A stretch of DNA of 33,618 bases, from the IMG/VR virus record IMGVR_UViG_3300042939_000350, positions 1-33,618 of that record; one strand, given 5' to 3'. This DNA is from a virus. Made by a program: the position numbers and the translations under genes. Numbering within the stretch: position 1 is the first letter of the stretch; every line of letters begins with the position of its first letter. Below the pieces are notes generated by a model. It saw nothing but the letters and a program-made list of their open reading frames with translations. It had not been told where the DNA came from and searched no databases. This document shows positions 1 through 33,618 of this stretch, piece after piece.

Positions 1-47
1 ACCACTCATTGAAAAAAAAATTTAAGAAAGTAGTCAATATGTTAAAA

Positions 48-218
48 ATCGTCAGTTGTCAATCGTCGTCAATCGTCAACGGTTATCAATCGTCAACGGT
101 CATCAGTCGTCATCAGTTGTCAACGGTCATCAGTCGTCATCAGTTGTCAACGGTCATCAATCGTCAATCGTCAATCGTCGTCAATCGTCAATCGTCGTCA
201 ATCGTCAGCCCATGTATG
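48..218. repeat. Degenerate tandem repeat of 7- and 10-bp units
   Basis: The stretch is built almost entirely from two interleaved units: a 7-mer of the form ATCGTCA (variant GTTGTCA) and 10-mers such as ATCGTCGTCA, ACGGTCATCA and GTCGTCATCA. A higher-order 27-bp unit is repeated perfectly at 96-122 and 123-149, and a third partial copy begins at 150. Open frames across it encode only the repeat itself (Ser-Ser-Val-Asn-Gly-His-like), so it is not treated as coding. Function is unknown. It could be a protein-binding array or replication-slippage product. Confidence 0.9.
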
Positions 219-321
219 TATGTGCGTGTGTGCATGGGTGCGGGTGTGTGCGCCTGTGTGTGCGCGCGCGGGTGTGTGTGTGTGTGTGTGTGGGCATGGG
301 CATGGGCATGGGCATGGGCAC
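219..321. repeat. Alternating GT/GC tract followed by GGGCAT hexamer array
   Basis: This G/T-rich tract is largely alternating purine and pyrimidine. It includes TGTGTGTGCGCGCGCG at 255-270 and (TG)10 at 273-292. Four GGGCAT units (292-315) and one GGGCAC variant (316-321) follow directly. Alternating TG/CG sequence is the classic Z-DNA-prone composition; that is general knowledge, not shown here. No gene is supported in it. Confidence 0.85.
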
Positions 322-344
322 TACCTTAAAAAAAAATATACTTT

Positions 345-498
345 TCGGCTGCATACATTAAAAAAACTTGCATATTTGCAGCATGAAAACACGCCCACCA
401 CCCCCACATATTGTGTTAATAACACAGCCCAAACTATGTAAGCGACAACACAACCCAAATTTTAACCCTTCAATTTTTAAACTTTAAACAACCCAAAA
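345..498 (+). promoter_or_regulatory. Leader region of the amidoligase operon, with dyads
   Basis: The gap before the first gene is AT-rich. It holds a hairpin-capable GCTGCA (348-353) and TGCAGC (377-382) pair, a near-palindrome TGCATATTTGCA (369-380) resembling a -7 box, and a perfect 7+1+7 dyad TGTGTTAATAACACA (412-426) that has the look of an operator. The final 70 bases before the ATG at 499 lack a Shine-Dalgarno but are A-rich, as is usual in Bacteroidota. Promoter position is a guess; the dyad is directly visible. Confidence 0.4.
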
Positions 499-2028
499 AT
501 GAGTACAATTTTTAATTATCACACCACAATATCGGACGCGATGCACGCGGCCCGCATTTATAGCAACTATAGCGACTACATGAGTAAAATATCGGACCGC
601 TTTAAAAACCCATGTTTCGGGGTTGAAATCGAGAAACAGAACAGCGATTATAAGCAAGCGGAGGAGGCTGAGGAAATTGTAAAGCGCGCGTTTTTTGAAG
701 CGGGCGAAATATGGATAAAGGAGCGCGACGGCAGTTTAAATTCTTCGGGCTATGAGCTAAAGAGCCCGCCAAAGGAATTAACGCCAAACGCAGCCGACCT
801 ACTACAATTTTTTGCCCCTGTGTCGTACTTAATAAACGCCGACGAAACCAGCGGAAGCCCGCAAAATTGCGGAGGGCATATCCACCTAAGCCACCCGCAA
901 TATAGACCCGCTCAACTTTACCAGTATTTGCTGGGATGTTTGCCCGTTTTGTACGCGCTCTACATTGATAGAATAACCGAAAGCAGCACAACGAAAAACG
1001 AGCAAATTAGAAAGGGCCAAACCACGGAAAGCCCGCGTTATAAGTTTAGCGGAGGATATTGCAACCCTAAGCCGATAGCCCGCGACACGCGCCACGACCC
1101 CGCGTATATGTTCGCTGAAAAAAACTATTTAGGGATGAACAGCGAAGGTACAAGCGACAGCCGATATAACGCAATAAGTGTAAACAGCAGCAGCGGGAAA
1201 ACTTTAGAATTTAGGTTATTCCCTATTATTCACGACACGGCCACCCTTGTTTGGAGAGTGCAGTTAATAGAACTATTTCTAAGGTCCTATTTTCGGCAAA
1301 GTGAGCAGCAAATAGGAAAGGCAATTTTAGACCCGAGCAGCGAACTAAACCGACATTTGAGCGAATTGTATACGCCCTTGGGTATTGTTGGTATCTATCG
1401 TTTATTCATAGTAACCGCCCGCGACCTCCATAGCGTACCATTTAGGCCCAATAGCGAGTACCACCAAAAGCGAGTACAAACCTATTTGGAGCAAACAAGT
1501 TTAGCCGCCAGCCACAGCCGACCAATAACGACCAATGGGCGCAAGTGGGCCAGGCCGTACGCAAAAATTAGGGCCGCATACGCGGATATAAAAGCCCGAG
1601 GACTAAACCATACGCAGTTGAAAGCAAAAGCCGAAATCGGGAAGAACGACAGCGAGCGGAACGCCATAAGCCACGAGAGAACACAGCTACTAAACGAGCA
1701 GAACAAATTGAACGCCTTAATTAAAAGCCTAAGCGACAAAGTAAGTATAAACGCTATGCAGGCAAGCGGCCAAAAGTGGCGCGATGCGTTGAGCGCGTTA
1801 AACTCAGACGAAACGAGGGCCATATATGCGGAACTTTCAAAAGCCCAAGCCGACTACAATTTGATATTTGAAAAAACGGACATTTTGCGAAACGCGGCAA
1901 ACCAAATAAGGGAAGCGGAAAAGTTATTTCAGTTTTTAGCCGAGGATGTAACGCCCGAACCCGAGCCCGACCAATCCCGCGACAACACCGAGCGCGCAGA
2001 CCCACCGACAACACAAACCGAATGTTAG
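499..2028 (+). CDS. Amidoligase (GS-fold COOH-NH2 ligase)
   Basis: This 509-residue protein matches the Amidoligase_2 type, glutamine-synthetase-fold enzymes that join a carboxylate to an amine using ATP. Visible family motifs in order are FGVEIE (40-45), RDGSL (76-80), YELKSPP (85-91), CGGHIHLS (124-131) and LEFRLFP (236-242). The acidic residues, histidines and arginine in these are expected to bind metal and ATP. From about residue 370 the C-terminus is charged and heptad-like, probably coiled coil, ending in an acidic Pro-rich tail. The stop overlaps a tiny membrane ORF, and a class II glutamine amidotransferase follows, so the pair could use glutamine-derived ammonia. The substrate is unknown; peptide, cell-wall or protein modification are possible. 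Codon choice (AGC, CGC, GCG, AAC) looks different from the virion genes, hinting at separate origin. Confidence 0.8.
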   Translation: MSTIFNYHTTISDAMHAARIYSNYSDYMSKISDRFKNPCFGVEIEKQNSDYKQAEEAEEIVKRAFFEAGEIWIKERDGSLNSSGYELKSPPKELTPNAADLLQFFAPVSYLINADETSGSPQNCGGHIHLSHPQYRPAQLYQYLLGCLPVLYALYIDRITESSTTKNEQIRKGQTTESPRYKFSGGYCNPKPIARDTRHDPAYMFAEKNYLGMNSEGTSDSRYNAISVNSSSGKTLEFRLFPIIHDTATLVWRVQLIELFLRSYFRQSEQQIGKAILDPSSELNRHLSELYTPLGIVGIYRLFIVTARDLHSVPFRPNSEYHQKRVQTYLEQTSLAASHSRPITTNGRKWARPYAKIRAAYADIKARGLNHTQLKAKAEIGKNDSERNAISHERTQLLNEQNKLNALIKSLSDKVSINAMQASGQKWRDALSALNSDETRAIYAELSKAQADYNLIFEKTDILRNAANQIREAEKLFQFLAEDVTPEPEPDQSRDNTERADPPTTQTEC

Positions 2029-2090
2029 ACTTACTCATTTTGCTAATCCTTATTTTCCTAACCTTAAAAAACAAACTTAAAAATCATTAA
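2022..2090 (+). CDS. 22-residue hydrophobic microprotein
   Basis: The ATG at 2022 overlaps the last codons of the amidoligase gene in another frame, and the stop lies four bases before the next gene. The product starts MLDLLILLILIFLTL and ends in a lysine-rich tail (KNKLKNH), giving a single membrane-spanning segment with a basic end. Position and tight spacing suggest translational coupling between the two flanking enzymes. It could be a membrane anchor or helper peptide, or simply a coupling device. No homology can be claimed from this length. Confidence 0.4.
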   Translation: MLDLLILLILIFLTLKNKLKNH

Positions 2091-2093
2091 ACC

Positions 2094-2756
2094 ATGTGTA
2101 CCTTAATAGTAAACCCAAGAAAAGCCCAAGTTATAAGCCTTGACAATTTTAATAATTTGTGGGATAATAATCCTGATGGAGCAGGCTTCGCCTATGTTCG
2201 TGGCAACCGCGTAGAAATCGTTAAAGAGATGAGCAGTGCAGCCGAATTGTGGCGTAAGTACATAGACATACGCAACAGCACGCCCCACCCCATTATATTG
2301 CATTTCCGCATTTCGACCCAAGGCCGAGTAAATGAAGCCAACGCGCACCCGTTTAGAGTGCATGAAGCGTTAGCCTTCGCCCATAATGGAGTAATAACCA
2401 CCGCGCCATACGACAAGAACCACAGCGACACCGCGTTATTGGTCCGAGATGTATTAGCCAAGTGGCCTAAGGACTTTATTAACCGCAAAGGATACCCCGA
2501 GGCACTTAAGTACATAGCGGGAGGCTCGAATAAATTTGCCTTATTGAATGGAAGCGGGCAGACGTTGATAATAAACCCGCACCTTTTCCACGAACACGAG
2601 GGCAGTTTATACTCAAATCAAGGTTACAAACCCGCGGTATATTGCAGTCCCGTAACTTATGGTCGATACTATGATACCACCGGGAAAGCGATAAACAACA
2701 AGATAAGCACAAGGCCAACCGAGCCCGAAGATTATCGGAAGTGGTGGCAGAAGTAA
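2094..2756 (+). CDS. Class II glutamine amidotransferase
   Basis: This 220-residue protein begins Met-Cys, placing the nucleophilic cysteine at position 2 as required for N-terminal nucleophile (Gn-AT II/YafJ-like) glutaminases. Other matching motifs are NPDGAGFAY (26-34), HFRIS (70-74, with the glutamine-binding arginine), AHPF (84-87) and HNG (97-99). It is about the size of a stand-alone glutaminase domain, with no synthetase domain attached. It should hydrolyse glutamine and release ammonia, and the amidoligase 66 bases upstream is the obvious partner. The Cys2 requirement fixes the start codon. No clear ribosome-binding site is visible. A strong terminator follows 26 bases after the stop, so these genes form one short operon. 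Confidence 0.85.
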   Translation: MCTLIVNPRKAQVISLDNFNNLWDNNPDGAGFAYVRGNRVEIVKEMSSAAELWRKYIDIRNSTPHPIILHFRISTQGRVNEANAHPFRVHEALAFAHNGVITTAPYDKNHSDTALLVRDVLAKWPKDFINRKGYPEALKYIAGGSNKFALLNGSGQTLIINPHLFHEHEGSLYSNQGYKPAVYCSPVTYGRYYDTTGKAINNKISTRPTEPEDYRKWWQK

Positions 2757-2781
2757 CCAACGCCAGAACCAAAGTAAAAAG

Positions 2782-2806
2782 AGCCCGAATTTTCGGGCTT
2801 TTTTTT
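2782..2806 (+). terminator. Rho-independent terminator after glutamine amidotransferase
   Basis: A stem of AGCCCGAA (2782-2789) and TTCGGGCT (2792-2799) is followed by an uninterrupted T run to 2806. It lies 26 bases past the stop codon and closes the amidoligase operon. Confidence 0.92.
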
Positions 2807-2956
2807 ATCTGATGAATTGAATAAACAAGGAAGTGAGGAGGCGAGAGGATAAGGACATAGGGGAATAAGGTCGTAGGGATATTCCACCACGCACACACAG
2901 CGACAAAAATCTTCAAAAGGTAGAAACATACCACCCAAAAAGAAAACGTCTACAAT

Positions 2957-3033
2957 ATGCCTAATTTTCAAAAATTTTTGCCCTTCGCTTATTGCTTCGC
3001 TTCGCTTCGCAATAATCGAAGGGATTAAGGCAT
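2957..3033. repeat. Long two-tier hairpin in non-coding DNA
   Basis: The inner stem pairs 2981-2995 with 3009-3023 (14 of 15 positions, one mismatch) around a loop made of TTCGC repeats. The outer arms ATGCC (2957-2961) and GGCAT (3029-3033) can also pair, with AT-rich sequence between, so the whole element can fold as one extended hairpin. A T run follows at 3033-3038. It lies about 150 bases past a good terminator, so termination alone does not explain it. Further small hairpins follow, including ACCTCA/TGAGGT at 3125-3141. Confidence 0.7.
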
Positions 3034-3151
3034 TTTTTCGCTTCGCTCAAAAATATTTTTCGATTGCTTTGAATAGCAACACCCACGCAAACTTTGACAC
3101 TATGTTCATAGTTCCCCCACCTTCACCTCACCACATGAGGTAACAATGCAT

Positions 3152-3256
3152 GAACATATCCACACCACTTTGTTTATAACTTTGAATTGCGGAACACCTT
3201 TTTTTTGCCACTTCAAAGTTGTTCACACAAAAGCAATCGGATTTGTGGATATGTTC
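3152..3256. repeat. Nested inverted repeat, 13-bp perfect arms
   Basis: GAACATATCCACA (3152-3164) is repeated perfectly in reverse complement at 3244-3256. Inside, AACTTTGAA (3179-3187) pairs with TTCAAAGTT (3212-3220), so the structure is nested. An ATG-initiated 69-codon frame crosses it but its translation is low-complexity and ends in poly-Lys and poly-Phe, so I treat the stretch as non-coding. It could be a structured RNA, a replication element or a remnant of a small mobile element. No target-site duplication was identified. Confidence 0.65.
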
Positions 3257-3297
3257 GAAATTCTCATTTGCAAAAGAAAAAAGAAAAAGAACCAAAA

Positions 3298-3327
3298 AGA
3301 AAAAAGAATATTTATATTCTTTTTTCT
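3298..3327. terminator. Bidirectional terminator-like A/T hairpin
   Basis: A perfect 13-bp stem pairs 3298-3310 with 3315-3327 around the loop TTTA. The A-rich left arm and T-rich right arm would provide a U tract on either strand, but the stem is weak because it is nearly all A-T. It sits just before the 20-bp direct repeats. Confidence 0.45.
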
Positions 3328-3360
3328 ATATTTCAGAATTAGCAATATATGTTGATAATT

Positions 3361-3420
3361 CTGAAACATATGTTGTATATCTGAAACATATGTTGATAAT
3401 CTGAAATATATATTGTATAG
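3361..3420. repeat. 20-bp-period direct repeats (iteron-like)
   Basis: Three consecutive 20-base units start at 3361, 3381 and 3401, each opening with CTGAAACATATGTTG or a close variant. A degenerate fourth precedes them at 3341-3360. The first two share 15 identical leading bases containing the palindromic core CATATG. The period is close to two helical turns. AT-rich palindromes follow, notably ATATATACTGT (3422-3432) with ACAGTATATAT (3437-3447). Iterons next to an AT-rich unwinding region is the usual design of iteron origins, but no initiator gene is visible here. Confidence 0.6.
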
Positions 3421-3550
3421 GATATATACTGTATAAACAGTATATATATAATATATATATTATATGAACAGCTCAGCCATTTTTTTACAGTAGTACCGCG
3501 TATAAAACAATACATATACATAACTCACTGAATATCAGGGGGTTTTATAT

Positions 3551-3667
3551 ATGGATAGTTTAATAGCAGTGATTTTTTTTGGTGGTTGTTGTCTTTTGAT
3601 TGCGTGTTCATTTACAAAACGGCTATTTTTGGCTTATGGTTGTATGTTTATTATACACTTCTTCTAA
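3551..3667 (+). CDS. Small membrane protein, 38 residues
   Basis: The frame from the ATG at 3551 encodes a mostly hydrophobic peptide. It has a Gly-Gly-Cys-Cys stretch (FFGGCCLLIACSF), a short basic link (TKR) and a second hydrophobic half ending IIHFF, so one or two membrane segments are possible. Its 3' end overlaps the start of the glycosyltransferase gene by 32 bases in another frame, which would allow translational coupling. The function is unknown. It may be non-coding; it is listed because it fills the gap between the repeat region and the next gene. Confidence 0.3.
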   Translation: MDSLIAVIFFGGCCLLIACSFTKRLFLAYGCMFIIHFF

Positions 3668-4700
3668 TACGGGTTCGGCATTTTATAGGTTAGAGATGCC
3701 TCATACTCGTATGATTGAGGTTTGTCCTGATATTTCGGTTGTTTCTACCGATAATGTAGACTTTTTAACTCCGCAGGAGCTTTCTATTATAGACCTTTTT
3801 GTTGTTTCGAGGAGTTTTGCCTCGAATCCCGATGAGTTAAAGGTTAGACTTGCTCTAATGAAGTCCTTTGGTGCTGGTGTTATACTCGATATTGACGACT
3901 ACTGGCACTTAGGCACTGGCCACTCGTTTTATAAGCACTATTTAGACAACAATCTCTCTGAGCTCGTAGCAGCGCATATAAGACATTCCGATGCTGTTAT
4001 TGCCACAACTACCTATTTAGCAAAAGAGTGTCTTAAATTGAATAAAAACGTTGAAATACTGCCTAATATACCCTACCCTCATCTCTTCGAGCAGTTTCAG
4101 CGTAAACCCGTTGATAAACCCCTTTTTTCGATAGGATATTTTGGGGCTGCTCAGCATGAGGAAGATGTTGAGATATTAAGAATATCTATGGGTAAGCTTG
4201 CCCATGACCAAAGCCTTGATGGAAGATACAACTTGTACCTTGCAGGATGGAATGACAACCCCGTTTATAGAGCATACGAGAATATTTTTAGCTCTAACCT
4301 CTATAACATAAATTACAAGAGAATAGCTGCTGCCGACATATATTCTTACATTGGTGGTTACAACTTCGTTGATGTTTCGTTAGCACCTTTAAGGAACACT
4401 AAGTTCAACTCATATAAGTCTGAACTCAAAATATCTGAGGCTGCTATTATGGGGAAGGCTATTATTGCATCTGACATACCGATGTATGCTGACTGTATTG
4501 AGGATGGTGTTCACGGATTTCTCATCCCTGAGCATAAGCACTCTTTATGGTACAAGAGGATTAGGCAGCTCATAAACGAACCTGTGATTGCACAGGAGCT
4601 TGCATCCAATCTGAAGGCTCGGATGGCTGAATACCTAAATGCCGAGCAAAACGAAAATAAAAGAATAAATATGTATAAAAGTTTTTCGAGAGAGAAATAG
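3636..4700 (+). CDS. GT4-like (GT-B fold) glycosyltransferase
   Basis: The product is about 354 residues from the ATG at 3636. A TTG at 3600 would add 12, but the protein-like sequence begins at MVVCLLYTSSNTGSAFYRL, typical of the N-terminal strand and loop of GT-B enzymes. It contains ILDIDDYWHL in the N-terminal domain. In the C-terminal domain, KSELKISEAAIMGKAIIASD followed by EDGVHGFL corresponds to the GT4 sugar-nucleotide-binding region. It should transfer a sugar from an activated donor, with unknown acceptor. It stands alone, 13 kb from the other glycan genes, behind a long non-coding region and before a strong terminator, so it is probably a separate unit. Family is confident, specificity is not. 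Confidence 0.82.
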   Translation: MVVCLLYTSSNTGSAFYRLEMPHTRMIEVCPDISVVSTDNVDFLTPQELSIIDLFVVSRSFASNPDELKVRLALMKSFGAGVILDIDDYWHLGTGHSFYKHYLDNNLSELVAAHIRHSDAVIATTTYLAKECLKLNKNVEILPNIPYPHLFEQFQRKPVDKPLFSIGYFGAAQHEEDVEILRISMGKLAHDQSLDGRYNLYLAGWNDNPVYRAYENIFSSNLYNINYKRIAAADIYSYIGGYNFVDVSLAPLRNTKFNSYKSELKISEAAIMGKAIIASDIPMYADCIEDGVHGFLIPEHKHSLWYKRIRQLINEPVIAQELASNLKARMAEYLNAEQNENKRINMYKSFSREK

Positions 4701-4753
4701 TTGTATATTTGTGCGTAGTCTCACTTGGGTTGTGGGAGTTTAGGTGTTTAGAG

Positions 4754-4786
4754 AATAGGGGGAGCGCATACCCCCTATTTTTTTTT
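4754..4786 (+). terminator. Rho-independent terminator after glycosyltransferase
   Basis: AATAGGGGG (4754-4762) pairs perfectly with CCCCCTATT (4771-4779) around an 8-base loop and runs into a T tract to 4786. A TATATTTG box at 4704-4711 and a further hairpin TCTCAC (4719-4724) with GTGGGA (4732-4737) lie between the stop codon and this terminator. Confidence 0.92.
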
Positions 4787-4800
4787 AAGCGCATAATCCC

Positions 4801-4808
4801 TACATTTG
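4801..4808 (+). promoter_or_regulatory. Bacteroidota-type -7 box upstream of holin
   Basis: TACATTTG fits TAnnTTTG. It lies between the terminator and the ATG at 4828, predicting a short leader of roughly a dozen bases. No convincing -33 TTTG was found at the usual spacing. Confidence 0.5.
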
Positions 4809-4827
4809 ACCATTAAACAACAAACTC

Positions 4828-5004
4828 ATGAAAAACTTAACTCTTGAACAATGGCTTGGTGTGGTTAGACACCTTTTCTCTGCCTTCGGTGCTGTTTTAG
4901 CTACTAAGGGGTGGGCTTCTGACGACCAGGTACAGGAACTAACTGGCTCGGTATTAGCCTCTATTGCTATCGTATGGTCTATTTACGCTAAGTCGAAGTC
5001 TTAA
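4828..5004 (+). CDS. Holin-like small membrane protein
   Basis: This 58-residue protein has two hydrophobic segments (about 10-26 and 39-53) separated by a charged turn (KGWASDDQVQEL), and ends in a basic tail (YAKSKS). The opening EQWLGVVRHLFSAFGAVLATKG resembles small two-segment phage holins that place their middle loop outside the membrane. A holin would form lesions that release the endolysin encoded nearby on the opposite strand. Its stop overlaps the next gene (TAATG), giving translational coupling. Assignment rests on size, topology and position close to the amidase, not on a catalytic motif. Confidence 0.68.
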   Translation: MKNLTLEQWLGVVRHLFSAFGAVLATKGWASDDQVQELTGSVLASIAIVWSIYAKSKS

Positions 5005-5198
5005 TGACCGACAAAATAACCGAAGCCGTTGTTTCCCAACTTAGGACAAGAGCGGAAAAGGGCAGGGAGAAGTACGGCACTACGATGGAGCGCGATGACC
5101 TGACGCTGATGCAGTGGCTTCAGCATTTGCAGGAGGAGTTGATGGATGCGGCTGTATATGTTGAGAAGTTGAAGGGGGAGATTGAGAAAACCGAGTAG
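5004..5198 (+). CDS. Short MazG-like protein
   Basis: This is a 64-residue helical protein. The segment RAEKGREKYGTTMERDDLT, followed by WLQHLQEELMDAAVYVEKL, resembles short phage relatives of all-alpha nucleoside triphosphate pyrophosphohydrolases, in which the EE..D helix binds magnesium. Only one of the usual helical halves is present, so it would have to act as an oligomer or may have lost activity. The start overlaps the holin stop. The gene converges with a minus-strand gene, with one base between their stop codons. Nucleotide-pool cleansing is the inferred role. Confidence 0.5.
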   Translation: MTDKITEAVVSQLRTRAEKGREKYGTTMERDDLTLMQWLQHLQEELMDAAVYVEKLKGEIEKTE

Positions 5199-5212
5199 TT
5201 TAAGCGGGTTTT
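5187..5212. terminator. Possible convergent terminator
   Basis: AAAACC (5187-5192) can pair with GGTTTT (5207-5212) around a 14-base loop that contains the ends of both converging genes. There is no long T tract on either strand, so this is weak. Confidence 0.25.
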
Positions 5213-5565
5213 ACCCTCTTACCCATACCAACCTTAGCCTTCTCCCTTTTTTTGGCCGCCAGCTTCTTCTTTCCTATCTCTCCTGCTGTTTTTGGGGTGT
5301 CTTTGGACACCTTTTTTGTTGGTCGGCAATATTCATTCTTCCCTCCTGCTCCGCAGGGCTTTCCTGTGCGTGTGTCCACCCATTTCTCTGCCTCCCACCG
5401 CTTCAACGAAGCACCTGCCTCGCCCTTTCTCACTGAACCGCTTTCTTTTCTGCATTTAGCAATAGCCTGAGATGCCCTTGCTGATGGGAAAACTTTGTAC
5501 GAGGCCTTAACCTTGCGATAGCACGCATCTTTAACCGACACTGGCGTATTCTTTTTTAGCATCAA
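5200..5565 (-). CDS. DUF5872-like basic protein
   Basis: This 121-residue, strongly basic protein has the paired signatures VKDACYRKVKASYKVFPSA with KCRK (about 11-40) and KWVDTRTGKPCGAGG with CRPTKKVSKDTPKT (about 60-90). These are characteristic of DUF5872-type proteins found in phages and giant viruses. The C-terminus is Lys/Ala-rich (GKKKLAAKKREKAKVGMGKR), suggesting nucleic-acid or envelope contact. The function is unknown; the conserved cysteines could bind metal. The start at 5565 overlaps the end of the amidase by 35 bases, and the second Met at 5562 is equally possible, so the two are probably co-translated. Membership is fairly confident, role is not. Confidence 0.6.
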   Translation of the reverse strand: MMLKKNTPVSVKDACYRKVKASYKVFPSARASQAIAKCRKESGSVRKGEAGASLKRWEAEKWVDTRTGKPCGAGGKNEYCRPTKKVSKDTPKTAGEIGKKKLAAKKREKAKVGMGKRVKPA

Positions 5566-5944
5566 ACGATGGGCAGGCTTTATTCACCCCCGAAAAATCT
5601 CTATGCCCTTGGATTATTGCTGTGGGGTACTTTTTTTTCCAGCTATAAAGCACTTGGAGGAGGGCTTCCTTCTGACCGCCCGTTCTATTATCGAGTGGAT
5701 TAAGCCTCGAATCGACACCTCCGATATAACTAACATGAAGTGAAACAGAATTATGCCCAGCGACACCGTTACATACCGTTTCATCCGAAGCCAATGTGAT
5801 AACCTCTCCATTTGGTTTTACTATTTTATGATAGCCAGGCGATTTCCATTTTAATTGCTCTTTCCAATACTTAACAATAGCCTCAACGGAAGCCGCCTGA
5901 GGCGTTGCGGTGCAGTGAACGACTATGTATTTGATGTTTCGCAT
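5531..5944 (-). CDS. N-acetylmuramoyl-L-alanine amidase (endolysin)
   Basis: This 137-residue protein is close in size to T7 lysozyme and has the Amidase_2/PGRP pattern: IVVHCTAT (zinc ligand His10), YHKIVKPNGEV (38-48), the GHNS loop (63-66), QGHRDF (His114) and ACPSFD (Cys124). His10, His114 and Cys124 match the three zinc ligands of the family. It should cut the bond between muramic acid and the stem peptide to lyse the host. It has no signal peptide, so it would depend on the holin-like protein for export. No separate cell-wall-binding domain is present. A TATTTTTG box lies 19 bases upstream of the start. Confidence 0.9.
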   Translation of the reverse strand: MRNIKYIVVHCTATPQAASVEAIVKYWKEQLKWKSPGYHKIVKPNGEVITLASDETVCNGVAGHNSVSLHVSYIGGVDSRLNPLDNRTGGQKEALLQVLYSWKKKYPTAIIQGHRDFSGVNKACPSFDAKKEYASVG

Positions 5945-5962
5945 ATTGCCCTGATTTTGTTA

Positions 5963-5970
5963 CAAAAATA
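5963..5970 (-). promoter_or_regulatory. -7 box for the amidase gene
   Basis: On the minus strand this reads TATTTTTG, fitting TAnnTTTG, 18 bases before the amidase ATG. It lies between the amidase start and the end of the upstream metallophosphoesterase gene. Confidence 0.45.
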
Positions 5971-5998
5971 AACAACATTTGCCCTTGTTTTGTGAGTC

Positions 5999-6877
5999 CT
6001 ATCGCGTGCTTGTCGTTGTAAACCAAGCATCTATAACACGAACATCAGAGCCATCCACCCTCATCTTATGGTATTTCAACTTCATCCAGTAACCGCCGAG
6101 CGGTTTCGGAGGTCTGCCCCTCTCGACGTGGAAGCCACCCACTCCGCCTGCATACTCTTCTTTGTATGTTGCAGTGCGTATTTGGTGTAGAGGCCGTTGT
6201 TTAATCATATAGTCCCTCCTGTTTAGGTATGTAACCATGTTAATATGGTGATACAACTCGTGGACGTGGCCTTGCCATGTGCAGTCGTAGCCTTCAACCA
6301 TCGCCATAATACGCTGGTCTTGGATAACTCCTTTCGTTACTGACCCGCCTCCGCCTGAGCCGTGGTAATAGTACATAGCGAAACGGTTGTAGTGCTTCGC
6401 AGCTATGGCGTTACGGAATCCAAACAGTATCGCGCCGCCATATCCACCAACCTGAACGTTAGTCTTACATTCGTGGTTAAGCAGGGTTACAAACATCTGT
6501 AAGGCATCGAACTCTACATTTTTTATTACACCCGTTTCATGGTTTCCATAGCCTATAAGGATGATATGATGAGCGTATGGCTTAAACCATTCGACAGCAC
6601 TATTGACAACCGCCTGAAGGTAGTTGCCCACATTATGCTCAGGTCTTATCTCGTTTTTGTTCCTGCGCGGGTCTCCACGCCCCTGCATCAAACAAAAAAA
6701 GTCCCCATTTACGATAATCCCCGCCCCACGTTCTACTGCCTCGTCGAGGTGTTTTTTGAGTAATATCCTGTCGCAATGAGGATTGTCCCAATGAAGGTCG
6801 CTTATCAGTAAAAACTCCGCCTCTCTACCCTCTAAGTCAACGGTATGTACGTTAACTGAGTGTCGGGTTATGTTCAT
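5999..6877 (-). CDS. Calcineurin-like metallophosphoesterase
   Basis: This 292-residue protein carries the complete two-metal motif set: SDLHWD (26-31), NGDFF (57-61), GNHET (111-115), YHGSGG (171-176) and GHVH (203-206). It should hydrolyse phosphomono- or phosphodiesters; phage members can be nucleases, cyclic-nucleotide phosphodiesterases or phosphatases. The C-terminal part is basic and aromatic, with no recognised domain. It is transcribed away from the terminase genes, upstream of the endolysin. A TATATTTG box precedes it. Substrate is not predictable, but catalytic competence looks intact. Confidence 0.85.
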   Translation of the reverse strand: MNITRHSVNVHTVDLEGREAEFLLISDLHWDNPHCDRILLKKHLDEAVERGAGIIVNGDFFCLMQGRGDPRRNKNEIRPEHNVGNYLQAVVNSAVEWFKPYAHHIILIGYGNHETGVIKNVEFDALQMFVTLLNHECKTNVQVGGYGGAILFGFRNAIAAKHYNRFAMYYYHGSGGGGSVTKGVIQDQRIMAMVEGYDCTWQGHVHELYHHINMVTYLNRRDYMIKQRPLHQIRTATYKEEYAGGVGGFHVERGRPPKPLGGYWMKLKYHKMRVDGSDVRVIDAWFTTTSTR

Positions 6878-6898
6878 TTTATGGTGTTAATAGTGCCA

Positions 6899-6906
6899 CA
6901 AATATA
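6899..6906 (-). promoter_or_regulatory. -7 box for metallophosphoesterase gene
   Basis: The minus strand reads TATATTTG (TAnnTTTG), 21 bases before the ATG at 6877. It forms the left half of a divergent promoter region with the box at 6945-6952. Confidence 0.5.
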
Positions 6907-6944
6907 CGCTACTCAAATTTAGCCGATTTTAAGACTCTGCTACT

Positions 6945-6952
6945 TAACTTTG
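6945..6952 (+). promoter_or_regulatory. -7 box adjoining the terminase start
   Basis: TAACTTTG fits TAnnTTTG and is followed by TCCCG and then the ATG at 6958. With transcription normally starting a few bases after this box, the mRNA would have almost no leader. The same arrangement recurs at 17832 and 27318. Confidence 0.6.
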
Positions 6953-6957
6953 TCCCG

Positions 6958-7389
6958 ATGGAATCTAAAGAGCCAAAGAAAGAAACGCGAGGCAACCCAA
7001 ACATTCGGGAAGTTAGCGTAAACACAAGGTTTACTAAAGGCATAGACCCTAAGCACGTTTTATTGGTTGACGACTTAAAGAAAAAAGACCTAAGGAAAAT
7101 GATTGAGGCCGAGTTATCTAAGAAGATTAACGGGGTAACTCGTGCCGAAGGCTTGGTAGCTCGACTAATAACTATGGGTATTCAGGGTAATATGAGGGCT
7201 ATTGAGCTAATTTTAGCCTATTTGTATGGTAAGCCTCAAAATCAGGTGATAGAAGCGGATAATAAACCCTTTGTTTTAGAGCTGACAGAGCCAGAAAAGG
7301 GTGAGGTAGAAACCATGAGGAATAGTTATGAACAAGTTATAAACCAAGAAGTCAATGAAACTAACGGCAAAGCAGACGTTAGCCTATAA
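6958..7389 (+). CDS. Small terminase subunit (probable)
   Basis: This 143-residue protein lies directly upstream of and overlaps the large terminase by 35 bases. The N-terminus is basic and disordered with a GNPNIREVSVNTRFTKG segment, similar to DUF5681-type small terminase proteins. A helical middle (KDLRKMIEAELSKKINGVTRAEGLVARLITMGIQGN) could bind DNA, and RAIELILAYLYGKPQNQV is typical of these proteins. It would recognise the packaging site and load the motor. Identification rests on position and these features. An almost leaderless start is suggested by the TAACTTTG box five bases before ATG. Confidence 0.72.
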   Translation: MESKEPKKETRGNPNIREVSVNTRFTKGIDPKHVLLVDDLKKKDLRKMIEAELSKKINGVTRAEGLVARLITMGIQGNMRAIELILAYLYGKPQNQVIEADNKPFVLELTEPEKGEVETMRNSYEQVINQEVNETNGKADVSL

Positions 7390-8698
7390 ATTGGCTTTAA
7401 GTGGGGAGAAGCAGTTTATTTTATTTGGGGGGGCGATTAGGGGAGGCAAGACTTACTGGCTTTTGCTCACATTCATATCACTCTGCTCTAAATACCCAAA
7501 ATCTCGCTGGTGCATAGTCCGTGCTTCGAGGCCAACATTAGAGCGAACCACGATGGTTACGTTCAATACGTTATTAGCAGAGGGTCTTAGGCACTATATA
7601 TCTTCTTACGACAAGGCTTCCCTTGTGATAACCTTCACCAATGGCTCTGAACTCATCTTTATGGGTGAGAACTACGACACCGACAAAGACTTAGACAGGT
7701 TTAAGGGATTGGAGATAAACGGAGGTGGCATTGATGAGATTAACGAGTGTCAGGAGGCCACCCTCTACAAGATGCTTGAACGCTCTGGCTCATGGAACAA
7801 CGCTGAAGGCCGACCTCCTATTGTAGTATTGGGAACGTGCAACCCTGCGAATAATTGGGTGAAGGAGAAGGTTTACGACCAATGGATGAAGGGTACTCTC
7901 CCTGAAACATGGGCATACATTCCGTCAAAGATTACGGATAACCCGCACATTCCCGAGGACTACTTAAACTCACTGAAGGCCAATATGCCTGAATACGAGT
8001 ACCTGCGCTTCGTTGAGGGCGACTGGGAGGTTCAGGAGAAGCCTGAAAATCCATTCTTTACGGCATTTGAGCCAAAAGAACACGAGGACAAGGGAACGTT
8101 TTTCAACCCGAACCTGCCGATTTTATTTGCCTTCGACTTCAACTTACAGCCGTTTGCTGGTATCGTTGCTCACAAGTGGAAGGATGACAATGGCGAACAC
8201 TTTCATATAGTCGATGAGTTCTCCGTTCCTGACGGCTCTATACCAAAGATGATAGATACAATTAAGGAGAGGTATGAGCCATACCTTCCGATGTGTCAGA
8301 TAACGGGCGATGCTATGGGCAAGAGGGGCGATTTATCTCAGAGGGATAATGCTAACTACTATGAGCAGTTAGCTCGTGGGCTTAAGCTATCGGGGAAGCA
8401 AATCCGTGTTCAGGACAACCCTAAGCACGAGAACTCCCGTGCCGAGTGCAACTACATTCTAAGGCACTATCCTGACTTCAAGGTGAACCCTAAGAGCTGC
8501 CCAAACACTTCGAGGGATTTGAGGATGCTCAAATGCGATGCTATGGGCACGATAGTAAAAAGAAACAGAAATATCATAACTCAGTTAGCCGACCACGGAG
8601 ATTGTGTCCGATATGCCTTCCACACATTCTTAGGGGAGTGGTATATTTACCACCTGAAAAAAAGCGGATATAAACACATTCCCTATGAGCTGTATTGA
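7355..8698 (+). CDS. terL: Large terminase subunit (packaging ATPase/nuclease)
   Basis: At 447 residues this is full length for a terminase. The ATPase half has Walker A GGAIRGGKT (25-33), Walker B GGGIDEIN (123-130) and the coupling-motif-like LGTCNP (159-164). The nuclease half shows the RNase H-like acids in FAFDFN (258-263), TGDAMG (317-322) and DHGDCVRY (near 420). It pumps DNA into the prohead and cuts concatemers. The start within the preceding gene is supported by the protein-like sequence MKLTAKQTLAYKLALSGEKQ. All key residues are present. Confidence 0.96.
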   Translation: MKLTAKQTLAYKLALSGEKQFILFGGAIRGGKTYWLLLTFISLCSKYPKSRWCIVRASRPTLERTTMVTFNTLLAEGLRHYISSYDKASLVITFTNGSELIFMGENYDTDKDLDRFKGLEINGGGIDEINECQEATLYKMLERSGSWNNAEGRPPIVVLGTCNPANNWVKEKVYDQWMKGTLPETWAYIPSKITDNPHIPEDYLNSLKANMPEYEYLRFVEGDWEVQEKPENPFFTAFEPKEHEDKGTFFNPNLPILFAFDFNLQPFAGIVAHKWKDDNGEHFHIVDEFSVPDGSIPKMIDTIKERYEPYLPMCQITGDAMGKRGDLSQRDNANYYEQLARGLKLSGKQIRVQDNPKHENSRAECNYILRHYPDFKVNPKSCPNTSRDLRMLKCDAMGTIVKRNRNIITQLADHGDCVRYAFHTFLGEWYIYHLKKSGYKHIPYELY

Positions 8699-9023
8699 GT
8701 GTACCAACTGCCCTTCCATAGGCTCTTACGACATTTGTTGTGCTGAGATAACTGTTGCTGAGGGGCTCACCCCTGCTACTGACTATCTTGTTCGGATTCT
8801 TGACCTTACGCTTAATCGCTACACCCAACAAACGGTTACTTCGAGTGGCTTAGGTGAGTTGACGATTGCTATTGACCAATATACATTCTCACCGAACAGA
8901 ACCTACGAGGTTACTGTTCATGCTGATGAAACCTGCAACGTTGATGACGACTTGGAGTTTGGACAACCTGGAACGGGCGATGACGTTGATTGCGTATCCT
9001 TTACACTATTTTATGCTGATTGA
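8685..9023 (+). CDS. Small Cys-rich probable structural protein
   Basis: This 112-residue protein opens with a cysteine cluster (CIECTNCPSIGSYDICC), followed by alternating beta-like segments including TVAEGLTPATDYLVRILD and YEVTVHADETC. The composition suggests a beta-sandwich. Similar Cys-rich N-termini recur in other tail proteins of this window (17194, 15697), hinting at a shared assembly or metal-binding feature. It overlaps the terminase stop by 14 bases and the next gene by 11. No family was recognised. Confidence 0.6.
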   Translation: MSCIECTNCPSIGSYDICCAEITVAEGLTPATDYLVRILDLTLNRYTQQTVTSSGLGELTIAIDQYTFSPNRTYEVTVHADETCNVDDDLEFGQPGTGDDVDCVSFTLFYAD

Positions 9024-9306
9024 ACGAGCCATAGTAGTTAGCCTACTCATTGTAGCCACCCATATTTCAATGGAAGATGGGATGATTTTAAACAGATTCA
9101 GGGCATTTTTAGCAAGGCTAATCCCCGAATGTAGCATTTGGAGTAAGCCTCTATACAACTGCGTTGGATGCATGGCTTCCATTTGGGGCGTAGTCTATTA
9201 CGCTCTGACCGCCCTACTACCCTACTTTGAATTTAACTTTGTGGAAATGTCGATTGTGTGTATAATGTGCATACCTTTGAACTTCATTTTCATAAAGTTA
9301 TCATGA
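9013..9306 (+). CDS. Small integral membrane protein
   Basis: From the ATG at 9013 the product is 97 residues. An upstream frame from 8866 exists but is unlikely, because it lies inside the preceding gene and encodes unrelated sequence. It has a hydrophobic N-terminal segment (AIVVSLLIVATHI), a central segment around VGCMASIWGVVYYALTALL, and a C-terminal one (IVCIMCIPLNFIFIKL), so about three membrane spans. The motif KPLYNCVGCMASIWG resembles DUF1360-like phage membrane proteins. Function unknown. The stop overlaps the next start (ATGA). Confidence 0.6.
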   Translation: MLIERAIVVSLLIVATHISMEDGMILNRFRAFLARLIPECSIWSKPLYNCVGCMASIWGVVYYALTALLPYFEFNFVEMSIVCIMCIPLNFIFIKLS

Positions 9307-9962
9307 TAGCAGAACTGCTCTACAAGTGGTTTCCGAAGGAGTTTAATCAACTCGTTTGGGATTCTACTTACAAACCAAAGAAGAATCAAGGGCTGAAGTA
9401 TGCCTTCACTTGTGAGGGGCATAGATACTACGTCTACGAAACCCTTTTTGAGATGCCCGTTGAGAGGCTTGGCAGGGCGCAAGACTTCGTTTTGCAGTTG
9501 CAGAGGATGGTGAGTGAGAGTGAGCTGGACAAGTTTTTAGAAGCTATGGAGAGTGCGCTATTCGAGTCGACAAGTGGGGAGAAGCTAAAAGGTCTATCAA
9601 AAATCGGATTTTTAATAGGCGAGATGAAAGAGCGCAAGAAGCTTCTTCTCCACCCCGAGATTATGATGGAGTTATCTGGGTGTATGCTCATTAGGGAGGA
9701 CCAAGACCCTGGCGTTTGGGATGCTGAATTTGAGCAGAAGAAGATTGAAACGTTTAGAAAGAACTACAAGGGGAAGGGGCTGTATGATTTTTTCGTTTTA
9801 GGCGGGTTGAATCAGTTCTTTCCCAATTTCAGCTCTTTCGAAAAAGACTGGGAAATATATTGGGAGATGGCGCAAGCCCGCCTCAAAGCCCTAAACAAGA
9901 CGGTGGAATACTTTCCCTCGGTAGGCAGCTTTACGACCAAGATAAACAATTTAGGGAGTTAA
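9303..9962 (+). CDS. Tail assembly chaperone-like protein (upstream frame)
   Basis: The start is taken at 9303, where ATGA overlaps the previous stop; an ATG at 9258 lies inside the preceding gene. The product is about 219 residues, with MIAELLYKWFPKEFNQLVW near the start, a helical body and a C-terminus that becomes less protein-like (TVEYFPSVGSFTTKINNLGS). It lies between terminase and tape measure with a second overlapping frame at -1, the position and architecture of gpG/gpGT-type chaperones. Those proteins coat the tape measure during tail assembly. No sequence motif proves this; the synteny is the argument. Confidence 0.5.
   Translation: MIAELLYKWFPKEFNQLVWDSTYKPKKNQGLKYAFTCEGHRYYVYETLFEMPVERLGRAQDFVLQLQRMVSESELDKFLEAMESALFESTSGEKLKGLSKIGFLIGEMKERKKLLLHPEIMMELSGCMLIREDQDPGVWDAEFEQKKIETFRKNYKGKGLYDFFVLGGLNQFFPNFSSFEKDWEIYWEMAQARLKALNKTVEYFPSVGSFTTKINNLGS
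9788..9794 (+). promoter_or_regulatory. Candidate -1 frameshift heptamer
   Basis: In the reading frame of the 9303 gene the sequence is T TTT TTC, a textbook X XXY YYZ slippery heptamer. The -1 frame is open from precisely this point, immediately after a TGA at 9785-9787, through to 10129. The first ~35 codons of the -1 frame here look poorly protein-like, so a later shift or independent initiation is also possible. Confidence 0.35.
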
Positions 9963-10129
9963 TAATATACTGCTCTGATGGCAATATAGATATGTATAAT
10001 GCCTACGCAAAATCTTCTATTGAAAAAGCTCTAACTTTGCTTGAGTTTAACCAAGAAAGGCGAAAGCGAGAGCTTGAGTCGATAGAAAAGCATGGCAAAA
10101 ATACAAATCGAGTACACGGCAAACGTTGA
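9860..10129 (+). CDS. Tail chaperone C-terminal frame (possible frameshift product)
   Basis: This frame overlaps the end of the 219-residue gene and the start of the tape measure. From about 9910 it looks like real protein: QLYDQDKQFRELIIYCSDGN, then helical charged sequence. No ATG exists before 9992, only a TTG at 9860, so it is expressed either by -1 frameshifting from the 9303 frame, from the TTG (89 residues), or from the ATG at 9992 (45 residues). A fused chaperone with an extended C-terminus that contacts the tape measure would be the lambda gpGT analogue. Coordinates of the true 5' end are uncertain. Confidence 0.45.
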   Translation: MGDGASPPQSPKQDGGILSLGRQLYDQDKQFRELIIYCSDGNIDMYNAYAKSSIEKALTLLEFNQERRKRELESIEKHGKNTNRVHGKR

Positions 10130-13100
10130 GAACTTAAAAACAAAACTCAATGAGCTTGTTAAGATAAACGAAACGCTCAGTCGCTCTGTTTTCGCTACCA
10201 AGATGGCCTTAGAGGATATGTCTAAGGCGACATCTCAATCTACGACAAAAAAGGCACTTGAAGATATTAAAAAGGCATCTGATGGTGCATCTAAATCTGC
10301 TGAAACTGCCGCAAATTCATTAAAAAAGGCTGCCAACACGCCGCCGCCAAGGTCTAACTACAAAAATTGGGCTAAGGAAACTGAGTCTATAATAAAACAG
10401 CTCTTTTCCAATGTCCTTGAATATGAAAAAAATGTTGATGCCCGCAGGCAGAAGTTTGCCAATGACGATGTAAATAGAAGGCGAAAAACTGCTAAGGATG
10501 TAGAAAAGTACGACCAAGAAACCAAAAGGCTATGGTTAGCTCATCTTGCAGAGATGGACAGGGCTGCTGCCGAATCTCAAAAGCGCAGGTTAAAGCTTGG
10601 GGAGGAAAGGGTAAAGGCTAAGCAGCGAGAGGCAGAGGCCAAGAAAAAGGCTGATGCAGAATATGTTAAATGGTGGGAGAAAGAGCTTAGCAGGCAGGAA
10701 AAAGAAGAGGCTAAAAAAGCTCGGCAATCTGTTCAAACCGCAGAAAGGGCAGCAAGAGAAAGGGCGGCTTCCGAGGCTCGTTCTTCAAAGCAAAGGGAGG
10801 CAGAGCAGAAAAGGCTGACCAGGGAAACTGAAAGAGAGGAAAGGAGAAGGGTTGTTGCTACTCAAAAAGCAGAGGCAGAAAGGGTAAAAGCATCTCAAAG
10901 CTCAACTGAGTCAATGATGAAGCCATTATTGGCTTTAAGGGGGTATGTGTCTGCTGCATTTGCAGTTGGCTCTATTGTAAGCTTCGGTGAAGAGGTTATT
11001 AAACTTCTCGCAAAGCTCGAGTTACTTGAGTCAAGGTTAGGTTTCATATATGGCGGCACTGGTGCTGGAAACGCCGCCTTCATAAGGCTTTCATCGAGTA
11101 TAAAAGAACTTGGACTTGAATATGAAGAAACATTAGAGCAAGCGACTTCATTTAGTATTGCCGCACAACAAGCTGGATATACTACTACTCAAGTCGAAAA
11201 AATGTTTATAAGCTTTGCGTCATCATTAAGGGCTGCTGGCTCAAGCTCTCTTCAGGTTCAGAGGTCTTTCTATGCCCTTCAGCAGATGATGTCTAAGGGC
11301 GTTGTTTCTGCGGAGGAGTTGAATAGGCAGATGGGCGAGTCTTTACCTGGTGCGGCTATGCTTATGTTTAAGGCTTACAAAAATCTACACCCAGAGCTTG
11401 TCCAAAATTTTGAAGATTTCCGTAAGCTTCAAAAGGAGGGGAAGATATTAAGCGCGGAGGTATTACCAGAGTTTATTAGGGTCTTGGAAGAAGAGTTCGG
11501 GCCTGCACTTGAAGGGAAGAAGAGCTCTTTGTCGGCTCGATTAAATCGCCTTAGTCAAGCTTATACAGCGTTCAAGGCATCTCTTTTAGATACTGCGCCA
11601 ATTAAAAATGCCACAAGTGCGCTCGAAAATATGCTTAACAAGATGACTGCGCTGATGAGTTCAAAGAGACTAAGTTTTTTTGAAAAACTATTGGGTTTCT
11701 CTGGAGGTCCTTCCGCGGAGTTTATCCAACTGAAAGCAGAAGTAGAAGCAAATCTTAAATTGGAGGAGGCGAATTATATTCAAACCAAGGTTCAGGAAAA
11801 GAATTTAGCACTCTCTAAACTAACTAAAGAAGAGCAGCAAGAGAGGTACAACAATCTTGAAAAAGAGATAAAGGCTTACAAAACGTATCTTGAGCTTATA
11901 TCAAAAACTCCTGAAGGTGCAGATTTTCTTGACCGATATGCAATTACTTCCCCCCAAGTTGCACCTCAGTTACAAAGACCAGAGACTATGGCTGGATTTG
12001 ACATAACCAAAAGGGGGTATCGGGACATAAGTAAAGTCGAGCTTTCCATAGCAGAGCAACTATTAAGGGATTTAGGCGTGATGATTAGTTCTGAGGGTGC
12101 GCCAACGGGAGATGAAGATAAAGAAAGCCCAAGAATTAAATTCCTTGAACAAGAAATACTTCTTTTGAAGGCTAAGATAATGGCTGAGGAAGATGCTATT
12201 AAAGTGATTAACGAAAAAGCTGAATTTGAAATCAAAACCACTGAAACATTAGTTTCATTGAAAATAAAATTATCAGAGGCGGAAGAAAAGGTAGCCCTAC
12301 TAAAGGCCAGTGGTGCTGGCGAAACTGCAATAGCAATGGCTAAAAAAGAGTCCGAGGTTTTGCAGCAACAAATTGAGTTAAGGCAACACGAAGAGCAGCT
12401 TATGATAGATAACCTTGAGCTGCAAAAAATGATTATACAACAACGGCTTTTGTTAGTTAAAGAGGGCTCTATTGAAGAATACAAGCTTAGAGAAGAGTTG
12501 CTAAGGAAAAATCAGGCGATAGAAATACTAAAAGCAAAAGAGAACTCGGAATTAGTTAAGAAGATAACTGCCGATACTAATGCTGAAATCAAAAAGATGT
12601 ATCAGGGCTTAGCTAATGAGGTGAAAGATTTTATGGCTGAAGTAAGGCAGTTGCAGGAAGAGCCATTTATGGATGAGGTCAGCAAACAAGCCGATGAGAT
12701 TATTAAAAAATATGATAAGGCAATACAAGAGTTAAGGGATAAATTTCAGAAAAACGTACTTAGCTCAGGCGGGTTTACTCAGTTTGATATAACCCAAACT
12801 GCAACTACTACGAGCCCTATGCTTGCAGAGCCGAACATATTAGCAGGTATAGCCGACCAAGCACAAGTAGAGAAGGTTAAAAAGGCAACGGAAGAGCTTG
12901 AAAAAGAAATTTCTCAGTTGATAATAGCCAGAGATAAAGCACTGCAAAAATTGAGGGAAGGCGATAAAGAAAGCGACTTTTTAGGTTTGAGTTCAGACGA
13001 ACTCGAAAAGCTGAAAAAGGCACTCAACGTAGCTATCGACCTATTTCAAGACTACTATGATGCCCGCACCGAGATAGCCAAGAACGCCATCGAAAAAGAG

Positions 13101-13760
13101 CAGGCACTATTAGACAAAAAGCTCGAGGCAGGTCTTATCCGCGAGAATGAGTACAACGAGGAAACGAAAAAGAATAAAGAGGAGATGGCTAAGCTTGACA
13201 GGGATGCCGCAAGGTTCGGTGTTCTAATCAACACTGCCCAAGCTATCGTGAAGCTATACACCGACTTCGATGCTATTACTGCAACGATATTAGCCGCAGG
13301 TGTCGTTGCCGTTGGTGCAACTCAGCTTTCGGCTATTAACTCTGCCCCACTTCCTGAGTTCCACGAGGGCGGTTTAGACATTAAGAAGAACGACAACAAA
13401 AAGGCTAATAGGGGGCTGAAAAGTGGGGAGTTCTATGCCAAGCTTTTAGAGGGTGAATCGGTGATGACTCGTGAGGAAACGGCCAAGTACAAGGATGTGT
13501 TGAAGGCTATTCGTGAGGACTCTCTGCCCTCGCATATTATGAAGGGATATACTGCTCCTGCCTACCATCGTTCTATGGATGAGCCGTACCGAATGGCTAA
13601 GGAGCAGACTTCACTTGAACTGGCTTTTCAGAACGCTGAATTGGTTGATGCCATACGCAGGAATGGGGCTGTTGCTATTAAGAACCCCGATGAGATTGCC
13701 GATGCCATTGTTTCAAAGAGTTCCTACACCAAAATAACTAACAGGAGGAGAATAAGATGA
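10092..13760 (+). CDS. Tail tape measure protein
   Basis: This is the longest gene (1222 residues). Residues 1-270 are charged coiled coil. Around 275-310 is a hydrophobic stretch, and at about 398-421 is the tape-measure N-terminal-domain signature LQQMMSKGVVSAEELNRQMGESLPGA. More coiled coil follows (540-1040), then a hydrophobic Ala/Val-rich segment (about 1043-1085) that may insert into the host membrane. It sets tail length; 1222 residues suggests a tail of very roughly 180 nm at 1.5 angstrom per residue, a rule-of-thumb estimate. The length of the protein and its contractile-sheath-free neighbourhood favour a siphovirus. The stop overlaps the next start. Confidence 0.95.
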   Translation: MAKIQIEYTANVENLKTKLNELVKINETLSRSVFATKMALEDMSKATSQSTTKKALEDIKKASDGASKSAETAANSLKKAANTPPPRSNYKNWAKETESIIKQLFSNVLEYEKNVDARRQKFANDDVNRRRKTAKDVEKYDQETKRLWLAHLAEMDRAAAESQKRRLKLGEERVKAKQREAEAKKKADAEYVKWWEKELSRQEKEEAKKARQSVQTAERAARERAASEARSSKQREAEQKRLTRETEREERRRVVATQKAEAERVKASQSSTESMMKPLLALRGYVSAAFAVGSIVSFGEEVIKLLAKLELLESRLGFIYGGTGAGNAAFIRLSSSIKELGLEYEETLEQATSFSIAAQQAGYTTTQVEKMFISFASSLRAAGSSSLQVQRSFYALQQMMSKGVVSAEELNRQMGESLPGAAMLMFKAYKNLHPELVQNFEDFRKLQKEGKILSAEVLPEFIRVLEEEFGPALEGKKSSLSARLNRLSQAYTAFKASLLDTAPIKNATSALENMLNKMTALMSSKRLSFFEKLLGFSGGPSAEFIQLKAEVEANLKLEEANYIQTKVQEKNLALSKLTKEEQQERYNNLEKEIKAYKTYLELISKTPEGADFLDRYAITSPQVAPQLQRPETMAGFDITKRGYRDISKVELSIAEQLLRDLGVMISSEGAPTGDEDKESPRIKFLEQEILLLKAKIMAEEDAIKVINEKAEFEIKTTETLVSLKIKLSEAEEKVALLKASGAGETAIAMAKKESEVLQQQIELRQHEEQLMIDNLELQKMIIQQRLLLVKEGSIEEYKLREELLRKNQAIEILKAKENSELVKKITADTNAEIKKMYQGLANEVKDFMAEVRQLQEEPFMDEVSKQADEIIKKYDKAIQELRDKFQKNVLSSGGFTQFDITQTATTTSPMLAEPNILAGIADQAQVEKVKKATEELEKEISQLIIARDKALQKLREGDKESDFLGLSSDELEKLKKALNVAIDLFQDYYDARTEIAKNAIEKEQALLDKKLEAGLIRENEYNEETKKNKEEMAKLDRDAARFGVLINTAQAIVKLYTDFDAITATILAAGVVAVGATQLSAINSAPLPEFHEGGLDIKKNDNKKANRGLKSGEFYAKLLEGESVMTREETAKYKDVLKAIREDSLPSHIMKGYTAPAYHRSMDEPYRMAKEQTSLELAFQNAELVDAIRRNGAVAIKNPDEIADAIVSKSSYTKITNRRRIR

Positions 13761-15700
13761 GCTTTCAGGTCTATGTGAACAATATTGCCATAAACGATGA
13801 GCCTATGGGCTTAACGGATGCTACCGTTAAGATTATGCGTGATGAGCAGTTCTCTGGCATAGTTAGCAACATTGTTAGCGACCTTTCCTTTTGGGGCGAT
13901 GGCTATGACATCATTTATAGCCTTTTTCAAGGCACTACGGGATGTTTGGATATTCCGATAAGGATTGAGCAAACGGATTGCTTAGGATTCATCTTTGAGG
14001 GCATAATCTTTCTTGCCGACATAGAGTTGGATATAAGCAGGTGCATAGCGAAGTGTACGTTATCCGACAACTCTCTTTCTTCGCTGATAGGCAGGAATTA
14101 TGATGTTCAAGTTCCTGTTCACTCAAACGTTAGCTTAAACGGGACTCCGCTAACTGGTATTGGAGAGTTGTTGTTCAACCCAAACTATGCGGCAGGTGGA
14201 ACGGGATGGCCGTGGCCTCCTAATGAAAACCCGTTAAATCCCGAGGGTGTTGATGGGGCGTTTAAGTGGTTTGGCATTTTGGAGCTTTATGAGTATATCT
14301 CTAAATACTTTCTAAATGATGACAGTTTTACGGTCTCGGACTTAAATGGATACCTAACTAATTCAGCAACATATTTTGAGCCCGACCATTGGACAATACA
14401 AATAGACCCAACGGTTACTTATTCGGGTATAGGAACGCCAACTTGCGATGTTAGTTATAACGATGCCTTTGGCAATCAAATAACCAGAACCATAAATCTA
14501 TTTCCGTGCGACCCTTCATTTGGATATAGTCCACTTAGGACTTTAACCAACATAAGAGAGGGTATTCAAGAATATTTTTTGATAACGAGCCTAAATCCTT
14601 TTGACGGTGAGTGGCAGGATAACTATTGCAATAGGGCTATGGCTGTTGGGGATATATATTATCCTGGAAGCGGTCCTGCTGGTACAAGAATTATGGATGT
14701 TTACTTCCCTTGGGATGCAGGCAATTTAACTGTTGGTAACTTTCAGAATATAACTACGGGGGCGATTACGATAACAAAAGTGAACGCTTACAACTACGGC
14801 CCGTATTATGCGAGGGTAACTTCGGGCAAAATATTGAAGAATTGGGCTAATCCCGCATCATCGGTAATGAACGGCTCTTTTGCTCGTGGCGCACAAATTA
14901 ACGTTTCGTTTGCCGACCTTATGTCTGGATTCGGTAAGTTGTTCAACTTAGGCATAAAGTTTGGGATTACGGGAACGGGCAACTACACGATGACTATCGG
15001 CAAGGAGAGCGACTTGTATGAAACGACAGAGGCTTTCGCCATTGATATGCCATACGAGGTTATGCTCGTAAAAGATAATAAGTTTGGCATCTCTTCATTG
15101 AAAATAGGGAGAACCAATACTAATCCATCATTTAATTCGGGTATTCAAGAGGAGGCGAGCTATGTGAGTAACGTATGTAGTGAGCAGGATTTCGATGCAT
15201 CGGTAGGATTTCAGATACCAACGGTTGAAAACCTTGTAACCTTAGATGGGATTATAAGCCTAAGCGATGACCAGCTTTATGTGGCCGAGAAAGACCCCGT
15301 TCAATATAATAATGCGATTGTAGGCAACTATTATAAGATAGCCTCCCATTTAGCAACTTATGTACGGAGAGACCCAGGGGCATCATATTGCCCTGCATTA
15401 TTCCGTGGTGATATGGTCGCGGGCATTGTGAACCACCCCGAAATAGCGAGGGCATACGCTCATAGGTCAGGTGATGGCTTTTCTTGGAACGGCAACTTCA
15501 TCCCAAACAATAGTGGTCCGAAGATTAGGAATAGGGTTACATTTGAAGCCCCTATAACAGTTGAGCAGTTTAACCTCATTCAAGCCAACCCATATCAGAA
15601 GATACGTTTTGGCACGGGTCTTTACGAAACGGGATGGGTAATGAGCCTTGAATACAACATTACTTCGGGAATGACTAAATTTGAACTTTTAACAGAATGA
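13757..15700 (+). CDS. Distal tail/baseplate protein (probable)
   Basis: This 647-residue protein lies directly downstream of the tape measure, the usual place for distal-tail and baseplate-hub proteins. It is beta-rich and acidic, opening SFQVYVNNIAINDEP, with a Trp/Pro/Gly-rich insert around 155-170 (GGTGWPWPPNENPLNP) and a C-terminal MSLEYNITSGMTKFELL resembling a beta-strand hub end. No enzyme motif was found. It has one of the few true Shine-Dalgarno sequences here, AGGAGG at 13743-13748, eight bases before its ATG, and an ATGA overlap with the tape measure. The assignment is positional. Confidence 0.62.
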   Translation: MSFQVYVNNIAINDEPMGLTDATVKIMRDEQFSGIVSNIVSDLSFWGDGYDIIYSLFQGTTGCLDIPIRIEQTDCLGFIFEGIIFLADIELDISRCIAKCTLSDNSLSSLIGRNYDVQVPVHSNVSLNGTPLTGIGELLFNPNYAAGGTGWPWPPNENPLNPEGVDGAFKWFGILELYEYISKYFLNDDSFTVSDLNGYLTNSATYFEPDHWTIQIDPTVTYSGIGTPTCDVSYNDAFGNQITRTINLFPCDPSFGYSPLRTLTNIREGIQEYFLITSLNPFDGEWQDNYCNRAMAVGDIYYPGSGPAGTRIMDVYFPWDAGNLTVGNFQNITTGAITITKVNAYNYGPYYARVTSGKILKNWANPASSVMNGSFARGAQINVSFADLMSGFGKLFNLGIKFGITGTGNYTMTIGKESDLYETTEAFAIDMPYEVMLVKDNKFGISSLKIGRTNTNPSFNSGIQEEASYVSNVCSEQDFDASVGFQIPTVENLVTLDGIISLSDDQLYVAEKDPVQYNNAIVGNYYKIASHLATYVRRDPGASYCPALFRGDMVAGIVNHPEIARAYAHRSGDGFSWNGNFIPNNSGPKIRNRVTFEAPITVEQFNLIQANPYQKIRFGTGLYETGWVMSLEYNITSGMTKFELLTE

Positions 15701-17115
15701 GCATACAAGCCGTACCTAATCAGCCCTTAGACTGGCAGTTACTACCTCTGCCTGAATCAGACTGCCCTGACTGCCCACCTGCCGACTATTGCAGCCCGAT
15801 GTTATTCGAGCGATACGAAAGTGGGGGGTTATACTACTATCGTTCTGTTGATTATTTTAGTTATCAAATATTAGGAAGTTTAGCTAATGAGGACATTTGT
15901 TTTTATCCATCTCAATTTGAGATAGATAGAGAGGATAACTCAAAAACAACTCTAAATGACGATGGTTCAATAACAATAACTTTTGGTGGCAGACCGTGCG
16001 ATGAGCAGTCCAGTGTGCTATATCAAAGCTTTAAAACGTTTGAAAATTGTCCTTTAATTATAAAATATTGTTTAGAGTGGGACAGGGGTTCTGTGTGTGA
16101 GGGCGAAAGGGAATATCCCATAGTTATAACCATTTCTATTTTCGGGAACAACACTGATGCCCATGACTATCAAATTGTCGTTAATGAAAATGACACATTC
16201 CCAAAGTGCGGCACGTTCATTTTTGGGAACATTAAGGACAATGGCGTTACTATGAGCATAAACGCAACACAAGCCGTTCCTTGTGGTAATGACTGCCCAG
16301 GAGATGACCCATTATGCGAATGTACTGCTCAACTCACCATTAGTAATTATGTTGGCTGTAACTATGAGCCAATAAACATAACTACTGCCAATGGGACTCC
16401 GAGTGAATGGGATGGCGTTTTTCAGCCTATTTATAGCAATATTTCTTATTACAATGAAACTCATTATGCCATTTCTGGTGCTTGGCAGATAACAGGGATA
16501 CCAGAGGAGGCCGTAGTAGGAGCATCTGCATTTGAAACATTCGTTAAAAATTGCTTAAACATAAATCTTGGGGCTACTGACTGCTGTGAATCGTGCGAGC
16601 AAAATGTTTTTACCTCTACTTGTATTAAGCCGATAACTGACCCTTGCGGAACGGTTAAGGTTACATATTATCAGGACTCAAACATCATAGTTGATTATTA
16701 CGGGGAAGAGCCAGATGTTTTAGGATTTGGATTTATATATCCAGCATATTTTATCAGTGGAAGCCCATTTAAGCAATATATGCGGTTTAAGGCCAACGTG
16801 AGGGATGCTAAGTATGATGGGGCTATGGTGTCATATCAGGATTCTTTGGGGCGCAAAAGGGTTGTTTATGCTGAGAGGAGGAAATCTCTAAGCCTGAACA
16901 CCGACATACTCCCCGAGTTTGTCCACGACGCTTTGAGCTTAGCTTGCAGGCACGACAATTTCTTCCTTGAAGATGAGTTGTTCGGAGTTAGCGACAACTT
17001 CTTCACGCGCTCTACGGACTATTCCCCTACTTATGTGCGTATGAGCAGGCTTGCGCCCGTTAAATTGGATGTTGAGGCTAAGACTCAGAACCTAAAAAAG
17101 AATATGTGCATTTAG
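15697..17115 (+). CDS. Cys-rich tail protein (baseplate or tip)
   Basis: This 472-residue protein starts in an ATGA overlap with the preceding gene. It is unusually rich in cysteines, in pairs such as DCPDCPPADYC (19-29), GNDCPGDDPLCEC and DCCESCEQ, suggesting disulfides or metal sites that stabilise an extracellular structure. The middle is beta-rich with many Asn/Thr. The last ~150 residues (MRFKANVRDAKYDGAMVSYQDSLGRKRVVYAERRK and on) look like a compact domain contacting the tube. It may be a tail-tip or receptor-binding component. No known fold was recognised. It ends the polycistronic tail block. Confidence 0.55.
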   Translation: MSIQAVPNQPLDWQLLPLPESDCPDCPPADYCSPMLFERYESGGLYYYRSVDYFSYQILGSLANEDICFYPSQFEIDREDNSKTTLNDDGSITITFGGRPCDEQSSVLYQSFKTFENCPLIIKYCLEWDRGSVCEGEREYPIVITISIFGNNTDAHDYQIVVNENDTFPKCGTFIFGNIKDNGVTMSINATQAVPCGNDCPGDDPLCECTAQLTISNYVGCNYEPINITTANGTPSEWDGVFQPIYSNISYYNETHYAISGAWQITGIPEEAVVGASAFETFVKNCLNINLGATDCCESCEQNVFTSTCIKPITDPCGTVKVTYYQDSNIIVDYYGEEPDVLGFGFIYPAYFISGSPFKQYMRFKANVRDAKYDGAMVSYQDSLGRKRVVYAERRKSLSLNTDILPEFVHDALSLACRHDNFFLEDELFGVSDNFFTRSTDYSPTYVRMSRLAPVKLDVEAKTQNLKKNMCI

Positions 17116-17123
17116 TATATTTG
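17116..17123 (+). promoter_or_regulatory. -7 box for major tail protein gene
   Basis: TATATTTG lies right after the stop of the Cys-rich tail protein and 70 bases before the next ATG. Together with the terminator at 17802 it would make the major tail protein a separate, highly expressed transcript with a ~65-base leader. The leader contains GGCGAGG and ACTTGCC-like segments but no clear Shine-Dalgarno. Confidence 0.5.
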
Positions 17124-17193
17124 CACTGTTGTCGTGATGTTGTGGCGAGGACTTGCCATATAAAAGTTCATAGACCCTTTCAATTATAAAAAA

Positions 17194-17781
17194 ATGGCTT
17201 TTTGCTCAATAGGATGCTCCGAGCTACCCCCACACGAAATTGTGGATTGCGGAGCTTATAAACTTGGCGGTATTTCCGCTGCTGCTATCGTCTTTTGCGA
17301 CGCTGAACTTCCCGCTACTGCTGCGGATTGGAGTACCGATGATTGGTACGAAGATACCGTTGCTGCCGACCAGCTATTCCGTATTGCTGGTATTAAGGGG
17401 ACTGTTGCATCTCCTGCTGCCGTTGAAGTGCCCAATCCGATTGCTTGTGGCCCTGAGAACATTCTCGTAGGCTTTAACTGGACTTGTACTTGGCAGGATG
17501 CTAATGCTACGGGCTATCAATCAGTAGGTTCAGGCTCTTCTGACGGAAACACTAAGTTCTACTGCGACCTGAATACTCAGACCACTTACTTGATTCTGTA
17601 CTTGTGCGGAAGCGATGAAGTGATGGTGATTACAAATCCCACGAACTACCGTGCGGCTTTGATGGTTCCAGATAATGACCGTGCGTTGCAGATGTTTGAG
17701 GTAACGGCTTCTGCCTACATCCCCGTAGGAGATTGTATTCAGAAGTACCCTGCGCCTCCAACTTTCTTCTCCACTCTTTAA
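17194..17781 (+). CDS. Major tail (tube) protein, probable
   Basis: This 195-residue acidic, beta-rich protein has an N-terminus MAFCSIGCSELPPHEIVDCG with three cysteines like other virion proteins here. It contains WSTDDWYEDTVAADQLF, FNWTCTWQDANATGYQS and ALQMFEVTASAYIPVGDCIQ. Size, position next to the tail genes, an apparently private promoter and a strong terminator fit an abundant tube subunit. Nothing in the sequence excludes another abundant virion protein, and no other candidate in the window fits a tube protein as well. Confidence 0.62.
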   Translation: MAFCSIGCSELPPHEIVDCGAYKLGGISAAAIVFCDAELPATAADWSTDDWYEDTVAADQLFRIAGIKGTVASPAAVEVPNPIACGPENILVGFNWTCTWQDANATGYQSVGSGSSDGNTKFYCDLNTQTTYLILYLCGSDEVMVITNPTNYRAALMVPDNDRALQMFEVTASAYIPVGDCIQKYPAPPTFFSTL

Positions 17782-17801
17782 TCTTAGAGTTTGGTAACAT
17801 T

Positions 17802-17828
17802 AAGAGCTGCCTTATGGCGGCTCTTTTT
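17802..17828 (+). terminator. Rho-independent terminator after major tail protein
   Basis: AAGAGCTGCC (17802-17811) pairs with GGCGGCTCTT (17816-17825), one G-T wobble, around the loop TTAT, followed by T residues to 17828. It excludes the upstream start of the next frame at 17791. Confidence 0.9.
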
Positions 17829-17831
17829 GTT

Positions 17832-17839
17832 TACTTTTG
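17832..17839 (+). promoter_or_regulatory. -7 box directly before glycan operon start
   Basis: TACTTTTG fits TAnnTTTG, three bases past the terminator T tract. It is followed by TCCCT and the ATG at 17845, so the operon transcript would be nearly leaderless. Confidence 0.6.
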
Positions 17840-17844
17840 TCCCT

Positions 17845-18726
17845 ATGAGTACAGCAATCGTTCTTATGGCCTTCGGTAAGAAGGAATACTATCAGATGGC
17901 CTATAATATGGCCTTATCTATCCGAAGGTTTAACAACGACATTCCGATTCATCTCATTCACGATGATAAGTACAGCCTCCCCGATTACAAGTCTTGGGTT
18001 TTCAGTATAAGAACACCGATTGATGAAAGGGATTTATATCAAAATGGCTCGTTTAGCCCAGGAATGGCTAAGCTAAACATAGACAGGTATTTAGTACACA
18101 ATGTGAACATATACCTCGATGTAGATGGGATTTGCATTAAGCCATTTGATGACATCATACTAAAAGCTCAAAATTCACCAGGGTATTTCTATGCGCTCAT
18201 TTCTAACCATTGGTGGGCTACAAAAGAAACCATTTGGCATTACCACGAGATGCCTAAAAACGCAGAAATCCCAACGATAAACTCATCTTTCCTTATATTG
18301 AAGAAGGGGAAGCAGTTAAGCCATTTTTATGCTCAGGCAAGGGAAAATGCTCTGAACGGAGTCCCCCTCAATAAGCTATCTATGAAGTGGGGCAGAACAT
18401 ATCCCGATGAACTTGCTCTTAATGTAGCCTGCGTTCAGCTTAACGTAAATCCAGATGGAGGCTTTGACCCTGTAAAATTCTTTGGCCAACACCATAAGAA
18501 TATTAGTGATATGATGAGTGAAGCGGCAGACTGCCATTTTATTTCTCTCTTTGGCGGGGCAGGGTATCTGAGTAGGTCAATATGGGAAAACTGCGACCAG
18601 CTTCTCTATGAATATCACAAGGATATGGGGCTGAACCACGAGTATAAGTGGCATAAGATACATTCCGCCAAACACGCATCTAACGCTAAGTTACAAGAGG
18701 GCAGGCCGCCAAAAAACGCTCAATGA
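17845..18726 (+). CDS. GT-A-like glycosyltransferase 1
   Basis: The start is placed at 17845 (MSTAIVLMAFGKKEYYQMA), because the earlier in-frame start lies before a terminator. The product is about 293 residues. It shows a nucleotide-sugar strand at the start, IPIHLIHDD, the metal-binding DxD in IYLDVDGI, PTINSSFLILKK and GRTYPDELALNVAC, in the order seen in GT-A folds. It is expected to transfer a sugar from a nucleotide donor in the cytoplasm; acceptor unknown. It is the first of six tightly coupled genes, with ATGA overlap to the next. Confidence 0.75.
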   Translation: MSTAIVLMAFGKKEYYQMAYNMALSIRRFNNDIPIHLIHDDKYSLPDYKSWVFSIRTPIDERDLYQNGSFSPGMAKLNIDRYLVHNVNIYLDVDGICIKPFDDIILKAQNSPGYFYALISNHWWATKETIWHYHEMPKNAEIPTINSSFLILKKGKQLSHFYAQARENALNGVPLNKLSMKWGRTYPDELALNVACVQLNVNPDGGFDPVKFFGQHHKNISDMMSEAADCHFISLFGGAGYLSRSIWENCDQLLYEYHKDMGLNHEYKWHKIHSAKHASNAKLQEGRPPKNAQ

Positions 18727-19451
18727 ATAAGTATGCACTAACATCTATAAGCCCTAAGCACATTATGGGACACGTTCAGCCGATGGCCACTAAGTCTTGG
18801 GCTGACGCAGGGTTTAAGGTTATATCGTTCAACTGCCCGAGTGAGATTTTAACTCTAAAAGAAGCCTTTCCTGACGTTGAATTTATTCCCTGCTATCGAA
18901 CTATGGAGGGCGTATTTAAAGCTCCCTACGTTCCTATTTCTGCCTTCATAGACTATGCAAAAGAACATAGCTTAGAACAGGTCATGCTCATTAACTCGGA
19001 TATAGTTCTTCGAGATGAATCCAATGATTTTGATAAATATTGGGATTGGGCTGTTAATGGTCTTGTAATTTCAAATAGAGAGGAACACGATGGAACGTTC
19101 ACTAATTGGAATAGATATTTACTGGGGTTTGATGTGTTCATTATAAACTCCATGAATTACCATTTGATTCCGCAGTCTATGTTTTGTATGGGGCAGACTT
19201 GGTGGGATTATTGGATTCCGTATAGATTTATAAAGCATCAGGTTTCTGTAATAGAGGTTCGTGAGCCGTTGTTTTTCCACCAAGTACACGACACTCAATA
19301 TGACAACTATGATTGGGTAAGAATGACTGAATATTTTAGATGGATGGAGCAATTTAACAGCAGCATATCTACTTCAAGGCATTATAGACCGACAGCTCCT
19401 CAGCAATTAACAAGACAAGTTTATAACACAATAAGACAAAATCTAAAATGA
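18723..19451 (+). CDS. GT-A-like glycosyltransferase 2
   Basis: This 242-residue protein begins MNKYALTSISPKHIMGHVQP. It contains WADAGFKVISFNCPSE and VMLINSDIVL, where NSDI occupies the place of the DxD metal motif, followed by DWAVNGLVISNREEH and PLFFHQVHDTQYD. This is the pattern of small GT-A enzymes found in phage and capsule loci. The first acidic residue of the DxD is replaced by Asn, so metal binding could be altered. It has ATGA overlaps at both ends. The donor and acceptor are not predictable. Confidence 0.65.
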   Translation: MNKYALTSISPKHIMGHVQPMATKSWADAGFKVISFNCPSEILTLKEAFPDVEFIPCYRTMEGVFKAPYVPISAFIDYAKEHSLEQVMLINSDIVLRDESNDFDKYWDWAVNGLVISNREEHDGTFTNWNRYLLGFDVFIINSMNYHLIPQSMFCMGQTWWDYWIPYRFIKHQVSVIEVREPLFFHQVHDTQYDNYDWVRMTEYFRWMEQFNSSISTSRHYRPTAPQQLTRQVYNTIRQNLK

Positions 19452-20140
19452 ACGTAGATATTTTCATAAGAACTTATGAAAAAGATTTAGAATGGCTGAA
19501 ATATGCCTTAAAATCAATTCATCTTCATGTAACTGGGTACAGAAACATAGTTATAACAATCCCAAATGCGAGTCTTTTATCTGGGTGTTCTGTTGAAAAA
19601 GTGATTCAGGTTAAGGATTTGAAAGATGGGTATTTAGGGCAGCAGCTCACCAAAATGACTGCCAACCTATACACCGATGCTGATGCTATTGTTTTTTGGG
19701 ATAGCGATGTTATTGCTTGTGAGCCTGTCGATGTATCCGAGTGGTTTTTCAATGGGAGGCCGATAGTCTATAAAACATCATACAATTCTATTGAAACTCC
19801 GTGGAAGCCAATTACAGAAAAGGCCGTTGGATTTAGCGTTGAGTGGGAGTATATGAGAAGGATGCCTCTCGTTTATTTTACCGATACTATTGCGGCCTCA
19901 TCTAAATGGATTGAGGATAAGCACGGCATCACACTTAAACGATACTTAAACTCACAGCCATATAGGTCTTTTAGCGAATTTAATGCAATAGGTGCTTACG
20001 CTGAGAAATTTGAGTGCGATAGATATAAGTTTATCGATACGGACACTGTTGAGTTGCCTAAAAATAAGGTTCATCAATTTTGGAGTTGGTCTGGCCTTGA
20101 CTCAAAGGACTTAGAGCAAATAAAACAATACATAGGATGA
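19448..20140 (+). CDS. GT-A-like glycosyltransferase 3 (DUF6492-like)
   Basis: This 230-residue protein opens VDIFIRTYEKDLEWLKYALKS, a DUF6492-type start, and carries the DxD motif in AIVFWDSDVIACEPVD. Later segments FSEFNAIGAYAEKFECDRYKF and KVHQFWSWSGLD complete a plausible acceptor side. It would build on the same glycan as its neighbours. It has ATGA overlaps at both ends. The catalytic residues look intact. Confidence 0.72.
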   Translation: MNVDIFIRTYEKDLEWLKYALKSIHLHVTGYRNIVITIPNASLLSGCSVEKVIQVKDLKDGYLGQQLTKMTANLYTDADAIVFWDSDVIACEPVDVSEWFFNGRPIVYKTSYNSIETPWKPITEKAVGFSVEWEYMRRMPLVYFTDTIAASSKWIEDKHGITLKRYLNSQPYRSFSEFNAIGAYAEKFECDRYKFIDTDTVELPKNKVHQFWSWSGLDSKDLEQIKQYIG

Positions 20141-20808
20141 AAATATTAAGACTAAAAATGGGCTCTGTTGCTGTCATTGAAAATGACACCCACATAAGCA
20201 AATGGGTGAAGCAGTCGGGCAGGTTAGACCACGACCAAAATATGCTCCCGTTATTAAATGGGCATATTCAAAGTGGGTTTACCGTTGTTGATATTGGGGC
20301 TTACATTGGCGACCACACGGAATATTATGCTAACCGTGTGGGTAGCTCAGGTAAAGTTTATGCATTTGAGCCAAACCCACCTGCATTTGAGTGTTTAAAA
20401 TACAATATGACTAAGCACGCTCAGGTTTTTTGCCTAAACTACGGGGCAAGTGATAGCAGCCATACAATAGGCATTGCTTTAGACCCTAACGTAGGCGCAA
20501 GTCATGCTATTGAGGGTGATGAGATTAAGTGCATAGACTTGGACTCATTAAAACTTAATGAGTGCCATTTTATTAAAATGGATTGCGAGGGGATGGAGTT
20601 AAGGGCATTGATTGGCGCGCAAAAAACAATTTCAATGTTCAGGCCAACTATGCTTTTAGAAATTAACCGCGGGGCACTTATAAGGCAGGGGGTTACGGAT
20701 GAAGATGTTTTCGGTTGGCTTAAAAACAATCAATATTATTATAGAAATGTTTACAAAGGGCAAGGTTTATCGGGCAAACAACTCGACATTCTTTGTCTGC
20801 CAAAGTAA
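20137..20808 (+). CDS. FkbM-family methyltransferase
   Basis: This 223-residue protein has the S-adenosylmethionine-binding loop VVDIGAYIGDHT (50-61), the acidic adenosine-binding strand AFEPNP (76-81) and the FkbM-specific KMDCEGMELRAL (147-158). These enzymes O-methylate sugars or small molecules. In this cluster the likely substrate is the glycan made by the neighbouring transferases, as a cap or an evasion mark. The start overlaps the previous stop (ATGA), and the final codons overlap a possible TTG start of the next gene. Confidence 0.85.
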   Translation: MKILRLKMGSVAVIENDTHISKWVKQSGRLDHDQNMLPLLNGHIQSGFTVVDIGAYIGDHTEYYANRVGSSGKVYAFEPNPPAFECLKYNMTKHAQVFCLNYGASDSSHTIGIALDPNVGASHAIEGDEIKCIDLDSLKLNECHFIKMDCEGMELRALIGAQKTISMFRPTMLLEINRGALIRQGVTDEDVFGWLKNNQYYYRNVYKGQGLSGKQLDILCLPK

Positions 20809-21674
20809 ATCCATTGACCCACTCAATAAAAATAAGGGCAGTATCCAACTATTCGGATAGTTTCTCTATCCACGACAGGATTATTGACCAATTTATGACG
20901 GCAAAACACTTCAAGGACAATGTAGAGTTCGTTGTTGACGACTCTTACGAATGGCTTGTGGTTTTTAATTCAAAGGGGGACTTCGATATTAAAGTGCCCA
21001 AAGAAAGGGTGATTGGCTTTATTCAAGAGCCTCCTGACCACAACTTCTTTGACAGGAATATCGGCTCATATTGTTCGGTTGTTTACACTTGTGCAGAGCC
21101 TTATGCATACGGCATAGAGGGCAATCTTGTGGGCTTCCCGATGGGGATGTTTTATCACCTCGAGGGGGAACTCGAGGAGTTTATGCCCGCCCCAAAAAAG
21201 ACAGCACGGATAAGCATGATAACTTCCAACATATCGGGAGGCTTTTACGAATACCGCATACGCTTGGCTCGTGAGCTTGCCCAAACAGGGTGGTGTTCGG
21301 TCTATGGCAGGGGCTTAAACTTCAAGGGCGTTAAGGGGGAGTTATCCAACAAGGCTACGGGGCTTTTGCCGTTTCAATTTTCGGTGTGCATTGAGAGTGG
21401 CATTTGGGATGATTATATATCCGAGAAGGCTATTGATGCGGCCTTATGCTCTTGTATCCCCATTTATGTAGGGTCTAAAAATATTGCTAATCACATACCT
21501 TTTGCTATTCCATTAGAGAATTTCAGGAACTCTAAGTATGCCGTAAAGGAGATAGAGCATATCTTGCAGTCCACTAACTATGATGACTTTATTCAGCCGA
21601 TAAAAGCTTGGAAGAAAAAATATATTACTAAGTGCAATATTTACGAGAAAATAAAACAAACCATTAAACCATAA
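20793..21674 (+). CDS. GT10/fucosyltransferase-like glycosyltransferase
   Basis: No ATG lies near the start of the protein-like sequence; TTG at 20793 or, six bases after the upstream stop, TTG at 20814 are candidates, giving 286-293 residues. It contains ERVIGFIQEPPDH and then, near residue 200, FSVCIESGIWDDYISEKAID and CIPIYVGS. These correspond to the GT10 donor-binding signature (EN..DY.TEK, P.Y.G) of alpha-1,3-fucosyltransferases, and similar sequences occur in GT10-like phage enzymes. Fucose or another deoxyhexose transfer is plausible but not shown. It follows the methyltransferase and is part of the operon. Confidence 0.7.
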   Translation: MSAKVNPLTHSIKIRAVSNYSDSFSIHDRIIDQFMTAKHFKDNVEFVVDDSYEWLVVFNSKGDFDIKVPKERVIGFIQEPPDHNFFDRNIGSYCSVVYTCAEPYAYGIEGNLVGFPMGMFYHLEGELEEFMPAPKKTARISMITSNISGGFYEYRIRLARELAQTGWCSVYGRGLNFKGVKGELSNKATGLLPFQFSVCIESGIWDDYISEKAIDAALCSCIPIYVGSKNIANHIPFAIPLENFRNSKYAVKEIEHILQSTNYDDFIQPIKAWKKKYITKCNIYEKIKQTIKP

Positions 21675-21678
21675 AAAC

Positions 21679-22293
21679 TTGAAACAGCCCATTGAGTACA
21701 TTAAAGAGTGCTTAGAGTCCGTTGAGGAAAGCCTGATAATCGAAATAAACGCAAGGGATGGCTCGGTTACGAGAAAGCTTGCCGAGATACCTGGCTCAGA
21801 GGTTCATGCCTTCGAGCCGCTGGCAGAAAGCCCCATACCCAACCTGCCCACCAATGTTCAGATGAACTATTGTGCTATTACGGATAAGGATTCGAGGATG
21901 ACGATGTGGAGGCCTACAAAGGGTGAGCGTTATGCCTACAACACCACGACAACTTATGAGGGCTCTATGCCTCCGAGCGTTACATACAGGCACATGGTTG
22001 AAGTGCCCACCCGAAGTCTTGATAGCTATCTCCTGCATAAGCAATTCACCTACATCGACCTATTATGGATTGACTGGTACAATGCGGAGCTGACCTTGCT
22101 CAAAAACATCCTGCCCCATACCTCTAATACGAGCTTAATCTTTGTTCGTTGGGGCAACCTGATAGATACAAATGGAAAGCCTGTTTGCAGGAGGATACTC
22201 GATTTGTTAGGCGATGATTGGAATATATTAGGATTGTGGGATGCCGACATATTGCTCTACAACTGCCGTTTTGTTACTCCAAAGGAAAGTTAA
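21679..22293 (+). CDS. Degenerate FkbM-like methyltransferase
   Basis: This 204-residue protein from a TTG at 21679 starts four bases after the previous stop. It has the overall FkbM layout: EINARDGSVTRKL in the place of the SAM loop, VHAFEPLAES for the acidic strand and LLWIDWYNAELTLL for the FkbM D-x-E motif. The loop lacks the usual G-x-G pattern and the catalytic-like Cys-Glu-Gly is replaced, so it may be inactive or use a different substrate. It ends the glycan operon; the gap before the portal leader contains a promoter-like box. Confidence 0.55.
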   Translation: MKQPIEYIKECLESVEESLIIEINARDGSVTRKLAEIPGSEVHAFEPLAESPIPNLPTNVQMNYCAITDKDSRMTMWRPTKGERYAYNTTTTYEGSMPPSVTYRHMVEVPTRSLDSYLLHKQFTYIDLLWIDWYNAELTLLKNILPHTSNTSLIFVRWGNLIDTNGKPVCRRILDLLGDDWNILGLWDADILLYNCRFVTPKES

Positions 22294-22302
22294 GGAAAGT
22301 AT

Positions 22303-22310
22303 TACCTTTG
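22303..22310 (+). promoter_or_regulatory. -7 box before the head gene block
   Basis: TACCTTTG (TAnnTTTG) lies ten bases after the glycan operon stop, 20 bases before a 12-codon leader ORF and 55 before the portal ATG. No terminator is visible between the two blocks. Confidence 0.5.
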
Positions 22311-22329
22311 TACGATAAACCTTATTACT

Positions 22330-22368
22330 ATGTGCAAGTGTAGAGGAAGAAGAGGGGGTAGTAAATGA
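22330..22368 (+). CDS. 12-residue leader peptide before portal
   Basis: An ATG at 22330 encodes MCKCRGRRGGSK and stops with TGA overlapping the portal ATG (ATGA). The same DNA is a purine-rich run (GAGGAAGAAGAGGGGG) that could also work as a ribosome-binding region. It may be a translation-coupling leader or just that purine run; the Cys-Lys-Cys and Arg-rich composition is unusual. Only the ORF is certain. Confidence 0.35.
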   Translation: MCKCRGRRGGSK

Positions 22369-24209
22369 CCCTCGAAAAGGCTACCGAGCTGTTAGCCCAT
22401 ATCTCGAAGGAGTATGCTATTTACGAGGTTAAGAAACGCTCGGACAAGTTCTATGTGCCTGACTTTTACCCAACATATCGGGCTTGTGTCGATATGGCTG
22501 CTCGCCTAAAGGTACATTCGGACTATGATGCCTTCCCCGAAAAGCTACTCAAAGAGAAAGCCCCTAATGAGCTTCCGCACGAGTTCAACTATCGTAAGCA
22601 GATTTATAGGCCGATTACTGTTCCGTACTTCCACAAGGCGGTAAACGTTGCTGGTAGGGTTTGGAACAGGCAGAACTATGAAATACGCTTCGGAAATATT
22701 GAGCAGGAGCGTTACTTCAATGAGGAATACCCTCGCTTTGGCAGTATTGAAACCTACTTTCAGCAGATAGTAACCTTCGTTACGCTTACCGACCCCAACG
22801 CTGTGTTGGGCATTATGCCCGTAGGCTTGGAATATTTTGAGGATGGAACGTTCAATGATACTGTTGAGGTTAAGCCAACGGCATATTGCTTCAAGAGTAA
22901 GAAGGTGTGGGGGTGGAAGGATGAGGAGTATGCTATCATCCGTGCGGAACACAGTTCAAAGGTTCACTTAGGCTCGGAGAAGAAAGAGGTTGAGGATGGC
23001 CTTGTGTTTTATATCTTCGATAAGAATGAGATTCTGATAGCCACTCAGGTAGGTAAAAAGAGCGATTACACCTTCGATATTGAGTTGTACTACCGACACA
23101 ACATGGGTGTTTTGCCTTGTGTAAGACTTGGCGGCATTTCGGTTCAAGAGGATGGTGATTACTACTACCATTCGTTTTACACCCCTGCTATCCCTGCATT
23201 AGACCAGGCCGTAAATGACTTTTCGACCTTGCAGATGAGTAAGTTCTCTCATGCCTTCTTGCAGAAGTGGGAGTATGTAGATGAGTGCGACAAGTGTAAT
23301 GGTTCGGGACAGGTAGAAGAGGCATTGGGCTTTGAGGATAAGGTTGCTATTGCTTGTTCAAATTGTGGAGGCACGGGCACACGCAGGATGTTTGGTCCTC
23401 TATCCGTCTATCAGGTTCAAGCACCGAATAGGTTTACTACCGAAACTGAAACCAAGATTCAGATACCGCCTGCTGGCTTCATTGACGTAAAACACGAAAT
23501 CCTTGACTTCTTAAACAAACAGGTCATTACTAATATTCAGATGGCTTTCGAGCTTTTGAGCATTGACGTAATGAACAATGAGAAGATTTCGGGCAGGGAA
23601 ACGGCTACGGGTAAGGCTATTGATAGGGAGGAGTTGTATAGCTTTCTGTTGAGTTTTTCGGGCGTTGTGTTCTCTGACTTTCAGTTTGCTATCAATATGA
23701 TTGGCAGGATGCGTTATGGCGACTCTTGGCAACAGCCTGCTATGCGCTACCCTCAGAACTTTGAGATGAGGACTGATGCAGAGCTGACCACCGAAATCAA
23801 GAACGCACCTTCGTTTTCAAGGGCTATGTTGGCTCAGCAGTATTTGGACACTCGCTTTCCTATTGAGGAGGTTAAGAGTGCCATTATGAAGCTATCCGTT
23901 AAGGTTGACCCTTACTTCAATTTGGATGCTAAGGAGGTTATGATGCTATCTGCATCTGGGATTATTGAGAAGTGGGAGGCTATTATGCACTTTAAGGTTG
24001 AGTCTATCATCCGTGATTTAGTCTATGAGGATGAGGGGTTCTTAAACTTAGAATACTTAGAGCAAAAGAAAAAGATAGAAGATGTGGCAAAATCACTTGT
24101 ACCAAAGGAAAAAGGCTTAACTTTGCCAAACTTATTCACATCTAATGGACTACGAAAGAATAATTCAAGAGCTGGACTCCCTCCCGAAGGAGATAGCGGC
24201 TCAGAATGA
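22365..24209 (+). CDS. Portal protein with zinc-motif insertion
   Basis: This 614-residue protein has the size, position (before head morphogenesis, scaffold and capsid genes) and sequence style of a portal. It has a helical N-terminal part, a beta-rich wing and a C-terminal stem, with LEYLEQKKKIEDVAKSL at the end. Residues 308-338 contain CDKCNGSG and CSNCGGTG, two CxxCxGxG knuckles spaced as in the DnaJ zinc domain (Cys308, 311, 331, 334), which is unusual in portals. The family call is by synteny and overall pattern rather than a single motif. The gene overlaps the head protein that follows by 65 bases. Confidence 0.75.
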   Translation: MTLEKATELLAHISKEYAIYEVKKRSDKFYVPDFYPTYRACVDMAARLKVHSDYDAFPEKLLKEKAPNELPHEFNYRKQIYRPITVPYFHKAVNVAGRVWNRQNYEIRFGNIEQERYFNEEYPRFGSIETYFQQIVTFVTLTDPNAVLGIMPVGLEYFEDGTFNDTVEVKPTAYCFKSKKVWGWKDEEYAIIRAEHSSKVHLGSEKKEVEDGLVFYIFDKNEILIATQVGKKSDYTFDIELYYRHNMGVLPCVRLGGISVQEDGDYYYHSFYTPAIPALDQAVNDFSTLQMSKFSHAFLQKWEYVDECDKCNGSGQVEEALGFEDKVAIACSNCGGTGTRRMFGPLSVYQVQAPNRFTTETETKIQIPPAGFIDVKHEILDFLNKQVITNIQMAFELLSIDVMNNEKISGRETATGKAIDREELYSFLLSFSGVVFSDFQFAINMIGRMRYGDSWQQPAMRYPQNFEMRTDAELTTEIKNAPSFSRAMLAQQYLDTRFPIEEVKSAIMKLSVKVDPYFNLDAKEVMMLSASGIIEKWEAIMHFKVESIIRDLVYEDEGFLNLEYLEQKKKIEDVAKSLVPKEKGLTLPNLFTSNGLRKNNSRAGLPPEGDSGSE

Positions 24210-24954
24210 GCAAACAGAGAGCAATCTTTTTGAGTCGATATTAGTTCTTCTATCGACATTCTCCTATACGGATGGGGATATAGACCAATCGGAGGAGAAC
24301 TTCGCTAAGTTGGCTACGCTACGCTCAAAGATAAGAGAGTTAGTAGATAGTGCTGGTCTATCTGAGTCCACAACTTTCCTTATGGAGAGGATTGAGTTTA
24401 TGAAGGGGTTCATTGACAGCTCTCTGAATACCCGTTCTATATCTAAGGCCACAATAGAAGAGATAAACGATGGGCAATCTTCTATTGAAGAAACTATTTT
24501 AGAGTCTTTGGGGGATGTTTCCGTTGAAATTTCTTCAGAGATACTAAACGCCTTCGCGTTTTTATTGGTTGCGGGGGCTTCAAAAACATTGATAGAAGAT
24601 TCCTTGGAAGAGCTTATAGTCGGAAATCAGTCTAAACTTGGCTTAGTATCATCTCTACTGAATACTAAGGCGGATATTATGTTTTCATCAGTAGTTCGTT
24701 CTTACGCTATGATGATATACACTGCACTTGGGTATGATAATTTTAGATACGAGGGCGGTCTTATTGCTGATTCAAGGCCGTTTTGTGTTGAGCGTAATGG
24801 GAACACTTATACCGACTATCAGATACAAGCATGGGCTGACCTTCCCGATTGGAGGGGGAGGATGCCAGGTACAAATGCTCAAACCATATTCTACTATTTA
24901 GGTGGGTATAGGTGCAGGCATTGGTTAGTCCCTGTTAAAAATGAAACCAATTAA
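24145..24954 (+). CDS. Mu F-like minor head protein
   Basis: This 269-residue protein is acidic and helical in its first 180 residues. It ends with GLIADSRPFCVERNGNTYTD, WADLPDWRGRMPGTNAQTIF and YLGGYRCRHWLVPV, the C-terminal pattern of phage Mu F-like head morphogenesis proteins (ADP-ribosyltransferase-like fold region). These proteins join the portal to the prohead and are internal virion components. The start inside the portal gene implies coupled translation. The conserved Arg, Cys and His residues near the end are present. There is no transferase evidence. Confidence 0.75.
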   Translation: MDYERIIQELDSLPKEIAAQNEQTESNLFESILVLLSTFSYTDGDIDQSEENFAKLATLRSKIRELVDSAGLSESTTFLMERIEFMKGFIDSSLNTRSISKATIEEINDGQSSIEETILESLGDVSVEISSEILNAFAFLLVAGASKTLIEDSLEELIVGNQSKLGLVSSLLNTKADIMFSSVVRSYAMMIYTALGYDNFRYEGGLIADSRPFCVERNGNTYTDYQIQAWADLPDWRGRMPGTNAQTIFYYLGGYRCRHWLVPVKNETN

Positions 24955-24965
24955 CCCCAAAAAAT

Positions 24966-25286
24966 ATGGCAAACAAAATTCGTGCGTATAGCAAGGGCAA
25001 CATCATTTGGATAAGTGAGGCTATTGCTAAGAATCAGGCGTTTTTGAACAAGTACAACATCCGTGTTGACGATGAGTCTTTTAGCGGCCCTATTGTCCCC
25101 GAGCCAACGCCTGATGAGCCTCGTAGGGCTAAAATATTAACTGCATCTACGAATGACACCTCTGAACTGCCCGAAGTCCCTGAGTTAACGGAAGAGCCTG
25201 TTCAGGAAACGCAGGTTGAATCTGCTGATGAGTTGACTGAGGAGGAGAAGCCCAAAAGAACAAGAAAACCTAAAACTGAAGAATAA
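24966..25286 (+). CDS. Small acidic-tailed protein of unknown function
   Basis: This 106-residue protein has an ordered N-terminus, MANKIRAYSKGNIIWISEAIAKNQAFLNKYNIRV, and an acidic, Pro/Glu-rich disordered C-terminus ending PKRTRKPKTEE. It lies between the minor head protein and the scaffold, with a stop overlapping the scaffold start. It could be a scaffold-associated or head-stabilising factor. No family recognised. Confidence 0.6.
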   Translation: MANKIRAYSKGNIIWISEAIAKNQAFLNKYNIRVDDESFSGPIVPEPTPDEPRRAKILTASTNDTSELPEVPELTEEPVQETQVESADELTEEEKPKRTRKPKTEE

Positions 25287-26098
25287 TGGCTATTGACCAC
25301 AAAGAAATGTCTAAGTGGCTCTTTGACAAAGAGCAGGAGTTTGAAAGCCTTGATGAGTTCAAGGATTTGCTATCCAAGAAGTATGTGAGCCGTGAGGTCG
25401 CTGCTGACGATGAGGATATTAAGAACAGGGTAACGGGCAAGACGCTTGGTGCTTTGGAAACTAAGTTTAAGCGTTCCTTTGGCTTATCTGAGGATGAGGT
25501 GAAGGGCAAGAAGCTATCTGAACTCTTTGAGTTAGCCGAGTCTAAGAATAAGGCAACCATTGAGCAGTTGCAGGCACAGGCTAAGAGTGCAGGTTCTACT
25601 GAAGAGCTGAATGAAATCCGTGAGCAGTTGGCGGAGGCTCGCAGAAGGGCTAAGGAGCAGGAGGAGTTGTCGAGTTCATTGACGAAGAAACTTGAAGAAA
25701 CGGAGCAATCTTCATCGGCTAAGTTTCAGGAGTATGTAATATCAATGAATGTTGAAAAGGTTAAGAACTCTATCCCTTGGAGTGATACTGCCAACCAATA
25801 TGCTCGTAAGGGCTTTGAAATGGATATTAAAGAAAAGTATATCTTTGCACTGTCCGATGATAAGTTGATTGTAACGGACAAGGCGGGTAATCAGATTAAG
25901 AACGATAAGGGTACTGGGTACTTAACGGCTGAGGAGCTTTATCGTTTAGAGGCTGAGAAGGCAGGGTTGGTTAAGAAAGCTGGAGAAGCTGGCTCTCAGA
26001 CCAAAACGACTCAGGTGAGGATGCCTTCGCCCGACAGACCGATGAGATATGCTCATCCACGCCTTGAAGGACACCGAGAGGCGTTGAGCAAGGAATAA
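25286..26098 (+). CDS. Scaffold protein (probable)
   Basis: This 270-residue highly charged protein lies just upstream of the major capsid gene. It has a coiled-coil core from about 90 to 145 (TIEQLQAQAKSAGSTEELNE, then EQLAEARRRAKEQEELSSS) and a structured C-terminal part with KNSIPWSDTANQYARKGFE. The composition, length and location fit an internal scaffold that is lost on maturation. No protease domain is visible, so a fused prohead protease is unlikely here. The start overlaps the preceding stop (TAATG). Confidence 0.75.
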   Translation: MAIDHKEMSKWLFDKEQEFESLDEFKDLLSKKYVSREVAADDEDIKNRVTGKTLGALETKFKRSFGLSEDEVKGKKLSELFELAESKNKATIEQLQAQAKSAGSTEELNEIREQLAEARRRAKEQEELSSSLTKKLEETEQSSSAKFQEYVISMNVEKVKNSIPWSDTANQYARKGFEMDIKEKYIFALSDDKLIVTDKAGNQIKNDKGTGYLTAEELYRLEAEKAGLVKKAGEAGSQTKTTQVRMPSPDRPMRYAHPRLEGHREALSKE

Positions 26099-26193
26099 CA
26101 CGACACGCTGTGTCTGGCAGACATAAAGTGCTAAATGTGCCGAAGGGGTAGGCAGATAAAAACTTCCAAAACCTTTTTTAATCTTTAACCAAA

Positions 26194-27264
26194 ATGTCTT
26201 ACGGATATTCTTCTTTTATCTCCTGCCCCGACATACAAGGCAGGCTCGAGGATGGCTACTTTAAGGGCGACCCTCAAATGTTTCCAGGGCACATCAATAC
26301 GTTGCGTGCCGTAACTTCACCAATTAACGAGCAGGGCATCCTGCAAAATCAAATCGACACTAAGAATGGCCATTATCGTGCCGTTGAGGTTGTTTATCAG
26401 CCTCGCATGACTGACACGGGGACTACTTCTTCTGCCGAACTCGATTGTGCTGCTGGCTCTGTTTATGGCGAAACCTCTCAGTTGTATAACATCGACCCTA
26501 CGGTTGGTGCTTCACGCAAGTGGTCTTTCAACTTAGATGACCTTGCCCCACGTTGTGAGGGTGATGAGAACTATGTTGCCCGCCAATTAGCTATGCATAT
26601 GCAGGCTATTAAGCGTTACATGAACAACGAGGCTGTTACCTTCATTGGGTCTAACTTCGGCAACTTCGCTGCAAATGCAGGTTCTACTGTAACGGGTGGC
26701 AATCTTTTGACCACTGCGACTAAGAACACTTCCACTGGCTCTGTTGTTGGAACGTACCTCGATGACTTTATGTCTGACGTAACCTACCAATATCAGTTGG
26801 CTGAGGGTTGGGACAGACCTATCATTATCGGTGGTGAGTTGGTACACAAGTACATGACTGCCCTTCGTTCAAGCTGTTGCGCTACGATTAACGTAGACCT
26901 TCAAGCTATGATGGCTTCTGATGCTCAGAGCTACTACTTCTTTGAGCCAAGAGCTGATTCTACCTTCGGTGCAACGGAGTTCGCTTTTATGGCCCCAGGT
27001 GCTGTTCAGATGATTCGTTACAACGCCTTCAAAGGTGCTAACGGCATCCGTGTAATTGACGACCAGGCTATCAAAAAGGGTACTATTGTAGACCCTGAGA
27101 CTGGCTTAGAGTTCGATTACTACGCTCAACTTGACTGTAACCAATGGAAGTTCTTCCTCGGCTTATCTTACAAGTATGTAACTATGCCTACGGATATGTT
27201 CTTTAATGGTGATACCCTTGATGGTGTTAACTACATCTTCAACGGTAAGATTACAAACCCTTGA
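26194..27264 (+). CDS. Major capsid protein
   Basis: This 356-residue protein has the size and position of an HK97-fold capsid subunit. It contains acidic, beta-rich and Gly-rich segments such as FPGHINTLRAVTSPINEQ, EGWDRPIIIGGELVHKYM, FMAPGAVQMIRYNAFKG and a C-terminal VTMPTDMFFNGDTLDGVNY. A 95-base gap precedes it with a small hairpin GACAC/GTGTC (26102-26114) and an AT-rich leader. A strong terminator follows 23 bases after the stop, consistent with high expression. No lysine-asparagine crosslink pair can be identified by eye. The call rests mainly on synteny after the scaffold. Confidence 0.85.
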   Translation: MSYGYSSFISCPDIQGRLEDGYFKGDPQMFPGHINTLRAVTSPINEQGILQNQIDTKNGHYRAVEVVYQPRMTDTGTTSSAELDCAAGSVYGETSQLYNIDPTVGASRKWSFNLDDLAPRCEGDENYVARQLAMHMQAIKRYMNNEAVTFIGSNFGNFAANAGSTVTGGNLLTTATKNTSTGSVVGTYLDDFMSDVTYQYQLAEGWDRPIIIGGELVHKYMTALRSSCCATINVDLQAMMASDAQSYYFFEPRADSTFGATEFAFMAPGAVQMIRYNAFKGANGIRVIDDQAIKKGTIVDPETGLEFDYYAQLDCNQWKFFLGLSYKYVTMPTDMFFNGDTLDGVNYIFNGKITNP

Positions 27265-27286
27265 TTTGTGGTGTGTGTGTGGGTAA

Positions 27287-27312
27287 GGGGGTGCGAAAGC
27301 ATCCCCTTTTTT
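27287..27312 (+). terminator. Rho-independent terminator after capsid gene
   Basis: GGGGGTGC (27287-27294) and GCATCCCC (27299-27306) form an 8-bp stem with one G-T wobble around a GAAA tetraloop, followed by six T residues. It ends capsid transcription. Confidence 0.92.
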
Positions 27313-27317
27313 ATTAC

Positions 27318-27325
27318 TAACTTTG
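27318..27325 (+). promoter_or_regulatory. -7 box directly before connector gene
   Basis: TAACTTTG (TAnnTTTG) lies just past the capsid terminator and is followed by TCGT and the ATG at 27330. Transcription would start at or next to the start codon. Confidence 0.6.
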
Positions 27326-27329
27326 TCGT

Positions 27330-28334
27330 ATGAGTTGCTGGAATAACGTAATCGGTGTACGGGGTTTGTGCGACCCTAACACAACACCCTCGAGTGGGTT
27401 GTATATCAACGACCTCACGGGTATATCTATGCGTGATATTGATTCGGGTGTTAATGAGGAGGATAAGACCGCCTTCACCCTTATTGAGCGCAAGATAGAC
27501 CAAGCTGCCAACATGATTCAGGCGGAAAGCCTTGCCTACTTATACAATCGGTGGAACTACACTACGAGCAGTTGGGATGGGCAGGTTGGATTTTGGCCTC
27601 AGAGCTTACAGGCGTTGCCTCAGAGTGCTGTTTTTAGGGGCATAGGGGTAAGATATAGGCAGGCCGACTACATAGCCGTTACTTTGACCGCAGTAAACCT
27701 ATTGGTGAACTACACGGGGATTGTTACCGTTCGTGTCTACGATATGATTACGGGTGATGTATTGCAGGCTATCCCCGTTCAGACAACCGCAGGAACTCCA
27801 TCGAGGGTTGTGGTGAATAAGAAGTTCACAAGTAATGGGCAGTTGCTTAATCTCGCCTTCCTCTACAATGCCACTGCCGTTCCGTCTTACCAAACGGGTC
27901 TTTACCCTGTCTATGGCTGTGGCGGATGCTCTCGTGGTTCGAGGTGGCAGAATAATGTTTTGGAGCGCACGTTGGAGTTCCCCACTTCGGGGGCTGTTAT
28001 TGAGCAGAACATATCTGGCGGCTCGTGGACTGGTGGGCTTTCTATTGAGTACCAAGTAGCGTGTTCCTTTGAGAGCCTTTTGTGCGCCCATATTGGGCAG
28101 TTGGGCTACCCACTTCTCTACAAGGCTGGTATGCTCATTATGAAGGAAATGGAGTTTTCTAAGAGGCTGAATGGCATCATATCTTACAACCGAGAGCGAA
28201 ATGGGCAGTTAGTTGAATATTACCAACAGCAATATGATGCCTATATGTCAAGGTATTTTGAGCAGGCTTATATGCCCGACACGGGGTGTTTTGCTTGTAG
28301 GCAGAGGGTTAGACAGGTTAGCAGAATACCATGA
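27330..28334 (+). CDS. Head-associated structural protein (probable connector)
   Basis: This 334-residue protein opens MSCWNNVIGVRGLCDPNTTP, with SGLYINDLTGISMRDIDSGV, a start I associate with a structural protein common in Bacteroidota phages. The middle is beta-rich. A CGGCSRGSRW knot and a C-terminal pair, CFACRQRVRQ, are notable. It lies after capsid and before the neck-like proteins, so a head-tail connection or decoration role is plausible. The stop overlaps the next start. Function is not established. Confidence 0.6.
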   Translation: MSCWNNVIGVRGLCDPNTTPSSGLYINDLTGISMRDIDSGVNEEDKTAFTLIERKIDQAANMIQAESLAYLYNRWNYTTSSWDGQVGFWPQSLQALPQSAVFRGIGVRYRQADYIAVTLTAVNLLVNYTGIVTVRVYDMITGDVLQAIPVQTTAGTPSRVVVNKKFTSNGQLLNLAFLYNATAVPSYQTGLYPVYGCGGCSRGSRWQNNVLERTLEFPTSGAVIEQNISGGSWTGGLSIEYQVACSFESLLCAHIGQLGYPLLYKAGMLIMKEMEFSKRLNGIISYNRERNGQLVEYYQQQYDAYMSRYFEQAYMPDTGCFACRQRVRQVSRIP

Positions 28335-28987
28335 GAAACATGACCTTATATGACTTTATATTAGCCCTTGAATATCAGGCGAGGGGTATTGATAAAGCTG
28401 CTGAAGTTGCCTTAGATGCCGCATCTAAGCTTACTCATTCATTTTATGTTTCAAGGATTTTTGACCACGGATTAGACAATAAATTAAATCCAATAGGCAG
28501 TTATAGCACCAAAAAGACGAATTTCTTTAGGTGGAATTTTTTGCCTAAGAATTATAGCAAATTCAAGCCTACTGGGTACTTTTCTGAAAAAGGCAGGAGA
28601 ATACCCTATATGACATTGAATGGTTATAAGCAGCTTAAAGCCATACAAGGGTTGAGGAGCGACACTGTGAACCTTACTTATACGGGTGAGTTGAAGAAGA
28701 ACTTCAGCAAGATTCCTCAGAAGGCAAATTCTTATAAGGGGAACAAGAGGAGGGCTGTTATCATAGATAATAGTACAATATCAAACCCAAGTTGGGACAC
28801 TCCAAAAATCCCAAAAGGCAAGACCAATGCTAATAAGGTCATTAAATTGACGCAGCAGTATAGGTCTATGTTCGTAAAACATTCTTTGGATGAAAAGAAT
28901 ATGTTTACAGGGCACTTTAACAGACTTTTCATGCGCCTGAACTTTCGTGCTACTCAATGGCAGCTAACCTCATCGGACATATCATAG
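28331..28987 (+). CDS. Neck/head-tail joining protein (probable)
   Basis: This 218-residue basic protein starts in an ATGA overlap (a second ATG at 28340 is also possible). It has an N-terminal helix (MTLYDFILALEYQARGIDKAAEV) and a segment MTLNGYKQLKAIQGLRSDTVNLTYTGEL reminiscent of HK97 gp10-like and other neck proteins. The C-terminus is positively charged with NRLFMRLNFRATQWQL. Its place between capsid and tail-terminator-like genes supports a joining role. No enzyme motif. Confidence 0.55.
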   Translation: MRNMTLYDFILALEYQARGIDKAAEVALDAASKLTHSFYVSRIFDHGLDNKLNPIGSYSTKKTNFFRWNFLPKNYSKFKPTGYFSEKGRRIPYMTLNGYKQLKAIQGLRSDTVNLTYTGELKKNFSKIPQKANSYKGNKRRAVIIDNSTISNPSWDTPKIPKGKTNANKVIKLTQQYRSMFVKHSLDEKNMFTGHFNRLFMRLNFRATQWQLTSSDIS

Positions 28988-28988
28988 T

Positions 28989-29612
28989 ATGATACTATCA
29001 GTAATAAACGGCATTTTAGACAGGCTTCGGGAGTTTGGCGTTGCAAGACACTATGGCTTTGCGGAACTCATCCCTGATGGCGAGTCTTTAATCCCTTCTA
29101 TCTACTGCTCGAATGGCGAGTATCGGCACGTTGTCGATGGCTACGAGTGGAGTGAGGGCATAGCCTACATCCGAATGTCGGGGAAGGATTCTTCCGAGCA
29201 GATTGAAGATGATATGTTTATTGGATGCCAAGACCTCATTTCGATTACTCAGCCGCTTATGCTTGTGGTTATTGGCAAGAGAAAGGGTTATAGAAACTTC
29301 GAGATGGGTGAGCTGATTAGGGCTAAGGTCGGGGGGTTGTACCCTACTCTTGCTCAGTCGGTGGGTGCTGTTTTCATTGATGTCGATGTTCGTGGTATTG
29401 ACTACGATATTTCGACTATTCTCTCCTCTGAGTTTGAGGGTGCGTCTATCTCTTGGGACACGGGGAATTACATTATAGCGGTGGATATGGATGTTGTGGT
29501 TAGGATTGATGCCAAGTGTCTGTCTAATGCCGACCCTTGCGATATTAACGCCATAGCAGTCAATGTAGATAACGATTTAGCTTCTGATAGCGATACAACC
29601 TTAACTTATTAA
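28989..29612 (+). CDS. Tail terminator/completion-like protein
   Basis: This 207-residue acidic protein begins MILSVINGILDRLREFGVARHYGFAELIPDG. It has a mixed alpha/beta pattern like tail-terminator (gpU-like) proteins, and a C-terminal acidic region rich in Asp (IDVDVRGIDYDISTILSSEF and more). It lies after the neck-like protein with one intervening base. Position suggests a head-tail or tail-end joining function; sequence alone does not prove it. Confidence 0.5.
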   Translation: MILSVINGILDRLREFGVARHYGFAELIPDGESLIPSIYCSNGEYRHVVDGYEWSEGIAYIRMSGKDSSEQIEDDMFIGCQDLISITQPLMLVVIGKRKGYRNFEMGELIRAKVGGLYPTLAQSVGAVFIDVDVRGIDYDISTILSSEFEGASISWDTGNYIIAVDMDVVVRIDAKCLSNADPCDINAIAVNVDNDLASDSDTTLTY

Positions 29613-29613
29613 G

Positions 29614-30186
29614 ATGGCACGAAAGAGAATAAAAGACTTGGATTTAGCCTCCTCGACTACGGGGGCAGAGTTTGTGGCTATTGATGCTACGGGCTATGCT
29701 GCTGCTAAGAAACTACCACTTAGCTCAATAAGCGGTGGGGGCTCGGCTACACTATACGCAGGGTGGGGCACTACCGATGAGGGCATAACGCCACCGCAGA
29801 CTAACTTTCTCGCATCAAATACATACGCAAACCTGAACGTAGGCTCTTCTATTGCGGCCTCTGCCAATTCAGGCGATTTCACCGTTTCTAATGCAGGGGT
29901 TATTACTTATACGGGGGCTACGACTAAGTTATTCCACGTTACTGTAAACGCCTCGTTAGATGGGCAAAACGGTGATGAGATAAGGGTTGCTATTACCAAG
30001 AACTTAACGCCTGTTGCAGGGGCTCTTTCTGGGGATATTATGTCGAATAGTAAGGCTGTGGGGGTATTTGTTCAGTGCTTCGTTTCTCTATCTACGGGCA
30101 ACACCTTAACGGTAAGGGTTAAGAACATGACTGACACGCACCATGTGAAGGCTGTGAGTGCAGGTATGTGTGTGGTATCGTTGTAG
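29614..30186 (+). CDS. Fibre-associated structural protein
   Basis: This 190-residue protein starts MARKRIKDLDLASSTTGAEF, followed by AIDATGYAAAKKLPLSSI, a motif typical of virion-anchoring N-termini of phage fibres. After a Gly/Ser linker (SGGGSAT) comes a beta-rich domain resembling a small trimeric head (jelly-roll-like), with LFHVTVNASLDGQNGDEIRV and VVSL at the end. It may be a short fibre or a decoration protein. Fold is inferred. Confidence 0.6.
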   Translation: MARKRIKDLDLASSTTGAEFVAIDATGYAAAKKLPLSSISGGGSATLYAGWGTTDEGITPPQTNFLASNTYANLNVGSSIAASANSGDFTVSNAGVITYTGATTKLFHVTVNASLDGQNGDEIRVAITKNLTPVAGALSGDIMSNSKAVGVFVQCFVSLSTGNTLTVRVKNMTDTHHVKAVSAGMCVVSL

Positions 30187-30238
30187 CCAAAACCGATAAT
30201 TCAAATTGTAGTAACTTAGCACCATAAATTGAAATAAA

Positions 30239-30763
30239 ATGTCAGCATTACCCGCATTAACCGCCCGCACATTTGGGGCTACTCAGCTAATATTGACTTA
30301 TGCCGATGGCAGGATTTTCTATGTGAACTATAAGGACATCATCTGCAATCTCTACGACCCTACTACGGGGGAGATTACCTTGAAAATATATCAAGATGGG
30401 CAGATAACCTTAGTCATTACTGCTGCTGCTCTTACGGCCATAGGAACGAGTATTTCGGCATTTCTAACCACTTTAAGCAGTTATGTGGCGAACAGCTCTC
30501 CTGTTGCCAGCTTAGGCTCTAAGATGGAGGTTGTAACAAGTGCAGTTACGGGTAAGACGTACACGGCTTTAATGATTAACGCCTCCTGTTCGTTCAGCGT
30601 TTTGACTGATAGCGCATCCAACAACCTGCTATCTGCATCTCCTACGGGGTTAAATCTTTCGGGGATAACTTGTTACACGGGTATGATTATCCGTGCCAAT
30701 GATGGCAGGACAATATCAGCCGTAACGCCTGTTAGTGGTAATGTTTTCGCTTTCTATAACTAA
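30239..30763 (+). CDS. Phage structural protein of unknown function
   Basis: This 174-residue protein has an N-terminal beta segment (QLILTYADGRIFYVNYKD), an Ala/Thr/Ser-rich middle and a C-terminal part (SKMEVVTSAVTGKTYTALM and VSGNVFAFYN). Its position before the large fibre and the beta-rich pattern suggest a fibre-base or adaptor protein. A 52-base gap with AT-rich sequence and a TAACTTAG box-like element at 30208-30215 precedes it. No family assigned. Confidence 0.55.
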   Translation: MSALPALTARTFGATQLILTYADGRIFYVNYKDIICNLYDPTTGEITLKIYQDGQITLVITAAALTAIGTSISAFLTTLSSYVANSSPVASLGSKMEVVTSAVTGKTYTALMINASCSFSVLTDSASNNLLSASPTGLNLSGITCYTGMIIRANDGRTISAVTPVSGNVFAFYN

Positions 30764-30765
30764 TT

Positions 30766-33447
30766 ATGCCCTTATTAGATGGCCCTTCATTAGGTGGTAA
30801 TGCCCGCCATGTCCTTCGGCAGTATGCTGAGGAAAATGCCCTTGCTCGTGGTCGTGGTGCAAATGCTGCTGGTACAGAGGAGTTTGGCGGTGGATGCCTT
30901 CGTGGGAGGTACAACAATCTTCGGGAGGTAATTCAGAACAACCCATCTCTTGTTGTAGTCCCTTCGATTATTAACGCAGGGAGTCTTTTTGTTCAGCGGC
31001 CTATATGCCGAACTAACTATTTGCCCAACAATTCGATGGCAGGGGCGACAGGTGGTGTGCTGCCGACAAATTGGAGCATAGCATCGCTCCCTGCTGGGAT
31101 AACTGTATCGTATAGCGCAAGTGGGACTGCCGTAGCTGCTGACGGCACTTCGGTCAATTACATTGATGTTACGGTGAGTGGAACGGCAGGGGCGACTGGT
31201 TTTCTGAATATCAGACCTAACCTATCTTCAAGCACTATTGCTGCCTTTGTCGGTCAATCTTGGAACACATCCGTTTACCTTCAGTTGATTAGCGGGTCTG
31301 TTGCGTCTGTTTCCCCCACATGGCAGCTTCAAGAGTTAAATTCATCACAAGGATTCCTTCAGGGGAGTAATATTACTGGATTAGGCTCTTTATCTGTTGG
31401 AGGGCCGTTTGAGAGGTACAATGTATCGAGGGTTTTTACGGACAGTGCAACGGCTTTCGTTACCTGCCGCTGGGGGCATGGCCTTACAAGCGGAACAGCG
31501 TACAACTACACCATTCGCATCGGCTCTCCGCAGTTGGAGAGATTTAGCGTACCTACGCCTATGATTGCTACCTCGACAGGAGCAGTTACTCGGCTTAATG
31601 AATCGACGAATGTAGTAGGACTTCCCCCTGACTTCACCGTGAGCCGCAATACCTCAGCGACACGCGTCAATAGTAGCGGCCTTATTGAAATAGCTAAGAC
31701 TAACTTGGCGTTGCAGAGTGCTGGCTTTCAAATTTCTGGAACGTGGTCGCCAACAAACATAACGGTAACGACTGGCTCGACGACTGCTTTTACTGCTCCT
31801 GATGGCTCAACTGATGCTGATTTATTAACGTCAACCGCAAGTGGCAGCGCAAGGATTATTCAGTCTTTTTCATTTGTATCAGGCACTACTTACACATATT
31901 CAGCTTTTGCGAAAGCAGGCAGTGGTTTCTTTGGATTAACGATGGAGAACGGAGGTGTTGCGAGTGGCGTGGCAGTCATCTGGAATTTGAACACTGGCGC
32001 ATTTGCGGTTAGCGGAGTCGTTGGCAGCGGATATACACTGCAATCGCAGGGCATTGAAAACTACGGAAATGGATGGTATCGTTGCAGAATGACTGTTCTT
32101 ATGAGCGTTTCGGTTGCTGGGAATATCCGTGCAAACACAAGTAACGGAACGATGACAAGTGCTGTCATTCAAAGCGACAACGGAAATAGTGCATACGTTT
32201 GGGGCGCACAACTCGAAGTGGGCTCATCTGCTTCTGAATACATTCCTACGACAACGGTTGCGAGGACAAGATTCGCTGGGGTAACTGTCGATGGCACTAT
32301 TGCAGCAAATATACCTCGAATTGACTGGCTGGGGCAGTCTTGCCCTGCCTTGTTGGTTGAGGCGAGTGCGAGCAACGGCATCTTGAACTCTACCGACACG
32401 ACAACAAATTGGACGTGTTGGTCAGGATTTACAAGCGGTGTCATTGATGTACTTGGTGTAAGTGGCGTCAATCTTCAGGTAAACACTTCAGGAAGTAACA
32501 TTGGCGCAGGTACTGGAAATGGTAATATTGCAAGAACAAACAATAATGTTGCGCTTGCGAGCGGTAGCACTTATACTCTTAGTTTTTTTATCAAGAAAAC
32601 AGGAGCGCACACAATTGGAGGTTATTATGCGTCAATAACTGGTGCAGCGTCAGGCGACCTTGGCGGTGGATTTAATGTAAGCGGTTCGTTTAGTAGCGGC
32701 TCAATTTACAACACAGCAGGCACAACAAACCGCATTCGAAGGGTTGAGCAATGGGGAACGGATGTTTACCGATGCTCGGAAACCTTTACGATGACGGCAA
32801 GCGGCACACTTACTACATTTAGATTGGCACCTGTTTCGGGGGTAACTTTAGCCTCACTAGCGGCAGTCGGCACTGAACTCGGCTTCGCTGCACCGCAGAT
32901 AGAACTCGGTGCATCTCCCACCAGTTTCATCCCCACAACGACAGCAGCAGTAAGCCGTGCCGCTGATGTCATCAGCGCATCGGGGGCGCTTGTGAGTTCG
33001 CTGATAGGCCAAACCGAGGGGGTTTTGTACTGCGAGTTTACACTAAGCTCAATAAGTGATGTTATAGTTGTCCCTAACGCCTATAATAGTGCTCAAAATT
33101 ACGTTGGCATTTTACACAATGGCACTAATTCATTGGTTTTGCGAATAAGATATAGATCGGGTGGTTCAAATTTGAATATCAATTTTACACAAGTAGCAAC
33201 AATAGGAACGACATATAAAGTGGCTATTGGCTATAAGTCAGGCGATAGCGCGGCTTTTGTCAACGGAGTGCAAGTAGGCAGTACAGACACAACGGCTTTT
33301 GCTTTTGAGAATCCGTTGACTTTAATTGAAATTTTAGTAAGACAGTTTTATAGCAGTGCTTTATTTGGCCCAAACCGCATACGCGCCGTTGCCCTCTACA
33401 CAACACGGCTATCTAACGACCAACTCGCCGAATTAACCCGACTATAA
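30766..33447 (+). CDS. Tail fibre/tailspike with three repeated modules
   Basis: This 893-residue protein has a small Ala/Gly-rich N-terminal region (1-75). Three similar beta modules follow at about 80-280, 310-505 and 528-750, each ending in a motif like AQLEVGSSASEYIPTTT (also QIELGASPTSFIPTTT, SPQLERFSVPTPMIATST). A C-terminal lectin-like (LamG/concanavalin-type) domain spans roughly 755-893. The modules resemble CBM-like carbohydrate-binding repeats, so surface-glycan binding is likely. No catalytic residues for polysaccharide cleavage stand out. Codon use in the second and third modules (GCG, AGC, CGC) differs from the first half, suggesting acquisition by recombination, as is common for receptor-binding genes. 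Confidence 0.8.
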   Translation: MPLLDGPSLGGNARHVLRQYAEENALARGRGANAAGTEEFGGGCLRGRYNNLREVIQNNPSLVVVPSIINAGSLFVQRPICRTNYLPNNSMAGATGGVLPTNWSIASLPAGITVSYSASGTAVAADGTSVNYIDVTVSGTAGATGFLNIRPNLSSSTIAAFVGQSWNTSVYLQLISGSVASVSPTWQLQELNSSQGFLQGSNITGLGSLSVGGPFERYNVSRVFTDSATAFVTCRWGHGLTSGTAYNYTIRIGSPQLERFSVPTPMIATSTGAVTRLNESTNVVGLPPDFTVSRNTSATRVNSSGLIEIAKTNLALQSAGFQISGTWSPTNITVTTGSTTAFTAPDGSTDADLLTSTASGSARIIQSFSFVSGTTYTYSAFAKAGSGFFGLTMENGGVASGVAVIWNLNTGAFAVSGVVGSGYTLQSQGIENYGNGWYRCRMTVLMSVSVAGNIRANTSNGTMTSAVIQSDNGNSAYVWGAQLEVGSSASEYIPTTTVARTRFAGVTVDGTIAANIPRIDWLGQSCPALLVEASASNGILNSTDTTTNWTCWSGFTSGVIDVLGVSGVNLQVNTSGSNIGAGTGNGNIARTNNNVALASGSTYTLSFFIKKTGAHTIGGYYASITGAASGDLGGGFNVSGSFSSGSIYNTAGTTNRIRRVEQWGTDVYRCSETFTMTASGTLTTFRLAPVSGVTLASLAAVGTELGFAAPQIELGASPTSFIPTTTAAVSRAADVISASGALVSSLIGQTEGVLYCEFTLSSISDVIVVPNAYNSAQNYVGILHNGTNSLVLRIRYRSGGSNLNINFTQVATIGTTYKVAIGYKSGDSAAFVNGVQVGSTDTTAFAFENPLTLIEILVRQFYSSALFGPNRIRAVALYTTRLSNDQLAELTRL

Positions 33448-33618
33448 ATGGCTACCTTCCGCAAATACGCCTTCCCCAACGAAGCGACATTCACCGCGCT
33501 ACCAGTGCCGCAAGGCTTCGCAGTGCCGCTGGGTGAAATAGAGGGAACTTACTGCGTCGACATCCTTTGGGATGCAGAGCCTGACCCGACCTACCTGCCC
33601 TATGAGTGCTGGCCTCCG
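33448..33618 (+). CDS. Start of a further virion gene, cut by window end
   Basis: The ATG overlaps no gene but abuts the fibre stop (TAAATG). The visible 57 codons read MATFRKYAFPNEATFTALPV and continue to PYECWPP without a stop. It is probably a small fibre or chaperone protein, as it follows the fibre directly. Composition is GC-rich like the end of the fibre gene. The 3' end lies outside the window. Confidence 0.6.
   Translation, partial: MATFRKYAFPNEATFTALPVPQGFAVPLGEIEGTYCVDILWDAEPDPTYLPYECWPP

Follow-up and report, generated by a model that had tools for sequence, protein, structure and literature searches.

A freshwater phage represented by a 33.6-kb IMG/VR virus record (the window, i.e., the entire stretch of 33,618 nucleotides analyzed, which includes terminase, tape-measure, portal, and tail genes) carries an intact, accessory two-enzyme module of an already published kind. 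The first gene encodes a divergent relative of the Amidoligase_2 proteins with a predicted glutamine synthetase (GS)-like fold and the last a predicted class-II (Ntn) glutaminase. Between them lies an ORF for a hydrophobic microprotein, the sole part of the module for which no earlier description was found. The operon would quite plausibly, if far from certainly, serve the glutamine-dependent amidation of a carboxylate, with a host cell-envelope peptide as the probable target.

Gene Layout and Genomic Context

The three ORFs proposed in an earlier note on this DNA are all confirmed (Table 1), as is its description of the module as terminated, in that a hairpin followed by a T-run at 2781–2807 is conserved in the window-clade contig L003. 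The terminator folds as a single extended stem (−17.9 kcal/mol); in a consensus terminator scan, the hairpin was called only for the minus strand, and the number of hits in the scan did not exceed that in shuffled sequences. The gene leaders are A-rich with no evident Shine-Dalgarno sequence.

Table 1. Coordinates of the module and adjacent elements in the window.
Feature	Position	Strand	Description
Degenerate 7-bp (CGTCAAT) repeat array	60–207		Upstream of the module
Putative amidoligase	499–2028	+	509 aa; predicted GS-fold core, residues ~39–330; C-terminal helical extension, ~355–482
Microprotein	2022–2090	+	22 aa, single-TM-like, MLDLLILLILIFLTLKNKLKNH; start lies within the amidoligase ORF, near its end
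Predicted class-II (Ntn) glutamine amidotransferase/glutaminase	2094–2756	+	220 aa; Met-Cys start, Cys2 as predicted nucleophile
Intrinsic terminator	2776–2807	+	AGCCCGA-ATTT-TCGGGCT, then T-run; also in L003

The annotated neighbors of the module are genes for a glycosyltransferase, an amidase-type endolysin, a metallophosphoesterase, and a terminase; no ATP-grasp, GGCT, or second ligase gene is present among them, and the short ORFs carry no assignment. Just ahead of the module, a low-complexity stretch rich in TG/GTGTG gives way to GGGCAT repeats (210–320), and the glycosyltransferase ORF overlaps at its 3′ end with a predicted tRNA-Pro (ggg) at 4692–4784. The metallophosphoesterase-like gene (5999–6877, minus strand) corresponds to phrog_7339; calcineurin-like genes of this kind also occur in OM43 phage genomes beside amidoligase and GATase genes (PMC10580990). 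The window TerL has only distant relatives among isolates, with Bacteroides phage BS-TP3 and Flavobacterium phage 11b among the best, and we infer a Bacteroidota host. A scan of genome contigs returned a single distant relative, L131 (23% identity over 101 aa), which is not informative on the host.

The Amidoligase

That the first ORF encodes a GS-fold amidoligase with intact motifs, as the earlier note had it, holds up by motif alignment, a profile–profile match, and GS fold matches. Its motifs GVEIE, RDGS, YEL, GGHIHLS, RY, and EFR align, at the level of sequence comparison, with the catalytic residues of Pfam-positive Amidoligase_2 phage proteins. They contain the GS-like catalytic pattern (ExE, DxS, E, H, and ExR), and residues E43, E45, D77, S79, E86, H127, E237, and R239 are invariant in 25 homologues. 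In a profile–profile comparison, the window clade together with its relatives matches the Pfam-positive Amidoligase_2 proteins with an E-value of 1.8e-12. Among IMG/VR candidates, tblastn reaches L099 (E 5e-23, a value relative to the candidate stretches only), the amidoligase of which is PF12224-positive (E 3.2e-7).

On its own, the window protein matches neither PF12224 nor, convincingly, any other Pfam or NCBIfam family, while its homologues in L099 and L105 score 30.9 and 24.0 bits, respectively, against a PF12224 cut-off of 22, and 11 of the 25 aligned homologues match this family at E ≤ 0.01. By these sequence comparisons, it is therefore classed as a divergent relative of Amidoligase_2 rather than a Pfam-definable member. 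Searches of isolate phages by tblastn found no homologue, so the homology was reached via the glutaminase neighborhood and IMG/VR intermediates. Neither the amidoligase nor the glutaminase alone has a phmmer match in the PDB.

The structure models were built from window and IMG/VR sequences only. That of the amidoligase has moderate confidence (pLDDT 69, pTM 0.62), and Foldseek returns 48 PDB matches at E ≤ 1e-3. Glutamine synthetases are at the top (best match E 3.7e-6, probability 1.0), and γ-glutamylmethylamide synthetase and YbdK are also found. Because TM-scores to GS are low (about 0.25), the GS-like fold predicted by the model is secure only at the superfamily level. The L014 homologue lacks the C-terminal helical extension, but comparison of the window with L003 shows this part of the protein to be under purifying selection. 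Two weak matches of the protein, to Pfam Seryl_tRNA_N (E 0.046) and to PADLOC PDC-S49 (E 0.0015), fall on this extension and were judged coiled-coil artefacts. With no PADLOC match to the glutaminase or the homologues tested, a reading of the module as a defense system was dropped.

The Glutaminase

The last ORF is assigned, by sequence and model, as a class-II glutaminase domain closest to GlmS, with predicted glutaminase activity, in agreement with the minimal Ntn enzyme with Cys2 envisaged earlier. It matches GATase_4 (E 2.7e-9) as well as GlmS subfamily models, the latter with scores below their cut-offs. A profile of nine phage homologues retrieves the GlmS glutaminase domain (1xff, E 2.7e-10). 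The AlphaFold model (pLDDT 86) resembles GlmS (E 1.7e-8), PurF, and EgtC (E 3.7e-5), so that 1xff is the closest solved structure by both profile and fold; unlike GlmS, the window enzyme stands alone, without the isomerase domain.

Across 25 homologues, Met1-Cys2, N26, G31, H70, R72, H85-P86, H97-N98-G99, and S111-D112-T113 are invariant, including the class-II set C2, R72, N98-G99, and D112. From what is known of GlmS, we take these to include the nucleophile, the glutamine-binding Arg and Asp, and the oxyanion hole (Asn-Gly).

Conservation of the Pair

Searching IMG/VR with the amidoligase gave 13 loci, ten of which lie outside the window clade, and the glutaminase is directly downstream in every one. 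In the reverse direction, 25 loci were found with the glutaminase, two of which (L122 and L123) are cut by the contig end; the amidoligase is directly upstream in 21 of the 23 assessable ones and is lacking there in L127 and L130. Window-clade contigs are counted in both sets, which also hold the near-duplicates L112/L113, L117/L118, and L124/L125. By comparison, only one of 80 control loci selected by terminase contains either gene (L056, with both, adjacent), although this control is approximate because many of its loci are short.

Isolate or reference phages with the amidoligase immediately upstream are MEP401, ctgrD200, MT835576, Acinetobacter phage vB_AciJM_313, and ctfjg026; in PV036454 it is four genes away from the glutaminase, and in Stenotrophomonas phage StenR_269 it sits within a larger, mixed cassette. 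Because these reference phages formed part of the HMM training set, their detection is not independent, as opposed to that of the IMG/VR loci from L099 on.

Altogether, the pair is adjacent on the same strand in ~30 diverse phage loci, and this adjacency supports a functional coupling of the two genes. Both are under constraint, with pN/pS values (window versus L003) of about 0.10 for the amidoligase and 0.06 for the glutaminase. Other genes can adjoin the pair: GGACT (γ-glutamylamine cyclotransferase) is directly upstream in L099 and L105, and in L129 (837–3174) an overlapping amidoligase–glutaminase pair comes immediately after genes for RtcB RNA ligase and for an ATP-grasp ligase.

The Microprotein

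The microprotein ATG falls within the final codons of the amidoligase ORF (stop–start overlap). Its members are MLDLLILLILIFLTLKNKLKNH in the window and L002, MIDLLILLILIFLTLKNKLKNH in L003, and MNRLFYFLLLLFILFFILKPNKPN in L014, the last starting at an ATGA overlap. Lengths are 22, 22, and 24 aa, and the position, the overlap, the hydrophobic core, and the polar Lys/Asn-rich tail are retained even though the L014 enzymes have diverged from those of the window (39% identity for the amidoligase and 67% for the glutaminase, which the contig end truncates in L014). The three-gene order that the earlier note had seen as one system thus recurs in three distinct modules of the window's own clade and nowhere else among the loci compared; a general three-part system is not borne out. 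Further scans found no more members, and in no other clade with the pair are the two genes separated by an ORF comparable to it.

Could the 22-aa ORF be untranslated, its hydrophobicity a chance product of a T/A-rich spacer? It is very short, the window and L003 differ at just four codons (three synonymous changes and one conservative nonsynonymous change), and the pair does without it in every other clade. The features kept in L014 speak against such an accident, as does the best 15-residue hydropathy (2.96–3.22, compared with 1.73 or less in every other gap between the two genes), and we consider it fairly improbable. Since these features persist in the divergent L014 while other clades have no counterpart, the microprotein is probably a real, clade-specific component.

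It is possible, though doubtful, that the microprotein serves as a third functional subunit, either recruiting the pair to the membrane or regulating its activity, with a lipid-linked substrate. If so, the window clade would hold a membrane-targeted amidation system. Homologous pairs have no evident clear TM segment, so membrane proximity would not be a general requirement.

An Accessory Module at a Variable Site

The module is accessory and occupies a variable site, since the close relative L027 (93% identity to the window phage in both terminase and glycosyltransferase) has a different cassette there: L027 shares the left flank (72% DNA identity) and the right flank (89%), but where the module would stand it has other genes, among them one for a RadC-like JAB protein. 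L014/L098 and L002 have left-flank genes in common, from which it follows that the L014/L098 module lies at the same place and diverged there.

The earlier note had read a different codon usage as a sign that the genes move as a unit. Presence or absence as a unit is seen in L027, but the codon difference is only moderate: T3 is low in the module (0.17–0.21, versus 0.25–0.41 in the other window genes measured) and A3+C3 is high, while overall GC is not unusual.

CGTCAAT-type arrays like that of the window occur in L003 (5659–5738), L098 (5482–5543), L056 (6218–6358), and L027 (1094–1183 and 2425–2507). In L027, which lacks the module, the two arrays bracket the RadC-like JAB and DUF3867-like cassette at the same site, and a 25-mer of the array has many exact IMG/VR matches in contigs of the same terminase family; the array may for these reasons act as an origin-like element or as a recombination hotspot at which cassettes are exchanged. 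At L027 1379–2356, the RadC-like JAB gene (PF04002, E 4.8e-35) is next to the DUF3867-like gene (E 0.0019, below the cut-off); a counter-defense role for the two is possible but speculative.

Proposed Mechanism and Alternatives

In the favored scheme, the Ntn enzyme, with its Met removed and Cys2 as the nucleophile, would hydrolyze glutamine, releasing ammonia and leaving glutamate. The GS-fold amidoligase, presumably in complex with it, would activate a carboxylate with ATP to an acyl-phosphate, and attack by ammonia (less likely by an amine) would yield the amide. The use of glutamine nitrogen for amide synthesis, put forward in the earlier note, is plausible. The target would most likely be a carboxylate on a host cell-envelope peptide, e.g., a peptidoglycan precursor, and the envelope change could benefit the phage through superinfection exclusion or lysis control. 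In the window clade, translation of the microprotein is probably coupled to that of the amidoligase, and the peptide may hold the two enzymes close to a substrate bound to the membrane. Within the window, no sequence evidence ties the pair to the cell wall, and the literature yielded no biochemical evidence for any phage amidoligase–glutaminase pair.

The main rival is a γ-glutamyl cycle in which the GS-fold ligase would attach glutamate to an amine through its γ-carboxyl, with the Ntn enzyme serving as a γ-glutamyl amide hydrolase instead of supplying ammonia. In ergothioneine synthesis, EgtA (γ-glutamylcysteine ligase) and EgtC follow such install/remove logic. The Ntn model has EgtC among its nearest fold matches, yet GlmS glutaminase domains outrank it by both profile and fold; GGACT genes precede the pair in L099 and L105, yet the window module shows none. 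The annotation of the long L010 (ctfjg026) glutaminase as a γ-glutamyl cyclotransferase and the ligase fold matches to γ-glutamylmethylamide synthetase and YbdK also suit this cycle. Residues that recognize the γ-glutamyl group are common to both kinds of enzyme and do not discriminate, and the sequence cannot separate the two readings; on balance, we hold the cycle to be unlikely, albeit a serious contender.

Slightly less likely again is that the pair acts not on the wall but in the synthesis of a small modified metabolite or in the isopeptide or amide modification of a protein from host or phage, with the microprotein as a bystander. Several pairs are near replication genes (DnaB-like, DNA_pol_A) and not lysis or wall genes, and the ATP-grasp and RtcB genes adjoining the L129 pair would fit. 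Iyer et al. 2009, as represented by its title and the papers citing it, covers both types of modification. Against this, published related phage cassettes have been interpreted as acting in peptidoglycan modification, itself a prediction (PMC5498523, PMC11945000).

For the favored amidation of the cell envelope, bacterial enzymes make a wall target chemically plausible, given that the class-II enzyme LtsA amidates DAP in lipid intermediates. LtsA is described as a PurF-type amidotransferase with this activity (PMC7920481), and PMC3267633 provides, in MurT/GatD, a precedent for a ligase and a GAT acting together on wall precursors.

Comparison with Known Systems

GatD is a class-I GAT, and LtsA belongs to class II. 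MurT/GatD and AsnB/LtsA are works-like analogues of the window pair, as each combines a ligase with a glutamine amidotransferase to amidate a carboxylate, but their ligase folds (Mur ligase and Asn synthetase, respectively) are unrelated to that of the window amidoligase.

Recurrence of the pair in many unrelated phages suggests that its product matters more than the window locus alone. The window version is minimal (two enzymes in about 2.3 kb, with no other cassette genes) and thus tractable for finding the substrate, and the clade-specific membrane peptide provides a testable hint to substrate location. Cassettes of the phiEco32/LUZ24/RIO-1 type likewise hold an amidoligase together with a glutamine amidotransferase, but these multi-gene podovirus cassettes, named for peptidoglycan modification by prediction, add ATP-grasp, GGCT, and a second ligase, whereas the window has only the two enzymes and the microprotein (PMC5498523, PMC11945000).

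In the OM43 Methylophilales phages MEP401 and MEP402, an amidoligase (PF12224) is followed by an adjacent class-II GATase (PF13522) on the same strand; the paper reporting both genes repeats two hypotheses, the synthesis of secondary metabolites and, with reference to Iyer et al. 2009, a wall modification that prevents superinfection (PMC10580990). Their glutaminase is about 31% identical to that of the window. There are several differences between the two modules: the MEP401/MEP402 genes overlap by 10 bp with no microprotein, the phages belong to a different family, and the amidoligase of MEP401 is long at its N-terminus but lacks the C-terminal helical extension of the window enzyme.
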